In this document: positions 1 to 64,000 of the stretch, in pieces
How positions within the stretch are numbered: position 1 is the first letter of the stretch
How the letters are laid out: each line of letters opens with the position of its first letter
Translations under genes and position numbers: made by a program
Assembly: GCF_000373965.1 (NCBI RefSeq)
Contig: NZ_KB892857.1
Span: forward strand, 253,322-317,321
Direction of reading: 5' to 3'
Length of the DNA: 64,000 nucleotides
From: Uliginosibacterium gangwonense DSM 18521
GTDB lineage: Bacteria > Pseudomonadota > Gammaproteobacteria > Burkholderiales > Rhodocyclaceae
The notes under the pieces: generated by a model
What the model was told of the DNA's origin: nothing
The model's database searches: none
Seen by the model: the letters and a program-made list of their open reading frames with translations, nothing else

Positions 1-281
1 ACCATCAGAAAATACTTGCGCTGACGCGCCACCCGCTCGGCAACACGCACCAGCTCAGGATAAAACGGGTTGGTGATGCTGGGCAGCACCAAGGCGACCA
101 TACAGGATTTGCCCCGCGCCAAGGCACGCGCCATCAGGTTGGGGCGGTAGCCAAGCTGCGCAATCGCCGCCTCCACGCGTGCAACGGTGGCGGGCCTGAC
201 CTTGCCGGGATTGCGCAAGACGTTCGAGACGGTGGCGGTGGTCACGCCCGCAAGGCGTGCAACTTCGCTTAGGGTGGCCAT
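1..281 (-). CDS. LacI-family transcriptional repressor, N-terminal part (cut by window edge)
   Basis: Reading leftward from an ATG at 281, the protein starts MATLSEVARLAGVTTATVS and continues as a typical LacI/GalR helix-turn-helix plus hinge (residues about 1-60), followed by the start of the periplasmic-binding-protein-like core (VALVLPSITNPFYPELV). About 93 residues are present; the rest lies left of the window. It is divergent from a galactoside importer and glycosidase operon, and two palindromes of LacI-operator style lie between them, so it is probably the local sugar-responsive repressor of that operon and perhaps of itself. The family is certain from the HTH; the effector sugar is unknown. 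Confidence 0.92.
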   Translation of the reverse strand, partial: MATLSEVARLAGVTTATVSNVLRNPGKVRPATVARVEAAIAQLGYRPNLMARALARGKSCMVALVLPSITNPFYPELVRVAERVARQRKYFLM

Positions 282-340
282 ATGTAGTTTTCTATGAGGA
301 ATCCACCAGCATGGGGTGAAAAAGAAATTCTCAGCCAGGC

Positions 341-369
341 TTGCAACTCGGATTTGCGGGAAGTATATT
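341..369 (+). promoter_or_regulatory. Candidate sigma-70 promoter of the sugar importer operon
   Basis: TTGCAA at 341-346 and TATATT at 364-369 are 17 bp apart, 4/6 and 5/6 matches to the -35 and -10 consensus. Transcription would start near 376, just before the first palindromic operator at 383-398, a good place for repression by blocking RNA polymerase. It would leave a leader of about 310 nt before the binding-protein gene. Apart from this promoter and the two operators, the 282-685 interval shows nothing else I can name. Confidence 0.45.
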
Positions 370-382
370 CCAAAAACACCAG

Positions 383-398
383 ATTTAAACGCTTAAAT
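383..398. promoter_or_regulatory. Palindromic operator O1 for the LacI-type repressor
   Basis: ATTTAAACGCTTAAAT is an almost perfect palindrome around a central CG, the architecture of LacI/GalR operators. It shares the core TTTAAnCGCTTAAA with the second site at 481-502. It lies in the divergent intergenic region about 100 bp from the repressor start and just downstream of the candidate promoter. Confidence 0.6.
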
Positions 399-480
399 GC
401 GGGCAAACACTGGGGTTTACCATAATCATCAAGTACATTTTCTCGCTTCAGCAGGAATCGCAACAGCGCTTAGACCGTCA

Positions 481-502
481 AAAATTTAACCGCTTAAATT
501 TT
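481..502. promoter_or_regulatory. Palindromic operator O2 for the LacI-type repressor
   Basis: The arms AAAATTTAA and TTAAATTTT are perfect inverted repeats around CCGC, with core ATTTAACCGCTTAAAT at 484-499. It matches O1 at 15 of 16 core positions. The centres of the two sites are 101 bp apart, which would allow DNA looping by a tetrameric repressor; that is inference. Confidence 0.6.
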
Positions 503-685
503 AACCACAGGGAGTCATCTGAACGATTTGGGCGGTCAAGCATGCAGTAGCCCGTAGCACCATAACAAGGCAGAGCCATCTTGCGCAGAGGGCCACCCCC
601 GCACGGCAAGAGGCCCAGGAGACAACAGGCGGCCTGTACAGCATCAGTTGGCCAGCCGCTTGAGCCATTCACAGAAAGGAACATC

Positions 686-1960
686 ATGAACTTTGCAAAG
701 CGCACCACTCTCAAGGCAATCGCTGGTCTTGCATTCGCTTCCACTGGTATGTTCTCGGCTGCTGCGGCTTCGGCCAAAGAAGTCACCGTCTGGGCATGGG
801 ACCCCAACTTCAACATCGCCATCATGAAGGAAGCGGGCGCGCGCTACACGGCCAAGCACCCGGATGTCACCTTCAAGATTGTCGATATGGCCAAGGCCGA
901 TCTCGAACAAAAGCTGCAGACCACACTGGCTTCCGGCGTGACGAAGACCCTGCCGGATATTGTGCTGATTGAGGATTACAACGCACCGAAGTATCTGCGC
1001 TCCTTCCCCGGCGCCTTTGCCCCGATGTCTGGCGTGGTGGATTACAAACAGTTCGCCAAATACAAAGTTGATCTGATGAGCATGGGCGGCAAGGTCTACG
1101 GGCTGCCTTTCGATGCGGGTGTCACCGGGATGTACTACCGGCGTGACATGATTGCCAAGGCGGGCTTCAGCGACAAGGACATGCAGAACATCACCTGGGA
1201 TCGCTTCATCGAAATTGCCAAAAAGGTGGAAGCCGCCACCGGCAAGAAGATGATGGCGATGGACCCGCAGGATATCGCGCTGATCCGCATCATGATGCAA
1301 TCAACAGGGCGCTGGTATTTTGATGCCAATGGCAAGCTGGACATCAAGAACAACCCGGCCCTGAAAGCTGCACTGGAAGTGGAAGCCAAACTGATCACCC
1401 AAAACGTATTCAAACCCACCGCAGGTTGGGGTGAATGGGTCGGCGCCTTCAACAAGGGCGATGTCGCCAGTGTGCTCAGTGGCGTGTGGATCACCGGTTC
1501 CATCAAGGCCGAAGCCAGCCAGTCCGGCAAATGGGGGGTAGCGCCGATTCCGGCCCTGAACATCAAGGGCAGCGTCAACGCCTCCAACCTCGGAGGCTCC
1601 AGCTGGTACGTGTTGGCCGGCGGCAAGGAGAAGAATACGGCAATCGATTTCCTGAATGCCATTTATGCCAAAGACGTGGATTTCTATCAAGTCATCCTGC
1701 AATCGCGTGGCGCGGTCGGCACCATGCTCGCCTCGCGTAACGGCAAGGCATACTCGGAAGCCGACCCCTTCTTTGGTGGCGCCAAGGTGTGGCAAAGCTT
1801 TAGCGACTGGCTCGTCAAGGTGCCCAGCGTGAACTACGGCATCTACACCGCCGAAGGCGATGCCGCCGTTGCCGCGCAATTGCCGAACCTTGCTCAAGGC
1901 ATGCCGGTCGACAAGGTGCTGGATAACATCCAGCAGCAACTTGCCAGCCAGATGAAGTAA
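686..1960 (+). CDS. Sugar ABC transporter substrate-binding protein
   Basis: This 424-aa protein belongs to the family 1 extracellular sugar-binding proteins (MalE/UgpB type). It starts with a Sec signal peptide (KR, hydrophobic stretch, cleavage likely after ASA at residue 30), then VTVWAWDPNFN, the usual first beta-strand of the mature protein. The ATG at 686 is chosen because AGAAAGGA at 673-680 precedes it at good spacing; a longer upstream reading lacks these features. It heads an operon with two permeases, an ATPase, a beta-galactosidase and an alpha-galactosidase, so a galactose-containing oligosaccharide is the likely ligand. The exact ligand (for example melibiose, raffinose or a galacto-oligosaccharide) cannot be read from sequence. 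Confidence 0.93.
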   Translation: MNFAKRTTLKAIAGLAFASTGMFSAAAASAKEVTVWAWDPNFNIAIMKEAGARYTAKHPDVTFKIVDMAKADLEQKLQTTLASGVTKTLPDIVLIEDYNAPKYLRSFPGAFAPMSGVVDYKQFAKYKVDLMSMGGKVYGLPFDAGVTGMYYRRDMIAKAGFSDKDMQNITWDRFIEIAKKVEAATGKKMMAMDPQDIALIRIMMQSTGRWYFDANGKLDIKNNPALKAALEVEAKLITQNVFKPTAGWGEWVGAFNKGDVASVLSGVWITGSIKAEASQSGKWGVAPIPALNIKGSVNASNLGGSSWYVLAGGKEKNTAIDFLNAIYAKDVDFYQVILQSRGAVGTMLASRNGKAYSEADPFFGGAKVWQSFSDWLVKVPSVNYGIYTAEGDAAVAAQLPNLAQGMPVDKVLDNIQQQLASQMK

Positions 1961-1969
1961 TTCCACCTG

Positions 1970-1997
1970 TTGGCGTGGGCGCAAACGCCCACGCCAA
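1970..1997 (+). other. Intercistronic hairpin between binding protein and permease genes
   Basis: A perfect 12-bp stem (TTGGCGTGGGCG, loop CAAA, CGCCCACGCCAA) begins 9 bp after the binding-protein stop codon and has no T-tract. Such hairpins in ABC operons usually protect the upstream mRNA from 3' decay and partly terminate transcription, so that binding protein outnumbers permease. It also argues against a permease start inside this stem at 1975. Confidence 0.7.
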
Positions 1998-2070
1998 ACA
2001 CAGCAGCACACCCTCCTTGCGCCAGGGCATTGGCATAGCCTTGCCCTCCATCACCTTGGGAGACATTGTC

Positions 2071-2961
2071 ATGGGGCAAGCAGCTCGGCCCGCTTCACGT
2101 CGTTTCTACGACATCAACGGCTGGTGTTTCGTATCGGCCGCGCTGGCGTTGATCGCCGCATTCATGGTCTACCCCATCTGCCAGTCGCTCTGGATGTCAC
2201 TGCATTCCGGGCAAGGCACCGTGACCGAATTCGTTGGTCTGGGCAATATCGGGCGCTTGACCAGTGATCCGATCTTCATCAAGGCGCTCTCCAATACCTT
2301 CGTCTTCCTGATTGTGCAGGTGCCCATCATGATCGTGCTGGCACTGGTGATGGCCTCCTGCCTGAACATGCCCAATCTCAAAGCCAAGGGGATCATCCGC
2401 ACCATCATCTTTCTGCCTTGCGTCACCTCTCTTGTAGCGTACTCGGTGCTGTTCAAGAGCATGTTCTCCTATGACGGGGTAATCAACTCCACACTTGCAT
2501 ACCTGGGGCTGATCAGCGAACCCATCCCTTGGCTCTCAGACCCATTCTGGGCCAAGGTAGTCATCATCATCGCTGTCACTTGGCGGTGGACCGGCTACAA
2601 CATGATCTTCTATCTGGCCGCCATGCAGAATATCGACAAGTCGATCTACGAAGCCGCCCGCATTGATGGCATCAGCGCATTCCGCCGCTTTATCTCGATC
2701 ACCATCCCGATGCTCAAACCGGTGATCCTGTTTACCACGGTCACCTCCACCATCGGCACCTTGCAGTTGTTTGACGAGGCAATGAACATCACCAGCGGCG
2801 GGCCTTCGGACAGTACGCTCACGCTCTCACTGTATATCTACAACCTGTCATTCAAGTTTGTCCCGAACTTCGGCTACGCCGCCACGGTGTCTTACGTCAT
2901 CGTCATTCTCGTGGCCATCCTCGCCTTCATCCAGTTCTATGCAGCACGGGAGCGTGAATGA
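2071..2961 (+). CDS. Sugar ABC transporter permease (MalF/LacF type)
   Basis: A 296-aa inner-membrane protein with six or so hydrophobic segments and the binding-protein-dependent transport signature EAARIDGISAFRRFISITIPML, the EAA loop that contacts the ATPase. The ATG at 2071 is preferred because GGGAG at 2058-2062 lies 8 bp before it; the longer reading starts inside a hairpin. Its stop codon overlaps the next permease start in an ATGA arrangement, a sign of translational coupling. With the second permease it forms the heterodimeric channel of the galactoside importer. Confidence 0.93.
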   Translation: MGQAARPASRRFYDINGWCFVSAALALIAAFMVYPICQSLWMSLHSGQGTVTEFVGLGNIGRLTSDPIFIKALSNTFVFLIVQVPIMIVLALVMASCLNMPNLKAKGIIRTIIFLPCVTSLVAYSVLFKSMFSYDGVINSTLAYLGLISEPIPWLSDPFWAKVVIIIAVTWRWTGYNMIFYLAAMQNIDKSIYEAARIDGISAFRRFISITIPMLKPVILFTTVTSTIGTLQLFDEAMNITSGGPSDSTLTLSLYIYNLSFKFVPNFGYAATVSYVIVILVAILAFIQFYAARERE

Positions 2962-3779
2962 TGATCAACTGGGTTGAAAAAATCCGCAATGCGCTGACCT
3001 ACACCTTCCTGGGGGTCATGGCGTTCCTGTCACTCTTCCCTTTTGGCTGGATGGTAATCAGCGCGACCAACACCAGCACCGATGTCACCAAGGGCAAACT
3101 CAGCTTTGGTTCGGCACTGTTCTCAAACATCGGGAAATTTGCCGAGCAATTCAACATCGGATTGATTTTCTGGAACTCGGCCAAGGTCGCCATTCTCGGC
3201 ACGCTCTTTACCTTACTAGTGTCTTCACTGGCCGGATATGGCTTTGAAGTGTTCCGCTCCAGGGCCCGCGAGCGCCTCTATCAAGGCTTGCTGCTCACGA
3301 TGATGATTCCGTTTGCCGCCCTGATGATTCCACTTTTCATCCTGATGGCCTCCGCAGACATGCTCGACACCCACGCGGGGGTGATTCTGCCGCTGATCTC
3401 ATCGGCCTATATCATTTTCTACTTCCGCCAGAGCACCAAGGCATTTCCTGGCGAACTGCGCGATGCAGCCCGCGTGGACGGCCTCAAAGAATGGCAGATC
3501 TTCCTTTTCGTTTATGTTCCAGTCATGCGCTCCACTTACGCAGCGGCGTTCATCATTGTTTTCATGATGTTCTGGAACAGTTTCCTGTGGCCACTGATCG
3601 TACTACAGTCGCCGGAAATGAAGACCATTACACTGGTGCTGTCCTCGATGGGGTCAGCCTACTTCCCTGACTTTGGCGTCATCATGGTTGCCACCGTCAT
3701 GGCAACACTGCCCACCCTGGTGGTGTTCTTTGCCATGCAACGCCAGTTCGTCCAAGGGATGCTCGGATCAATCAAATAA
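2958..3779 (+). CDS. Sugar ABC transporter permease (MalG/LacG type)
   Basis: This 273-aa membrane protein has the MalG-type layout: a short cytoplasmic N-terminus, about six membrane segments and the EAA-type loop DAARVDGLKEWQIFLFVYVPVM near residues 172-194. The first ATG (2958) overlaps the previous stop codon; a second ATG directly follows at 2961, and either could be used. It pairs with the upstream permease. The ATPase is not directly next but follows the beta-galactosidase gene. Confidence 0.92.
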   Translation: MMINWVEKIRNALTYTFLGVMAFLSLFPFGWMVISATNTSTDVTKGKLSFGSALFSNIGKFAEQFNIGLIFWNSAKVAILGTLFTLLVSSLAGYGFEVFRSRARERLYQGLLLTMMIPFAALMIPLFILMASADMLDTHAGVILPLISSAYIIFYFRQSTKAFPGELRDAARVDGLKEWQIFLFVYVPVMRSTYAAAFIIVFMMFWNSFLWPLIVLQSPEMKTITLVLSSMGSAYFPDFGVIMVATVMATLPTLVVFFAMQRQFVQGMLGSIK

Positions 3780-3789
3780 GGAAATAGTG

Positions 3790-6036
3790 ATGCGAAAAAT
3801 CACCAAACTCAACGCTGGCTGGACCTTTCACAACAACTTTTCAAGCGAGTTGGTCGCCCAAGCAAGCCCAGGGGAAACTGTGCGCCTGCCGCACAATGCG
3901 GTTGACCTGGAAATGAACTACTTCGATGAGCGCTGTTATCAGAAGGAGTTCGGCTATCAAAAAATCCTGCCCTGGAGCGAAGAATTTGCAGATCGTGAAA
4001 TCTCGCTGGTCTTCGATGGCGCCATGGCCAACAGCATGGTCTGGCTCAATGGCCAGGAAGTTGCCCACCACAAAGATGGTTACACCCCTTTCGAGGCCCG
4101 CCTGACCGGGCTGCTCAAGCACGGGGACAACCTCATCACCGTCAAGATCGACGGCAGTGAGAATCCGGAAATCCCCCCCTTTGGCGGGCAGATTGATTAC
4201 CTCACCTACGCGGGTATCTACCGCGATGTGTGGCTCAAACTCACCGACGCAGTAGCAATCCGTCATATCAAGATCGAAACAGCGCACGAACTGAGCGATG
4301 CCAAATCAGTCAGCATTGTCGGGGTGCTGGGCAATCCACAAGGCTTGCTCATGGCAGGGCAGGTGCAGGCTGATTTGTGCGACATGGGCGGTGCAGTGTT
4401 GCACAGCAAGGCCCAGGAGCTGACTGGCGAGCACTTCCGCATCGACTTTGATGCCTTGAGCGGCCTAGCCTTGTGGGAGCTTGAGCACCCGCAACTCTAT
4501 CGCGTGGTCGTACGCATCCAGACGACACAGGGCCGTGACGAAATCTCCAGCCGTTTTGGCTTTCGCACCGCACAGTTCACGCCCGATGGTTTCCGGCTCA
4601 ATGGCAAGGCACTCAAGATCCGTGGGCTCAACCGCCATCAGTCCTACCCCTATGTGGGCTATGCCATGGGCAAACGTGCGCAGGAAAAAGATGCAGATAT
4701 CCTCAAGTACGAACTCAAGTGCAATCTGGCCCGCACCTCGCACTATCCGCAGTCGCCCTACTTTCTGGATCGCTGCGATGAAATCGGCCTGCTCGTGTTC
4801 GAAGAGATCCCCGGCTGGCAGCACATCGGCGGGCAAGCCTGGCAGGATGAATCGGTGGAAAACGTGCGGCGCATGATCGAGCGTGACTGGAACCATCCCT
4901 CCATTGTTCTATGGGGCGTGCGCATTAACGAGTCACAAGACAGTCACGATTTCTACACCCGCACCAACGCCTTGGCTCATGCGCTGGACAGCACACGCCA
5001 GACGGGTGGGGTGCGCTTCCTGCAAAACAGCGAACTGCTCGAAGACGTCTACACCATTAACGATTTTGCCAACGGCGCACCCACAGAGTTTTTTGAAGGG
5101 CAGCCGGTTGCCCCCTTGCGCGCACCACGCCACATTACGGGGCTGGATCGTGATGTGCCTTACTTCGTCACAGAATGCAATGGGCATATGTATCCCACCA
5201 AGCGGATTGATGCCGAACACCGCCAATCCGAACATGTGACGCGTCACCTGCAAATCCTGGATGCCGCGTATGCCAACCCGAATATTTCAGGCGTGCTCGG
5301 CTGGTGCATGAATGACTACAACACCCACAAGGATTTCGGCGCAGGCGACCGCATCTGCCACCACGGTGTCATGGACATCCTCCGCGAACCCAAATTCGCG
5401 GCCTATGCCTATACCAGCCAGTGCGAACCGGATGAACAGATTGTGCTGGAACCCGTTACCTACTGGGCGCGCGGCGAAAAAGACCGCTGTGAGGTGCTGC
5501 CACTGATCGTGCTGACCAACTGCGATTACGTGGAACTGAAGTTCGGTGACTTCATGGCCAAGCGTGCCGAACCGGATCGCACAGCCTATCCGCATCTACC
5601 GCATGCCCCAGTCATTATCGACAGTCGCCACGTCAATATCAACGATCTGGGCGCCTGGGGCATGCTCTGGCAGGATGGAGTGATCACCGGCTTCATCGAT
5701 GGCAAACCGGTTGCGCAGGTACGTCTGAGCGGCAATCCTGTCCCCACCACGCTGGAAGTGAAAGCGGATGACCTGGAACTGATCGCTAACGATAAAGATG
5801 CCACCCGCATCATCATCCGCGCCCTGGATCAAGCCGGGAGGCTGTTGCCCTTCCTGGACGACGTCGTCAACATCAAGCTCACTGGCCAGGCACGGGTATT
5901 GGGGCCGGATGTCTTGTTGTTCAGGGGGGGGATTGCCGCCTGCTGGATTGAGACCACTGGAGAAACAGGGCCAATCGACGTGCAGGTCACGACCCGACGA
6001 CTCGGTGAAAAGCATTTGAAATTGGCCGCCCGATAA
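3790..6036 (+). CDS. Glycoside hydrolase family 2 beta-galactosidase
   Basis: This 748-aa GH2 enzyme most likely hydrolyses beta-galactosides brought in by the surrounding ABC importer. The N-terminal sugar-binding domain (about 1-180) includes WLNGQEVAHHKDGYTPF, an Ig-like domain follows, then a TIM barrel. In the barrel the acid/base is probably E381 in GVRINES and the nucleophile E462 in YFVTECNGH. No signal peptide is present, so it is cytoplasmic. The ATG at 3790 follows AAGGAAATAG at good spacing. It lies between permease and ATPase genes in one operon. GH2 also includes beta-glucuronidases and beta-mannosidases; beta-galactosidase is favoured by sequence style and by the alpha-galactosidase in the same operon. 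Confidence 0.85.
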   Translation: MRKITKLNAGWTFHNNFSSELVAQASPGETVRLPHNAVDLEMNYFDERCYQKEFGYQKILPWSEEFADREISLVFDGAMANSMVWLNGQEVAHHKDGYTPFEARLTGLLKHGDNLITVKIDGSENPEIPPFGGQIDYLTYAGIYRDVWLKLTDAVAIRHIKIETAHELSDAKSVSIVGVLGNPQGLLMAGQVQADLCDMGGAVLHSKAQELTGEHFRIDFDALSGLALWELEHPQLYRVVVRIQTTQGRDEISSRFGFRTAQFTPDGFRLNGKALKIRGLNRHQSYPYVGYAMGKRAQEKDADILKYELKCNLARTSHYPQSPYFLDRCDEIGLLVFEEIPGWQHIGGQAWQDESVENVRRMIERDWNHPSIVLWGVRINESQDSHDFYTRTNALAHALDSTRQTGGVRFLQNSELLEDVYTINDFANGAPTEFFEGQPVAPLRAPRHITGLDRDVPYFVTECNGHMYPTKRIDAEHRQSEHVTRHLQILDAAYANPNISGVLGWCMNDYNTHKDFGAGDRICHHGVMDILREPKFAAYAYTSQCEPDEQIVLEPVTYWARGEKDRCEVLPLIVLTNCDYVELKFGDFMAKRAEPDRTAYPHLPHAPVIIDSRHVNINDLGAWGMLWQDGVITGFIDGKPVAQVRLSGNPVPTTLEVKADDLELIANDKDATRIIIRALDQAGRLLPFLDDVVNIKLTGQARVLGPDVLLFRGGIAACWIETTGETGPIDVQVTTRRLGEKHLKLAAR

Positions 6037-6087
6037 ACCCGGGACAGACAGTTTGCGCAAGGGCGGATGGCCCACGGAGAATTGACA

Positions 6088-7170
6088 ATGGCGGATGTAA
6101 AGCTGAACGATGTTCGTAAATCTTTTGGCAACGTAGATATCATCAAGGGCGTCAGTCTGGACATCCAGGATGGCGAATTCGTTGTATTCGTCGGCCCTTC
6201 CGGCTGTGGCAAATCGACGCTTTTACGGATGATCTCCGGGCTGGAAGATATCACCAGCGGGCAGTTGCAGATTGGCGGGCAATTGATGAATGCGGTCGAT
6301 CCATCCAAGCGCGGGGTGGCGATGGTGTTCCAGTCATACGCGCTTTACCCGCATATGACGGTGCGCGAAAATATGGGCTTTGCCCTGCGCTTCGCCGGAG
6401 TTGCCAAGGAGGTGGTGGCCGCCAAGGTCGACGCCGCCGCAAAAATCCTCGGCCTGGAAGCACTGATGGAGCGCAAGCCCAAAGCCTTGTCCGGCGGGCA
6501 GCGCCAACGGGTCGCCATTGGCCGCGCCATCGTGCGTGACCCCAAGGTGTTTTTGTTTGACGAGCCGCTCTCGAATCTTGATGCAGAATTACGTGTGCAT
6601 ATGCGTATCGAGATTGCCCGCCTGCACCGCGAATTGGGGACCACCACGATCTATGTCACCCACGATCAGGTGGAAGCCATGACCCTGGCCGACAAGATCG
6701 TGGTGCTACGTGCAGGGCTGGTCGAGCAGGTGGGCGCGCCGCTGGAACTCTACGACAACCCGGCAAATACCTTTGTGGCAGGCTTTATCGGCTCACCACG
6801 CATGAACTTCTTCAATGGCCGCGTCAAAGACAATGATGGCACGCATTGTCAGGTGGAGCTTGCTGACTTTGGCGGTGCCGCCGTCACGATCCCGCTCAAA
6901 GGCACCATGCCGGAAGAGGGCAAGGAGGTATCCCTTGGCATCCGCCCTGAACACTTCCATGACGATGGGGATGGCCTTCTGAATCTCAAGCTGGATATGC
7001 TGGAACACTTGGGCGGGGAGACGTTTGCCTACGCACGCTCACAATCCGGCGCGATGGTCGTGATCGAAACCAAGCACGGGCGAGACCTCGCAATCGGCCA
7101 GCAATATGAAGCACGTTTCCGCACCCAATGTGCGTTGCTCTTTGACAAAGCCGGGGCCCGTATCTATTGA
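6088..7170 (+). CDS. Sugar ABC transporter ATP-binding protein (MalK/UgpC/MsmK type)
   Basis: A 360-aa ATPase with Walker [10 protein letters not shown], signature LSGGQRQR, Walker [17 protein letters not shown] and the switch histidine in [16 protein letters not shown], followed by the C-terminal TOBE-like regulatory region from about residue 240. It energises the two permeases of the operon. The ATG at 6088 is preferred over one 21 bp upstream because CGGAGA at 6075-6080 is well placed for it. MsmK/UgpC-type ATPases sometimes serve several sugar importers, so wider use in the cell is possible. Confidence 0.95.
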
Positions 7171-7172
7171 TC

Positions 7173-9347
7173 ATGTATACCCACGCACCCGAATCAGGTA
7201 CAGACTATCTCATCCTGCACGGCTGCCATACGACGGTTGTGCTCGAGTATCGCCCGCATGAAGCCCCTTTGTGGCGTTATTGGGGGCCACGGCTGCCAGA
7301 AGGCTGCGCGCCCTTGGCACCTTTGCGCGATGGCAGGGCTTTTCCGCCTGCCACCATGGATGTGGACCAGCCACTGAGCATTGCCCCCTGTTTTGGGGGT
7401 GCGTGGTTCGGGCAAAGTGCCCTGCTGGCGCACCGCGCGGGCCAGCAATTCGAACAGGCTTTCGATCAATGCCGTATCGAATGGGCACAGCCCGGGCGTA
7501 GCCTGATTCTGCACCTGGAGGATACCGTGGCGCAGTTGGGGCTGGATATCCATCTGGCCCTGGATGAACACGACGTGCTGCGTCTCCACTCCAGCCTGCA
7601 CAACAGGGGCGTGGATGTGCTGGATGTGCAGTGGCTGGCGGCAGGCACCCTGGTGTTACCCGGGCACGCTCAGCAGGTTCGCTCCTTCTTCGGGCAATGG
7701 GCCAACGAATTCCAGGTACAGCATGATCCGCTCTCGCATGACATATGGTTGCGCGAGAATCGTCGGGGGCGTACTTCTCACGATACGTTCCCCGGTGCGG
7801 TGGTCATGCTCCCCGGTGCAACAGAGCATGCAGGCACAGCATTTGGCGCCCATCTGGCATGGTCTGGGAACCATCGACAGTTGATTGAGCGCCTGCATGA
7901 CGCCCTATTCCAATGGCAACTGGGTGAGTGGCTGGCGCCGGGCGAAGTACGCCTGGAACCGGGAGAAACACTGGATACCCCTGTGCTGGTGGCGTCCTGC
8001 TCTACAGCGGGATTGAACGGGCTGGCGGCAAATTTTCATGCAGCGGTGCGTGCTGCACTTCCTTGGCCCGGTGGCACCATGCGCCCCCGGCCCATCCATA
8101 TCAACACTTGGGAGGCGATGTATTTCGATCATCGCCCAGATGAACTTCGGGCGCTTGCCGAAGCGGCGTCAGAGATTGGGGTAGAACGTTTCGTGCTGGA
8201 TGACGGCTGGTTTCATGGGCGCCATCATGACCGTGCAGCCTTGGGTGACTGGTGGCCGGATGAGGGAAAGTATCCCGATGGCCTGCTTCCTTTGGCGCAG
8301 TACGTGCAAAGCCTGGGCATGGAATTCGGCTTGTGGCTGGAGCCGGAAATGGTTAATCCCGACAGTGAGCTGTTCCGCACCCACCCGGACTGGGCCTTGC
8401 AGATTGAAGGCCGCCCTCTGCACACCATGCGCAATCAGTTGGTGCTGGATGTTTCGCGCGGCGAAGTAGCGGACTATCTCTTTGAACGCATCGACGCACT
8501 GCTCAACGAAATTCCCATAGCATATATCAAGTGGGACATGAATCGTGATCTTGCTCACGCCGGTGATGCAAATGCCCGCCCGGCCTACCGGCGCTTTGTG
8601 CAGGCCGTCTACGCCTTGCTTGATCGTGTGCGCGCCAGCCATCCTGCAGTAGAGATTGAGAGTTGTGCTTCAGGGGGTGGGCGTATCGACATGGGGATTC
8701 TTGCCCACACCCATCGCGTGTGGACCAGTGACTGCAATGATGCACTCTCGCGCGTAGGTATTCAGCGCGGCGCCCTGCAATTCATACCGCCAGAAATCAT
8801 GGGCGCCCACATTGGCCCGGCGCCTGCGCATACCACCGGACGCAGCCAGAATCTGGACTTTCGCGCTGCGGTCGCCTTGCCAGGACATCTGGGTATCGAG
8901 ATGGATGTGCGCCATCTTGATAGAACGCAGCGAAACGCTCTCAAGTGCTGGCTTGATCTTTACAAGTGCTGGCGTGAGAGGCTCCATCACGGTCAGGTCT
9001 GGCTTGGGGAGCTTGGCGACAATGTCGTATGGCAGGCGCATGGCGGCACGCGTGACCTCATCGTGTTTGTCTATCGCACGGCACCAACCACTTGCCGCTA
9101 TACGCCACCGCTACGCCTGCCCATGCTGGAGCATGACCTGGAATACCGCATACAGCGCCTGGACCCACCTGCGCCGGAATGGACCAGTTCGCCGCTCAAC
9201 AATACCTTGCTTGCTGCAGGCAGGGGCGAAACACCTCCGCTCCAAGGGCACGGCGCATGGCTTGCAGAAGCAGGGTTACCACTGCCGCGCATGCTAGCGG
9301 AATCCTGTGCAATCTATCGCATTGAAGCGATGCATTCAGCGAGCTAA
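7173..9347 (+). CDS. Alpha-galactosidase, glycoside hydrolase family 36
   Basis: This 724-aa protein has the GH36 layout: N-terminal beta-supersandwich, TIM barrel from about residue 310, and a C-terminal beta domain. The barrel shows FVLDDGWFHGRH, the nucleophile D455 in YIKWDMNRDL and the acid/base D520 in WTSDCNDALSR. It releases terminal alpha-galactose from sugars such as melibiose or raffinose and is cytoplasmic (no signal peptide). The ATG at 7173 lies 2 bp after the ATPase stop codon; a TTG at 7167 in the overlap is possible. It is the last gene of the operon, and its stop codon overlaps the end of the convergent DUF4125 gene, leaving no room for a terminator. Confidence 0.93.
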   Translation: MYTHAPESGTDYLILHGCHTTVVLEYRPHEAPLWRYWGPRLPEGCAPLAPLRDGRAFPPATMDVDQPLSIAPCFGGAWFGQSALLAHRAGQQFEQAFDQCRIEWAQPGRSLILHLEDTVAQLGLDIHLALDEHDVLRLHSSLHNRGVDVLDVQWLAAGTLVLPGHAQQVRSFFGQWANEFQVQHDPLSHDIWLRENRRGRTSHDTFPGAVVMLPGATEHAGTAFGAHLAWSGNHRQLIERLHDALFQWQLGEWLAPGEVRLEPGETLDTPVLVASCSTAGLNGLAANFHAAVRAALPWPGGTMRPRPIHINTWEAMYFDHRPDELRALAEAASEIGVERFVLDDGWFHGRHHDRAALGDWWPDEGKYPDGLLPLAQYVQSLGMEFGLWLEPEMVNPDSELFRTHPDWALQIEGRPLHTMRNQLVLDVSRGEVADYLFERIDALLNEIPIAYIKWDMNRDLAHAGDANARPAYRRFVQAVYALLDRVRASHPAVEIESCASGGGRIDMGILAHTHRVWTSDCNDALSRVGIQRGALQFIPPEIMGAHIGPAPAHTTGRSQNLDFRAAVALPGHLGIEMDVRHLDRTQRNALKCWLDLYKCWRERLHHGQVWLGELGDNVVWQAHGGTRDLIVFVYRTAPTTCRYTPPLRLPMLEHDLEYRIQRLDPPAPEWTSSPLNNTLLAAGRGETPPLQGHGAWLAEAGLPLPRMLAESCAIYRIEAMHSAS

Positions 9348-9955
9348 GATGTCTCCCGCAGCATGCGTTCTGCGGTATCCAGATCGGGGTAGCCATAGAG
9401 CTTCGCTGTCTGGTTCATCGTTTCTGTGGTGATATTCTTGCCCGCCTTGGCGTAGTCCAGAATCATATTCTGATAGGCCCTTAGGGTCTGTTCGGAATAG
9501 GTGCCCAATTCACCACGAAGGTAAGTCTCGAATGATGTTTCGTAGGGTGTGTCTTCCGCTGTATGGATCAGGCGGGCTTGGCTCGACATTTGCGGATGGC
9601 TCACCGCAAAGGCTTCCCGCCACATCAGTTGCTGGGTGATGACAGCTTCGATGGAGGCGAGCTGCCAGGGGCTTAATGCCGGCAGGGTATGAACGAATAT
9701 GGCATATTGGCTAGGCGCGGTGGATGCCATCATGCGGGCATACTTTTCCTGGATCAGATTCCGGCCAAGTTCTTTGGCATCGCGTAGGTCTGCGAGATAG
9801 CTTTCAGTCGTGGCGTCGTCCCAGCACAGGAATTGGCTTTTGCGCATGATCTGGAAGGTTTCAAAATCATCCTGGCAGTTTGCACGCCCGCCTTCGTTTT
9901 GCACCTTATCGAAAAAGCCCCATTCGAGCGCAATGATTTCATCAATACGGGTCAT
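9344..9955 (-). CDS. DUF4125 family protein
   Basis: A 203-aa soluble protein recognisable as DUF4125 by EWGFFDKVQNEGGRANCQDD near the N-terminus, the KYARMMASTAP segment and the C-terminal DTPYETSFETYLRGEL block. Function unknown. Its ATG overlaps the stop codon of the DUF4037 gene by 4 bp (ATGA), so the two are translationally coupled, and the TPR gene precedes them on the same strand. I recall the same three families occurring together in other bacteria, chiefly Firmicutes and Actinobacteria, which suggests a real functional unit. No catalytic motif is obvious in this member. Confidence 0.85.
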   Translation of the reverse strand: MTRIDEIIALEWGFFDKVQNEGGRANCQDDFETFQIMRKSQFLCWDDATTESYLADLRDAKELGRNLIQEKYARMMASTAPSQYAIFVHTLPALSPWQLASIEAVITQQLMWREAFAVSHPQMSSQARLIHTAEDTPYETSFETYLRGELGTYSEQTLRAYQNMILDYAKAGKNITTETMNQTAKLYGYPDLDTAERMLRETS

Positions 9956-10845
9956 GGTGTTACATCCTGTTTGTGGGCCAGGATCGCGTCCACGTGCGCC
10001 TCCAGGAACGCGTCCCCTGGTGTGGTGTAGCCCTGGGTGATCAACTCAATCAATACATCAGCACAGATATCTTCAATCATGTTCTGCACTGCTACGCAGG
10101 GGGTCTGTGCCAGCAAGCCGATTTTGGCATGCAGCCTGCCCAGCCGTGGTAAATCCCGCATACCGCGATGCAGCCATTTGTAGAAGGGGGCATAGCGGTT
10201 GTTGAGCGCATAGACAAACTGACAGGCGTAAGTGATGAATTCAGCCTGCGCCAGAAGTGCTGCCGTCATATCCCCTCTGCGCACCGCACGCGGCAGGTTG
10301 TACTGGCCGCTTTGCGCCATTTTGGCCGCCGCAGTCGCCAGCTTCAGGCGTTTGACCGAATCTGGGTAGTAGCTTTGCAGGGCGCTACGAATTTCTGTGA
10401 AAATGCCAAGCGGATCTTCAAAGACCTCGCCATTCACCGCTGTAGCAAGCAAGGGCTCGGGAATCTGCAGCCAATCGGCATCGCTGACGGGCAATTGCGG
10501 CGCGCCTAGGAATTGACTATAAAACCCGGAGATTGAGAACACCCCAACCCGCTTGCCACTACGCGCATTGCTGCTGCGGGCTGAAAAACCCGCGTATTCC
10601 TGGGGTAGTTTGTCGTAATCGGCCTGGAGGGCCTGCCCGATGGTGGCAAAATCCTGGTCGCTCAACCAGAGGCAGAAACCAGGGCCAAAGTCGTGATCAC
10701 GCGAATATTCGTCATCAAACCCCAAACACTCTGATCCTGGCCCAACCAGACCACAGGCGATCCGTTGACGATAGGCCCCGTAGGGTGTCAGCAGTTGTTC
10801 CTTGCTGGCAGCATAGTAGGCTCTGGCGAGTTCCAGCCCTTTCAT
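9952..10845 (-). CDS. DUF4037 protein with nucleotidyltransferase-like fold
   Basis: This 297-aa protein carries the N-terminal pattern GLVGPGSECLG followed by SRDHDF (G35, S38, D50, D52), which fits the G-S...D-x-D metal-binding signature of the DNA polymerase beta-like nucleotidyltransferase superfamily. The rest matches DUF4037 (NGEVFEDPLGIFTEIR; QYNLPRAVRRGD; YAPFYKWLHRGMRDLP). It might transfer a nucleotide to a small molecule, RNA or protein; no substrate can be assigned. It sits between a TPR protein (6 bp upstream) and a DUF4125 protein (4-bp overlap) in a tight minus-strand operon. The family call is firm; enzymatic activity is inference. Confidence 0.85.
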   Translation of the reverse strand: MKGLELARAYYAASKEQLLTPYGAYRQRIACGLVGPGSECLGFDDEYSRDHDFGPGFCLWLSDQDFATIGQALQADYDKLPQEYAGFSARSSNARSGKRVGVFSISGFYSQFLGAPQLPVSDADWLQIPEPLLATAVNGEVFEDPLGIFTEIRSALQSYYPDSVKRLKLATAAAKMAQSGQYNLPRAVRRGDMTAALLAQAEFITYACQFVYALNNRYAPFYKWLHRGMRDLPRLGRLHAKIGLLAQTPCVAVQNMIEDICADVLIELITQGYTTPGDAFLEAHVDAILAHKQDVTP

Positions 10846-10851
10846 GGCGTT

Positions 10852-11703
10852 TTACTGCAAAGCAGCCTGGATCTGGCGGGCTTCTTCTGCCAGCGCCTGG
10901 CTCTTGACCTGATCCACGTCTTCATACACCACGGCAAGGCTCCCCAGGGTGATAGCGTAGTAGAGATTTTTGCCATAGTGCGGCAGGAGTTCTGACAAAG
11001 CCCGCTCGTATCGGGTGATGGCTTCCTGCGTATTGCCTTCACGGTAGGCAATTTCGCCCAGCCCGGCCAAGGCTGCACCGTAATGGGAATTTAGGGGCGT
11101 ATGCGCTTCAAATAAGCCTGCTGCTTGCAGCAGATCGGCTTTGGCTTCGGGCAGGCGGGCGCATTTTATTTTTGACAATGCCATATTGGTGTAGGTCACC
11201 GCCACTTCTACATCGCTATCGGGCAGGCTTTTGATTAGGGGAAGCGCCTGTTCCAGGAACTGAATGGCCTTGGCATGGTCATCCAGTTCCTGATAGGCCA
11301 GACTCAGGTTGTTGTACAGGCTGGCCATCAAATAGACATCGGTCTGGCGCTGGGAATTGTAGATGCGGATGACTTCTTCATACAATTCGATGGCTTTGCC
11401 AATCTGCCCGTCTGCCCGATAGGCCGTGGCTACGTTCAGTAGGGTAGTAGCGTAGGGAATCGTGCCTTTGTAGCCCATCTCTTCCAGCAGGGCGACCGCC
11501 TTATTGGCGATGGTAATGGATTCCTGGAAGCGGCTCATGCCACGGTAATAGCCCATCAATTCGTTGAGCAACGTGAGGGCTGTTGCCTTGTCGTTCGCAG
11601 CCTGCGCTTTGTCGATGTTTTCAAGCAGGAAGGGCTCAATCCGGGTGTGTTCGTCCTGTTGGTAGTAGCGATCCAGTTGCTGGAGGATGGTCTGTACGTT
11701 CAT
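10852..11703 (-). CDS. Tetratricopeptide repeat (TPR) protein
   Basis: A 283-aa soluble all-helical protein with about five TPR units from residue 40 onward (for example YATTLLNVATAYRADGQIGKAIELYEEVI, then MASLYNNLSLAYQELDDHAKAIQFLEQAL). Each has the W/L-G-Y-A-F-A-P style spacing. TPRs bind peptides or protein partners; the neighbouring DUF4037 and DUF4125 proteins are the obvious candidates. It is the first gene of the three-gene unit, with AAAGGGGG just before its start. It lies directly downstream of the atp operon terminator but is separated from it, so it should have its own promoter, which I could not locate confidently. Confidence 0.85.
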   Translation of the reverse strand: MNVQTILQQLDRYYQQDEHTRIEPFLLENIDKAQAANDKATALTLLNELMGYYRGMSRFQESITIANKAVALLEEMGYKGTIPYATTLLNVATAYRADGQIGKAIELYEEVIRIYNSQRQTDVYLMASLYNNLSLAYQELDDHAKAIQFLEQALPLIKSLPDSDVEVAVTYTNMALSKIKCARLPEAKADLLQAAGLFEAHTPLNSHYGAALAGLGEIAYREGNTQEAITRYERALSELLPHYGKNLYYAITLGSLAVVYEDVDQVKSQALAEEARQIQAALQ

Positions 11704-11749
11704 GAGGCCCCCTTTTGATTTGTATGGGCATGATAACCGCTACCAAAGC

Positions 11750-11785
11750 AAAACAGGGTACCCGTAGGCACCCTGTTTTATTTTG
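11750..11785 (-). terminator. Intrinsic terminator at the end of the atp operon
   Basis: AAAACAGGGT and ACCCTGTTTT form a perfect 10-bp stem around a 10-nt loop. Read on the minus strand, the stem ends in TTTT and is followed by GCTTT, which suits termination after atpC (stop at 11815). It separates the atp operon from the TPR gene that starts at 11703. Confidence 0.75.
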
Positions 11786-11814
11786 ATCAACGCTGGACCT
11801 GATAGGTGCGCGTC

Positions 11815-12234
11815 TTAATGTCGCCGCAGGCGATCAATGGTATGCAGCTGGGCGATAGCTTCCGCCAGTTCGACCTGCATCTTCGCGTAGTCCATATCGG
11901 CCTTGCGATTGGCCAGCGCTTCTTCGGCATGACGCTTGGCTTCCAACGCCTTGGCTTCGTCCAGATCGCGGCCACGGATGGCGGTATCCGCCAGCACGGT
12001 CACGAGGTTGGGCTGAACTTCGAGCAGGCCACCGGCAACAAACACGATTTCTTCTTCGGCCTGATTCGGAACCTTGATCCGCACCATGCCCGGACGAATG
12101 CGCGTAAGGAGCGGGGTGTGGCCGGGCAGCACGCCCAGCTCACCAGATTCACCCGGCAGGGAGACGAGTTCGGCCAAGCCGGAGAAGATCTGCTCTTCTG
12201 CGCTGACGACATCGACTTGTACGGTCATTGCCAT
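11815..12234 (-). CDS. atpC: ATP synthase epsilon subunit
   Basis: This 139-aa protein is the epsilon subunit of the F1 sector, part of the rotor stalk and an inhibitor of ATP hydrolysis. It has the beta-sandwich domain ([46 protein letters not shown]) and the C-terminal helical hairpin. The ATG at 12234 is chosen because AAAAGGA on the minus strand lies 6-7 bp upstream and the length matches the family. It is the last gene of atpIBEFHAGDC, followed by an intrinsic terminator. Confidence 0.97.
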
Positions 12235-12318
12235 AGCAATTCCTTTTCTGATACGCAATCAGCATGACGTTTCGCGGGTGGCAGGTGCAAGCCCGTCACC
12301 CACGCATACGCCGGTGCT

Positions 12319-13761
<1,443 letters not shown>

Positions 13762-13767
13762 CTAAAA

Positions 13768-14637
13768 TTAAACCGCCGCGGCACCGCTGACGATCTCGGT
13801 AATTTCTGTCGTGATCGCAGCTTGACGAGTCTTGTTGTAGACCAGTTGCAATTCCTTGATGACGTTGCCGGCATTGTCGGATGCAGATTTCATGGCCACC
13901 ATCCGGGCACTCTGTTCGGAAGCCATATTCTCAGCCACCGCCTGGTACACCAGCGTTTCAACGTATCGCACCAACAAGTCGTCGATCACCTGCTGCGGGC
14001 CCGGCTCGTAGATATAGTCCCAGGCATGGCCTGGCGTCCCCAGCGCATCACCACTCAGCGGCAGGAGCTGTTCCAGCGTTGCCTCTTGCTTCATGGTGTT
14101 GACGAACTGGTTGAAGGCTATATAAACCGTGTCGACTTCGCCTGCCAGATAGGCATCGATCATGACTTTGACCGGGCCGATCAACTGCTCAAGGTGGGGC
14201 GTATCACCGAGCTGGACAGCGTGGGAAACAACCTTCCCGCCCATCCGGCTCATGAAGCCGAAACCTTTGTTGCCGATACAGGTGAAGACAGGATGGGCTA
14301 AGCCTTGGTCCTGCCAGCCACGCATGCGGTTGACCAGCACGCGCAACAGGTTGGTGTTCAAACCACCGCACAGGCCTTTGTCTGTGGAGATGAGGATGAC
14401 ACCGATCTTTTTCGGGTTATCCACCTTGGTCAGGAAAGGATGCCGGTAGTCGACCACATTGGCTCGCGCCAGGTGGGCAGCCAAGCGTTGCAGCTTTTCG
14501 GCATATGGGCGGCCCGCATGCATGCGCTCTTGAGCGCGACGCATCTTCGAGGCCGCCACCATTTCCATGGCCTTGGTGATCTTGCGAGTGTTCTGCACAC
14601 TCTTGATCTTGGTTCGGATTTCCTTACCGCCAGCCAT
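13768..14637 (-). CDS. atpG: ATP synthase gamma subunit
   Basis: A 289-aa central rotor shaft subunit of F1. It starts [32 protein letters not shown], the strongly conserved N-terminal coiled-coil helix, and ends with the matching C-terminal helix [31 protein letters not shown]. The length is normal. Minus strand, between atpA (18 bp upstream) and atpD. Confidence 0.98.
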
Positions 14638-14655
14638 GTTCAGCCCCTCCGCCGC

Positions 14656-16194
14656 TTAGGCCCAGGTCTTCTTGAACTCTTCGATGGCGGCAGCGAGTTG
14701 CTTCTCGCCTTCGGCATCGAGGTCCTTGGAAGATTCGATCTTGTCGAGCAGGGCGGCGTACTTGCTGCCAACGTATTGGTGCAGGGCGGCTTCGAATTCC
14801 AGCGCACGCTTAACTTCAACGTCGTCGAAGTAGCCCTTGTTGACGCAGAACAGCGTCACGGCCATCTTCGGCACGGACAGCGGTGCGTACTGAGCCTGCT
14901 TCATCAGCTCGGTCACCATACGGCCACGTTCCAACTGCTTGCGGGTAGCTTCGTCCAAGTCGGAGGCAAACTGCGCAAACGCAGCCAGCTCACGGTACTG
15001 GGCCAGGGCCAGACGCACACCGCCGCCGAGCTTCTTGATCACCTTGGTCTGTGCTGCACCACCGACGCGGGACACCGAGATACCGGCGTTGATCGCGGGG
15101 CGGATACCGGCGTTGAACAAGTCGGTTTCCAGGAAGATCTGGCCGTCGGTAATCGAGATCACGTTGGTCGGCACGAAGGCAGACACGTCACCGGCCTGGG
15201 TTTCAATCACCGGCAGCGCGGTCAGCGAACCGGTCTTGCCCTTGACTTCACCCTTGGTGAACTTCTCGACGTACTCTTCGTTGACGCGGGCAGCGCGCTC
15301 GAGCAGACGGGAGTGCAGGTAGAACACGTCACCCGGATAGGCTTCACGGCCCGGCGGACGGCGCAGCAGCAGGGAGATCTGACGATAGGCCCAGGCTTGC
15401 TTGGTCAAATCGTCATAGATCACCAGGGCGTCTTGGCCACGGTCACGGAAGTATTCGCCCATCGTGCAACCGGCATACGGTGCAATGAATTGCATTGCAG
15501 CGGATTCGGAGGCGGTGGCGGCCACGACGATGGTGTATTCCATGGCGCCGTGTTCGGTCAGCTTGCGTACCACGTTGGCAACCGTCGAAGCCTTTTGGCC
15601 GACTGCCACGTAGATACAGATCATGTTCTGACCCTTTTGGTTGATGATCGCATCAACCGCAACGGCAGTCTTACCGGTCTGACGGTCACCAATGATCAGC
15701 TCGCGCTGGCCACGGCCAATCGGCACCATGGAGTCGATGGACTTCAGACCCGTCTGCACCGGCTGCGAAACGGAACGACGGGCGATCACCCCCGGCGCCA
15801 CCTTTTCGATCTTGTCAGTCAGCTTGGCATTGATCGGGCCTTTGCCGTCAATGGGCTGGCCCAGGGAGTTGACCACGCGGCCCACCAGTTCAGGGCCAAC
15901 CGGCACTTCCAGAATGCGGCCAGTGGTCTTGACGGTGTCGCCTTCGGTGATGTGTTCGTATTCACCCAGCACCACCGCGCCCACGGAGTCACGCTCCAGG
16001 TTCAGCGCGAGGCCGAAGGTGTTGTCGGGGAATTCCAGCATTTCACCCTGCATGACGTCGGTCAGGCCGTGCACGCGGCAGATGCCGTCGGTCACCGAAA
16101 CAACGGTGCCTTCGTTACGCGCCGTCGCCGCCAGTTGCAGGTTCTGAATGCGACTCTTGATGAGATCGCTGATTTCAGAGGGATTCAGTTGCAT
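14656..16194 (-). CDS. atpA: ATP synthase alpha subunit
   Basis: A 512-aa non-catalytic nucleotide-binding subunit of F1 that forms the hexamer with beta. It has the P-loop GDRQTGKTA, the signature [19 protein letters not shown] including the catalytic-site arginine, and the canonical N-terminus [16 protein letters not shown] that binds delta. Full length, between atpH and atpG. Confidence 0.98.
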
Positions 16195-16205
16195 ATTGGA
16201 TGCTC

Positions 16206-16739
16206 CTAGTTCTTCAGGGCAGCGGCCATCGTGGCAAGCTTGCCACGCACCGAGGCGTCAATCACTTCGTCGCCGACAGCAACACGAATGCCACCGATCA
16301 ACTCGGGGTCGATCTGCACAGTGACACGCAGGCGGCCAAACCGGGCTTCGAGATCTGCGGTCAGTTGCTTTTGCAGGCTCTCTTCAATGGCAAAGGCAGA
16401 GGTCACCAATGCGTCCTTGACTCCCTCGGTCTCGTTTTTACGCAAGACGAAAAGGGAGTGGATCTCTGGCAAGAGTGCTGCACGGCCATTTTCAACCAAG
16501 AGCTGGACAAAGCCTTGTTGTTCGGCACTCAAAGGAATGCCGGCAGACTCGATGAGCAGCTTGGCGATCTGGTCATTTTGCAGGCGTGGATTTTCCATGC
16601 AGTCACGCACAGAATCATCCGCAGCCACAAGTGCGAGACGCGACAGTACCTCAGCCCACGCCGTCAGGCTTGCGCCCTCTTGCGCGAGCGCAAAGACGGC
16701 CTCGGCATAGGGGCGCGCAAGGGTGAGATTCTCGGCCAT
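16206..16739 (-). CDS. atpH: ATP synthase delta subunit
   Basis: A 177-aa peripheral stalk subunit linking the F1 alpha subunits to subunit b. It has the helical N-terminal domain ([15 protein letters not shown], typical start) and the C-terminal signature region [28 protein letters not shown]. It overlaps nothing and lies 3 bp downstream of atpF. Confidence 0.97.
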
Positions 16740-16742
16740 GGC

Positions 16743-17216
16743 TTACTTGAGTTCCTGTTTCAGGTTGGCCAGCAAATCGGCATGGACTTGGGCATTGATC
16801 TCACGACGCAGGATGCGTTCGGCACCAGCAACCGCCAGTGCAGCCACCTGGTCCCGCAGCGCCTCTTTGGCGTGCTGGGCAGCAGAACCGGCTTCCTGTT
16901 CGGCAGCTTCACGTGCCAGCGCCACGATACGGACGGCTTCAGCACGGGCTTCGTCGATGATCTGGGCAGACTGCCGATCGGCACCGCTGCGCAGTTCTGC
17001 AGCCGATTCACGCGCTTGGCGCAGCAACTCGGTTGCCTTCTTCTCAGCCAGTGCCTGATCAGTCTTCGCCTTGTCTGCTGCCGCAAGCCCGTCGGAAATC
17101 TTGGTCGCGCGCTCGTCAAGTGCCTTCACAATCGGTGGCCACACGAATTTCATCGTGAAGACGACCAGTGCGAAGAACACAACGAGCTGGGCTATGAGCG
17201 TTGCATTCAGATTCAC
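16743..17216 (-). CDS. atpF: ATP synthase subunit b
   Basis: A 157-aa stator subunit. One N-terminal membrane helix ([23 protein letters not shown]) is followed by a long, alanine- and charge-rich coiled coil (about residues 30-150) that dimerises and reaches F1. The length and the start [11 protein letters not shown] are normal for betaproteobacteria. Lies between atpE and atpH. Confidence 0.97.
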
Positions 17217-17264
17217 GGCAATTACCTTTCTTGATGATGGGATGCGTTGTCGCTCAAGAAAGAC

Positions 17265-17545
<281 letters not shown>

Positions 17546-17603
17546 GCAAACCTGCTGGGTTGGATAAAACGGGTACAGCAAAAACCAGACAAACCCTATG
17601 CGC

Positions 17604-18503
17604 TTAGTGCCCTTCGTGCGCCTGCCCCACATACACCAGGGTCAGCATCATGAAGATGAAGGCCTGCAGCACAACCACCAGGATGTGGAACACGGCCCAG
17701 GCAAAGCCTGCAACAAAATGCCCGGCAAACAGCAGGATGCTGGAGACATTCCAGCCGGTCCAGGCAGCGCCCATCAGGGCGATCAGCATGAAAATCAGTT
17801 CGCCGGCGAACATGTTGCCGAACAACCGCATGCCATGCGAGAGGGTTTTGGAGACGAACTCGATGATCTGCATGGCGAAGTTGATGACGCCCAACACCAG
17901 GGCAAATACGGGGTTCTTGCTGGTGCCAAACGGTGCGCTCACCAGTTCATGCGCCCAGCCACCAATGCCCTTGATCTTGATGTTGTAGTACAGGCAGATC
18001 AACAGCACCGTGATCGACATACCCAGAGCGGCATTGATGTCGGCAGTGGGCACCACGCGCATGAAGGCTTGGTGGGCATCGTGCCCCATGCCACCATAGA
18101 CGCCGCGCCACAGATCGGGCAGCACGTCGAGCGGCAGGAAGTCCATGGCGTTCATGAGGAACACCCAGACAAAGACCGTCAGCGCCAGCGGGGCGACAAA
18201 CTTGCGGGATTCTGCGCTGTGGATCAGCCCCTTGGCCTGATCGGCCACCAGTTCGACCAGCAGCTCGACTGCGGCCTGGAAACGCCCCGGCACCCCGGAG
18301 GTGGCACGCCGCGCAGCCAGCCACAAAACCAGACAGGTCAGCACGCCAAGTGCGGTGGAGTAGAACAGGGTGTCGTAGTTCAGGACAGACCAGTCAATGA
18401 GGGCTTGCTGCTTGGCACCCGTGCCATTGAAAAAGGTCAGGTGGTGGCTAATGTATTCGCCCGCTGTCACACCTTGTTGCGCGGTTTCGTGTTCTGCTGA
18501 CAT
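17604..18503 (-). CDS. atpB: ATP synthase subunit a
   Basis: A 299-aa polytopic membrane subunit that provides the proton half-channels next to the c ring. The essential arginine is in the segment SHGMRLFGNMFAGELIF, and a typical proteobacterial N-terminus (TAGEYISHHLTFFN) is present. The length is slightly above the family usual because of the N-terminal extension. It is directly downstream of atpI (1 bp). Confidence 0.97.
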   Translation of the reverse strand: MSAEHETAQQGVTAGEYISHHLTFFNGTGAKQQALIDWSVLNYDTLFYSTALGVLTCLVLWLAARRATSGVPGRFQAAVELLVELVADQAKGLIHSAESRKFVAPLALTVFVWVFLMNAMDFLPLDVLPDLWRGVYGGMGHDAHQAFMRVVPTADINAALGMSITVLLICLYYNIKIKGIGGWAHELVSAPFGTSKNPVFALVLGVINFAMQIIEFVSKTLSHGMRLFGNMFAGELIFMLIALMGAAWTGWNVSSILLFAGHFVAGFAWAVFHILVVVLQAFIFMMLTLVYVGQAHEGH

Positions 18504-18504
18504 C

Positions 18505-18870
18505 TCAGGGTTTCACCAAAAAAGCCAAAAAATTCGCTTGCAGCGTGATGATCAACCCCATCACCACTGCCCCCCATAGCACGCCGGGATATACCCAGGC
18601 GATTCCCACCAGGACGAGTACCACCAAGAGTATCTTGATGAACTCACCCAGCAGAAGCGTGATCCCATATACCGCATTCATCTGCCTTGCCAGGGCTTGC
18701 AGCCCCCAGGCAAACAATGCGCTGGGCAGCACATAGGCCAAACCGGCCAGACCGGCAGAGATTGCGCCTGCCAAACCATACATTGCAGCGCCGCACGCAA
18801 CCCCCAGTGATGCACACAAAAGCTGCAATACAACGGCTTTATACATCTGGCCAATACGCACAGGCACCAC
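18505..18870 (-). CDS. atpI: ATP synthase accessory protein I
   Basis: A 121-aa membrane protein with four hydrophobic segments and the AtpI-type motif GITLLLGEFIKILLVVLVLV. AtpI helps assemble the c ring and may take part in Mg2+ handling. The likely start is GTG at 18870 or 18867, behind GAGGGA; an ATG at 18846 (MYKAVV) has a poorer ribosome-binding site. It is the first gene of the atp operon. Confidence 0.88.
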   Translation of the reverse strand: MVPVRIGQMYKAVVLQLLCASLGVACGAAMYGLAGAISAGLAGLAYVLPSALFAWGLQALARQMNAVYGITLLLGEFIKILLVVLVLVGIAWVYPGVLWGAVVMGLIITLQANFLAFLVKP

Positions 18871-18891
18871 GGCTCCCTCAATAACCGCCCA

Positions 18892-18920
18892 ATGGTAGGA
18901 GCGGTTTTAGATCAAGTCAA
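18892..18920 (-). promoter_or_regulatory. Sigma-70 promoter of the atp operon
   Basis: Read on the minus strand: TTGACT at 18915-18920, a 17-bp spacer, then TACCAT at 18892-18897. That is 5/6 to the -35 and 4/6 to the -10 consensus at ideal spacing. It would start transcription about 15 nt before the atpI GTG. Confidence 0.75.
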
Positions 18921-19229
18921 TCGTTGCTGCAACGCACCAAACCAGCCCCAAACATGTCGCACCAAAGCGAGGCAAGACTGGCACAGGCTTGGTGCGCAAT
19001 TCACACGCGCGTAGCATAGAAGATTTTTCTATAATTTGATGCTTCGCAAAAGCATAACGATCTCACATTTAAGGAAAATCAAGCAACCAAGGGAAAACAC
19101 CTACTCTCAACCTGGACTTTATCTTTGGTTTATGCACAAAGGGCTGTTCATGCCATTTGTAACGTTACGCCTTGTTACAAAGCATGAAGGGGCTTTTGCC
19201 CCTTCGTATTTATATTTCCTTAAGCTTGT
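18921..19229. other. Intergenic region between atp operon and pectinesterase; possible small RNA
   Basis: No convincing protein gene lies here. A TATAAT box is at 19030-19035 (plus strand, without a good -35), a small hairpin TGCTT/AAGCA follows, and the region ends in the terminator-like hairpin at 19186-19205. The plus-strand segment from about 19042 to 19212 could be a short transcript of about 170 nt; this rests only on the -10 box and the hairpin. An 88-codon reading through the hairpin looks random. Confidence 0.3.
19186..19214. terminator. Terminator-like hairpin downstream of the pectinesterase gene
   Basis: GAAGGGGC, loop TTTT, GCCCCTTC is a perfect 8-bp GC-rich stem 25 bp past the minus-strand pectinesterase stop codon. 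On the plus strand it is followed by the T-rich GTATTTATATTTCC, so it could terminate in either direction, better on the plus strand. Confidence 0.6.
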
Positions 19230-20486
19230 TCAGTCGCGGGGCTTGGCTGCCCCTGGGCCGATGTTACGGTATTCAGCCAGATATTGCTCAGGCGGGTTGT
19301 GAGGGTCCGCCCCAGGTGCGTAGTAATTCGAGGAGTCGTAGAGCACCAGCGTCTTGCTGCTGCACGCCTCGCCTTGTGCACTACAGGCCGGGCTGGTACG
19401 CGTCCCCCACGGTGCCCAGGGAGCCTCACGCTGGATATGGCCCCCCAGTTCAGAGTCCCGCACAATCATCTTGCCAACATTGGTGGGGATATTCCCTTCA
19501 AACCATTGGCGCAACAGGAATACGCTCTGCGCGGGCGTCTTGGCGTCTGCGGTAAAACGGCTGTGCTGGAAGAGGAAACCATAGGGATTTTCCAGGTAGG
19601 TGCTGGGCGCGCCGATAAACGACTCCTTCGCGCTACGCCCACCGAGGAAGCGTACTTCGCAGCCTTCAAACACCGCCGTGGCGCGGCCGAAGATGAAATC
19701 CACATCGCCTTCCACATAGCTGTTCTTGAAGTACACCCGCTGCACGACATCCGGGGCTGCCGTCTTGGGGTACAGGGTGTCCTGATGCCCAAGGAAACGC
19801 ACATTCTCAAAGATCAGGCGGTCTGCCATGGTCATCAGGGCCACAGCGGACTGGTTGCCACTGAGATAGGTGCCCGGCACGTAGTCATTCCCGATACTCA
19901 GGTTCTTGGCCTGGAAATCGTCGGAATACACTGCAAAGCTCGCGCTCCCGCTGGTGCCAAAACTCAGGTTGCCCTTGGCACTGCCCATATTCGGATTGCA
20001 GGAGTTGGCACTCTGGTCGCCCGCCTTGGGTGTGGGGTTGGCATTGTTGAATACAATCAGGGTCTTGGAGGCATCGGCCTCTGTGCTGTAGAGCGTGATG
20101 GGGGGCGCACCCTTGGTGCACACCAGCTCACGATAGGTACCAGGTTTGACCTCAATGTAGTAACGCGGCTTGGCTACGCCCGCCTTGGTAGCGGCATCAA
20201 TGGCGGCCTGCACGCTGCGGTAGCCGCTACTACCATCCGGGCTCACCACGTAATCTGCCTTGAAGCTCGCTACATCGCCAATGGGCGCCTTTTCCGGGTT
20301 CCAGTTGTCCGTCACCAGATTCTTGATGCTGCCCGCCTTGGCGAAATACGTCGCCATGGTGAAGTTCTCGGCTTGGGCCGCCGTCAGTTGTGGCCGACTC
20401 GGTGTCGAGGCAACCGGGGGGTTGCTGCTACATGCCGCCAACACCAGGGCCAGCCCGGCGGTAGTCAGAGTAATTCTTTTTTTCAT
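19230..20486 (-). CDS. Pectinesterase-family (CE8) lipoprotein, YbhC-like
   Basis: A 418-aa lipoprotein: signal peptide with lipobox LAAC (C19), then a right-handed beta-helix of the carbohydrate esterase 8 family. Motifs include SGNQSAVALMT, FLGHQDTLY with the first catalytic aspartate, YVEGDVDFIFG with the nucleophile aspartate, and LLRQWFEGN. It would demethylate pectin or, as reported for E. coli YbhC, act on another ester; it is probably anchored in the outer membrane. The ATG at 20486 follows GGAAGGAG. It is a single gene, convergent with nothing, and the only plant-polymer enzyme in the window besides the galactosidases. Confidence 0.9.
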   Translation of the reverse strand: MKKRITLTTAGLALVLAACSSNPPVASTPSRPQLTAAQAENFTMATYFAKAGSIKNLVTDNWNPEKAPIGDVASFKADYVVSPDGSSGYRSVQAAIDAATKAGVAKPRYYIEVKPGTYRELVCTKGAPPITLYSTEADASKTLIVFNNANPTPKAGDQSANSCNPNMGSAKGNLSFGTSGSASFAVYSDDFQAKNLSIGNDYVPGTYLSGNQSAVALMTMADRLIFENVRFLGHQDTLYPKTAAPDVVQRVYFKNSYVEGDVDFIFGRATAVFEGCEVRFLGGRSAKESFIGAPSTYLENPYGFLFQHSRFTADAKTPAQSVFLLRQWFEGNIPTNVGKMIVRDSELGGHIQREAPWAPWGTRTSPACSAQGEACSSKTLVLYDSSNYYAPGADPHNPPEQYLAEYRNIGPGAAKPRD

Positions 20487-20597
20487 GCGTCTGTCTCCTT
20501 CCTTTGTGGCATGCCAATGCACGCTTGGGGGAAGATTCTACGCCAGCAGACCAAAATTGGTCAGACCACATTTTGTGCTTGACTCAGCTTTGCAACA

Positions 20598-20616
20598 TAT
20601 CGATAATCATCGACAT
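20598..20616. promoter_or_regulatory. Putative ArsR operator overlapping its own start codon
   Basis: ATATCGAT-aatc-ATCGACAT is an imperfect inverted repeat immediately before and touching the ArsR start codon at 20615. Its right half recurs twice upstream of the next gene (ATATCGACAT at 20961 and 20979). Placement suggests autoregulation. Confidence 0.5.
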
Positions 20617-20926
20617 GAACAAGGATTACTCACGCACCATTCCTGCCGCCTGGGTCAGCATGGCCAAGGTTTTTGAGGCGCTGGGCGACGAACACCGCCA
20701 GCGCATCATGCTGACCTTTGAGCCTGCCGAGCGGCTGAACGTGGGGCAGATTGCCGAGGTTTCCACCCTGGCGCGTTCCACGGTCTCCCACCACCTCAAG
20801 GTGTTGCGTGAAGCAAAAGTGTTATGCAGCGAAAAAATTGGTAAGGAAGTCTACTTCTGGGTCAATAAGTCGTTTCTGCACGAAGTGTTTGGCAACGTCA
20901 GCGACTATCTGAAGCTCTATATGTAG
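20615..20926 (+). CDS. ArsR/SmtB-family transcriptional regulator
   Basis: A 103-aa winged-helix repressor. The recognition part is VGQIAEVSTLARSTVSHHLKVLREAKVL (residues 43-70), preceded by the ArsR-type helix FEALGDEHRQRIML. There is only one cysteine (C71) and no ELCVC-type metal site, so it probably does not sense arsenic or another metal through the classical motif. It lies 75 bp upstream of a papain-like hydrolase gene whose leader repeats the same ATCGACAT element, and it probably represses both itself and that gene. Confidence 0.88.
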   Translation: MNKDYSRTIPAAWVSMAKVFEALGDEHRQRIMLTFEPAERLNVGQIAEVSTLARSTVSHHLKVLREAKVLCSEKIGKEVYFWVNKSFLHEVFGNVSDYLKLYM

Positions 20927-20960
20927 GCCATTCCAATTTTTGTGTGTTTTTTTACCCAAT

Positions 20961-20988
20961 ATATCGACATGCGTAGTTATATCGACAT
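20961..20988. promoter_or_regulatory. Direct repeats, putative ArsR operator of the hydrolase gene
   Basis: ATATCGACAT occurs at 20961-20970 and again at 20979-20988, an 18-bp period, directly before the ribosome-binding site of the hydrolase gene. The same octamer ATCGACAT lies at the ArsR start, so one regulator probably binds all sites. Confidence 0.5.
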
Positions 20989-21001
20989 AAAGGAGCCGCC
21001 C

Positions 21002-21739
21002 ATGTCTCGATTCATCCGCCGTAGTAAAGGGCTTGGCCTTAGCCTATTAGCCACCCTGTTGTTGGGGGTCGCCACACTGGTTATCCCCGGCACCGTAGGT
21101 GTTGCCCAAAGCATCCCGGTGGAGGCCACCACCCTGGAGCGCCTGGCGCCACAACTGCAAGTGGGCGATGTGGTCTTCATCCGCATCCCCTATCTGCTGA
21201 CCCGCAAGATTGCGGAGGCAGAGGAAATCTGGACCAATCACGTTGGCGTCGTCATCGACACCTCTGGCCCGGAGCCAACGATTGCCGAGAGCCGCATCCC
21301 GTTGTCCGGTGCGAGCACCCTGTCGCAGTTTGTGGCGCGCTCCGAAAATGGTCGCGTGGCGGTGCGCCGCCTGCCGCGCCCATTGAGCACCGAGGAAGCG
21401 GAAAAACTCGCCATCGCGGCACAAGAGCGTTTTGGCCGCCTGTACGACCTGGGCTTCAATCTGCATTCTTCGCGTGAATTCTGTTCCAAATACGTGCGCG
21501 AAGTCATGCTCCAGGCCACAGGCGAACCCATCGGTGAAGTCGAGACTTTTGCTACATTACTGGCCAGGCATCCACGTGCCGACCAAAGCTTTTGGAAGTG
21601 GTGGTATTTTGGTGCCATTCCCTGGCAACGGCAGACGGTCACACCAGGCAGCCAACTGACCAGCCCACGTCTGAGCACCTTATTCGATGGCCGGGTGGTG
21701 ACGAAACCTGAACACAGCGGTAACAATAGAGGCGCTTGA
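21002..21739 (+). CDS. YiiX/YebB-like permuted papain-fold cysteine hydrolase
   Basis: A 245-aa protein with an N-terminal signal or anchor segment (residues 11-35) and a permuted NlpC/P60-like domain. The entry motif is LQVGDVVFIRIP, the catalytic histidine is probably H80 in TNHVGVV, and the cysteine C161 in SSREFCSKYV, the order H then C being that of the permuted group. Members may cleave peptides or lipid amide/ester bonds at the envelope; the substrate is unknown. The ATG at 21002 follows AGGAG with 6-bp spacing. Upstream lies an ArsR regulator, downstream the lysophospholipid salvage genes aas and lplT-plsC, which hints at a lipid-related role (inference). Confidence 0.8.
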   Translation: MSRFIRRSKGLGLSLLATLLLGVATLVIPGTVGVAQSIPVEATTLERLAPQLQVGDVVFIRIPYLLTRKIAEAEEIWTNHVGVVIDTSGPEPTIAESRIPLSGASTLSQFVARSENGRVAVRRLPRPLSTEEAEKLAIAAQERFGRLYDLGFNLHSSREFCSKYVREVMLQATGEPIGEVETFATLLARHPRADQSFWKWWYFGAIPWQRQTVTPGSQLTSPRLSTLFDGRVVTKPEHSGNNRGA

Positions 21740-21839
21740 ACGCGCACGAAGAAACAAGGCAGCACAGCAGTCATTCAATGTAACCGGGGGGGCTTGGCGC
21801 GAAGGCGCAAACATCCCTATTTTGAAGGCATCCATATCC

Positions 21840-23984
21840 ATGAAGCAGCTGATCAAGCATATCTTTCGCATCCTGGCCCGCGTGTTCTTCCGGGTTCGTG
21901 TCACAGGACAGGTGGAAGGGCTGGACCAACACAAGCGCCTGCTGGTGATTGCCAACCATGAATCCTTTCTGGACGGGGCGCTGCTGGGCCTGTTCCTGCC
22001 GCTGGACCCGGTATTCGTTGTGCATACATCGATCACCCACCGCCCGATCCTGCGCCAATACCTCAAGCTGGTCGACTACCTCGCCGTGGACCCGACCAGC
22101 CCGATGGCCATGAAAAGCGTCATCCGCCTGATCGAATCCGGCCGCCCGGTGGTGGTCTTTCCAGAAGGACGGATCACCCTGACCGGCAGCCTGATGAAAG
22201 TGTACGACGGCCCGGCCTTCGTGGCTGCCAAAACCGGCGCCACCTTGCTGCCGGTGCGCCTGGATGGCGCGGCACGCAGCTACTTCTCGCGTCTATCGGG
22301 CAACCACCCGCGCCGCATGCTGCCGGAAATCACCCTGTCGATCCAGCCGCTGACCCAACTGCCCATGCCCGAGGGGGAAACCGCCCACGAGCGCCGCCGC
22401 AAGGCAGGTGACGGTATGCGCCGACTGATGCAGGAAATGATCTTCGCCTCCAGCCCCCGCCAGACTCTGTTTGAAGCCCTGTGTGATGCCGCCAGCATCA
22501 ACGGCAAACACCGCAAGCTCGTCGAGGATGTCAAGCAGATCGAATACTCCTATCAGGACATCCTCAAGATGGCACTGCTGCTGGGCCGTCTGGCCGCCCG
22601 CCACAGCCAGCCGCATGAGCGCATCGGGGTGCTGCTGCCCAATCTGGCGCCCACCCTATCCTTGATTTTCGGCATGAATGCCAACGCCCGTGTGCCTGCC
22701 ATGCTCAACTACACGGCCGGGCTGGAGGCGATGCAAGCCTCCTGCACCGCTGCACAGATCCGCACCATCATCAGTTCCAAGGCATTCATCACCCAGGCCC
22801 ACCTTGAAGACAAGGTTGCTGCTTTGCAAGGCGTGCGCATCCTCTACCTGGAAGACCTGCGCGAGCAGGCTACGCTGGCCGACAAACTCTGGCTGATGCT
22901 GTGGGCATTGCGCTTCCCGCGCTGGGCCATGCACCGCACCGGCCCGGAAGATGCCGCCGTGGTGCTGTTTACCTCTGGCTCCGAAGGCGTGCCCAAAGGC
23001 GTGGTGCTCTCCAACCGGGCGCTGCTGGCCAACGTGGCGCAAGTGCGCGCAATTGTGGATTTCTCGGTGTATGACAAAATCCTCAACGCCCTGCCGCTGT
23101 TTCACTCCTTTGGCCTCATGGCAGGTGGGTTGTTACCCCTGATCAGTGGCGCCAGCGTCTTTCTCTACCCCTCGCCACTACATTACCGTGTCATTCCCGA
23201 GTTGGCCTATGACCGCAACTGTACCGTGTTGCTGGGCACCAGCACCTTCCTGGGCAACTACGCCAAAAATGCCCACCCGTATGACTTCTACCGTCTGCGC
23301 TATGTGATTGCAGGCGCCGAAAAACTCTCTGAAGCCGTGCGCAATACCTGGTTCGAGAAGTTCGGTCTGCGGATCTTCGAAGGCTACGGTGCAACCGAGA
23401 CGGCGCCGGTGATTGCCGTCAATACACCCATGGCATATAAATCGGGCACGGTCGGCCAGCTGCTGCCGGGGCTGCGCGGCAAGCTCTTCCCGGTGCCGGG
23501 CATCGACCGGGGCGGCGTGCTGCACGTCAGCGGCCCGAATGTGATGAGTGGTTACCTGCGCGTTGAAAAACCCGGTGTCATCCAACCGCCGGAATCCGAA
23601 GCCGGGGAAGGGTGGTACAACACCGGGGATGTGGTCGATATCGATGCGGATGGTTTCGTGCGCATCATGGCCCGCGTGAAGCGCTTCGCCAAGATCGCCG
23701 GGGAGATGATCTCGCTGGAATCGGTGGAAAAGCTCGTCACCCACGCTTCCCCCGCAGCCCAACACGCTGCCAGCACCCAGGTCGACGAAGCACGCGGCGA
23801 GAACATCGTGCTCTTCACCACCGATACCGCACTCACCCGTGAGGCGCTGCAAACGGCGGCCCGTGCTGGCAGCTGGTCCGAGATTGCTGTGCCGCGCAAG
23901 ATCAAGGTGGTGGAGGAACTCCCGCTGCTGGGCACAGGGAAAATCGACTATGTCACCCTCAAAAAATGGGCGGAATCCGTATGA
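21840..23984 (+). CDS. aas: Bifunctional 2-acylglycerophosphoethanolamine acyltransferase / acyl-ACP synthetase (Aas)
   Basis: This 714-aa protein matches E. coli Aas (719 aa) along its length. The N-terminal PlsC-type acyltransferase has NHESFLD (H40, D45) and FPEGRITLTGSLMKVYDG. The C-terminal AMP-forming acyl-ACP synthetase has VVLFTSGSEGVPKG and EGYGATETAPV. Together they re-acylate lysophosphatidylethanolamine at the inner membrane. The ATG at 21840 is preferred over an in-frame TTG at 21822; GAAGG precedes it. The stop codon overlaps the lplT-plsC start (ATGA), so the two are coupled. Confidence 0.95.
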   Translation: MKQLIKHIFRILARVFFRVRVTGQVEGLDQHKRLLVIANHESFLDGALLGLFLPLDPVFVVHTSITHRPILRQYLKLVDYLAVDPTSPMAMKSVIRLIESGRPVVVFPEGRITLTGSLMKVYDGPAFVAAKTGATLLPVRLDGAARSYFSRLSGNHPRRMLPEITLSIQPLTQLPMPEGETAHERRRKAGDGMRRLMQEMIFASSPRQTLFEALCDAASINGKHRKLVEDVKQIEYSYQDILKMALLLGRLAARHSQPHERIGVLLPNLAPTLSLIFGMNANARVPAMLNYTAGLEAMQASCTAAQIRTIISSKAFITQAHLEDKVAALQGVRILYLEDLREQATLADKLWLMLWALRFPRWAMHRTGPEDAAVVLFTSGSEGVPKGVVLSNRALLANVAQVRAIVDFSVYDKILNALPLFHSFGLMAGGLLPLISGASVFLYPSPLHYRVIPELAYDRNCTVLLGTSTFLGNYAKNAHPYDFYRLRYVIAGAEKLSEAVRNTWFEKFGLRIFEGYGATETAPVIAVNTPMAYKSGTVGQLLPGLRGKLFPVPGIDRGGVLHVSGPNVMSGYLRVEKPGVIQPPESEAGEGWYNTGDVVDIDADGFVRIMARVKRFAKIAGEMISLESVEKLVTHASPAAQHAASTQVDEARGENIVLFTTDTALTREALQTAARAGSWSEIAVPRKIKVVEELPLLGTGKIDYVTLKKWAESV

Positions 23985-25861
23985 GCAACCAATTCGGCCT
24001 TCTCAAACAGCGCCGTTTCCTGCCTTTCTTCGGTACCCAGTTCCTGGGTGCATTCAATGACAATGTCTTCAAGACAGCATTGATCACGATGGTCAGTTTT
24101 CACGCCGTGTCCCTGGCTGGGTTCAACGGCAAGCAACTAGCCACGATTCTGCCAGGCTTGTTCATCCTGCCGTATTTCCTGTTTTCTGCCACGGCGGGGC
24201 AACTGGCCGACAAATATGATAAAGGCAAGATGATCCGCGCCATCAAGGTGCTGGAGATTCTCATCATGGGTGTGGCGGCCTGGGGCTTCATGGCAGACAT
24301 CCTGTGGCTGCTGGTCTTCGTGCTCTTCATGATGGGGGTGCATTCCACCCTGTTCGGTCCGGTCAAATACTCCTACCTGCCGCAACACCTGGGCGAGCAT
24401 GAACTGGTGGGGGGCAATGGCGTGGTGGAAATGGGGACTTTTGTCGCCATTTTGCTGGGCGAAGTGGTGGGGGCCGCCATCATGGCGGGCAACAGTGCCA
24501 CCCACCCGGCCGCGCTCCTGGTGCTGGCGCTGGCCGTGATGGGCTGGCTGACCAGTTGGGGCATTCCGCTCTCGCCGGCGCCCGAACCCAAACTCAAGGT
24601 AGGCTGGAACCCGATTACGGAAACTTTCCGCAATATCGGCTTTGCCCACCGCAACCATGCCGTATGGTTATCCTTGCTGGGCATCTCCTGGTTCTGGTTC
24701 TATGGGGCCACACTGCTGTCACAGTTCCCCAACCTTGCGGTCGAAGTGCTGGCCAGCAGTGAGAACGTCTTCATTCTGCTACTCGCCGTATTTTCCATAG
24801 GCATCGGTTTTGGATCACTGTTGTGCGAAAAGCTCTCGCGTGGGCACGTGGAAATCGGCCTCGTACCCTTTGCAGCCATTGGCCTGACGGCGTTTGGCGT
24901 TGACCTGTATTACGCCATCCCCGTGGTGCCACTAGCCCCCCACGCCCACATCAAAGAATTTCTTTCGCATATCGCGCATTGGCGCATGCTGCTCGATATC
25001 GCCTTTATCGGCATTTCCGGCGGCCTGTATATCGTGCCCCTGTATTCAATGGTGCAGACGCGCGCCGAAAAGAGCCATCAGGCGCGTATCATGGCGGCCA
25101 ACAACATCCTGAATTCAGCATTCATGGTGGCCTCTGCGGGGATGAGTCTGGTGATGTTCCATTTCAATTTGAACATCCCCCAGATCTTCCTGGCCACGGC
25201 CCTCATCAATGCGCTGGTCGCACTCTATATCTACACTTTGCTGCCTGAATTCCTGATGCGCTTTCTGGTGTGGATCGCGGTGAGCATCATGTACCGTGTG
25301 CAACGCACCGGCATCCAGCACTTGCCCAAGGATGGTGCAGCGCTCCTGGTCAGCAACCACGTCAGCTATATTGATGCATTGGTCATTCTGGCCTGCAGCC
25401 CGCGCCCGGTGCGTTTTGTGCTCGATACACACAGCTTCCGCATACCACTGCTGAGCTTCATCTTCCGCCACAACCAAGCCATTGTCATTCCCCTGGCAGA
25501 TCGCAAAAATCCGGAGATGATGGCCAAAGCCCGCCGTGAGATCAACATCGCTTTGGCCGAAGGGGATCTGGTGGCGCTCTTCCCGGAAGTGCGCATCACC
25601 ACCGATGGCGAACTGGAGCCTTTCCGTGACTCGATCATGGAGATTCTCGCCCACGCCCATGTACCGGTCATCCCAATGGCATTGAGCGGCCTATGGGGAA
25701 GCTTCTTCTCGCGCAAGGATGGGCGAACCCTGCGCGATCCCTTGCGGCGCGGTTTTGCCAACGCGGTGGAATTGGCGGTGGATGCCGCCATCCCGGCTGA
25801 AGACATCACCAGGGAAGCGCTCACCGAGCGCTTGCGCACCCTGCGCGGGGATCGCAAGTAG
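23981..25861 (+). CDS. LplT-like lysophospholipid transporter fused to a PlsC-type acyltransferase
   Basis: A 626-aa fusion. Residues 1-420 are an MFS transporter of the LplT type, starting RFLPFFGTQFLGAFNDNVFKTAL, which flips lysophospholipids inward for Aas. Residues from about 425 form a second PlsC-like acyltransferase with the HX4D motif in SNHVSYIDAL. Its third motif reads FPEVRIT where FPEGRIT is usual, a glycine-to-valine change at a conserved substrate-binding position. E. coli LplT has no such domain. The gene is coupled to aas by a 4-bp overlap and ends 1 bp from the convergent lgt. Confidence 0.9.
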   Translation: MSNQFGLLKQRRFLPFFGTQFLGAFNDNVFKTALITMVSFHAVSLAGFNGKQLATILPGLFILPYFLFSATAGQLADKYDKGKMIRAIKVLEILIMGVAAWGFMADILWLLVFVLFMMGVHSTLFGPVKYSYLPQHLGEHELVGGNGVVEMGTFVAILLGEVVGAAIMAGNSATHPAALLVLALAVMGWLTSWGIPLSPAPEPKLKVGWNPITETFRNIGFAHRNHAVWLSLLGISWFWFYGATLLSQFPNLAVEVLASSENVFILLLAVFSIGIGFGSLLCEKLSRGHVEIGLVPFAAIGLTAFGVDLYYAIPVVPLAPHAHIKEFLSHIAHWRMLLDIAFIGISGGLYIVPLYSMVQTRAEKSHQARIMAANNILNSAFMVASAGMSLVMFHFNLNIPQIFLATALINALVALYIYTLLPEFLMRFLVWIAVSIMYRVQRTGIQHLPKDGAALLVSNHVSYIDALVILACSPRPVRFVLDTHSFRIPLLSFIFRHNQAIVIPLADRKNPEMMAKARREINIALAEGDLVALFPEVRITTDGELEPFRDSIMEILAHAHVPVIPMALSGLWGSFFSRKDGRTLRDPLRRGFANAVELAVDAAIPAEDITREALTERLRTLRGDRK

Positions 25862-25862
25862 A

Positions 25863-26669
25863 TCAGCGCATCTGCGGCGGGCCATTGCTCGTGATGGCGC
25901 GGACCACCAGCACCACGCCTGCCAACATAAAGGGCAGGCTCAGGTATTGGCCCACCGAAATCGCCAAGCCTTCGTCATAACTGGCTTGGGCGGTCTTGAA
26001 GAATTCGAGGAAAAAGCGCGCGCCAAACACCATGACCATATACCAGCCGACCAGCATGCCCTGCGGCGTCTGGCGGCGTTTGCGCCAGTAGGTCGCCCCC
26101 AGGATGGCGAAAATGATGAGGTAGGCAAGCGCCTCGTACAACTGCACCGGATGGCGTGGCAGGGCATCGACCGCGTCGAACACCACCCCCCAATTGCCTG
26201 CGGTGGGCACCCCGATGATTTCGGAATTGAGAAAATTGGCTACGCGGATAAACACGCCTCCGAGCGTAGCAGGGATGGCAACCCGGTCCAACAGCCAGAG
26301 AAACGAGAGACGCGGTTGAGCGTGCCGGGCATACCACCACAACACCAGCAGCATACCGACTGCGCCACCGTGGCTGGCCAAGCCACCCTTCCAGACCTCG
26401 ATGATTTCCAACGGATGTGCCAGATAATAGGCGGGATCATAGGCAAAACAATGCGTCAGCCTCGCCCCTACAATCGTCCCGATCAGAACGTTGAACAGCA
26501 GGGTATCCAGCTCGGCGACCGGCAAGCCTTCTTCCCTGAAAATGCGGGCCATGATGAATTGCCCGAAAAAGAAAGCGCCTACGAAAAGCAGGCCGTACCA
26601 GCGGATGGCCAGCGGCCCCAGGTGCACCAGCACGGGATCAAATGACCAGTGAAACAACATTCCATCCAT
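25863..26669 (-). CDS. lgt: Prolipoprotein diacylglyceryl transferase
   Basis: A 268-aa polytopic inner-membrane enzyme that transfers diacylglycerol from phosphatidylglycerol to the lipobox cysteine of prelipoproteins. It shows GGLASHGGAVG, the Lgt signature region GVFIRVANFLNSEIIGVPT and DALPRHPVQLYEAL. The usual start MLFHWSFDPVLVHLGPLAIRWYG is at 26660, with an in-frame ATG three codons earlier at 26669; no strong ribosome-binding site decides between them. Confidence 0.96.
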   Translation of the reverse strand: MDGMLFHWSFDPVLVHLGPLAIRWYGLLFVGAFFFGQFIMARIFREEGLPVAELDTLLFNVLIGTIVGARLTHCFAYDPAYYLAHPLEIIEVWKGGLASHGGAVGMLLVLWWYARHAQPRLSFLWLLDRVAIPATLGGVFIRVANFLNSEIIGVPTAGNWGVVFDAVDALPRHPVQLYEALAYLIIFAILGATYWRKRRQTPQGMLVGWYMVMVFGARFFLEFFKTAQASYDEGLAISVGQYLSLPFMLAGVVLVVRAITSNGPPQMR

Positions 26670-26699
26670 ATTCTGAGCTTTGAGTGATGCACGCAATGT

Positions 26700-26724
26700 G
26701 TGGCGCTACCCCATGTAGCGCCAC
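26700..26724 (-). terminator. Hairpin between dctP-like gene and lgt
   Basis: GTGGCGCTAC, loop CCCAT, GTAGCGCCAC is a perfect 10-bp stem about 98 bp beyond the minus-strand TRAP gene stop codon and 31 bp before the lgt start. No T-tract follows, so it may act as a processing or Rho-assisted end rather than a classic terminator. Confidence 0.5.
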
Positions 26725-26821
26725 CTTCGTCAGCATTTACCAGACGCTGGCTGTATTCCATTTCCCAATCAATACGATCACGAAGACAAGGCACAGAGCG
26801 GATTGGTTGGGCGTCATGGAA

Positions 26822-27811
26822 TTACTTCGTCCGCATGATAGACAAGACAGTATTCAAATCGTTCGCATCCGTGATGTACTTGGAGTAGAGGCGTACCGCA
26901 AATTCCTCAATCCCAGTCATGTTGATCTGGCGCTTGTCCACGATGGTCACGCCTTCCTTCTTGGCTGTGGCTAGCGCCTGCGCCTCGTAGTCGACCCATT
27001 GCTTCTTCATGTACTCGGCAGAATCATTGGCCGCTGCAAGAATCGCCTTGCGCTGTTCGGCAGAAAGCGTGTTCCAGGTCTTCTTGGACATCAGCAGCAC
27101 TTCGGGGACGGAGGAGTGCTCATCAAGGTTGAAGTAACGGGCGTATTTATAGTGCTCGCTCGATACGTAGGAGGGCAGATTGTTCTCGGCAGCGTCAATC
27201 TCGCCTTTCTTGAAGGCATCCACCACCTTGTCATAACCGATGACCACTGGCGTGCCGCCCAACTCGGTAATCAGATCCTTATAGACGGGGGAGTCCTGAA
27301 TCCGGATACGCATGCCGCTAAAATCGGAACGGTTGCGGATCGGCTTTTTGCTTGTGTAAAAGGATCGTGTGCCGCTGTCATAGTAGGCCAGCACAACCGC
27401 CCCGGCCTTGTCGATATCCGCAGCAGTGCGCTTGCCAAAGTCCCCTCCCAGCACCCGCCACATATGGTCACGGGAGCGGAACAGGTAGGGCAGGCTCATG
27501 TACTTGGCGGCCAGCACATCGTTGACCAGCACGCCCATGTTGACGCGGACGATGTCGATTGAGCCGTCGCGCACCTTGCTCCAATACTGCGTTTCATTCC
27601 CGAGCTGGCCGCCGCTCTTCAGATCGATCTTCAGCTCGCCATGCGTAGCTGCGGCCAAGCGGTTGCCAAACAATTCCTCGGATTTGACGATGACATGCCC
27701 TGCCGGGTGCACCTCGGCCAATACAAGATCTTTGGCCACAGCAAGATTCACCCAAAAACCCAGGGTAAAGCCCCCCACCATGACCCCAAAACGGATCAAA
27801 CCAGACTTCAT
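26822..27811 (-). CDS. TRAP transporter substrate-binding protein (DctP family)
   Basis: A 329-aa periplasmic protein with an N-terminal signal peptide and the DctP fold: LKSGGQLGNETQYWSKVRDGSIDIVRVNMGVL, the ligand-carboxylate arginine region FSGMRIRIQDSPVYKDLITELGGTPVVIGYDKVVDAFKKGEIDAAENNLPSY. It binds an organic acid, perhaps a C4-dicarboxylate or sugar acid. The ATG at 27811 follows AAGGAG. No DctQ or DctM membrane partner is in the window; instead the upstream neighbour on the same strand is a chemoreceptor. Upstream, GAATG-N5-CATTC at 27918-27932 is a possible regulator site, and a weak CCCC/GGGG hairpin with a T-tract lies near 27855-27877. Confidence 0.9.
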   Translation of the reverse strand: MKSGLIRFGVMVGGFTLGFWVNLAVAKDLVLAEVHPAGHVIVKSEELFGNRLAAATHGELKIDLKSGGQLGNETQYWSKVRDGSIDIVRVNMGVLVNDVLAAKYMSLPYLFRSRDHMWRVLGGDFGKRTAADIDKAGAVVLAYYDSGTRSFYTSKKPIRNRSDFSGMRIRIQDSPVYKDLITELGGTPVVIGYDKVVDAFKKGEIDAAENNLPSYVSSEHYKYARYFNLDEHSSVPEVLLMSKKTWNTLSAEQRKAILAAANDSAEYMKKQWVDYEAQALATAKKEGVTIVDKRQINMTGIEEFAVRLYSKYITDANDLNTVLSIMRTK

Positions 27812-27964
27812 ACTTCTCTCCTTGAATACCACCAACGGATTTGGCACTACTTTAAAAAACCCCCGATAAAACTGGGGAAACGAAAAACTTTATGCTCCTG
27901 CCAACAGCTTGTTATAAGAATGACAACCATTCCGTAGTGGTTTCATGCTTCACGGAGGTCCATA

Positions 27965-29986
27965 TCAAACGTCAGTGAGTTGTTTCAGCGAGTCAGCCAC
28001 CGTCTTGGTACGGTGCGCTGTCTCTGAAGTCTGCTTGGTCAAGCCCTGAATATCATCCAGCATATGCGTAATGGCTTTCACGTCCCCAGACTGCTTTTCG
28101 ATTTCTGCGGCCACCTGACTAATGCTCGCAGCCAGTGCGGCAATATCGGCGCCGATTTCACCTGCGCTCTTGCGGGATTTTTCCGCCAGTTTGCGCACCT
28201 CATCGGCCACCACGGCAAACCCACGCCCCATGTCGCCCGCCCGTGCCGCCTCAATGGCAGCATTCAGGGCCAGCAGATTGGTCTGGTCGGAAATCTGCTG
28301 GATGACTTCCACCACGCTGCGGATGCGGTCGCTGGCATCGGCCAGGCTACGCGCATTCGTGGCGACCTGTTCGGCGTCCGAAGTCAGGGCACCTGCCGTC
28401 TCACTGGCGCCCTGCACCAGTTCTTCCTGCTTGACGACATACCCCGCCAGGCCATCCATCGACTCGTAGAGATCCTGCGCGCACACCTCAATCTGCTGCG
28501 AAGTCTGTGCCTGTGAGGTGTGCACCTGCTCAAGCGTTGTGCCCAGCGCATTCAACCCGTTGGCGACAAAGGCCATGCTTTCGTCAAAATCACTCGCATC
28601 AAGCTTGGCCGAGTAGTCCTCACGCTTGTAGTCGTCAATCACCCGCCCCATCAGGCGCGACAGGCCAGAGAGCTTGCCAATCTGGCGGCGCAGGAAGAAG
28701 GCTTTGAATTCACCGTAATGGGCGACGAAATGATCCACGTATTCGTCATGGAAGCTTTGGCCCTTGCCCACACGGAAAAAGAAGATCGCGGTGAGCGTCT
28801 GGTTGAGATTCAGCCCGAGGATTTCGCCAAAAGTGGAAAAGCCTGCCAACTGGGCGCAATCGAAAACCTTGCCGACACCCGACAATTCGCGCTCATTATA
28901 CAGGCGGCGCAGAATGCAGTCGTTGAGTATCCCGGCAACGGGGGCACTGGGTTTGCCCCGCATGAACTCGCGGAAATCCCGCTCGGTATTGGCGACCAGC
29001 CCGGTACGCTTGACCAGCAGCAATTCTTCGCCCGGTGCGATATCGCAGTAGAAGTAAATCCGGTTGGCATCCAGGTCGATCTTGCTGATGGAGCGCACAA
29101 ACAATTCTTTCCCCACCCGAATGGCAAACGAATACTCCGCCAGCTTGCCCTCAAGCTCCCCCCCCTTGCATTTGAACATTTCGCACAGGGATTCAACCAG
29201 GGTGATCAGGCGCCCGTCATGGGTGATGACGTGGCTAACATAGCGCAACTCGGTGGAGGCGTGGATGATGTGGAAACTGCTGCCGGTTGCCTCAAAATTC
29301 TGGCTCTTGAATACACCAAAACGCGTATCCCGGGCCATCTTCACAAAGGCGATCAGGGCATGGTTTTCATATTTGCGGCGCCCGTCATGCAGCCATGTGT
29401 TCTTGAAATCAAACTTGCCGCCCGCCGATCCACCTACAAACAAGCAGGGGAAACGCCCTGCCTCGTACAGTGCTTCCATGAAGAAGGACTCAGAGGCGGA
29501 AATCCCATCAAAAAGAATATAGGCAAACGTGTCATTATGATCAATGGGCATATTGACGCGAATGTTTTCAATCGAGCGGGTGAGCTGTGCAACCCGTTCA
29601 TGTGAATTGAGTTTGGCCTGCCCAACCCGAAGGTCTTCGCTCCCTAGTGGCACAGCCACCATCTCCACCGACTCGATCAGGCTGCTGTCAAAACACTGCA
29701 GCACCACCCGGTCCCAACGCTCGCCGGTCTTGCAGTAGAGATTGCCACCTTCATGGGGGCACAACTCACCGGCTGTTGAACACAGCATCATAGGCACACC
29801 TGGAAAGCGCTTGCCCAGGGTGCGCGCCACACCATCAATATCTACGTGAGGAGAAACATAACCCGTCACCAGCACAGGCTTGCACACTACGCCCGCCAGC
29901 AAGGATTCCAGTTCGCCTGAAGAACCACTCAGCGTAAAAACGCCTGCCGCAGCGGACTCACGCATTCTGCCGAACAATTTCATCAT
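27965..29986 (-). CDS. Cytoplasmic chemoreceptor with FIST sensory domains
   Basis: A 673-aa protein without membrane segments. Residues about 35-235 are FIST-N ([36 protein letters not shown]) and about 240-390 FIST-C, predicted sensors of small molecules such as amino acids. A helical signalling domain follows from about 480, with the conserved hairpin [38 protein letters not shown], which binds CheA/CheW. The signalling domain is short at the C-terminus and lacks a methylation-helix pentapeptide. The start has AGGAGGAG just upstream. The dctP-like gene follows on the same strand. Confidence 0.93.
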
Positions 29987-30255
29987 TTTTCTCCTCCTCT
30001 TCGCCAGAACCGAACTGACATCCGCTTATTGATAGTTCTCACTTCAGGGGCGGGTCAATCCACACTTGCACATCTTTTTATTCATGCATCAGGCTGGCGC
30101 TACAAGCCACACCTGTAATGATACGACGATCAGGCATTTTATTTGCATTGCAACATGACAAGTGTTGCGATAGCACCGCAGGCATGAGACAACGGCAAGC
30201 ACGATGGCCCGCCTCGCACCAAGGAACCGATGCCGCTTTTACAGGTCGTAAGTTC

Positions 30256-32208
30256 ATGAGCAAACAACGCCTTGATTCCCTCCGTGAGCTGCAGGCATTG
30301 GCGGACCACCTGCGCCCCAACCACCCCGAGGCCATTGCCGACGCCGCCCGGTACATTCGGGCAGAGGCCGCCCGGCTGCGCGCCAACCGCGCCGAAGCAG
30401 CACGCCTGGCCCATGCCCTGGACAGCAGCCTTGCGCTGCCACGGCAAACCGCCTTCTATGCCGAAACGGGGGTGCGCTCCGCCCTGGGCTTCTGGCTGGA
30501 ACTCAACCAACGGCTCAGTCACCGTATTCTGCCCCCGGCAGATACGAATGAGGAGCTGGGCCAGCTCCTGGAAACAATCTTCCATGATCCAGACGACCAT
30601 CTCTGGGTGAATGCGGTTGATGATGAGGTATGGGCGGAGCTTTTTCTGGCGATCGGCCTGGGGCAACGTGGCCCTGGCGGGAATGCCAACACACTGGGCA
30701 ATCTTCTGGATGCGGCGCGGGTTGTCTCCTATCGGCTGGCGGGTGCGGCGCTCGACCAGGAACTGCTGCATGCCGACCCCGCGCTGGAAGAGCATGAATC
30801 CCCCTTCCTGGCCCAGAACGCACAGGCTATCCCCATGCTGGATCGTGCCCGTGAAGGGGGTGCCTATCCCAGCCTGGATGAAATCCGTGATGTCGAGGTG
30901 CTGCTCGACCAATGCGCCAAGGCAGTGGACCGCGTGCGGCGACGAGCGCGCGAGAACGGCATCAGCATCCGCCTGACTTATCAACTGGCGCGCATGCGCC
31001 AGTTGATTGGCCGCCTGCGCGAATTGCTTGATCTCCTCGCCCCCGATGACCGCCTGTTGCGGGCCATCCGCCTGATGAAGACCCTGCTAACGGCAGTCCA
31101 GACCCGCCATCGCGTGCTGCCCTTCATTGGGGAGAACATCGCGCTGCTGGCGCGCAATGTCACCGATTGCGCCAGCCGCCACGGCGAGCATTACATTGCC
31201 GCCGACCGGCAGGCCTGGTGGGGCATGCTACGCAGTGCCGCCGGGGGTGGGGTGATCATCGCCATCATGGCTTTACTCAAGATTCGCATTTCCCTGCTGC
31301 ATCTACCACCGCTGACCGAGGCCATTGCCTTCAGCCTGAACTATGGGCTGGGCTTTGTACTTATCCACATGCTGGGCCTGACCGTGGCCACCAAGCAGCC
31401 CGCCATGACGGCCGCATCGATTGCCGCCACCGTGGAAGAAGCCCACCCGCGTGAGCTGGACCGGCTCTGTGCGCTGGTGCAGAGCGTTACCCGCACCCAG
31501 TTCATCGCCGTCATCGGCAATGTTTTGCTGGCTGTGCCCATTGCCTGCCTGCTGGCGTTTTTATGGTATTACCTGACTGGCGTGCCCCTGGCACCCAGCG
31601 AAAAAGCCATGCATCTGCTTGCCGATGTACATCCCTGGCAGAGCGGCGCCCTGCTGTATGCGGCGGTGGCAGGGCTGGGGCTATTCCTCTCTGGGCTGGT
31701 GTCCGGCTTTTTTGACAACAAGGCACGCTACCACTCGCTGGCCCTGCGCATCCGCCATGCCCCCTTGTTGCGCAGGCTGTCAGCAACACGGGCCACGCGG
31801 ATCGGCCATTATGTTGACGAACACCTGGGTGCCATCCTGGGGAATCTGTTTTTTGGCTTTTACCTGGGCATGACCGGGGCATTGAGCGTTCTCACCGGCC
31901 TGCCTGTGGATATCCGCCACGTGGCCTTTTCCAGCGCCAATCTGGGGACGGCACTGACCACACAGGGCTGGGCTGCCACGCACACCCTGCTGCCCTGGGC
32001 GATTGCGGGTGTCATCGGGGTCGCCCTGGTCAACCTCCTGGTCAGCTTCTCCCTGGCCTTGTACGTGGCCATGAAGTCCCGCCAGTTGGGGGCAGAGCAT
32101 ATGCTGAGCCTGGGGCAGATCGTGCTGCGGCGCTTTTTGCGCCACCCCTTGAGTTTCGTCCTGCCACCTCCGCCAGCCAAGGTGGAAGCACTCCCTCCAC
32201 CGGCCTAG
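30256..32208 (+). CDS. Gcr/COG4389 family protein, polytopic membrane protein often annotated 'site-specific recombinase'
   Basis: A 650-aa protein. The N-terminal half is helical and soluble-looking (alanine- and arginine-rich, about 1-330). The C-terminal half has about six hydrophobic segments, for example GGGVIIAIMALLKIRISLLHL, AVIGNVLLAVPIACLLAFLWYYL and LLPWAIAGVIGVALVNLLVSFSLALYV. It matches the family that databases name site-specific recombinase (Gcr of Neisseria). I see no serine- or tyrosine-recombinase catalytic motif, and the membrane topology argues against DNA recombination. The ATG at 30256 is chosen by homology-style N-terminus; an upstream reading is less likely. Divergent from the chemoreceptor gene. 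Confidence 0.75.
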   Translation: MSKQRLDSLRELQALADHLRPNHPEAIADAARYIRAEAARLRANRAEAARLAHALDSSLALPRQTAFYAETGVRSALGFWLELNQRLSHRILPPADTNEELGQLLETIFHDPDDHLWVNAVDDEVWAELFLAIGLGQRGPGGNANTLGNLLDAARVVSYRLAGAALDQELLHADPALEEHESPFLAQNAQAIPMLDRAREGGAYPSLDEIRDVEVLLDQCAKAVDRVRRRARENGISIRLTYQLARMRQLIGRLRELLDLLAPDDRLLRAIRLMKTLLTAVQTRHRVLPFIGENIALLARNVTDCASRHGEHYIAADRQAWWGMLRSAAGGGVIIAIMALLKIRISLLHLPPLTEAIAFSLNYGLGFVLIHMLGLTVATKQPAMTAASIAATVEEAHPRELDRLCALVQSVTRTQFIAVIGNVLLAVPIACLLAFLWYYLTGVPLAPSEKAMHLLADVHPWQSGALLYAAVAGLGLFLSGLVSGFFDNKARYHSLALRIRHAPLLRRLSATRATRIGHYVDEHLGAILGNLFFGFYLGMTGALSVLTGLPVDIRHVAFSSANLGTALTTQGWAATHTLLPWAIAGVIGVALVNLLVSFSLALYVAMKSRQLGAEHMLSLGQIVLRRFLRHPLSFVLPPPPAKVEALPPPA

Positions 32209-32212
32209 CTTA

Positions 32213-32326
32213 AGAAGCCATAACAAAATGGTTCTGGCGTTGTTGCGCCGCCTTGCCGTACTCCTTGTACTGTCTGCGTCAGCACGCCTAGCCAGAACCG
32301 TTGCACTCCATTTTGTTACGGCTTCT
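32213..32326. repeat. 114-bp nested inverted repeat (possible MITE-like element or transcription end)
   Basis: AGAAGCCATAACAAAATGG at 32213-32231 is repeated inverted at 32308-32326 with one mismatch in 19. Inside it, GTTCTGGC (32231-32238) pairs with GCCAGAAC (32291-32298), and GTAC/GTAC pairs at the tip (32258-32270). The whole can fold into a long cruciform. It begins 4 bp after the Gcr-like stop codon and precedes the retron operon. It could be a small non-autonomous mobile element, a REP-like repeat or a terminator; I see no clear target duplication. The rest of the 32209-32498 gap shows nothing definite. Confidence 0.65.
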
Positions 32327-32498
32327 AAGGCTCGCCAGGGCCCCTCGCACCCTTTGTCGGCATGGTCGTGCTGCGCCCCCCAGCCGGGCGGCCATATCCT
32401 GTATGATTTCCGGCGATCCGGGCTGGATGCTGGGGATGTCTGATCCGGCACAGGCCCGCATGTTTTCACGCATGACCCAATTTCAACGGAGAATCTGC

Positions 32499-35400
32499 AT
32501 GACGGCGACGCGTGCCATCCGGGAGCGACAACTCTACCGCCCCGGCCGCCCTGCTCAGAGTATCTGGCTGCAAGTCTTCCGGCTTGATGCCACGACAGCC
32601 AGCCTGCATATCCGCTCGCGCACGGGCACAGCGGAGTGGGATACGGCAGTGCAGCGGCAATTCTCCGCACCTGATGATGCGGCCATTGATGCCCGCCTGC
32701 TGCAAGAAGAATCCCGCTGGCTGGCCGAAGGCTATCAGGCTGAGGGTCTGGCGCTGCCTGTCTGCAGGAGCACCGCACAAGCTGCGCCCGCCGCCATCGC
32801 CCGCCTGAGTGCACTGCTTGACCCCAACCAGTGGCGCCTGCTCTCCCCCAGCCGACGCGCCCGCGTGGCTTGGCGCCTGGGTGAATTGCGGGCACGTGAA
32901 GCGGCCCCCGCCCTGGCAGAACTGCTGGGCAGCGGCGACAATCTGCTCGACTACTGTCTGGTATGGGCGCTGGGGCGTTGTGGCACGCAGGCTCAGGCTG
33001 ACGCGCTCATCAAACTTGCCCAGCAGGATGCCCAGCGCAAGGGCGAACGTGGCGAAGCACTGACCCGTCTGCTGCGGCTGGCGTGGCTGGAACTGGCCTC
33101 GGAATCCTCCCGCCAGCAGTACCTCGACAGTCTGGTTGAAGACTGGCCCGCCGCCTTGCGCAAGGCCTGGCAGGAAGGTGATGACGCCAACATCACCGCC
33201 GCCGTGGCCGACCCGGCAAGTTTCCAGCGCCTGGGTTTTGGCGAATGGCTGGAGCATGTGGACCAGATCGCCCGTTTTGATCCGCTGGCCCGCAAGCGTC
33301 TGCACACCATCCTGGCTGGCGTGAAGGTGGAAGCAGGCGTCTTCCGCGCGCTGCGCCACCTCTACAAAGCGGCGGAGATGCGCGGGGATGGAGCCACCTG
33401 GGCTTTGCTGGCGCTGCGCTTTGAGCAGACCCCCGGCACGTTTGGCGACCGCAACAGCTATCGCTACATCCGCCGCAAGTGGCAGTCCGTGCGGGATGAA
33501 CTCACCCGTGCTGATTCCTCGCTGGCGTGGTCACGGGCTACGCGCGGCTACTTCCTGCGCCGGAGTTGGCGCAGCCTGCGGCGCCTGGGGATTGCCAACA
33601 GCCCGGAATTCATTGACATGGCTTTTGCCACCCTGATGCGTTTCGACGAAGCCACCACGCAGGCCCCCAGCATCCAACAACTGAGCCATTACGATTATCA
33701 GGCGCGGATGTGGCGGCAAAGCCAACGCCATCACCCGGCATTTGGCCGCTCCATGCTGTTCAACCGCCTGCTACATCGCCCTGGTGGCGCCTTGCGCAGC
33801 AACACAAACGGCACCTGCTGGTGGAGTGAAGCACCGCTGGCCGCCCGCCAGACGCGGGAGGAAGCCTTCCCGGCACTCTGGAACGAACGCCCCGACCTGC
33901 TCGTGCGCCTGCTGCTCGAAGCGCGGGCCGAGACCATTCATGCTTTCGCAGCGCTAGCCCTGCAAGATTGCCAGCCCTACCTTGCCCAGCTCGACGAGGC
34001 GGTCTGGCTGCGCCTGCTCAACAGTGCCTACGCCTGCACGGCAGAATTCGCCCTGGCGCAGATCCGCAGCCGCATCGAAGCCATCACCGACACCTCTGCT
34101 CGCACGCCCTGGCTGGTGCTGCTGGTGGGCAGCCGCCATCAGGCTGTGTGGCAGGCTGCGCTCGACTGGATCAGTGAAGACCCCGCCCGCTACGCTACCG
34201 ACGCCCGGCTGGTGGTGGCCATGCTCACTGCCCATCACAAGGCAGTACGCCAGCAGGCCCGCCTGCTGTGCCAGGCCTCACTGGCCCATACAGAGGTGGC
34301 TGAAGCAACGGTCGCCCAGTTGCTCAACTGGCTGGAAGCGCTGGATGACCTGAGCGATGCAGCCACGGCCCCTGCTGCCGACGTACGCTGGGCCATTGCC
34401 AACCCGCTACGGCCCTATGCCTCGGTGGTGAAGCATGCACGCCTGCTGGCGCTGCTGGCGGGCCCATGTGCAGCGGCCCAGGTGACGGCGGTGGAGTGGT
34501 TGCTGCTGCATCAGGCGCCGGTTTCCGACATCCCGGTCAGCGCCTACAAGACTTTGCTGGATTCGCCTGATGAAGCTGTGCAGGGCGCGGGGGTGCGTCT
34601 CTTCGGTGCCTTGCCCGACAGCATCCTGCTGACCCAAGGCGCATTGGTGGCCCGCTTTTGCACCAGCAGTGTCGCCGCCGTGCGGGAAGCCGCCATCCCT
34701 GCGCTGACGCGCCTTGCCGCAGCCGACCCGGCCTTTGCCCGGGAACTGGCCGCAGCACTGGCAGACAGCCTGTTCCGTGCGGAAGAGGCCGATGGCCTGC
34801 ACGCGCACATCACCAAGCTGCTTACACAAACCCTGGCTGAAGCCGCCCGCACGCTGGATACGGCACTGTGCCTGCGTCTGCTGATTGCGCGCAGCCGGGC
34901 TGCACAAGTGTTTGGCGCGTGGCTGCTGGCGGGCTTACCCGACGATGCCCTTGGAGCACGGGACTGGAGCCGCCTGGGTCGCGTCGACAGCCTGGAAGTT
35001 CGCCAGCGTGCGCTGCGCGTATTGGCGGACATGCTGGATCGTGACGCCAGCCTGCTGGACGAGGTGCTGGGCGTACTGGATACACGCTGGGATGAGACGC
35101 GCGAAGGGGCCACCGCCCTGCTGCGCCAAAAGATTGCCGCCAGCCAATGGACGCCTGCCCAGCTCATCGCCCTGTGCGATCACCTGAACCCTGCGGTGCA
35201 GGCCTTTGGGCGCGAGCTGATCCTGCCACGCCTGCAAGGCGAAGCGGCTCTGGATTATCTGCTCCCACTGGCCGAGCACCCGGCGCCCCGCATGCAGCAA
35301 TTTGTTGCCGAGTGGCTGGGGGCTGCGCTGCCTGCCGACCCGGCGCTGCTGGGGCAGCTGCGCCTGTATTTTGTCACCGTGCTCTCCCAGGTCAATCGTG

Positions 35401-35627
35401 GCCGGGTGGCCAAGTCCAGCACCCAGGCGCTGTTGCGCCAGCTTGCCGCGCAATCCGAAGCCTGCGCCCGCGAGGTAGTCGCAATCTTTGAACGGCTCGC
35501 GGTAACCGTGGCGATTGCCGACCGCGCCCAGTACATTGCCGGTCTGTATGAGATCCGCGCCTGTTATCCGGAGCTGGGTGGCACATTGAATATTGTGGCG
35601 CCCGAGTTGCGCAAAGGAGCCGCGTGA
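32499..35627 (+). CDS. Retron-associated HEAT-repeat protein with N-terminal WGR-like domain
   Basis: A 1042-aa protein. Residues about 15-80 (SIWLQVFRLDATTASLHI ... ARLLQEESRWLAEGYQ) have the layout of a WGR domain, a nucleic-acid-linked module, without the exact WGR triplet. The rest is helical and alanine/leucine-rich in HEAT-like pairs, for example AAPALAELLGSGDNLLDYCLVWALGRCGT and AAVREAAIPALTRLAAADPAFARELAAALA. The ATG at 32499 is chosen because GGAGA lies 6-7 bp upstream; earlier ATGs lack this. The stop codon overlaps the start of the SWIM gene (TGATG). It lacks a visible catalytic motif and probably acts as a scaffold or effector of the retron module. Confidence 0.8.
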   Translation: MTATRAIRERQLYRPGRPAQSIWLQVFRLDATTASLHIRSRTGTAEWDTAVQRQFSAPDDAAIDARLLQEESRWLAEGYQAEGLALPVCRSTAQAAPAAIARLSALLDPNQWRLLSPSRRARVAWRLGELRAREAAPALAELLGSGDNLLDYCLVWALGRCGTQAQADALIKLAQQDAQRKGERGEALTRLLRLAWLELASESSRQQYLDSLVEDWPAALRKAWQEGDDANITAAVADPASFQRLGFGEWLEHVDQIARFDPLARKRLHTILAGVKVEAGVFRALRHLYKAAEMRGDGATWALLALRFEQTPGTFGDRNSYRYIRRKWQSVRDELTRADSSLAWSRATRGYFLRRSWRSLRRLGIANSPEFIDMAFATLMRFDEATTQAPSIQQLSHYDYQARMWRQSQRHHPAFGRSMLFNRLLHRPGGALRSNTNGTCWWSEAPLAARQTREEAFPALWNERPDLLVRLLLEARAETIHAFAALALQDCQPYLAQLDEAVWLRLLNSAYACTAEFALAQIRSRIEAITDTSARTPWLVLLVGSRHQAVWQAALDWISEDPARYATDARLVVAMLTAHHKAVRQQARLLCQASLAHTEVAEATVAQLLNWLEALDDLSDAATAPAADVRWAIANPLRPYASVVKHARLLALLAGPCAAAQVTAVEWLLLHQAPVSDIPVSAYKTLLDSPDEAVQGAGVRLFGALPDSILLTQGALVARFCTSSVAAVREAAIPALTRLAAADPAFARELAAALADSLFRAEEADGLHAHITKLLTQTLAEAARTLDTALCLRLLIARSRAAQVFGAWLLAGLPDDALGARDWSRLGRVDSLEVRQRALRVLADMLDRDASLLDEVLGVLDTRWDETREGATALLRQKIAASQWTPAQLIALCDHLNPAVQAFGRELILPRLQGEAALDYLLPLAEHPAPRMQQFVAEWLGAALPADPALLGQLRLYFVTVLSQVNRGRVAKSSTQALLRQLAAQSEACAREVVAIFERLAVTVAIADRAQYIAGLYEIRACYPELGGTLNIVAPELRKGAA

Positions 35628-37321
35628 TGGAATTCCAGCACCGCTATTTCGGCCAGAGTCAGGCCACCCACACGCCTGAAGGCTCGGCACTGAGCTTCGC
35701 GCCGGATACCCTGCGGCCGCCGGTGTATTTCTCGGGCCAGTTGGCGCAGCATCTGCCGTTCCGCGAGGCCATCTCCGCGATGCATGACGTGGTGGTATCC
35801 GATCTGCGTACCCTGCCGCGTGAGCGACCGGAGTATTTCGCCTGGCTCAAGGATGCCGAGGCACAGATGCTGGCGGAATTCATGCAAGGCGCAGCACAGG
35901 CCAAGACCCGCATGGCGGCCATCGACACGGAACTCGCCGCGCTGCGCAGCCGCAAGAGCGCCTTGTTGGGGCCCTTCTACAGTGCGCGCAAGAAGTATTT
36001 CGATCATCTCTACAAGACGGATTTCTCACGCTGGGTGGTGCTGGACCCGGTGATCACCGTGCACCCGGATCGCATCTTCTTCGAGTGCTTCAGCAAGGAT
36101 GAATCCACCTATTCGGTATTGAGCTGCAGCCACAACGTTTTCAGCGCGCAAGGCGAATTCGCCTGTGGCACCACCAATATCGATTATTCCGCTGGCCTGT
36201 ACGACGAATTCCAGAAGATTCGCGGCTATCGCAAGACGCATCTGGCCATTGAGCCCACGGGTTTTACCGTGCAGAACGAAAACGACCCCAGCTTTGTCGA
36301 GCAGAAGATCGACGTGCCCGACAGCTGGGTGCGGGGCTTCCTGCAAGTCAGCTCGGCCATGACCCAACCCGCCCAGCGCGTGCATCTGCACCCGATGGAC
36401 CTGTACAACATCTGCCAGACCCTGCGCCGCCGCAAGGAACGCGGCGGGCCACGCTCGCTGCGCTTCGAGCTGCAACCGGGCGCGCCCGTGCGCATCGTGT
36501 TCGAGCCCTGGAATCTGGTGCTGGAATGCCCGCGTTCCACGCACGAGGCCAGCGAGGCGCAAACCATCCGTATCTGGGGGCGACGGCGCCTGCTGGTGCT
36601 CGAACGCATGATTCCGGTGGCAGACCGGCTGACCGTGCACCTCCTGGGCACCGGGCTGCCGAGCTTCTGGGTGGTCGACATGGGAGAACTGCAATTCACC
36701 CTGGGCCTCTCCGGCTGGACGGCCAATGACTGGTCACGCAACGGGCAGTTTGACCTGATGGGTTCCCGCGAGCATACCGATACCGACAGCCGCAACCGCG
36801 TCTATGACCAGCTCTGCCAACACTGGCAGATGGAGTCCGGCGCACTGGCCCGTGCCTGCAATCTGGAGCCTGCGTTTGCCACGGCCTGCCTGCAGCTCTT
36901 CACCCAGTCTGGCCGCGTAATGTACGACTTGGCCAATGGCGTCTATCGCCTGCGCGAGCTGACCCGCGAGCCGCTGCCGATGAACAAGCTGCGCTTTGCC
37001 AACGAGCGCGAGGAAGAGGCCGCCAAGCTGGTCGCAGATGGCTGCGTGGAAGGCTTCCGCCGTGAGGGCGACGACCAGAAACGCAGCTTGAGCGGCAAGG
37101 TAAGGGACGCTGGCAAACAGCACGATGCGAAGCTGACCGTTGATGCTAATGAGCGCATTGCCTCAGCCGAATGTAGTTGTGATTTCCACTTCCGCAACCG
37201 CCTGCGGCGCGGCCCCTGTGCCCACCTGCTGGCCTTGCGGCTGATTGATGGACAGCGCCGCCTGCAAGACCGAGCCGCCCGTGCTGCCGATCGTCGCCAA
37301 AACGATACGACCGCCCCATGA
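35627..37321 (+). CDS. Retron-associated SWIM zinc-finger protein
   Basis: A 564-aa protein with a C-terminal SWIM motif, CxCx12CxH, made of C516, C518, C531 and H533, preceded by VRDAGKQHDAKLTVDANERIASAE, the usual beta-strands of SWIM domains. SWIM fingers bind DNA or proteins. A winged-helix-like segment may lie just before it (ALARACNLEPAFATACLQLFTQSGRVMYDLANGVYRLR), giving the WH-SWIM combination. The ATG at 35627 has AAGGAG 7 bp upstream and overlaps the HEAT gene stop codon, so the pair is translationally coupled. A structured RNA gene and a reverse transcriptase follow. Confidence 0.85.
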   Translation: MEFQHRYFGQSQATHTPEGSALSFAPDTLRPPVYFSGQLAQHLPFREAISAMHDVVVSDLRTLPRERPEYFAWLKDAEAQMLAEFMQGAAQAKTRMAAIDTELAALRSRKSALLGPFYSARKKYFDHLYKTDFSRWVVLDPVITVHPDRIFFECFSKDESTYSVLSCSHNVFSAQGEFACGTTNIDYSAGLYDEFQKIRGYRKTHLAIEPTGFTVQNENDPSFVEQKIDVPDSWVRGFLQVSSAMTQPAQRVHLHPMDLYNICQTLRRRKERGGPRSLRFELQPGAPVRIVFEPWNLVLECPRSTHEASEAQTIRIWGRRRLLVLERMIPVADRLTVHLLGTGLPSFWVVDMGELQFTLGLSGWTANDWSRNGQFDLMGSREHTDTDSRNRVYDQLCQHWQMESGALARACNLEPAFATACLQLFTQSGRVMYDLANGVYRLRELTREPLPMNKLRFANEREEEAAKLVADGCVEGFRREGDDQKRSLSGKVRDAGKQHDAKLTVDANERIASAECSCDFHFRNRLRRGPCAHLLALRLIDGQRRLQDRAARAADRRQNDTTAP

Positions 37322-37332
37322 CAACCCGATTT

Positions 37333-37362
37333 TTGTTCAAGGAGACGCATCGCCTCTGATAC
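37333..37362 (+). promoter_or_regulatory. Candidate promoter of the retron non-coding RNA
   Basis: TTGTTC at 37333-37338 and TGATAC at 37357-37362 are separated by 18 bp. The predicted start near 37369-37371 falls within 1-3 bp of the first base of the a1 repeat (37372), which is where a retron RNA should begin. It lies just after the SWIM gene stop codon. Confidence 0.4.
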
Positions 37363-37371
37363 ACTGGCTAC

Positions 37372-37593
37372 GCGCAGCAGCGGGGTGGCTCTTGCAACCC
37401 GGGTGGTGGATCGCCGCCCTTGTTTTCAGCCCTCCCACGCGTCACTGGCCCGCTCTTCACTGTGCGGGACAGCACTACCTGTCGCAATGGCGGTTGGGCT
37501 TGCTACAAGCCCATTAGCGACAGGTAGTGCGTCCCGCGTCGAGTGGAGCGCTCCAGTTTGACAGGCTCTTCGATGAGAACCCTGCTGCTGCGC
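37372..37593 (+). ncRNA. Predicted retron msr-msd RNA
   Basis: The 310-bp gap between the SWIM and reverse transcriptase genes contains the parts of a retron RNA in order. a1, GCGCAGCAGCGGGGT (37372-37386), pairs with a2, ACCCTGCTGCTGCGC (37579-37593), over 15 bp with one G-U. An msr-type hairpin GGGTGGTG-GAT-CGCCGCCC (37401-37419) has 8 bp with two G-U pairs. A long msd stem pairs 37464-37490 with 37511-37537 (about 26 bp with two bulges), extended outward by CACT/AGTG and capped by GGGCTTG-CTA-CAAGCCC (37496-37512). The branching G would be just after a1 (37387 or 37388). The RT gene starts 38 bp after a2. Placement and structure fit; no expression evidence. Confidence 0.7.
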
Positions 37594-37631
37594 CCCTGCC
37601 TCTGTGTTCATCCGGCTGTGCCCAGCACACC

Positions 37632-39539
37632 ATGAGCTATCAAGAAACGCCCGAACTCCAAGCCCTGCGTGAGCGCATCCGTGCCAGCACAAAGGATGCC
37701 GTCGTCCTTGAAGAGATGCGTCGCCTGGGCTATTGGCCCAAGGACGAGGCGATCCCCGACAGCCGCGATGCGGCCAGCGAAATCGGCCAAATCATCCAGC
37801 GCGAAGGCGAACTGGTTGGCGAACTGCACAAGATGGCGCAGGATCTGCACCGCCTGAGCGACCCGCAACAAGCCCTGCAAGAGATGCGCAAGCAGCGCAT
37901 GGCCGCAGCCCGTGCCAAGCGTGAGGAAACGCGCCGCCGCCACGCCGAGGAACGCCACCAGCGCGCAGCCGCCTGGCATGCCCAGCGGCAAAAGAGCATT
38001 GCCTGGCTGGGTGAGGAAGTCTCTACTGGCCTGGCTGATGTACGCACCGATGCAGCACGCCTGCACGCCAAGAGCCTGCCGGTGATCGAATCGATTGGTG
38101 AGCTTGCCCGCCTGATGGGGGTGCCACTGGCGGAGCTGCGTTTCCTGGGGTATCAGCGCAGCGTCTCACGCATCAATCACTATCATCGCTTTGGCATCGC
38201 CAAAAAAACTGGCGGTGTACGCGTCATCTCCGCCCCTATGCCACGCATGAAGCGGGCACAATATTGGGTGCTCGACAAGCTGCTGGTGAGCCAGCCCGTG
38301 TCAGCCTCGGCCCACGGTTTTGTGCCCGGTAAATCGATCGTCGACAACGCCCGCGTCCACGCAGGCCATGATGTGGTCATCAACTTCGACCTCAAGGATT
38401 TTTTCCCCTCGATCCACTATCCACGGGTCAAGGGGCTGTTCAGTTCATTCGGATATTCCGATAGCGTAGCAACACTACTGGCCCTGCTGTGCACGGAAGC
38501 GCCGACCGAAACCGTGGAGATGGACGGCCAGCGCTACCATGTGCAAACCGGCCCGCGCTGCCTGCCACAAGGTGCGCCCACCAGCCCGGCGATCACCAAT
38601 CTGCTCTGCCGCAAGCTGGACCGCCGCCTGGAAGGCAGTGCAAAGAAGCTCGGCTTCAGCTACACCCGCTATGCCGACGACATGACCTTCTCTGCCCCGG
38701 CAGAAGCCCGCAGCAAACTGGGGCAGATGCTGTGGTGCGCCAAGCAGATCATTGCCGATGAAGGCTTCATCCTGCACCCGGACAAGCAGCGCGTGATGCA
38801 TGCCGGGCGCCGCCAGGAGGTGACCGGACTGGTCGTCAATGAACGCCCTGCCGTGCCGCGTGAAACGCTGCGCCGCTTCCGCGCCACCTTGTTCCAGGTG
38901 GAAAAGGATGGGCCGGAAGGCAAATCCTGGAATGGCAACGGCAATGTGATTGCTGCACTGGATGGCTATGCCCGCTTCATCTACATGGTGGACGCAGACA
39001 AGGGCGCACCGCTGCTGGCCCGCATTGCCCAACTCAAGGAGCGCTGGAGCGGCGCCCCGGTGCGCAAGGCACCCGGCCTACTGTCCGGCCCGGCTTTCCG
39101 GCGTGCTGCCGGGGAGGGCAAGGCACCCCGCGAAAACTGGTGGACGCCTGCCGAGCAGGCCGCACCCGTAGTCGAAAAGACCGATCAGCAACGTGCTGAA
39201 GACCGGGCCGCCGCCAAAGCCGCCATCCGCCTGCAAAAGGCTGAAGCCCAAGCCACCGCCGCACCCGCCTCCTCAGAGCAGGCAGAGACTGCGCCACCGC
39301 CTGCCAGCCTCGCCCCCGAGGAAGCCGCCAAGGCACGTGCGCTGAGCGCCTCGGACTCCATCCAGATTCTGATCCAGAGCATCGTCATGGTGCTGGCCGG
39401 GCTGGTCACCCACAACTATCTGGTCCTGTTGGGAGCCGTGGTCTGGTTCTTCCTCTCGATGAGCAAGCGGAAACGCTACAACTGGCTGATCTGGGCTGTC
39501 GTCTATATCGCCTGCCGCATCTTGGGCGGCGTGCATTAA
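37632..39539 (+). CDS. Retron-type reverse transcriptase with C-terminal membrane segments
   Basis: A 635-aa protein. Residues 50-125 are charged and probably coiled coil. The RT core (about 175-475) has the retron-specific NARVH (NAxxH, 239-243), FDLKDFF (252-258), LPQGAPTSP (311-319), the catalytic YADD (347-350) and VTGLVVN (397-403). A proline/alanine-rich linker (500-570) leads to two or three hydrophobic segments (about 577-609 and 616-633) flanked by KRKRYN, so the RT may be tethered to the inner membrane. It would reverse-transcribe the adjacent RNA into branched msDNA. No Shine-Dalgarno precedes the ATG at 37632. Ordinary retron RTs are 300-350 aa, so both ends are extended. Confidence 0.92.
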   Translation: MSYQETPELQALRERIRASTKDAVVLEEMRRLGYWPKDEAIPDSRDAASEIGQIIQREGELVGELHKMAQDLHRLSDPQQALQEMRKQRMAAARAKREETRRRHAEERHQRAAAWHAQRQKSIAWLGEEVSTGLADVRTDAARLHAKSLPVIESIGELARLMGVPLAELRFLGYQRSVSRINHYHRFGIAKKTGGVRVISAPMPRMKRAQYWVLDKLLVSQPVSASAHGFVPGKSIVDNARVHAGHDVVINFDLKDFFPSIHYPRVKGLFSSFGYSDSVATLLALLCTEAPTETVEMDGQRYHVQTGPRCLPQGAPTSPAITNLLCRKLDRRLEGSAKKLGFSYTRYADDMTFSAPAEARSKLGQMLWCAKQIIADEGFILHPDKQRVMHAGRRQEVTGLVVNERPAVPRETLRRFRATLFQVEKDGPEGKSWNGNGNVIAALDGYARFIYMVDADKGAPLLARIAQLKERWSGAPVRKAPGLLSGPAFRRAAGEGKAPRENWWTPAEQAAPVVEKTDQQRAEDRAAAKAAIRLQKAEAQATAAPASSEQAETAPPPASLAPEEAAKARALSASDSIQILIQSIVMVLAGLVTHNYLVLLGAVVWFFLSMSKRKRYNWLIWAVVYIACRILGGVH

Positions 39540-39551
39540 TCCATCACAGGG

Positions 39552-39571
39552 GGAGGGCGCATGCGCCCTCC
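39552..39571. terminator. Palindromic hairpin between the converging RT and DUF4197 genes
   Basis: GGAGGGCGC-AT-GCGCCCTCC is a perfect 20-bp palindrome in the 40-bp gap between two convergent stop codons. It probably serves as a shared, T-tract-less terminator. Confidence 0.55.
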
Positions 39572-39579
39572 TGCGCACC

Positions 39580-40263
39580 TCACATCGCCCCGAACACCTT
39601 GCGGGCAATGCTGCCAATCGCCTCGGCGGGGTGGGCGCGAATCTGGCGCTCCTCTTCTCCGATGCGGATATAGAGCGCATCCAGGGCGTGGCGGGTGACG
39701 AAATCCTCGATCCGGGCATCCTCGCTACGTACCAGCCCCAACGCAGCCCCCTGGCTGGCAATGCGGTTATAGCGCTCGGCGAGCTTCACCTTCTGGGTGG
39801 CGCTGCTCACAATGGGCAGGAACTTCTGGGTCAGGGGCTCAATGGTCTTGCTGCGGAAATACTGGGTCACCGAATCATCCCCACCCGTGAGAATGTTCTT
39901 GGCATCCTGTACCGTCATCTGGCGCACGGCATTGATGAGCAAGGGCTTGGCTTCGGCCACCGCCACTTCGGCAGCCCGGTTCATGGCCTGATGCAGATCA
40001 TCCACCGCCTTGCCCTGGCCCATCATGCGCAGCGCGGGCTCCAGCTTCTTGATGGTATCCGGCAGGGGGATGCGGAACTCAGGGTTACCCTGGAAGCCAC
40101 CCTCCACCCCCAGATTTGCCACCGCCGCCCCAGCCCCTTGCTCCAGTGCCTGACGCAAGCCCTTGCTCGCATCCTGGGTGCTGATGGCATCAAGCAGCCC
40201 GGCATGGGCAAACAACGGCAGACAAAACAGGCAACAGGCCAGCAGATGGCGACGTGAAATCAT
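39580..40263 (-). CDS. DUF4197 family secreted protein
   Basis: A 227-aa protein with a Sec signal peptide (MISRRHLLACCLFCLPLFAHA, cleavage near residue 21) and the DUF4197 pattern: GLRQALEQGAGAAVANLG, an FRIPLPDTIKKLEPALRMMGQG block, AAEVAVAEAKPLLINAVRQMTVQDAKNILTGGDDSVTQYFRSKT. It is a periplasmic helical protein of unknown function, common in proteobacteria. Convergent with the retron RT gene; it marks the right edge of the retron module. Confidence 0.9.
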   Translation of the reverse strand: MISRRHLLACCLFCLPLFAHAGLLDAISTQDASKGLRQALEQGAGAAVANLGVEGGFQGNPEFRIPLPDTIKKLEPALRMMGQGKAVDDLHQAMNRAAEVAVAEAKPLLINAVRQMTVQDAKNILTGGDDSVTQYFRSKTIEPLTQKFLPIVSSATQKVKLAERYNRIASQGAALGLVRSEDARIEDFVTRHALDALYIRIGEEERQIRAHPAEAIGSIARKVFGAM

Positions 40264-40709
40264 GGCAAAACCTCATCAAAAATAAACGCTGCCGCAGCAT
40301 ACCGCCTGCGCTGGCATTTGGGTAATCGGCACGCTGGCTGGTGCGCGTGGCCTCCTTGATACTTTAGGCCGCTTTATGCGTCTTCGCACAGTGTGCTATA
40401 CAGCGCCGCATTGGCCTGACAAGATTTGCTAATGAAATGAGCTGCATTTTTCCATGCTCAACATGACAAGCAAATTTTACCTACCCATTGCACATGCAAG
40501 CCAAGCAACCACATTCTCGGCATGGATTCCGGCCTCCATTGCGACAGCGTCTTGCTCCAGGTTTCAGGATTCCCGTCGCCCCCCGGCCCCGAAACGACTA
40601 CAATAGAGTACCTGTCTGCGATTTACCCACCACAAGGATAAAGCGCCTGCCAACCAGCGGTGGCGAGCATTCTTCGCTTGCACAATACCCCTTGCCAGAG
40701 GGTGCCATC
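40264..40709. other. Intergenic region between divergent DUF4197 and DUF4124 genes
   Basis: This 446-bp stretch should hold promoters for both flanking genes. A TACAAT box at 40599-40604 lies about 105 bp before the DUF4124 start, without a clear -35. A longer upstream reading for the DUF4124 gene exists but lacks protein-like composition. I see nothing else. Confidence 0.3.
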
Positions 40710-41192
40710 ATGTTGAAACGCCTGATCCTCTTGCTCTGCGTCTTGCCCCTGCCCGCGATGGCGATCAACAAGTGCATCGACCGGGCGGGCAAGGTCAGTT
40801 ACACCGATGAGAAGTGCCCGGCAGGTGCCCGACTGGCCGATCAGATTCCGGACGCAGCCCAACCAAGCCCGGAAGACGTGCAGAGAGCACTGGATGACGC
40901 GGCCCGGCTACAGAGCGAACAGGCTCGCGCCGAAGCCAGACGCGCCGCCGAGGAGGAAAAGCGTGTGCAGGCCGCACGTGAGGCGGAGCGTGATCGTCGG
41001 CAGCAGGAATTGCTTGAGCTGGAACGTCGCAAGGTTGAAGCGCTGGAGGCACAAACCCACACAGCACCGGTATACGTTGTGCCCCGCCAAAATTATTCAC
41101 CACACCGGCCCATCCCGCACAAGCCAGTCAATGACAAAAAGAAGCGTGAGGACGATGAGCCTCCCGTAAATTTGAAAGTCCCTTTCCGCTAA
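40710..41192 (+). CDS. DUF4124 domain-containing secreted protein
   Basis: A 160-aa protein with a Sec signal peptide (MLKRLILLLCVLPLPAMA) and a short DUF4124 domain, NKCIDRAGKVSYTDEKCPAGA (residues 20-40), whose two cysteines probably form a disulfide. Then comes a highly charged alanine/glutamate/arginine helix (about 55-115) and a basic proline-rich tail. Function unknown. The ATG at 40710 follows GAGGGTG and gives a clean signal peptide. An MFS exporter gene follows 18 bp later on the same strand. Confidence 0.8.
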   Translation: MLKRLILLLCVLPLPAMAINKCIDRAGKVSYTDEKCPAGARLADQIPDAAQPSPEDVQRALDDAARLQSEQARAEARRAAEEEKRVQAAREAERDRRQQELLELERRKVEALEAQTHTAPVYVVPRQNYSPHRPIPHKPVNDKKKREDDEPPVNLKVPFR

Positions 41193-41210
41193 CCCCTCCT
41201 TCCAATCTGA

Positions 41211-42410
41211 ATGAAAACATCCTACCTCGGGCTGGCCATCATCCTGGCCTTGCTCAATGCCATTGGCCCATTTGCCATTGATACCTACCTGCCAGCCTTT
41301 CCGGCCATTGAACGGAGTCTGGACACGACCCCCGTGGCGATGCAACAGTCGCTCACGGCCTACATGCTGCCTTTTTCTTTCATGATGCTCTGGCATGGCG
41401 CCATCTCGGATGCGCTGGGGCGGCGGCGGGTGATCCTGGTCGGCCTGGTGGTATTCCTGCTCGCCTCGCTGCTATGTCTCGTTGCCCCCTCAATCCACAT
41501 GCTCTGGCTGGGGCGGGTGTTGCAGGGCCTCTCCGCCGGAGTAGGGGTGATCGTGGGCCGGGCCATTGTGCGTGATGTGCTCAGTGGCGCCCAGGCGCAG
41601 CGCCTGATGTCACATGTGGCCATGGTGTTCTCGCTGGCCCCGGCGCTGGCCCCGATTCTGGGGGGGCTACTGGCCGACACCTTGGGCTGGCGCTCCATTT
41701 TTGCGCTGCTGGTCATCCTGCCTGCGATCCAGATTTTTGTGGTGTGGCGCTTCCTGCCTGAAACCTTGCCACCAGAAAAGCGCCAATCCCTGCACCCGGC
41801 CTATCTGTTCAAGGCCTACACGGGCATCCTGAGCAACAAGGGTTTCTGGGCGATTTCCTTGGCAATGTCCTTCTTCTTTGGCGCGTTCTTCCAGTATGTG
41901 ATGTCGGCCCCCGCCTTTCTGATCGGTCATCTGCATCTGCAGCCGACTGAATTCGGCTGGCTGTTCATCCCGGTGGTGTGCGGCATGCTGTGCGGCTCCG
42001 GGCTGTCGAGCAAGCTGGCGGGCAAGGTGGCACCACACCGCACGGTTCTGCTAGCCTTTATGGTGGCCGGGCTGGCCTGTGTATGGAACCTGCTGGCCAA
42101 TTTCCTGGGCGCAGATGTCATCGTCACCCGCATTCCGCAAATTGCCCTGTATACCTTTGCCATGAATCTGGCCTTCCCCAGCCTGATGCTGATGGCCTTG
42201 GACATGTACCCCGAGCAGCGCGGCACGGCAGCCAGCTGCCAGGGCTTTATCCACACGCTGATCATGGCCGTCGGGGCGGGGCTGATTGCCCCGCTGCTGT
42301 GGCACAGCACCCTGGCAATGGCCTGGGGCATGGCCGTCATGCTGGCGCTGGCCGGGGGGCTGTATTACGTTCATAATCGCCTGCATCAGCAGGCCAGTGT
42401 ATCGGTCTAG
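41211..42410 (+). CDS. Bcr/CflA-family multidrug efflux MFS transporter
   Basis: A 399-aa inner-membrane antiporter with twelve predicted helices. The start NAIGPFAIDTYLPAFPAIERSL, with the D-x-Y-LPA signature of the Bcr/CflA family, and motif A-like GAISDALGRRRVILVG are clear. Related proteins export bicyclomycin, chloramphenicol or sulfonamides, or dipeptides; the substrate here is unknown. The ribosome-binding site is weak, and it may be read through from the DUF4124 gene. Confidence 0.9.
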   Translation: MKTSYLGLAIILALLNAIGPFAIDTYLPAFPAIERSLDTTPVAMQQSLTAYMLPFSFMMLWHGAISDALGRRRVILVGLVVFLLASLLCLVAPSIHMLWLGRVLQGLSAGVGVIVGRAIVRDVLSGAQAQRLMSHVAMVFSLAPALAPILGGLLADTLGWRSIFALLVILPAIQIFVVWRFLPETLPPEKRQSLHPAYLFKAYTGILSNKGFWAISLAMSFFFGAFFQYVMSAPAFLIGHLHLQPTEFGWLFIPVVCGMLCGSGLSSKLAGKVAPHRTVLLAFMVAGLACVWNLLANFLGADVIVTRIPQIALYTFAMNLAFPSLMLMALDMYPEQRGTAASCQGFIHTLIMAVGAGLIAPLLWHSTLAMAWGMAVMLALAGGLYYVHNRLHQQASVSV

Positions 42411-42431
42411 CACACATGGGAGTCAAATACT

Positions 42432-42706
42432 ATGGAATATCGCAGACTGGGCCGTAGCGGCCTGAAGGTCAGCGCGCTGTCTTTCGGTTCCTGGGTCACC
42501 TATGCCAATCAGCTCGATACCCGCATGGCACGTGAATCATGGCCGCAGCACGCGACCATGGGGTGAATTTTTTCGACAATGCAGAAACCTATGCCGCCGG
42601 GAATTCCGAAACCATCATGGGGCAGGTACTCGCCGAAGTGGCGGACAAACTGGATGCCGAGTTCTGCCAGAAGATTGAAGAAGCCTGTGCACGCTGTGCA
42701 GCATAA
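42432..42706 (+). pseudogene. Aldo/keto reductase remnant (frameshifted and internally deleted)
   Basis: The reading [19 protein letters not shown] from 42432 is the N-terminus of a YghZ/Kv-beta-like aldo/keto reductase. It breaks by a frameshift near 42537; the other frame continues [31 protein letters not shown] with the catalytic-region aspartate and tyrosine, then jumps to a short C-terminal piece ending at 42706. About 90 of the roughly 330 expected codons remain. The catalytic lysine and most of the barrel are absent, so the gene is dead. Confidence 0.9.
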
Positions 42707-42740
42707 AGCGGGCTTCATCCTCTATGCATAAGGATGAAAT

Positions 42741-43340
42741 ATGAAAGAGATGAAAAAACTCGTCATGGCCTCAAACAATGTGGGCAAGCTGCGCGAATTC
42801 CAGGCGCTGCTCGCTCCATTGGGCTGGGAGGTGATTCCGCAATCCGAGCTGGGCGTGGGCGAAGCCGAAGAACCCCATTGCACCTTTGTGGAAAACGCGC
42901 TGGCCAAGGCCCGCCATGCCGCACAGGCCACCGGACTCCCCGCCCTGGCCGATGACTCCGGCATCTGCATCCACGCCCTGGGGGGTGCCCCCGGCGTGCA
43001 GTCTGCCCGCTTTGCCGGGGAACCCAAATCGGACGAGAACAACAACGCCCTGTTGCTGGAAAAACTCCAGGACGCCACAGACCGCAGCGCCCATTATGTG
43101 TGTGTGCTGGTGATGGTGCACAGTGCCGACGACCCGCAACCCCTGATTGCAGAAGGCGAGTGGCATGGCGAGATTCTGCGTGAGCCACGCGGCAGCGGCG
43201 GCTTTGGCTACGATCCGTTGTTCTGGCTGGCCGATCTGGGGCAAAGCGCAGCGGAAATCCCTGCCCAGCTCAAAAACACCCTGAGTCATCGCGGCGCTGC
43301 CTGCCGACACCTGTTGGAACGACTGAAAGCCCAGGCCTGA
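42741..43340 (+). CDS. rdgB: Non-canonical purine NTP pyrophosphatase (RdgB/HAM1)
   Basis: A 199-aa enzyme that hydrolyses ITP, dITP and XTP to monophosphates and so keeps deaminated purines out of nucleic acids. It shows ASNNVGKLREF, the metal-binding region FVENALAKARHAA...LPALADDSGICIHALGGAPGVQSARFAG and GSGGFGYDPLF. Start at 42741, with AGGA 7 bp upstream. It ends at a strong intrinsic terminator. Confidence 0.96.
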   Translation: MKEMKKLVMASNNVGKLREFQALLAPLGWEVIPQSELGVGEAEEPHCTFVENALAKARHAAQATGLPALADDSGICIHALGGAPGVQSARFAGEPKSDENNNALLLEKLQDATDRSAHYVCVLVMVHSADDPQPLIAEGEWHGEILREPRGSGGFGYDPLFWLADLGQSAAEIPAQLKNTLSHRGAACRHLLERLKAQA

Positions 43341-43353
43341 CGCACATTGGCAT

Positions 43354-43386
43354 AAAAAAAACCGGCCTTTACAGGCCGGTTTTTTC
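43354..43386. terminator. Bidirectional intrinsic terminator
   Basis: ACCGGCCT, loop TTAC, AGGCCGGT (43361-43380) is flanked by seven A on the left and six T on the right. It terminates rdgB on the plus strand and the convergent MFS gene on the minus strand. Confidence 0.93.
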
Positions 43387-43403
43387 TGCATGCTACAGGA
43401 CAA

Positions 43404-44687
43404 TCAACGCAGTGCAAGTCCGCTTGCCGCGCAGCGCCCGGTTTCGGCGAGGTTACGCAGATACAGGGCGACCACCATGGCAATGGTCAGCAGCGCCAGC
43501 GCCAGTTCCACCACGGCCGCCCAGCCGCCATGTTGCCAGAACCAGCCACCGCTGGAGCCGACGAAGCTGGAGCCAAGGTAGTACGCCAGCAGGTAGAGGG
43601 AGGTTGCGTGCCCCTTGTTGGATTCGGCCATGCGCCCCACCCAACTGCTTGCCACGGCATGGGTGCCGAAGAAGCCGCCGGTAAGGATCACGATGCCGCA
43701 GATCACGCCGGGCAAGGATTGCATCAGCGTCAAACCCACCCCGAGTGCGATGGTGGCCGTGCCCCCCACCAGCACAGGCGCCTGCCCGAAGCGGTCGACC
43801 AGATTGCCAGCCAGCGAGGAGGCCGCCGAACCAAACAGATAAGCGGTGAAGATCAGGCCGATCTGCGAAGGGGTCAGCCCAAACTGCGGAGTCATCAGGC
43901 GGAAGCCCACGTAGTTGAAGATCGTGACGAATACGCCCATGGTGAGAAAACCCATCATGAACAGGAAGGGCAGGCCGGGGTGGGTCAGATGCGCGCGCCA
44001 TGTGCGCACGTGATGGGCCAGTTCAAAGCCTTTGCGGCGGACAAAGTTGCGCGAGGTGGGCAGGAGCAGCACAAAACCGGTGGCGGCAAGCAGATTGACC
44101 ACACTCAGGCTCACCAGGGCAGCACGCCAGGAGAAGTAATCAGCAATGAAGCTGGTGCCGATCCGCCCGACCATGCCGCCAATGGCGGTGCCACCCACAT
44201 ACAGGCCAATGGCGGAGCCCAGGCCGCGTGGGTGGATTTCTTCGGCCAGATAGGCGATAGCCACAGCCGGAATACCGCCCAGGCTCAGCCCGACCAGGGT
44301 CCGCAGGGCAAGCAGGGTGTGCCAACCCGGCAAGATGGCGGCAAGCAGGCTGAACAAGGAGGCCAGTGCCATGGAACCGAACATCAGCCAGCGGCGGTCC
44401 AGCCCTTCGGAGATGGCCCCCGCACACAGGATGGAGATCGCCAGACACCCCGTCGACAGCGAAAGGGCCAGCGAACTTTGTGCCGGGCTGATGCCAAACT
44501 CATGCGCCAGCAAAGGCAACAAGGGCTGCACACAGTACAGGAGGGTGAAAGTGACAAACCCGGCCAGGAACAGCGCAAGGCTGACACGGCGGTAGGCGGG
44601 GCTTCCGGGTTCGATCCATACCGGGATGGCGGCGTCGGATTCAGAACTGTGCCCGCTTATGGCGGGCGTGGTTTTAAGGGGGTTCAT
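43404..44687 (-). CDS. MFS transporter, YnfM-like
   Basis: A 427-aa twelve-helix transporter. The N-terminal part LALFLAGFVTFTLLYCVQPLLPLLAHEFGISPAQSSLALS is typical of the YnfM/arabinose-efflux-like group of drug or metabolite exporters. It is divergent from a LysR regulator, the same pairing as E. coli ynfL-ynfM. The regulator probably controls it. Substrate unknown. Confidence 0.88.
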   Translation of the reverse strand: MNPLKTTPAISGHSSESDAAIPVWIEPGSPAYRRVSLALFLAGFVTFTLLYCVQPLLPLLAHEFGISPAQSSLALSLSTGCLAISILCAGAISEGLDRRWLMFGSMALASLFSLLAAILPGWHTLLALRTLVGLSLGGIPAVAIAYLAEEIHPRGLGSAIGLYVGGTAIGGMVGRIGTSFIADYFSWRAALVSLSVVNLLAATGFVLLLPTSRNFVRRKGFELAHHVRTWRAHLTHPGLPFLFMMGFLTMGVFVTIFNYVGFRLMTPQFGLTPSQIGLIFTAYLFGSAASSLAGNLVDRFGQAPVLVGGTATIALGVGLTLMQSLPGVICGIVILTGGFFGTHAVASSWVGRMAESNKGHATSLYLLAYYLGSSFVGSSGGWFWQHGGWAAVVELALALLTIAMVVALYLRNLAETGRCAASGLALR

Positions 44688-44767
44688 ACAACGGTGCTTC
44701 AGGTAACTGATTTGAGGGCTTCAGTATCCTGTTGCAAAAGCTATCCGTCCAATATATTTTAAAGGCA

Positions 44768-44788
44768 ATCTCAATACGTTTTACAGAT
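44768..44788. promoter_or_regulatory. Possible LysR-type regulator binding site
   Basis: ATCT-N13-AGAT is an interrupted inverted repeat in the 115-bp region between the divergent MFS and LysR genes, 15 bp before the LysR start. It is close to, but not exactly, the T-N11-A pattern of LysR sites. Confidence 0.35.
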
Positions 44789-44802
44789 ACCATATAAAAA
44801 TC

Positions 44803-45705
44803 ATGGAACTACGCCATCTGCGCTATTTTGAAGCGGTTGCCACTGAGCGGAATTTCACCCGCGCAGCCGCCAAGCTGGGTATTGGGCAGCCGCCTTTATC
44901 CCAGCAAATCAAGGACCTGGAGTACGAGCTGGGCACCGCTCTGTTCCTGCGCACCCCGCACGGAGTGGAACTGACAGAAGCAGGCACGGCCTTTCTGGCC
45001 GAAGCCCGACTGGTACTGAGCGGGGCGGCACGTGCCAAGGCCACTGCGCAACGTGCGGCACGTGGCGAGATTGGGCAACTGCGGGTCGGCTTCACCAGTT
45101 CGGCGGCCTTCAACCATGTGGTGCCGACCATGATCCGGAACTTCCGCCGCGCCTATCCACAGGTCCATCTGACCCTGGAAGAAGCCAATACGCGACGGCT
45201 GCTGGCGGGGCTGGAAGATGGCAGCCTGGATGCGGTCTTCGTCCGCCCCGGCCCTGTCGCGCCCCCCAAGCTCCAGCTCCTGCGTTTTCCCGATGAAGCG
45301 ATGAAGATCGTATTGCCCACCAGTCATCGGCTGGCCGGAGAAAAAAGCCTGCCACTGGATGCCCTGGCAGGGGAGCCGTTTGTGATCTTTCCCCATCTGG
45401 CCGGGCAAAGCCTGTTTGAAGAGATCGTCAATGCCTGCCGACAGGTGGGCTTCACGCCGATCTTGCGCCAAGAGGCGCCGCAGATATCATCAGTGGTGAA
45501 TCTGGTGGCTGCCGAAATGGGGGTTTCCATCGTGCCTGCGGCCATCAGTCAGGTACAGATCGAGGGTGTATGCTATGTAGATATAGAGGGTCACGCCCCC
45601 CTGGCGCGCCTGGCGCTGGCGACGCGGGAGGGGGAGCCTGCGGTGATCGTGGGCAATTTCCTGCGTCTGGCCACGCCTGAAACCCAGGATAGTCATAAGG
45701 CATAA
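44803..45705 (+). CDS. LysR-family transcriptional regulator
   Basis: A 300-aa regulator with the N-terminal winged helix MELRHLRYFEAVATERNFTRAAAKLGIGQPPLSQQIKDLE and a periplasmic-binding-protein-like effector domain from about residue 90. It is divergently arranged with a YnfM-like exporter and is likely its activator. The effector is unknown. Related to YnfL and BenM/CatR-like members by sequence style. Confidence 0.93.
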   Translation: MELRHLRYFEAVATERNFTRAAAKLGIGQPPLSQQIKDLEYELGTALFLRTPHGVELTEAGTAFLAEARLVLSGAARAKATAQRAARGEIGQLRVGFTSSAAFNHVVPTMIRNFRRAYPQVHLTLEEANTRRLLAGLEDGSLDAVFVRPGPVAPPKLQLLRFPDEAMKIVLPTSHRLAGEKSLPLDALAGEPFVIFPHLAGQSLFEEIVNACRQVGFTPILRQEAPQISSVVNLVAAEMGVSIVPAAISQVQIEGVCYVDIEGHAPLARLALATREGEPAVIVGNFLRLATPETQDSHKA

Positions 45706-45766
45706 GCATTAACCCCGGCTTAAGGCGAGGTCGCCAGATGCGGCAACATAGGCTATCGTTCTACAA

Positions 45767-46432
45767 ATGAAAATCCTGCTGATTGAAGACGATTTGCAAC
45801 TGGGCAAGGCTGTTGCCCGTGCATTGGAACAAAGCGGCTTTGAAATCTGCTGGGTGCGGATGGTCAAAGACGCCCTGACCCAGATGGCGCAGCCGAACTT
45901 TGCCGTCATCCTGCTTGATCTGGGCCTGCCCGATGGCTCGGGCCTGGATTGTCTGCAACAATTGCGCACCACGGGCGACACCACCCCCGTGCTGGTGCTG
46001 ACTGCCCGTGATGCGCTGGAGGACAAGGTCGTGGTGCTGGACGCCGGGGCGGACGACTATCTGGTCAAACCCTTTGCGGTGCCGGAATTGGTCTCCCGCA
46101 TCCGTGCGCTGGTGCGCCGTAGCGCGGGTTACGCCAGCCAGGTCTGGCAGGCAGGCCCCTTGAGCCTGGACCCAGTGGGCCAGCGCGTCAGCATGGACGG
46201 GCAGCCGATCAGCCTCTCCCCCCGTGAATTCGTGATCCTCACCGAACTGGTGCGCAACGCCGGTCAGGTGGTACGCAAGCGCCAACTCGAAAGTGCCTTC
46301 TTCGGCCAAGGCGATGGCGCAGACAGCAATGCACTGGAAGTCCATATCCACCACCTGCGGCGCAAACTGGGCACCGATCTGATCCAGACCGTGCGTGGCG
46401 TGGGCTACATGCTCAATCGCAGCAACTCATGA
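45767..46432 (+). CDS. Response regulator, OmpR/PhoB family (QseB/TctD-like)
   Basis: A 221-aa two-domain regulator. The receiver (1-115) has the acidic pair E7-D8-D9, the phosphorylated D51 in LLDLGLPDGSG and K101 in YLVKPF. The winged-helix DNA-binding domain (about 125-218) ends with LEVHIHHLRRKLGTDLIQTVRGVGYML. Its stop codon overlaps the sensor kinase start (ATGA). The target genes are unknown. Confidence 0.95.
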   Translation: MKILLIEDDLQLGKAVARALEQSGFEICWVRMVKDALTQMAQPNFAVILLDLGLPDGSGLDCLQQLRTTGDTTPVLVLTARDALEDKVVVLDAGADDYLVKPFAVPELVSRIRALVRRSAGYASQVWQAGPLSLDPVGQRVSMDGQPISLSPREFVILTELVRNAGQVVRKRQLESAFFGQGDGADSNALEVHIHHLRRKLGTDLIQTVRGVGYMLNRSNS

Positions 46433-47874
46433 AGCGGCGCTCAATCCTGCTGCGTCTGGTGGTGATCCAGATGCTGATCCTGCAAGTGGTGTGGGCCATC
46501 AGTGGCTATGTCTCATATCGCAGTGCGCTGACCACCGAAACCGGGAGCTTTGACCGCCAGCAGGCCATGGTGGCCAAGGGGCTGGCCGGGATTGCCGAGA
46601 ACCTTGCCGCAGAACACTCAGCCATGCTCGTGCAAAGCGTTCAGCGCATGGAGCAGACCTACCGCGAAGCATTTGAGCAAAGCGCTGCTGAACAGCGTGG
46701 CCAGCACGTCGGTTTCCGCCCCATCATCGAGGTGTGGCACAAGGATGGCACCTTGCTATACCGCACGGCAGGTGCCACACCGTTTGAACTGGATATCCCC
46801 AGCAATACCTTTGTCGACAAGATTTACCAGAACGAACCCTGGCACTTCTATTCGATCCTGAGCGACTCGGGTCTGGTCACCGTCATCCAGGGCGAATCGC
46901 TGGAGGTGCGCAAATCCCTGTTCCGCCCGCCGCTGACCCAGTTCCTGATCCATCTGCTGATTGCCTTTGGCATTTTCCTGTTCATATCCTGGCTGGCATT
47001 GCGGGTCGGCTTGCGGCCCTTGCGCCAGATGGCCCGGGAGTTACGTGGCCGTTCCCGCCTGGATTTGCGGCCCTTTGCCTACGGCGAGAAGTATTTTGAA
47101 ACGCGCCCTCTGGTGGTGGCCCTGAATGACCTGATGCGCCGGGTGGCCACGCTGCTCCAGCATGAAAAGGCTTTTCTTGCCGATGCGGCGCATGAGCTGC
47201 GCACCCCCATCACCGCCGTGCGGACCCAATTGCATGTGCTGCTCCATGCCCGGGATGACGCCGAGCGTGCCGAAGTAGCCCAGGAAATTGAAGCCGGGCT
47301 GGATCGCGCCAGCTCACTGGCCCACCAACTCATCACCATGGCCCGCGTGGATTCCGAAGCCTATGAACTACAACTGGCCCGCGTGGATCTGGCCGAGCTG
47401 GCACAAGACAGCATAGCGAACCTCGCTCCCCTGGCGATGCGCAAGAAAATTGATTTATCATATTCCGGCCCGACTCATCTGGGCATGGTCGGTGACGCGG
47501 GTGCCCTGCAATCCATTCTCAACAATCTGCTTGAAAATGCGATCAAATACGTTCCATCCCAAGGGCAGATAGAGGTGCAATTGCAAGGCGGCCTGCACAC
47601 CAACCGGCTGGTGGTGCGCGATGATGGCCCCGGCGTGCCGCCCGAAAGTGCCACGCGCCTGTTCGAGCGCTTCTACCGTGTGCCCAACAACACGACCTGC
47701 GGCAGCGGGCTGGGTTTGGCCATCGTGAAGAAACTGGTCGAGCGCCACGACGGGAGCATTTTTGTCGTGGAAGGCCTCAATGACCAGGGGATCGGCTTTG
47801 AAGTCATCCTCCCGGCCATCTGCAACGCTTCGGAAGATCGCCTGCAACTGCCGGACCCAAGCCTGCAGTCATAA
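46429..47874 (+). CDS. Sensor histidine kinase (QseC/TctE-like)
   Basis: A 481-aa inner-membrane kinase. TM1 is about residues 6-28 and TM2 about 172-193, enclosing a 140-residue periplasmic sensor domain. A HAMP-like linker follows, then HisKA with the phosphorylated H255 in FLADAAHELRTP, and HATPase boxes NNLLENAIKYVP, VRDDGPGVPPES and GSGLGLAIVKKLVERHDG. It is coupled to the response regulator by a 4-bp overlap and ends exactly where the convergent speE ends, with no spacer. The signal is unknown. Confidence 0.95.
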   Translation: MKRRSILLRLVVIQMLILQVVWAISGYVSYRSALTTETGSFDRQQAMVAKGLAGIAENLAAEHSAMLVQSVQRMEQTYREAFEQSAAEQRGQHVGFRPIIEVWHKDGTLLYRTAGATPFELDIPSNTFVDKIYQNEPWHFYSILSDSGLVTVIQGESLEVRKSLFRPPLTQFLIHLLIAFGIFLFISWLALRVGLRPLRQMARELRGRSRLDLRPFAYGEKYFETRPLVVALNDLMRRVATLLQHEKAFLADAAHELRTPITAVRTQLHVLLHARDDAERAEVAQEIEAGLDRASSLAHQLITMARVDSEAYELQLARVDLAELAQDSIANLAPLAMRKKIDLSYSGPTHLGMVGDAGALQSILNNLLENAIKYVPSQGQIEVQLQGGLHTNRLVVRDDGPGVPPESATRLFERFYRVPNNTTCGSGLGLAIVKKLVERHDGSIFVVEGLNDQGIGFEVILPAICNASEDRLQLPDPSLQS

Positions 47875-48741
47875 CTATTTGGCATTCTCCCCCAGCGCCT
47901 TGGCCAACCATGGCGGGCAGGCCTGCAAGGCGTGGTACTGTGCCGCATCCAGCGCCCGCAATGAGCCAATCTGAGCAAGCCTTGCCTGAAGTATGGCGTC
48001 TGGCAAGGTGGCCGGATCATAGGCGTCGGCCAACACTGCCATGGCCCACAACCCACCATAGGAAGGCACCCACGGAAAGATGGGGCGCACATGGCGGAAC
48101 ACTGTGCGTGCAACCTGGTAGAGCGCAGCGCACTGTGCAGGCTGGAAGAATGGCGCCCCCCATTGCAGGCAGAGCGCGCCACCCGGATTCAGCACACGTT
48201 TGCAAGCCATCAGGAATTCTGCTGTAAACAAAGGGGCAGCCAGCCCACCCGGGTCGGTCAAATCGAAAATCACCAGATCAAACCCTGGCTGTGAATTTTG
48301 CCAACGGCATACATAGTCCCTGGCATCACCATAAACGATTTTTACCCGTGGGTCATCCCACGCACCTGCTGGCAGGCTGGGCAGATAGCGCTGTACCAGC
48401 TTGACCACTTCTGCGTCCAGCTCGGCAACGAGCACCTCCTGCATGCTGGGGTAGCGCAGCAACTCCCGCGCGCTGGCACCATCGCCGCCTCCCAAGACCA
48501 ATGCACGCCGTGGCTCAGCCTGTGCCAATGCAGCCACGTGCACCAGGGGTTCATGACACATGAATTCATCGGCCTCGGTCGCCATACAGCAATCATCCAG
48601 GCGATACAGGCGCCCCCATGCCGGGGTTTGCCACACTTCCCAGCGCTGGTAGGCGCTTTGCCCTGAAGCCAGCAAACGGGCATCTGCCGCCAGCCACCCC
48701 AGATGTTCGGCAAACTGTTCTTTAAGCGCTTGTGCGTCCAA
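47875..48741 (-). CDS. speE: Polyamine aminopropyltransferase (spermidine synthase)
   Basis: A 288-aa Rossmann-fold enzyme that transfers aminopropyl from decarboxylated AdoMet to putrescine. It shows the AdoMet-binding LVLGGGDGASARELLRYP and VAELDAEVV, then GDARDYV and FDLTDPGG, where the usual gatekeeping motif is DSTDP. The L in place of S is a variation seen in some members. The start appears to be TTG at 48741, with AGGAG about 10 bp upstream; no in-frame ATG lies upstream. The 298-bp region to the next gene (48742-49039) shows nothing recognisable beyond presumed promoters. Confidence 0.88.
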   Translation of the reverse strand: MDAQALKEQFAEHLGWLAADARLLASGQSAYQRWEVWQTPAWGRLYRLDDCCMATEADEFMCHEPLVHVAALAQAEPRRALVLGGGDGASARELLRYPSMQEVLVAELDAEVVKLVQRYLPSLPAGAWDDPRVKIVYGDARDYVCRWQNSQPGFDLVIFDLTDPGGLAAPLFTAEFLMACKRVLNPGGALCLQWGAPFFQPAQCAALYQVARTVFRHVRPIFPWVPSYGGLWAMAVLADAYDPATLPDAILQARLAQIGSLRALDAAQYHALQACPPWLAKALGENAK

Positions 48742-49039
48742 GACCTCTTTACTCCTGCTCGAAATCCTCGTTTATCCACATAACTCTGGTTTCTGTGCGG
48801 CACTTCACACCGCTGACGGCCTGCTGCCACAGATTCTGAACAGGTTTTTATTCCATTGCCAAACTCATCCGCTTTTTGTCGACTTCGCCTTGCCATGGTG
48901 GAAGAAAACCGCGCACATGCACCGCTCACCCCCTTATTGCCGCCTCTTGGGGCATGGCGGCAAGACCAAAGGGCAAGACCGGTGCCCCACCACGAGAGTT
49001 ACGGCTCAATCAAAGCGTTGCTATCAGACAAACACTGAC

Positions 49040-49348
49040 ATGTCGGCTAGAAGAATTTACGCCCAGGACGATCTGACCATCCATCATATCCATGATCTGG
49101 CGCCTGAACTCATCGCTGCAGCATGTAGTGGCGATTTGTTGCACATCGACCTCTCGGCGGTTGAGCGTATTGACACTTCAGGCGTGCAACTGCTGGCCAT
49201 GTTGCAGCGCGAAGCGTTGCGTTGCAGCACGGAACTGGTATTTGAAAATCCCAGCGCAGCCGTGCAGGACATGCTGGGTTTCTATAACCTGAACACCTTG
49301 CTGCGGGGCAGTCCGAAAGCCTCGCAAGGAGCGCCCGTCCACGAATAG
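49040..49348 (+). CDS. STAS-domain protein (anti-sigma-antagonist/MlaB-like)
   Basis: A 102-aa single STAS domain: LLHIDLSAVERIDTSGVQLLAMLQREALRCSTELVFENPSAAVQDMLGFYNL. The conserved phosphorylatable position is in IDTSGVQLL. STAS proteins act as partner-switching components or lie beside chemosensory kinases. The ATG at 49040 lacks a good ribosome-binding site. A CheA-like kinase gene follows 162 bp downstream, then cheB, so it probably belongs to that unit. It could instead be an MlaB-type protein, but no mla genes are near. Confidence 0.8.
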   Translation: MSARRIYAQDDLTIHHIHDLAPELIAAACSGDLLHIDLSAVERIDTSGVQLLAMLQREALRCSTELVFENPSAAVQDMLGFYNLNTLLRGSPKASQGAPVHE

Positions 49349-49510
49349 GCCCAAACGGCACCTCCACTCCTGGGCAGCCTGACCTGCCCATGCAGACATA
49401 TGCGTTTTGGAGCAAAACACCCGATAGTGAAGATAGCGGGCTTGCTCCAGGGGTGTTTGTTCCCATCTCTCAGCAAGCCTTCCACGGTGTCGATGCGTTT
49501 GGAAAAAGCA

Positions 49511-51271
49511 ATGCTGATGAATTCTGCCCTTTCCCTCTTTGTTTCAGAGTGCGGCGAACAGATGGATCGTCTGGAAGCCCTGCTGCTCGCACTTGAACGC
49601 GACGAGGCCGACGGACAGGGGCTGGACGAGATGTTCCGCACCATCCACACCATCAAGGGCAATGCCAGCGTAATGCAGGCCGCCGAGATTGAGTGGTTTG
49701 CCCATATTATTGAAAGTGTTTTAGGGCGCTTACGTAACAACATCATCCGACCCGACCGATTACTGATTTCCACCTTGCTACCGTGCATTGATCACCTACG
49801 TTTTCTGGTCAGCTTGTGCACCATGCCTGAAAAAGCCTCGCAACAATTTGCCGACGAAGAACGGGCCCGCCTGATCGGCCTGCTGGTACCTTACCTGGGG
49901 GATGAAGGGGATCTGGCGTTTTCAGAGCAACCTCGCGTGCGGGACAGCTCAAGCTGGTCGATCTCTGTGCGCTTTGCCCCTGAAGTCCTGCAGCAAGGCC
50001 TGGACCCGATGTTCTTTTTCCTCCATCTGCAAACCATTGGGCGCATCACGACGCTGGAAACCGTGATGGAAAACCTGCCGCCCACCAAGGATTACAACCC
50101 GGAACACTGCTATCTGCGCTTTGAACTTGCACTGGACACCGTGGTGGACAAGCAAGGCATTGAAGACGCCTTCACCTTGGTACGTGATGCCTGCGATCTG
50201 CGCATCACCCCCCCGCCGAACAAGACGCATAGCTTTATTGAGCTGGTCAGCTCTTTGCCCAACGAAGATCTGCACCTGGGCGAGATGCTGGTACGCATTG
50301 GCGCCTTGACCTCTGAAGAGTTGGCCGTAGCCTTGCGCAGCCAGCGTATGGCCGAGCGGCAGCATCGCACCGAATGTGAAATCGGTCAGGTGCTGGCCGA
50401 GGAGGGCTATGTGGAAGCCGAGCTGATTGACGCAGTCCTGCGTCGGCAGAGCGAAATCCGTGTGACCCTGGCGCAAGAGCACCGGCTGCTCCACGTCAAA
50501 GGCGAGCAGGTCGCCACGCTGGAAGACCTGCTGCACCTGATTCACCATGGCCTGGAAAGGCTCAAACTGGAAAGCGCGGGCAGTACCGAGGATTCCCTGA
50601 TCGCCCGCCAGATTCCAGCCCTGATTGCACAGACCCGGCATGCGCTGAACATCACCCACGAGATTCAACGCATCCGCCTAGATGAAATTTTCCGCCGCCT
50701 CCACCGGGTGCTGCGCGATACGGCACGTGAATTGGGCAAGCAGGCTGATCTGCTGCTCAGTGGCGGGGAACTGGAGGTTGAGCGCGCACTGGGCGAAGGC
50801 TTGGCCACCCCGCTGATCCATCTGGTACGTAACGCCCTTGATCATGGCCTGGAACCCCCCACCGAGCGCATGGCCGCAGGCAAGAATATGCGTGGTCTGA
50901 TCCGCCTGGACGCTTGGCAGGACGAACACAGCCTGTTCATCCAGCTTGCCGACGATGGTGTTGGCGTTGACCGGGGCCGCATCCGTCATCTGGCACTGGC
51001 CAAGGGACTTTTGCAACCCGAACAGCCTATCGATGATGAACGCCTGCTTGCCTTGCTGTTTACCCCTGGCTTCAGCACCACTACCCAGGTCACCCGCATC
51101 TCAGGCCGTGGAGTGGGGCTGGATGTCGTCAAGAGAGGGGTAGAAGCACTCGGTGGCAGCATCACCATCCGCAGTTTTCCGGCGCGGGGAACCCGATTCG
51201 AGATCCGCCTGCCCCTTGTTCAACAGGCAGCCCAGGGCATGGGCGCTTCATCCTATCAACTTCGCCACTGA
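49511..51271 (+). CDS. CheA-like histidine kinase lacking the CheW-like P5 domain
   Basis: A 586-aa kinase. The Hpt domain (1-110) carries H46 in MFRTIHTIKG. A P2-like middle region (about 140-250, WSISVRFAPEVLQQGLDPMFFFLHLQTIG) follows, then an inserted helical segment (260-400), a short dimerisation part and the CheA-type HATPase with HLVRNALDHGLEPP, ADDGVGVDRG and GRGVGLDVVKRGVEALGG. The protein stops about 15 residues after the ATPase, so the roughly 140-residue P5 domain that binds CheW and receptors is missing. The start at 49511 follows GGAAAAAGC; ATGs at 49493 and 49517 are alternatives. cheB follows 20 bp later. Confidence 0.88.
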   Translation: MLMNSALSLFVSECGEQMDRLEALLLALERDEADGQGLDEMFRTIHTIKGNASVMQAAEIEWFAHIIESVLGRLRNNIIRPDRLLISTLLPCIDHLRFLVSLCTMPEKASQQFADEERARLIGLLVPYLGDEGDLAFSEQPRVRDSSSWSISVRFAPEVLQQGLDPMFFFLHLQTIGRITTLETVMENLPPTKDYNPEHCYLRFELALDTVVDKQGIEDAFTLVRDACDLRITPPPNKTHSFIELVSSLPNEDLHLGEMLVRIGALTSEELAVALRSQRMAERQHRTECEIGQVLAEEGYVEAELIDAVLRRQSEIRVTLAQEHRLLHVKGEQVATLEDLLHLIHHGLERLKLESAGSTEDSLIARQIPALIAQTRHALNITHEIQRIRLDEIFRRLHRVLRDTARELGKQADLLLSGGELEVERALGEGLATPLIHLVRNALDHGLEPPTERMAAGKNMRGLIRLDAWQDEHSLFIQLADDGVGVDRGRIRHLALAKGLLQPEQPIDDERLLALLFTPGFSTTTQVTRISGRGVGLDVVKRGVEALGGSITIRSFPARGTRFEIRLPLVQQAAQGMGASSYQLRH

Positions 51272-51291
51272 GAGCCCCACCGCCGAAGCCT

Positions 51292-52380
51292 ATGCCCCCT
51301 CCTATCAAGGTGTTGATCGTCGACGACTCGATTCTGGTTCGTGAGACGGCGAGTCAGATTTTGTCCGGCCACCCGGATATCATGGTCATGGATACCGCCA
51401 TCGACCCCATCTTCGCCATGGAAACAATGCTCAAGACATGGCCGGACGTAATCGTGCTGGATATCCAGATGCCGCGCATGGATGGCCTGACCTTTCTGCG
51501 CAAGATCATGGCCGAACACCCCACTCCGGTGGTCATCTGCTCCACCTTGCTCGGCAACGGCCCCCAGGTAGGGATCGATGCCTTGGCAGCTGGCGCAGTC
51601 AGCCTGATCACCAAACCCAAGCTAGGGGTGCGCCATTTTTTTGAGGATGAGAGCGACAACATTCTCGCTGCGGTGCGTGCGGCCGCACGCACCAACCCCA
51701 ACCGGCTACGCCAGATTGCCAAACAGTCCTCCTTCACCGGCCCCCCCTTGACCAAACCCTCGCCTGCCGGCCTGGGGACCAATCCTTCCCTGGCGCGCCG
51801 GGTGATTGCCTTGGGTGCATCCACGGGCGGAACCCAGGCGCTGGAAAGCGTGCTGAAGGCGTTGCCCGTTGAGCTGCCCGGCATCGTCATTGTCCAGCAT
51901 ATGCCATTGGGATTTACAAAGAAATTCGCAGATCACCTTTCCCAAGACACCCGTCTGGTTGTACGCGAAGCAGAGCACAAACAGACCGTTGAACCAGGGC
52001 TTGTATTGATCGCCCCGGCAGGGCGCCAGATGCGGCTGATGCAAAATACCCTGCACTACTGCGTGGAAGTGGTGGAAGGCCCCGTGATCAACCGCCACCG
52101 TCCTTCGGTGGATTGCCTGTTCAGTTCGGTGGCCAAAACGGCGCGTCAAAATGCCATGGGGGTACTCATGACAGGGATGGGGGATGATGGCGCACTGGGC
52201 ATGAAAGAGATGTTTGACTCAGGGGCTACCACCATTGCCGAATCAGAGGAGACCTGCGTGGTTTTTGGCATGCCACGGGTTGCCATCCTGCGCGGTGGCG
52301 CCCGCGAGGTACTGCCCCTGTACAAGATTGCCGAACGAATCGTGCAATGGGCACGCCAGCCTTTGGTCTGCTACCAATAA
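51292..52380 (+). CDS. cheB: Protein-glutamate methylesterase/response regulator CheB
   Basis: A 362-aa protein with a receiver domain (D57 in VIVLDIQMPRMDG, K108 in ITKPK) and a C-terminal methylesterase whose triad is S177 in GASTGG, H203 in VQHMP and D299 in GMGDDG. It removes methyl groups from receptor glutamates when phosphorylated by the adjacent CheA-like kinase. No cheR, cheW or cheY is in the window. A hairpin 18 bp downstream probably ends the transcript. Confidence 0.95.
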   Translation: MPPPIKVLIVDDSILVRETASQILSGHPDIMVMDTAIDPIFAMETMLKTWPDVIVLDIQMPRMDGLTFLRKIMAEHPTPVVICSTLLGNGPQVGIDALAAGAVSLITKPKLGVRHFFEDESDNILAAVRAAARTNPNRLRQIAKQSSFTGPPLTKPSPAGLGTNPSLARRVIALGASTGGTQALESVLKALPVELPGIVIVQHMPLGFTKKFADHLSQDTRLVVREAEHKQTVEPGLVLIAPAGRQMRLMQNTLHYCVEVVEGPVINRHRPSVDCLFSSVAKTARQNAMGVLMTGMGDDGALGMKEMFDSGATTIAESEETCVVFGMPRVAILRGGAREVLPLYKIAERIVQWARQPLVCYQ

Positions 52381-52398
52381 ATTGATGCGGCAAGCTAA

Positions 52399-52430
52399 CT
52401 CATGCGGATGGGTTAAGCCACCCGCATGAG
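52399..52430. terminator. Hairpin between converging cheB and htpX
   Basis: CTCATGCGGATGG and CCACCCGCATGAG form a 13-bp stem with one mismatch around GTTAAG. There is no T-tract. It probably serves both convergent genes. Confidence 0.6.
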
Positions 52431-52461
52431 CGGCCGCAATGACTTCACCTGCGAAACATGC

Positions 52462-53307
52462 TTACCTACGCACCATGGCACGCAGCCTGCGCACACGCTC
52501 CTCGGTACTCGGGTGTGTGGAGAAAAGCTGGGTGATGTCGCCACCCGAGAACGGGTTCATAATCATCATCTGCCCGGTTTCAGGGTGTGCCTGCGCAGAC
52601 GGCATGGGGATACCACGGGCATAGTAGTGGATCTTTTCCAATGCATCCGCCAGCGCATTCGGGTCCCCGCTGATCTCGGCGCCGCCATGGTCGGCTTCAT
52701 ATTCACGTGTCCGCGAAATGGCCATCTGGATCAGCGCAGCAGCCAGCGGTGCCAACAATGCCACCAGCAAGCCCACCAGAGGATTGGCGGGACGGCCTTG
52801 CTCATCACGCCCGCCGAAGAAGATCGCCATGTTGGCCAGCATGGAAATGGCACCTGCCATAGTTGCCGAGATGGTCGACAAGAGAATGTCCCGATGCTTC
52901 ACGTGGGCCAGCTCGTGCGCCATCACACCACGCAATTCACGTTCGCTGAGCATTTGCAGGATGCCCGTGGTGGCAGCCACCGCAGCGTGCTCGGGGTTGC
53001 GGCCCGTGGCAAAGGCGTTGGGTTGCGCCTCGTCGATCACATATACTTTTGGCATCGGCAGATTGGCGCGCCGGGCCAAGTCACGCACCAGGTTATACAG
53101 GTAGGGCAGCGTGGTGGCATCCACTTCCCTGGCGTTGTACATGCGCAACACCATTTTGTCGGAAAACCAGTAGGAAAACACGTTCATCACGCCACCGAAC
53201 AACAGCGCCATGATCATCCCGCGTTCCCCACCAATCATCATGCCAATGGCCCCGAACAAGGCCACGATACCTGCCATGAGGATCGAAGTCTTGAACCAAT
53301 TGAACAT
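52462..53307 (-). CDS. htpX: Membrane zinc metalloprotease HtpX
   Basis: A 281-aa inner-membrane M48 peptidase for quality control of membrane proteins. Two N-terminal membrane segments (about 7-47) precede the zinc motif HELAH (H131, E132, H135), followed by further hydrophobic segments and the third ligand in [11 protein letters not shown]. The ATG at 53307 ([10 protein letters not shown]) matches the family N-terminus. It follows fmt on the same strand after 144 bp that probably contain its own promoter. Confidence 0.95.
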
Positions 53308-53451
53308 TGCTTTAAACCTGCCTTTCAAAGAGTAAGCACACTTATGTGTACAGCCCTTAGATGCGGTTGAAGCAAAAAAATTCAAATCAGGCTACAAATA
53401 CTTACGATTGATTGCAGCGATCGGCCAAACCCACCATGACATATGGGTTTA

Positions 53452-54384
53452 TTACTCTGGCAGATCGAACTTTTGCCCGACTTCGATGGGAAAACCACGC
53501 AGAAAATCCGCTGCCGCCAGACGCTTGCCACCGGGCTTTTGCAACTGGGTCAGGCGTAGCGCCCCTTCACCACAGGCCACCACCACGCCCTGTGCATCGG
53601 CTTGCAGCACAAGGCCCGCCTCGCCTGTGGCAACCAGCGCCTCACCCGCCCAAAGCTTGATGGTCTGGCCGTTGATGCTTGCAGCACCGCCGGGGAAAGG
53701 GTTGAACGCCCGCAGCTTGCGCGCCAGCACCGCCGCCGAGCTGCGGAAATCCAGTGCAGCTTCGCTCTTTTCAATCTTGTGGGCGTAGCACACACCGTCC
53801 TCGGGCTGCACGGTCGCGCTCAAGCCACCCTTTTCAAGCAGACGCAACGCCTGGACGATCATCCGCCCGCCCAACTCGGCCAGCCGATCATGCAGACTGG
53901 CGGTGGTATCGGTGGCCAGGATCGGCAGCGCTTCTTTCAGCAACATCGGGCCGGTATCCAGACCCGCTTCCATCTGCATGATGGTGATGCCGGTTTCCGC
54001 GTCCCCTGCCTCAATGGCACGATGGATGGGTGCAGCCCCCCGCCAGCGCGGCAGCAGGGAACCGTGGATATTCAGGCAGCCCAGGCGGGGCAGATCCAGC
54101 ACAGCCTGGGGCAGGAGCAGGCCATAGGCGGCGACCACCAGCACGTCCGGACGGCAGTCTGCCAGGGCAGCCTGTTGCTCCGGGGTACGCAGGCGTTCGG
54201 GCTGGTCCACGGCAATCCCGTGCTGCAGGGCCAGTTGCTTGACCGGGCTGGGTTGCAACTGCATGCCACGGCCTGCCGGGCGATCCGGCTGGGTCAGGAC
54301 GAGCGGAACCTGGAAACCCGCCTCCAGGATGGACTTCAGGGCAGTGGCAGCAAATTCCGGGGTTCCGGCAAAGGCAATTTTCAT
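53452..54384 (-). CDS. fmt: Methionyl-tRNA formyltransferase
   Basis: A 310-aa enzyme that formylates initiator Met-tRNA. It begins [20 protein letters not shown], carries the catalytic region [21 protein letters not shown] and the 10-formyl-THF site around [17 protein letters not shown], and has the C-terminal tRNA-binding barrel from about 205. The ATG at 54384 fits the family. It lies 66 bp downstream of def, the usual partner. Confidence 0.97.
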
Positions 54385-54450
54385 GGCTGATCCGTGCGAA
54401 AAGCAGGGGCAAGAGTGTAGCACTCCCGCCTCCGCGCCATCAGCCAAGCT

Positions 54451-54954
54451 TCATACCGTGATACGTGCCCGCTTGGCCAGTTTGCTCTTGATCCGGTTCT
54501 GCTTGAGGAGCGAGAGGTATTCAACGAAAACTTTGCCATCGAGGTGATCCAGCTCGTGCTGAACGCACACCGCCAGCAGCCCTTCCGCTTCAAATTCAAT
54601 GACTTCGCCGTTTTCGTTCGACGCGCGCACCCGCACCCACTCGGCACGGCTCACGTCTTCGTAGATGCCGGGCACCGACAGGCAGCCTTCTTCGCAAAGC
54701 TGCTCGCCACGGCGCTCCAGAATGACTGGGTTGATCAATGCGCGTAATTCGGACTTGGTTTCCGAGACATCAATGACCACAATGCGCTCATGCACATTGA
54801 CCTGTGTTGCCGCCAGACCCACACCAGGGGCGGCGTACATGGTTTCGGCCATATCCTTGACCAATTGCCGCACGCGGTCGTCGATAACGGCTACGGATTG
54901 GGCCTTGGTATGTAATCTTGCGTCGGGGTAGTGAAGAATGGGCAGCAGCGCCAT
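54451..54954 (-). CDS. def: Peptide deformylase
   Basis: A 167-aa metallo-enzyme that removes the formyl group from nascent proteins. The three motifs are [17 protein letters not shown] with the cysteine metal ligand, and QHELDHLDG with both histidine ligands and the catalytic glutamate. It is the first gene of def-fmt and divergent from the LysM protein gene; the 268-bp gap between them should hold both promoters. Confidence 0.97.
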
Positions 54955-55222
54955 TTGTCAGAAAGCCTTGAAGTATGAGTATGCTACGTGCAGAATCTAA
55001 CGCAAAACTTGAATGTTTTGCAGCCGGTTTGGGGGTTGTTGTCCAGTCATGGAAGCTGTTGTAATTTTATGCAAGCCTACGCCCATAATAAAGGGTGTCT
55101 GCCAAACAAGATTGCAAACAGATGCCCGGACCACAATAATAACCCGGTTGCTTGGCCGCGATGGCCTACTCAGTCGCTGCGTGTCACAACGCGCAGCAAC
55201 GATCGATCACACGGGGTTTGCC

Positions 55223-56281
55223 ATGCAAAAAACTCTTTTCGGCCTGCTTTTTTCCGTTTTCACGGCAATGTCCGGCACTGCATTTGCTGCCGAGGGCGCC
55301 AACACGGACAAGGTTCAGGTCGCCGACAACGCCCCTGACAGCTATGTTGTCAAGCGCGGAGATACGCTCTGGGCCATCTCCGGCAAGTTCCTCAAGCAGC
55401 CCTGGCGCTGGCCAGAGGTTTGGCGGATGAACAAGGACGCGATCCACAACCCGCACCTGATCTACCCAGGGCAGACAGTGTATCTGGACCGCAACGGCCC
55501 AACCCTGTCGCTGGGCGAGAATAGTGGCGTAGGTGGGCGGGACAAGCTCTCGCCCCAGGTGTACGCCAAGGACGCGGAGTCTCCGATCACCAGCATTTCG
55601 CTGGATGCGATCAAGAACTTCCTGGAAGAGCCGCTTGTTTCCGAATCAGGGGACGAGCGCGGCCTGCCTTCAGTCATTGCGATTGAAGACAACCGCGTGG
55701 CGGGCGGCCCAGGCAACAACATCTTCGCCAAGGGTGTGGGGGGTGTCACCGACCAATGGAGCATCTACCGTCGTGGGCAGCCGATCCGCCATCCGGAAAA
55801 CAAAGAGATTCTCGGCTACGAAGCCATGTATGTCGGCAACGCCAACACGATTGTGGCGGCGCAGGGCGACACGGCTGCAGAACTCAAGATCACCAACTCC
55901 CAGCATGAGGCTTCGGTCGGTGACCGGCTGACTCCGGCCGTCAAGACCGATGTGTTTGCCTACGCACCGCATGCACCGGCCCCCGGCATCCGTGGCGTGG
56001 TCACCTCCTTGTATGGTTCGGTGGGTTCGGCTGGCCGCTACTCGGTGATCTCCTTCAGCCTGGGCAAGAACGACGGCATTGAGCCCGGCCATGTTGTGGC
56101 GGTCAACCGTTCGCGTCACCCGGTGGTCTATAAGCTTGATGGCACCAAGGAAAGCTACAAGCTGCCAGAGGCTCGCTCGGGTCTGGCCTTTGTGTTCCGC
56201 GTCTTCAACCGCCTGTCTTACGCTCTGGTGATGGATGCAGTGGAGCCTGTGAATGTGGGCGACGCTGTCGTCGCACCCTGA
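55223..56281 (+). CDS. LysM-domain secreted protein
   Basis: A 352-aa protein with a Sec signal peptide (cleavage around residue 22-23, AFA|AEG) and one LysM module, SYVVKRGDTLWAISGKFLKQPWRWPEVWRMNKDAIHNPHLIYPGQTVYL, which binds peptidoglycan. The rest is beta-rich and unassigned. A LysM gene directly upstream of dprA is a conserved betaproteobacterial arrangement. The ATG at 55223 is chosen for the signal peptide; longer readings are unlikely. Confidence 0.9.
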   Translation: MQKTLFGLLFSVFTAMSGTAFAAEGANTDKVQVADNAPDSYVVKRGDTLWAISGKFLKQPWRWPEVWRMNKDAIHNPHLIYPGQTVYLDRNGPTLSLGENSGVGGRDKLSPQVYAKDAESPITSISLDAIKNFLEEPLVSESGDERGLPSVIAIEDNRVAGGPGNNIFAKGVGGVTDQWSIYRRGQPIRHPENKEILGYEAMYVGNANTIVAAQGDTAAELKITNSQHEASVGDRLTPAVKTDVFAYAPHAPAPGIRGVVTSLYGSVGSAGRYSVISFSLGKNDGIEPGHVVAVNRSRHPVVYKLDGTKESYKLPEARSGLAFVFRVFNRLSYALVMDAVEPVNVGDAVVAP

Positions 56282-56286
56282 TCCGG

Positions 56287-57390
56287 TTGAGCGGGTACGA
56301 CAAAGAACTTCCTTACTGGCTCCGGCTGTGCCTGATTCCAGGCATTGGGCCGGAGCGCCAGCGGCTGCTCCTGGCCGCTTTCGGCCTCCCTTCCCAGATA
56401 TTTGCAGCCAGACACGCGGCCCTTGCCGACGTGATCGGCGAACGCTTGTCCAAGGCCCTGCTCAGCCACGACAACCAAGCCGGGGTTGAAAACGCCTTGC
56501 GCTGGGTGCAGGAGGAGGGCAACCATATCCTCGCCCTGGGGGAGCCTGACTACCCGCCTGCGCTGCTTGAAATCCCTGATCCGCCCTGCCTGCTCTACGC
56601 CAAGGGCCAACTGGCTCTGCTGGCTCGCCCGGCGCTGGCGATGGTCGGGGCACGCAACGCTACCCCGCAGGGCGAACAGAATGCGACAGCCTTTGCCCAG
56701 TCACTGGCGGAGGCGGGCATCACGGTCATCAGCGGCTTGGCGCTTGGTATCGATGCAGCGGCCCATCGTGGCGGGCTGAAGGGGCCGGGCAGTACGATTG
56801 CCATCATCGGCACCGGCGCCGACCGCATCTATCCGGCGCACAACGCAGCGCTGGCCCGCGAAATCGCCGCCCAAGGCTTGGTTCTGAGCGAATTCCCGCT
56901 CGGCACGCCGCCTGCGGCACACAACTTTCCACGCCGCAACCGCATCATTTCCGGCTTGGCGCGTGGCGTGCTAGTCGTCGAGGCTGCCATCAACAGCGGT
57001 TCGCTGATCACCGCCCGGCTGGCCGGGGAGCAGGGGCGCGAGGTCTTTGCGATTCCGGGTTCCATCCACTCCCCTTTATCGAAGGGCTGCCACCTGCTCA
57101 TCAAGCAGGGGGCCAAGCTGGTCGACAGCGCACAGGATATTTTGGAGGAACTGCGCCTGTCTTCCCCGGCAATCGTGGAAAAAACCGCCACGCCAGTGCT
57201 GGAGCCCGTTTCGGCTGAGCTTGATGAAGCGCAAGTGCTCGAACAAATGGGCTTTGATCCCGTTGATCCAGACACCTTGGCGACACGTTCGCGCTTGACG
57301 CCGGATGCGCTCTTCGCCATGCTGACGTTGCTGGAGCTTGATGGGCGTATTGCGCGCCTGCCAGGTGGCCGGTTTCAACGCATCAATTAG
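56287..57390 (+). CDS. dprA: DNA-processing protein DprA (natural transformation)
   Basis: A 367-aa protein that loads RecA on incoming single-stranded DNA. The Rossmann-like core has MVGARNATPQGEQ, VISGLALGIDAAAHRGGL, FPRRNRIISGLARGVLVVEAA and SGSLITARLAGEQGREVFAIPG. An SAM-like N-terminal domain and a winged-helix C-terminal domain are present. The start appears to be TTG at 56287, only 5 bp after the LysM stop codon, so coupling is likely. A hairpin separates it from smg. Confidence 0.95.
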   Translation: MSGYDKELPYWLRLCLIPGIGPERQRLLLAAFGLPSQIFAARHAALADVIGERLSKALLSHDNQAGVENALRWVQEEGNHILALGEPDYPPALLEIPDPPCLLYAKGQLALLARPALAMVGARNATPQGEQNATAFAQSLAEAGITVISGLALGIDAAAHRGGLKGPGSTIAIIGTGADRIYPAHNAALAREIAAQGLVLSEFPLGTPPAAHNFPRRNRIISGLARGVLVVEAAINSGSLITARLAGEQGREVFAIPGSIHSPLSKGCHLLIKQGAKLVDSAQDILEELRLSSPAIVEKTATPVLEPVSAELDEAQVLEQMGFDPVDPDTLATRSRLTPDALFAMLTLLELDGRIARLPGGRFQRIN

Positions 57391-57393
57391 AAC

Positions 57394-57419
57394 GCGTTGT
57401 GGGGCGCATCCCACAACGC
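57394..57419 (+). other. Intercistronic hairpin between dprA and smg
   Basis: GCGTTGTGGG, loop GCGCAT, CCCACAACGC is a perfect 10-bp stem starting 3 bp after the dprA stop codon and ending 14 bp before the smg ATG. It may attenuate transcription or mask or expose the smg ribosome-binding site. Confidence 0.6.
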
Positions 57420-57433
57420 CATGTGGGGCTGCC

Positions 57434-57922
57434 ATGATTGACATACTGGTTTATCTGTTTGAAACCTACGGATACGCCGATGCTTGCCCCAGTGAGCCCG
57501 ATCAACTGGCTCATAAGCTCTCCGCAGCGGGGTTTGAGGAAGCGGACATTACCGAGGCACTGGAGTGGCTCTCGGGTTTACACGGCACAGTGCAGAACGC
57601 TGGCGTGCCGGAAGAAAGCGAACACCGCGCGATCCGTGTATTCAGCGATCACGAAGCGGCACGTCTGGACCTTGCCAGCCGCAGCTTCCTGATGTATCTG
57701 TGCAATACCCGGGTGATCACGCCGGATCAGCGTGAGCGCATCATCGACCGCGCACTGGCGCTGGCCGCACCGGAGGTGAGCATCTCCGAGTTCAAGGTCG
57801 TGGTTCTCATGGTGTTGTGGCAGGATAAAACACCGGTGGACAAGCTGATTCTGGACGAACTGATGACCGAAGAAGTGGAGTCCGACGGTGAGGATTGGGG
57901 TGAAGCCATCGCCATCCACTGA
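57434..57922 (+). CDS. smg: Smg protein (DUF494)
   Basis: A 162-aa helical protein of the Smg/DUF494 family, starting MIDILVYLFETYGYADACPSEPDQLAHKLSAAGFEEADITEALEWLSGL. Function unknown, though the gene sits next to dprA in most beta- and gammaproteobacteria. The acidic C-terminus (EEVESDGEDWGEAIAIH) is typical. The ATG at 57434 matches the family start. Confidence 0.95.
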   Translation: MIDILVYLFETYGYADACPSEPDQLAHKLSAAGFEEADITEALEWLSGLHGTVQNAGVPEESEHRAIRVFSDHEAARLDLASRSFLMYLCNTRVITPDQRERIIDRALALAAPEVSISEFKVVVLMVLWQDKTPVDKLILDELMTEEVESDGEDWGEAIAIH

Positions 57923-58069
57923 CCCCGTTTTTGTCGGGCAGTGTTGTACCTTCTGTACGGGGGCACTTGCGTAGACTTTGCCCCCACTTCTATCATCGCG
58001 CCTTCTTGGTCGTATGCTCGGCGTCCGCCTTGCCAGCCTTGATCATTCATGATCGCTTAATATCGCCTT

Positions 58070-60691
58070 ATGACAAAACAACTCATCATCGCCGAAAAGC
58101 CTTCCGTAGCGCAGGACATTGCCCGCGCCCTGGGCGGTTTCACCCGCGAAGGCGATTATTTCGAGAGCGAAGAATACGTGCTCTCCTCCGCCGTCGGCCA
58201 TCTGCTTGAACTGGCGGTGCCCGAAGAATTCGAAGTCAAGCGCGGCAAATGGAGCTTTGCGCATCTGCCCATGATCCCGCCGCACTTCGCCCTCAACCCT
58301 ATCGAAAAGAGTGCCGATCGGCTACGGCTGCTGACCCGGCTGATCAAGCGCAAGGATGTGACCGGCCTGATCAACGCCTGTGACGCGGGACGCGAAGGGG
58401 AACTGATCTTTACCTATGTGGCCCAGCATGCGGGAACGGCCAAGCCCGTCCGCCGCCTGTGGTTGCAGAGTATGACGGCGCAGTCGATCCGTGATGGCTT
58501 CCAGCAACTGCGCACCGCCAACGATATGTCCGGCCTGCGCGAAGCCGCCATCTGCCGTGCAGAGAGCGACTGGCTGATCGGTATCAACGGTACGCGGTCA
58601 ATGACCGCCTTCAACTCCAAGAGCGGCGGTTTTCACCTGACCACGGTTGGGCGGGTGCAGACACCGACGTTGGCGATCCTGGTCGAGCGGGAAGAGCGCA
58701 TCCGCCAGTTCAAGTCACGTGATTATTGGGAAGTCGAAGCTCAGTTCGAGGTTGGCGCAGGCAGTTACGTTGGGCGCTGGTTCAATGAGCACTTCAAGAA
58801 GCCCGAAGACGACGAGCATGCCACCGCTACCCGCATGTGGGAGCAGGCGCGTGCCGAGGCGATCCGTGCCAAATGCCTGGGCAAGCCGGGCAAAGTGGAG
58901 GAAGAATCCAAGCCTTCCACCCAGCTCTCGCCCCTGCTCTTTGATTTGACCAGCTTGCAACGCGAGGCCAACGGGCGTTTCGGTTTCTCCGCCCGCACCA
59001 CCCTGCAACTGGCCCAGGCGCTATACGAAAAGCACAAGGTGCTGACCTATCCCCGTACCGACGCACGGGCGCTGCCGGAAGATTACGTGGGTACCGTGCC
59101 AGGCATCCTGGGTGCGCTGCCCGATGTGTATCAGACGTTTGCGACCGAGGTCGTCAAGCGTGGCTGGGTCAAGCCCAACAAACGCATCTTCAATAATGCC
59201 AAGATTTCGGACCACTTTGCCATCATCCCGACCGGCACGGCGCCCAAAAATCTGTCTGAAGCCGAACACAAGATTTACGATCTGGTGACCAAGCGCTTCC
59301 TGGCCGTGTTCTACCCGGCTGCGGAATACCTGATTACCACCCGTATCACCCGCGTAGAGGGCGAAAGCTTCAAGACCGAGGGCAAAGTTCTGGTCAATCC
59401 AGGCTGGCTCACGATCTACGGCAAGGAAGCCAGCGTGGATGGTGAGGAAGCCACCGGTTCGCTGGTGCCCGTCAAGCCGGGCGAAGGCGCCAAGACCGAA
59501 GAGGTACTCGTCAAGGCCAACCAGACCAAGCCGCCTGCACGCTATAACGAAGCCACCTTGCTGTCGGCCATGGAAGGCGCAGGCAAGCTCGTCGACGACG
59601 AGGAACTGCGTGCGGCCATGGCAGGGCGTGGGCTGGGTACCCCCGCCACACGGGCGCAGATCATCGAAAACCTGATTGCCGAAACCTATGTGTTGCGCGA
59701 AGGGCGGGAACTGATCCCGACCGCCAAGGCGTTCTCGTTGATCACCTTGCTCAAGGGGCTGGGCATCACCGAACTGGCTTCGGCTGAACTCACCGGGGAA
59801 TGGGAATACAAGCTGGCGATGATGGAAAAGGGGCAGCTCAGCCGGGCTGACTTCATGAGCCACATCGAAGCCATGACGCGGGACATTGTGGAACGCGCCA
59901 AGACCTACGATTCGGACACCATCCCTGGGGACTTTGGCATTCTGACTTCCCCCTGCCCAAAGTGTGGTGGGCTGATCCGCGAGAACTACAAGAAATTCCA
60001 GTGTTCCGACTGTGACTACGCGTTGTGGAAGATCGTAGCCGGGCGCCAGTTTGAGCCGCATGAGATCGAAACCCTACTCACCACCGGACGCGTCGGCCCC
60101 CTGTTGGGCTTCCGTAACAAGATGGGGCGTGCCTTCAATGCCGAAATCCGCCTGAACGACGACAAGCTGCCGGAATTCGATTTCGGCCAGCCGCGTGACG
60201 GTGAAGGCTCCGAAGCGCCGGACTTCTCCGAACAGAAAAGCTTGGGGGTCTGCCCCAAATGCGGAGGCGGCGTGTATGAGCATGGCACCACCTATACCTG
60301 TGAGAAGGCGCTTGGCCCGGAGAAGAGCTGCGACTTCCGTTCCGGCAAGGTGATCCTGCAGCAAGCTATCGAGACGGAGCAGATGGAGAAGTTGCTGGTC
60401 AGTGGCAAAACGGACCTGCTACGCAATTTCGTCTCCTCGCGCACGCATCGCAAGTTCTCCGCTTTCCTGACCTGGGATGCCAAGGCGGGCAAGGTCGGCT
60501 TCGAGTTTGAACCGCGTGCCCCCAAAGCGGCCGCCGCCAAGAAAACGGTCGCAAGCACTCCTACTGAAGAAGGCCAGGAAGCCGCAGTACCAGCTGCGGC
60601 AGAAAAGGCGACAACCACCAAACCCAAGGCCAAAGCCACGACCAAGAAGGCGCCAGCCAAAACCAGTCGCAGCAAAAAAACCACCGCCTGA
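58070..60691 (+). CDS. topB: DNA topoisomerase III
   Basis: An 873-aa type IA topoisomerase. The TOPRIM domain starts LIIAEKPSVAQDIARALGG and has NACDAGREGELIF; the active-site tyrosine is in KVLTYPRTDARALPED. Unlike E. coli TopB it carries C-terminal zinc-finger-like blocks (CPKCGGLIRENYKKFQCSDCD; CPKCGGGVYEHGTTYTC) and a lysine/alanine-rich tail (KAKATTKKAPAKTSRSKKTT) that probably binds DNA. It follows smg by 147 bp, the common betaproteobacterial order. Confidence 0.94.
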   Translation: MTKQLIIAEKPSVAQDIARALGGFTREGDYFESEEYVLSSAVGHLLELAVPEEFEVKRGKWSFAHLPMIPPHFALNPIEKSADRLRLLTRLIKRKDVTGLINACDAGREGELIFTYVAQHAGTAKPVRRLWLQSMTAQSIRDGFQQLRTANDMSGLREAAICRAESDWLIGINGTRSMTAFNSKSGGFHLTTVGRVQTPTLAILVEREERIRQFKSRDYWEVEAQFEVGAGSYVGRWFNEHFKKPEDDEHATATRMWEQARAEAIRAKCLGKPGKVEEESKPSTQLSPLLFDLTSLQREANGRFGFSARTTLQLAQALYEKHKVLTYPRTDARALPEDYVGTVPGILGALPDVYQTFATEVVKRGWVKPNKRIFNNAKISDHFAIIPTGTAPKNLSEAEHKIYDLVTKRFLAVFYPAAEYLITTRITRVEGESFKTEGKVLVNPGWLTIYGKEASVDGEEATGSLVPVKPGEGAKTEEVLVKANQTKPPARYNEATLLSAMEGAGKLVDDEELRAAMAGRGLGTPATRAQIIENLIAETYVLREGRELIPTAKAFSLITLLKGLGITELASAELTGEWEYKLAMMEKGQLSRADFMSHIEAMTRDIVERAKTYDSDTIPGDFGILTSPCPKCGGLIRENYKKFQCSDCDYALWKIVAGRQFEPHEIETLLTTGRVGPLLGFRNKMGRAFNAEIRLNDDKLPEFDFGQPRDGEGSEAPDFSEQKSLGVCPKCGGGVYEHGTTYTCEKALGPEKSCDFRSGKVILQQAIETEQMEKLLVSGKTDLLRNFVSSRTHRKFSAFLTWDAKAGKVGFEFEPRAPKAAAAKKTVASTPTEEGQEAAVPAAAEKATTTKPKAKATTKKAPAKTSRSKKTTA

Positions 60692-60714
60692 TCAAGCGGC
60701 TGGCGCTTGTTTTA

Positions 60715-60745
60715 GGCATCAGGGGTGCAGCGCACGCCTGATGCC
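60715..60745 (+). terminator. Hairpin downstream of topB
   Basis: GGCATCAGG and CCTGATGCC pair over 9 bp, with an inner GTGC-AGC-GCAC extension across one G-G mismatch. It starts 24 bp after the topB stop codon. No long T-tract follows. The rest of the 60692-61023 gap shows nothing recognisable except the presumed promoter of the CBS gene. Confidence 0.6.
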
Positions 60746-61023
60746 TGCCAATTTGGATTGCTCTCTGCCGGTTCCGGCATCTGGGCCTGTCGGCCCGCCT
60801 TGGGGTAAGCCCGCCTACAAACGCAGGGCCTCCCTCTCCAGTCACCACATTATCAACATTGGTTATGGCCGCGACTGGGCCTCCCTTCTATGCAGTAGAA
60901 GGTGACGGGGACGCCGTTTTATCCTATCGTGACGCATGGCAGGCATATTTCTGCCAAACCCCAGCCACACCCGAGACAAATGTGGCGGACATACATCTGC
61001 ATCCACCAAGAGAGAGACTGAAC

Positions 61024-61467
61024 ATGACAACAGTTGGTCAGATCCTGACGGACAAAGGTCACCAGATCCACGCGGTAACACCCGACCATTCGGTATTTGA
61101 GGCACTGGAATTGATGGCCAAAAAGGACATCAGCGCCGTGCTGGTCATTGAGGGTGAGCGTCTGGTCGGCATCTTTACCGAGCGTGACTATGCCCGCAAA
61201 ATTATCCTGCAAGGGCGCACTTCGCGGGATTCCAGAATCGGGGAGATGATGAGTCAGAACCTGCTGACGGTATCCCCCTCACAGACCGTTGAAGACATCA
61301 TGGCAATCATGACGGAAAACCGCTTCCGCCACCTGCCTGTGGTCAGTCAGGGCAAGCTGATCGGCATCGTCACCATCGGGGATGCCGTCAAGGCCATGCT
61401 GGATCAGCAGCAGCAGACCATTCGCCATCTCTCCGGCTATATCTCGGGCGAACTCAACCCTAACTGA
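61024..61467 (+). CDS. CBS-domain pair protein
   Basis: A 147-aa cytoplasmic protein made almost entirely of two CBS domains (about 8-65, with DISAVLVIEGERLVGIFTERDYARK, and 75-130, with RFRHLPVVSQGKLIGIVTIGDAVK). Such Bateman modules bind AMP, ATP or AdoMet and regulate partner proteins. The ATG at 61024 follows AGAGAGACTG. A strong hairpin lies 20 bp downstream. Partner unknown. Confidence 0.93.
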   Translation: MTTVGQILTDKGHQIHAVTPDHSVFEALELMAKKDISAVLVIEGERLVGIFTERDYARKIILQGRTSRDSRIGEMMSQNLLTVSPSQTVEDIMAIMTENRFRHLPVVSQGKLIGIVTIGDAVKAMLDQQQQTIRHLSGYISGELNPN

Positions 61468-61486
61468 GCGGCCCGGTTCTCGCTAT

Positions 61487-61514
61487 CCGACAGGCACCTG
61501 AGGGTGCCTGTCGG
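61487..61514 (+). terminator. Hairpin downstream of the CBS gene
   Basis: CCGACAGGCACC, loop TGAG, GGTGCCTGTCGG is a perfect 12-bp stem 20 bp after the stop codon. It lacks a T-tract but is the most stable local structure. Confidence 0.7.
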
Positions 61515-61652
61515 CGCTCATGCCTCCAGAAACAATAATGCCAATGCATCTAATTCTCAATACAGCTTTGAATTCATTGAATATTTTTTGATAACGATCT
61601 AAACCTGAGTGTTTTTCTGGGATAATTCCTATCAGATTGTTTCCCTCAACAA

Positions 61653-62561
61653 ATGTTACCCATGAATCGTAAATCCCGTGTTGCCCTGCTGTCCGTGGGC
61701 TCCAATACCCTCCTGATCATCCTCAAGCTGATCGTCGGGCTGCTCTCTGGCTCGGTCAGTATCATTTCTGAAGCCATCCACTCCACCATGGATTTGGCGG
61801 CAGCCGTCATTGCCTTCTTCTCGGTAAGGGTTTCAGACCTGCCACCCGATGCGGACCACCCCTATGGTCACGAAAAGTGGGAAAACGTGTCGGGGGTCAT
61901 TGAGGGCGCGCTGATTGTGATCGCCGCCGGATGGATCATCTACGAAGCCGCTCACAAGCTGCTGGCGGCCAGCCCGATTGAATCCGTGGGCCTGGGCTTT
62001 GGCGTGATGGCCATTTCCGCCCTGGTCAACGCACTGGTGTCGGCCCGCCTCTACAAAATTGCCCGCGAAGAGCAATCCATTGCCTTGGAAGCAGATGCCT
62101 TGCACCTGAAGGCCGATGTGTATACCTCGCTGGGCGTGGCGGGTGGCCTGGGGCTGATCTGGATCACCGGATGGACCATCCTTGACCCCATCGTCGCCAT
62201 CCTGGTGGCGATTTTCATCCTGCGTGAAGCCTTCTCGCTGATCAACAACGCTTTTCTGCCATTGATCGATACCAGCCTGCCCGAAGCCGAGCTGGAAATT
62301 GTACGCAAGGTTGTCAGCCACTATGCCGACGAAGTGCTGGATCTGCATGACCTGCGCAGCCGTCGTTCGGGCAAGACACGGCATATCGACATGCATCTGA
62401 TCATGCATCGCTCACGCACGCTGGAGCAAGCGCACGCGCTATGCGACCGCATCGAGGCCGAAATTTCGATCCAGTTGGATCACGCCAAGGTGCTGATCCA
62501 CCCGGAATGCTGCGCTAGCACCTGCCTGTGCACCCCATCACAGGCCCAGCTTCAAGCATAA
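61653..62561 (+). CDS. Cation diffusion facilitator metal exporter
   Basis: A 302-aa inner-membrane antiporter for divalent metals such as Zn, Cd, Co, Ni, Mn or Fe. Six predicted helices contain the metal-site pairs H43/D47 in EAIHSTMD and H151/D155 in DALHLKADVYTS, and the cytoplasmic C-terminal domain has RRSGKTRHIDMHLIMHR. The C-terminus ends in a cysteine-rich tail (HPECCASTCLC) that could bind soft metals. Start at 61653 or 61662. The promoter may be an extended -10, TGGGATAAT at 61618-61626. It ends 6 bp from the convergent gst gene. Confidence 0.93.
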   Translation: MLPMNRKSRVALLSVGSNTLLIILKLIVGLLSGSVSIISEAIHSTMDLAAAVIAFFSVRVSDLPPDADHPYGHEKWENVSGVIEGALIVIAAGWIIYEAAHKLLAASPIESVGLGFGVMAISALVNALVSARLYKIAREEQSIALEADALHLKADVYTSLGVAGGLGLIWITGWTILDPIVAILVAIFILREAFSLINNAFLPLIDTSLPEAELEIVRKVVSHYADEVLDLHDLRSRRSGKTRHIDMHLIMHRSRTLEQAHALCDRIEAEISIQLDHAKVLIHPECCASTCLCTPSQAQLQA

Positions 62562-62567
62562 AACCGA

Positions 62568-63179
62568 TCAGGCGGCACTCAACCCTTCGGCCTGTAAGGC
62601 GGCACGCACGGCAGGCCGCAGGCCGATACGCTCAATATAGTGGGCCAGCAGGGGCCAGGGGGAGAGGTCGAATTTGGCCTCTTTGGCCCAGCCCAACACC
62701 ACGAAGAGGTAGATGTCGGCCACCGTCATCACGTCCCCCATCAGGAAGGTGCTGTGCTTGAGGCAACTCGACACGAAATCCAAGCGCTTATGCAGTTGTG
62801 CATGGGTGCTTTGCAGCCAATCGCCGCTGATTTGTGGGTGAAAAAGCTGGCCCATGCTCTTGTGCAGTTCCGCCGCAATGAAGTTGAGCCACTCCTTCAA
62901 CTGGGTACGCTCAAAGCTACCCGTCAGCGGCACCAACCTTGATTCGGGTTTCAGGTCAGCCAGATATTGCACGATTGCCGCCACTTCGGTAATCACCTTG
63001 CCGTCGTCCAGCTCCAGCGCAGGCACATAGCCTTTGGGGTTGATCTGCACATAATCTCGCCCATCACCGGTCTTGCCGCTGGCTAGGTCCACAGGCACAA
63101 GCTGAAAAGACAATTCCGCTTCGCGCAGCACAATATGTGCGGCCAACGAACAATATCCGGCAACGTAAAATAGCTTCAT
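62568..63179 (-). CDS. Glutathione S-transferase (bacterial beta-class, GstA-like)
   Basis: A 203-aa cytosolic enzyme. The thioredoxin-like N-terminal domain MKLFYVAGYCSLAAHIVLREA contains the beta-class cysteine and serine near residues 10-11, and NPKGYVPALELDDGKVITEVAAIVQYLAD contains the glutathione-binding loop. The all-helical domain follows with TVADIYLFVVLGWAK. It detoxifies electrophiles with glutathione. Confidence 0.95.
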   Translation of the reverse strand: MKLFYVAGYCSLAAHIVLREAELSFQLVPVDLASGKTGDGRDYVQINPKGYVPALELDDGKVITEVAAIVQYLADLKPESRLVPLTGSFERTQLKEWLNFIAAELHKSMGQLFHPQISGDWLQSTHAQLHKRLDFVSSCLKHSTFLMGDVMTVADIYLFVVLGWAKEAKFDLSPWPLLAHYIERIGLRPAVRAALQAEGLSAA

Positions 63180-63626
63180 GGCATAAACCTTTTAAAATTC
63201 GGGGAGGCGGCGATTATCTACCGATGCAACTGACTGCATTCTGACAAACGCCCCTGTCTATTTGGGCAGATTTTGAAGCCTCTGTCGATCAGGGCATACG
63301 ATGCTTTTGTTTTTTGGCATATTCATTACATACAGCTTCTGCGCAGTAATTCCTTGTTTCGCTGGCAATAATTCGATCGATATACCAAATATCTATTATT
63401 CCATATAGATACATGGAATCATGACATCTTTCTCCATGCACTCGGCTAGCGCCACGCAAGCTGCCATTCTGCAGCCAAGGCCGAACCCCACCCCCGAGAA
63501 CACGCCACAGAGGCGATCAGGCCCTGCAGAATCATCTGATGAACGTGTCGGCGCATGTCACTATAGCGCTTATCCTCTGGCAGGCTGTACCATGATGCAG
63601 CACGTCCGCGACCCACTACACAAAAC
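63180..63626. other. AT-rich intergenic region with inverted repeat upstream of manC
   Basis: This 447-bp gap between divergent gst and manC contains an AT-rich core (about 63300-63425). ATTCCAT-N8-ATGGAAT (63398-63419) is a perfect 7-bp inverted repeat that overlaps ATCTAT/ATAGAT, a possible regulator site. A 74-codon reading from 63421 overlaps the manC start and looks non-coding. Confidence 0.35.
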
Positions 63627-64000
63627 ATGTCCAGCATACGTTTGATACCTACCATTCTTTGCGGTGGCTCAGGCTCCCGTCTATGGCCCGTTTCCCGGGA
63701 TCTTCACCCCAAACCTTTCATCCGCCTGGCAGATGGGCAAAGCCTGCTGCAAAAATCCTTTTTGCGCGGGGCTGCGTTACCCGGTGTCAGCGAGATATTG
63801 ACCGTGACCAACCGGGAGTTGTCTTTCAAGGCCAAGGATGAGTTTGCCGAGATCAATGGAGCAGGGCTGGCGACTTCTTTCATTCTGGAGCCTTTTGGCC
63901 GTAACACTGCTGCGGCCATTGCCACCACGGTGCTATGGGCAGAGCAGACACACGGCGCGGATACCCTGATCCTGGTATTGGCTGCCGATCATCTGGTGGC
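63627..64000 (+). CDS. manC: Mannose-1-phosphate guanylyltransferase, N-terminal part (cut by window edge)
   Basis: From the ATG at 63627 the protein reads MSSIRLIPTILCGGSGSRLWPVSRDLHPKPFIRL, with the nucleotide-binding signature of the ManC/AlgA/CpsB family, and later FILEPFGRNTAAAIA and LVLAADHLV. It makes GDP-mannose from mannose-1-phosphate and GTP for exopolysaccharide or O-antigen. About 124 residues are visible; it probably opens a polysaccharide gene cluster to the right. A recognisable ribosome-binding site is missing. It could be bifunctional with phosphomannose isomerase, which the C-terminal part would decide. Confidence 0.93.
   Translation, partial: MSSIRLIPTILCGGSGSRLWPVSRDLHPKPFIRLADGQSLLQKSFLRGAALPGVSEILTVTNRELSFKAKDEFAEINGAGLATSFILEPFGRNTAAAIATTVLWAEQTHGADTLILVLAADHLV

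What the first reader, a model, noticed from the sequence alone, without database searches (positions are those of the whole stretch)
32499..39539. Complete retron-like module: HEAT/WGR protein, SWIM protein, structured RNA and reverse transcriptase
Two translationally coupled genes (1042-aa HEAT-repeat protein and 564-aa SWIM zinc-finger protein) are followed by a 310-bp structured gap and a retron-type RT (NAxxH, YADD, VTG). Retrons are known anti-phage toxin/antitoxin-like systems whose RT-RNA pair guards an effector. From memory, one predicted retron type (I recall type XIII) has WH-SWIM and HEAT partners, and I know of little or no experimental work on how it functions. The HEAT and SWIM proteins have no obvious catalytic domain, so the effector mechanism would be new.
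Basis: partly seen in the sequence, partly recalled or inferred. Interest (0 to 1): 0.93.

Follow-up and report, generated by a model that had tools for sequence, protein, structure and literature searches.

The report
Retron guarding a PCNA-like clamp
This bacterium carries a type XIII retron, a reverse-transcriptase gene with its own structured RNA and two partner genes; one partner is predicted to fold like PCNA, the ring that slides along DNA in archaea and eukaryotes, so the system would likely fight phages by acting on DNA replication.

The parts
32499..35627 (+). HEAT/WGR protein, 1042 aa: N-terminal WGR-like domain (about residues 8-76), then an alpha-solenoid to about residue 1022
   Evidence: PADLOC WGR_XIII 897 bits; Pfam HEAT_2; AF2 model pLDDT 89.8; only generic solenoid matches in the PDB rows shown
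35627..37321 (+). SWIM protein, 564 aa: PCNA-like clamp (model residues 35-367, with a helical insertion about 69-132), winged helix (about 387-443), SWIM zinc finger (about 475-540). Residue numbers are those of the 565-residue model, which starts one codon upstream
   Evidence: PADLOC SWIM_XIII 745 bits; AF2 model and PDB/BFVD matches; C517, C519, C532 and H534 invariant in 35 sequences
37372..37593 (+). retron ncRNA (msr-msd), from a1 to a2
37372..37386 (+). a1 repeat arm
   Evidence: 15 nt, 93% complementary to 37579-37593
37394..37394 (+). candidate branching guanosine (invariant T-n-G-C in 30 aligned sequences)
   Evidence: role inferred from the general retron scheme (PMC13158370, passages)
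37401..37419 (+). msr hairpin
   Evidence: consensus columns 66-85: no broken pair in 30 sequences, changes on both sides in 4 of 8 pairs
37444..37557 (+). msd: conserved outer stem enclosing the long hairpin (hypervariable 14-nt perfect arms 37472-37485 and 37517-37530)
37579..37593 (+). a2 repeat arm
37632..39539 (+). retron reverse transcriptase, 635 aa
   Evidence: PADLOC RT_XIII 617 bits; Pfam RVT_1; closest solved RT by sequence is retron Ec86
39340..39536 (+). hydrophobic C-terminal tail of the RT, predicted membrane segments (start of this part approximate)
   Evidence: hydropathy only: 107 of the 120 listed RT homologues have a 19-residue segment with KD >= 1.6 in the last 140 aa, 0 of 120 in the rest of the RT

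Best explanation
The locus is a type XIII retron (reverse transcriptase, msr-msd RNA, HEAT/WGR protein and SWIM protein) in which the RT is predicted to make an msDNA that would hold a predicted PCNA-fold clamp protein and its HEAT/WGR partner inactive until phage replication likely frees them to block DNA replication. Shown by computation: the gene cassette, the RNA with covarying structure, the matches to the type XIII models, the clamp fold of the predicted SWIM structure and the hydrophobicity of the RT tail. Inferred: msDNA synthesis primed at G37394; RT, msDNA, clamp and HEAT/WGR forming one complex; anchoring of that complex at the inner membrane by the RT tail; the trigger (a phage replication protein or a change to the msDNA hairpin, as reported for retrons Eco8 and Ec86); the clamp acting by encircling DNA, or by occupying replisome partners at forks, with WGR and SWIM adding DNA contacts; abortive infection as the outcome.
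Against: No experiment on msDNA, phage or toxicity. The PCNA likeness rests on one AF2 model without sequence support: PCNA_N is not among the 25 of 38 Pfam families shown for 35 members, and hhalign against one archaeal PCNA gives a probability of 0.4% (0.40 in the output). Parts of the model are weak (about residues 1-30 and 61-140). A PIP-box-like motif occurs in 0 of 120 RTs and 0 of 35 HEAT proteins. Neither partner gene hits a clamp-loader family in Pfam. The nearest neighbours in this window show no defence gene in the proteins scanned, no SWIM relative was found in phage records or viral contigs, and of 9 plasmid records with an RT match only one, at 52% identity, looks like type XIII. 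Parts far apart in cyanobacteria are unusual for a mobile defence system.
Confidence: 0.35

Rival explanations
1. The RT's own hydrophobic tail is the effector: on triggering it would damage the inner membrane, while the clamp and HEAT/WGR proteins act as sensors of phage replication.
For: Tail with 1-3 hydrophobic segments in 107 of the 120 listed RT homologues despite divergent sequence; transmembrane proteins are named among predicted retron effectors (PMC13158370, passages).
Against: The tail is below the threshold in the cyanobacterial, Nannocystis and other myxobacterial RTs scored and in L075 and L079, while SWIM is present in those loci or genomes where it could be seen (not visible in L075), so the tail cannot be the core effector of the type; several tails look like a single tail anchor; hydropathy alone also flags 18 of 26 HEAT proteins.
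Confidence: 0.15
2. The system is a genome-maintenance device rather than a phage defence: an msDNA-regulated checkpoint clamp, in the manner of 9-1-1, that acts at damaged forks.
For: PCNA fold, WGR and SWIM domains point to DNA transactions; chromosomal setting here, and unlinked but co-occurring parts in cyanobacteria; no SWIM match in phage records or viral contigs.
Against: Patchy distribution within order, class and family samples; retrons are described as bacterial immune systems against phages (PMC12548924, start of abstract).
Confidence: 0.2
3. The PCNA-like region is a protein scaffold that holds the RT-msDNA complex together and never encircles DNA; the HEAT/WGR protein is the toxin.
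For: The stretch that I read as standing in place of PCNA's interdomain loop is a conserved helix (residues 233-246), a departure from client-binding clamps; the SWIM protein is better conserved than HEAT (mean column identity 56% against 35%, in two differently composed alignments), as for a hub.
Against: Conserved basic residues at the ring-lining helices; no enzyme family recognised in the HEAT protein or its model.
Confidence: 0.2
4. The RT is not a retron RT in function but makes another DNA product, as DRT systems do.
For: No msDNA has been shown here; the N- and C-terminal extensions lie outside the RT domain.
Against: RT_XIII 617 bits against 36 and 25 bits for the Drt2 and Drt3a models; a1/a2, msr and msd hairpins and an invariant TnGC.
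Confidence: 0.05

Closest known systems
Retron type XIII (PADLOC model names; type recalled from Mestre et al. 2020, which is not held)
   Same: RT_XIII, SWIM_XIII and WGR_XIII genes with matching models
   Different: I saw no RNA model, clamp fold or RT membrane tail reported for it in the listings of my searches
PCNA, 9-1-1 and phage sliding clamps
   Same: predicted fold over nearly the whole PCNA chain, basic helices
   Different: no detected sequence match; helical insertion, helix in place of the interdomain loop, fused winged helix and SWIM finger, retron operon
Retrons Ec86 and Eco8
   Same: RT family (best solved relative Ec86, E 2e-38); msr-msd RNA with a1/a2
   Different: two partners in which Pfam finds only HEAT and SWIM; RT tail
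E. coli yeh-type clusters pairing a WGR protein and a SWIM protein with MoxR/VWA proteins (recalled, from no call)
   Same: pairing of a WGR protein and a SWIM protein
   Different: no RT or msr-msd RNA as I recall; not compared here

Membership tests
Retron type XIII | RT matches the type XIII retron RT model best | tested here: met
   RT_XIII 617 bits, next RT_other 322
Retron type XIII | adjacent SWIM and WGR/HEAT genes of the type XIII models | tested here: met
   745 and 897 bits
Retron type XIII | structured RNA with a1/a2 repeats and msr-msd hairpins | tested here: met
Retron type XIII | branching G that primes 2'-5' linked msDNA | not testable with these tools
   candidate invariant G at 37394; the linkage needs biochemistry
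Retron type XIII | anti-phage activity | not testable with these tools
   no experiment
Group II intron or DRT reverse transcriptase (rejected) | score above the cut-off of those RT models | tested here: not met
   group II maturase 58.6 bits, cut-off 300; Drt2 36 bits, cut-off 390; Drt3a 24.8, cut-off 200
PCNA-type sliding clamp (likeness claimed, not membership) | PCNA fold | tested here: met
PCNA-type sliding clamp (likeness claimed, not membership) | sequence match to the PCNA family | tested here: inconclusive
   PCNA_N not among the 25 of 38 families shown; hhalign with one archaeal PCNA finds nothing; PCNA_N not found in the host genome at E <= 1
PCNA-type sliding clamp (likeness claimed, not membership) | closed ring around DNA | not testable with these tools
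   no multimer prediction on hand

The most novel reading that the evidence does not exclude
A retron whose effector is a bacterial PCNA-type sliding clamp: msDNA, held at the inner membrane by a tail-anchored reverse transcriptase, locks a clamp-winged helix-SWIM ring together with a HEAT/WGR partner, and phage replication releases the ring onto DNA, where it poisons the phage replisome.
Probability: 0.25. Interest if true: 0.92.

Novelty: new variant of a known kind. Interest (0 to 1): 0.72.

Why it matters
Type XIII is a retron type for which I saw no experimental work in the papers searched, and its partners have no recognised enzyme. A PCNA-fold clamp beside an msDNA-making RT would give a concrete, testable idea: defence by control of a DNA clamp. 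From general knowledge, PCNA-type clamps belong to archaea, eukaryotes and viruses while bacteria use the three-domain beta clamp, so a PCNA-like chain in a bacterial immune operon would be unexpected. The RNA model and the in-trans arrangement in cyanobacteria also give handles for msDNA detection and for finding such RNAs away from their RT.

Full report
What is there. Three genes on the + strand: HEAT/WGR 32499-35627, SWIM 35627-37321 (overlapping in TGATG), RT 37632-39539, with a 310-nt gap before the RT. PADLOC models for type XIII are the best hits of all three. The RT's nearest solved relatives by sequence are retron RTs, Ec86 first; group II and DRT models score far below their cut-offs. 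Of the neighbours, I scanned a Pfam SpecificRecomb protein and a DUF4197 protein, and three more against PADLOC, where only one gave a weak match (PbeC, 17 bits); by reading, one of these looks like a chemoreceptor and one like a transporter. I saw no second defence gene beside the cassette; the rest of the window was not scanned.

The RNA. From 43 SWIM-RT gaps (window included) I took out a stretch around a hairpin of at least 10 exact pairs. They share one layout: a1, an msr hairpin (GGGYGGYGGATCGCCGYCC-like), a conserved outer stem, a long hairpin, a2. I aligned 30 of the 43, leaving out 13 that were mostly near-duplicates. RNAalifold gives 43 pairs, 34 with at least one compensatory change. 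The a1/a2 stem lies in poorly aligned columns and is not in that consensus, but it is in the single-sequence fold and shows as complementary repeats of 9-18 exact pairs in most gaps, not all. The window RNA has z -8.23 as RNA; the complementary strand of the msd region has z -7.56 as DNA. A covariance model from the 30 sequences gave 13 matches in 47 sources: four are loci already in the model (the window, and L103-L105, which are the loci L081, L083 and L085 again), nine are new (L018, L025, L043, L047, L048, L075, L078, L082, L086). It finds one place in the host genome, the locus itself. It finds none in L054, L079 and L080, where SWIM and RT genes lie within 145 nt or abut, so their RNA, if any, lies elsewhere or differs.

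Conservation of the cassette. In the GTDB scan 36 of 67 loci hold a SWIM homologue (E <= 1e-5) in the held flank. The other 31 are 19 cyanobacterial loci, one RT cut by a contig end (L061) and 11 distant RTs of 28-40% identity. Genome searches found the RT at E <= 1e-60 in 6 of 300 (order), 7 of 321 (class) and 7 of 200 (family of G133) genomes; the host is counted in the first two, G133 in the first and third. Of the 17 loci besides the host's, 15 hold SWIM, and in the other two, L075 and L078, the RNA lies just upstream of the RT. The lineages include Beta-, Gamma- and Alphaproteobacteria, Myxococcota, Acidobacteriota and cyanobacteria (record titles; taxonomy). For 16 cyanobacterial genomes chosen among those with the RT, all 16 encode SWIM and all 16 hold the RNA. 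In 15 of 16 the RNA lies within 400 nt downstream of the SWIM gene; in G845 the RNAs are on other contigs and the SWIM frame has a stop; in G851 the SWIM frame is in two pieces. In 10 of the 16 the held locus, which reaches 7 kb upstream of the RT, has no SWIM gene; in Calothrix parasitica NIES-267 the two are about 1.2 Mb apart if contig C1 is the 8.95-Mb record. So the RNA travels with the partner genes, and the RT can work from elsewhere. Whether genomes without the RT lack SWIM was not tested.

The HEAT/WGR protein. Confident model, pLDDT 89.8: beta-rich N-terminus with a helix, which I read as WGR-like, then a long solenoid. Database matches are generic. Sources name some homologues WGR domain proteins (P0252, P0264).

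The RT tail. 107 of the 120 listed RT homologues have a hydrophobic 19-mer (KD >= 1.6) in the last 140 residues and 0 of 120 elsewhere in the RT; 2 of 120 SWIM proteins have one anywhere; but 18 of 26 HEAT proteins do too, so the measure is not specific and membrane insertion is a prediction. Among the loci scored, beta-, alpha- and several gammaproteobacterial RTs have the tail, in differing forms; L004 and L005 (Motilimonas) fall just short (1.52), and the cyanobacterial and Nannocystis RTs, L027, L049, L050, L052, L075 and L079 stay below the threshold.

The stem arms. The 43 RNAs have exact arms of 11-16 nt in 33 different strings. Of 72 aligned pairs with flanks at least 80% identical, mean arm identity is 47% (flanks 86%, loop 74%); L034 and L039 are 97% identical in the flanks and 0% in the 5' arm as aligned. 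Misalignment could lower these figures somewhat. Coordinated change of both arms over such short distances is unexplained.

How it likely works. See Best explanation; the steps from msDNA onward are inferred. In Eco8, phage SSB binds msDNA and frees the effector, and in Ec86 a phage methyltransferase modifies the hairpin (PMC13158370, passages). By analogy an msDNA hairpin would restrain the clamp and HEAT/WGR pair.

Literature. Seen: PMC11953036, one passage, a PADLOC call of type XIII in Variovorax; PMC13158370, passages; PMC12548924, start of abstract and one passage, with no occurrence of XIII, WGR or SWIM in its main text; PMC8934634 and PMC8565338, passages, neither with XIII. Listings of searches joining retron with type XIII, SWIM/WGR, sliding clamp and PCNA showed nothing on this reading (in only the first 20 papers are listed). 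Subscription papers are not held, and Mestre et al. 2020 and the 2024 retron census (both recalled) could not be read.

Noticed in passing
G000:C34:188560-189561 (L002): A second reverse transcriptase of 460 aa in the same genome, 37% identical over 147-460; best PADLOC models RT_other (445 bits) and RT_outgroup retron; partners not examined.
   Followed up: partly
ncRNA of L016, L030, L034, L039 and others: The msd stem arms can change completely between near-identical RNAs while staying paired; cause unknown.
   Followed up: partly
G839, G841, G845, G846, G849: Five of 16 cyanobacterial genomes hold two or three copies of the RNA; in G846 two SWIM genes each have one, in the others an extra copy lies away from the SWIM gene.
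   Followed up: no
L079 1-2649, L080: SWIM and RT genes abut with no RNA gap, and the SWIM protein runs on past the SWIM_XIII match (368 of 448 aa in L079): a possible sub-variant.
   Followed up: partly
L054 4871-6331: A short SWIM homologue without the helical insertion in the clamp region, from an Anaerolineae MAG.
   Followed up: no
cyanobacterial loci such as L010, L018, L030: Other open frames, in gaps up to 4.5 kb, lie between the SWIM gene with its RNA and the RT.
   Followed up: no
window 27965-29986: A protein that by reading looks like a chemoreceptor with an N-terminal sensor region, near the site; a weak PADLOC PbeC match only.
   Followed up: no
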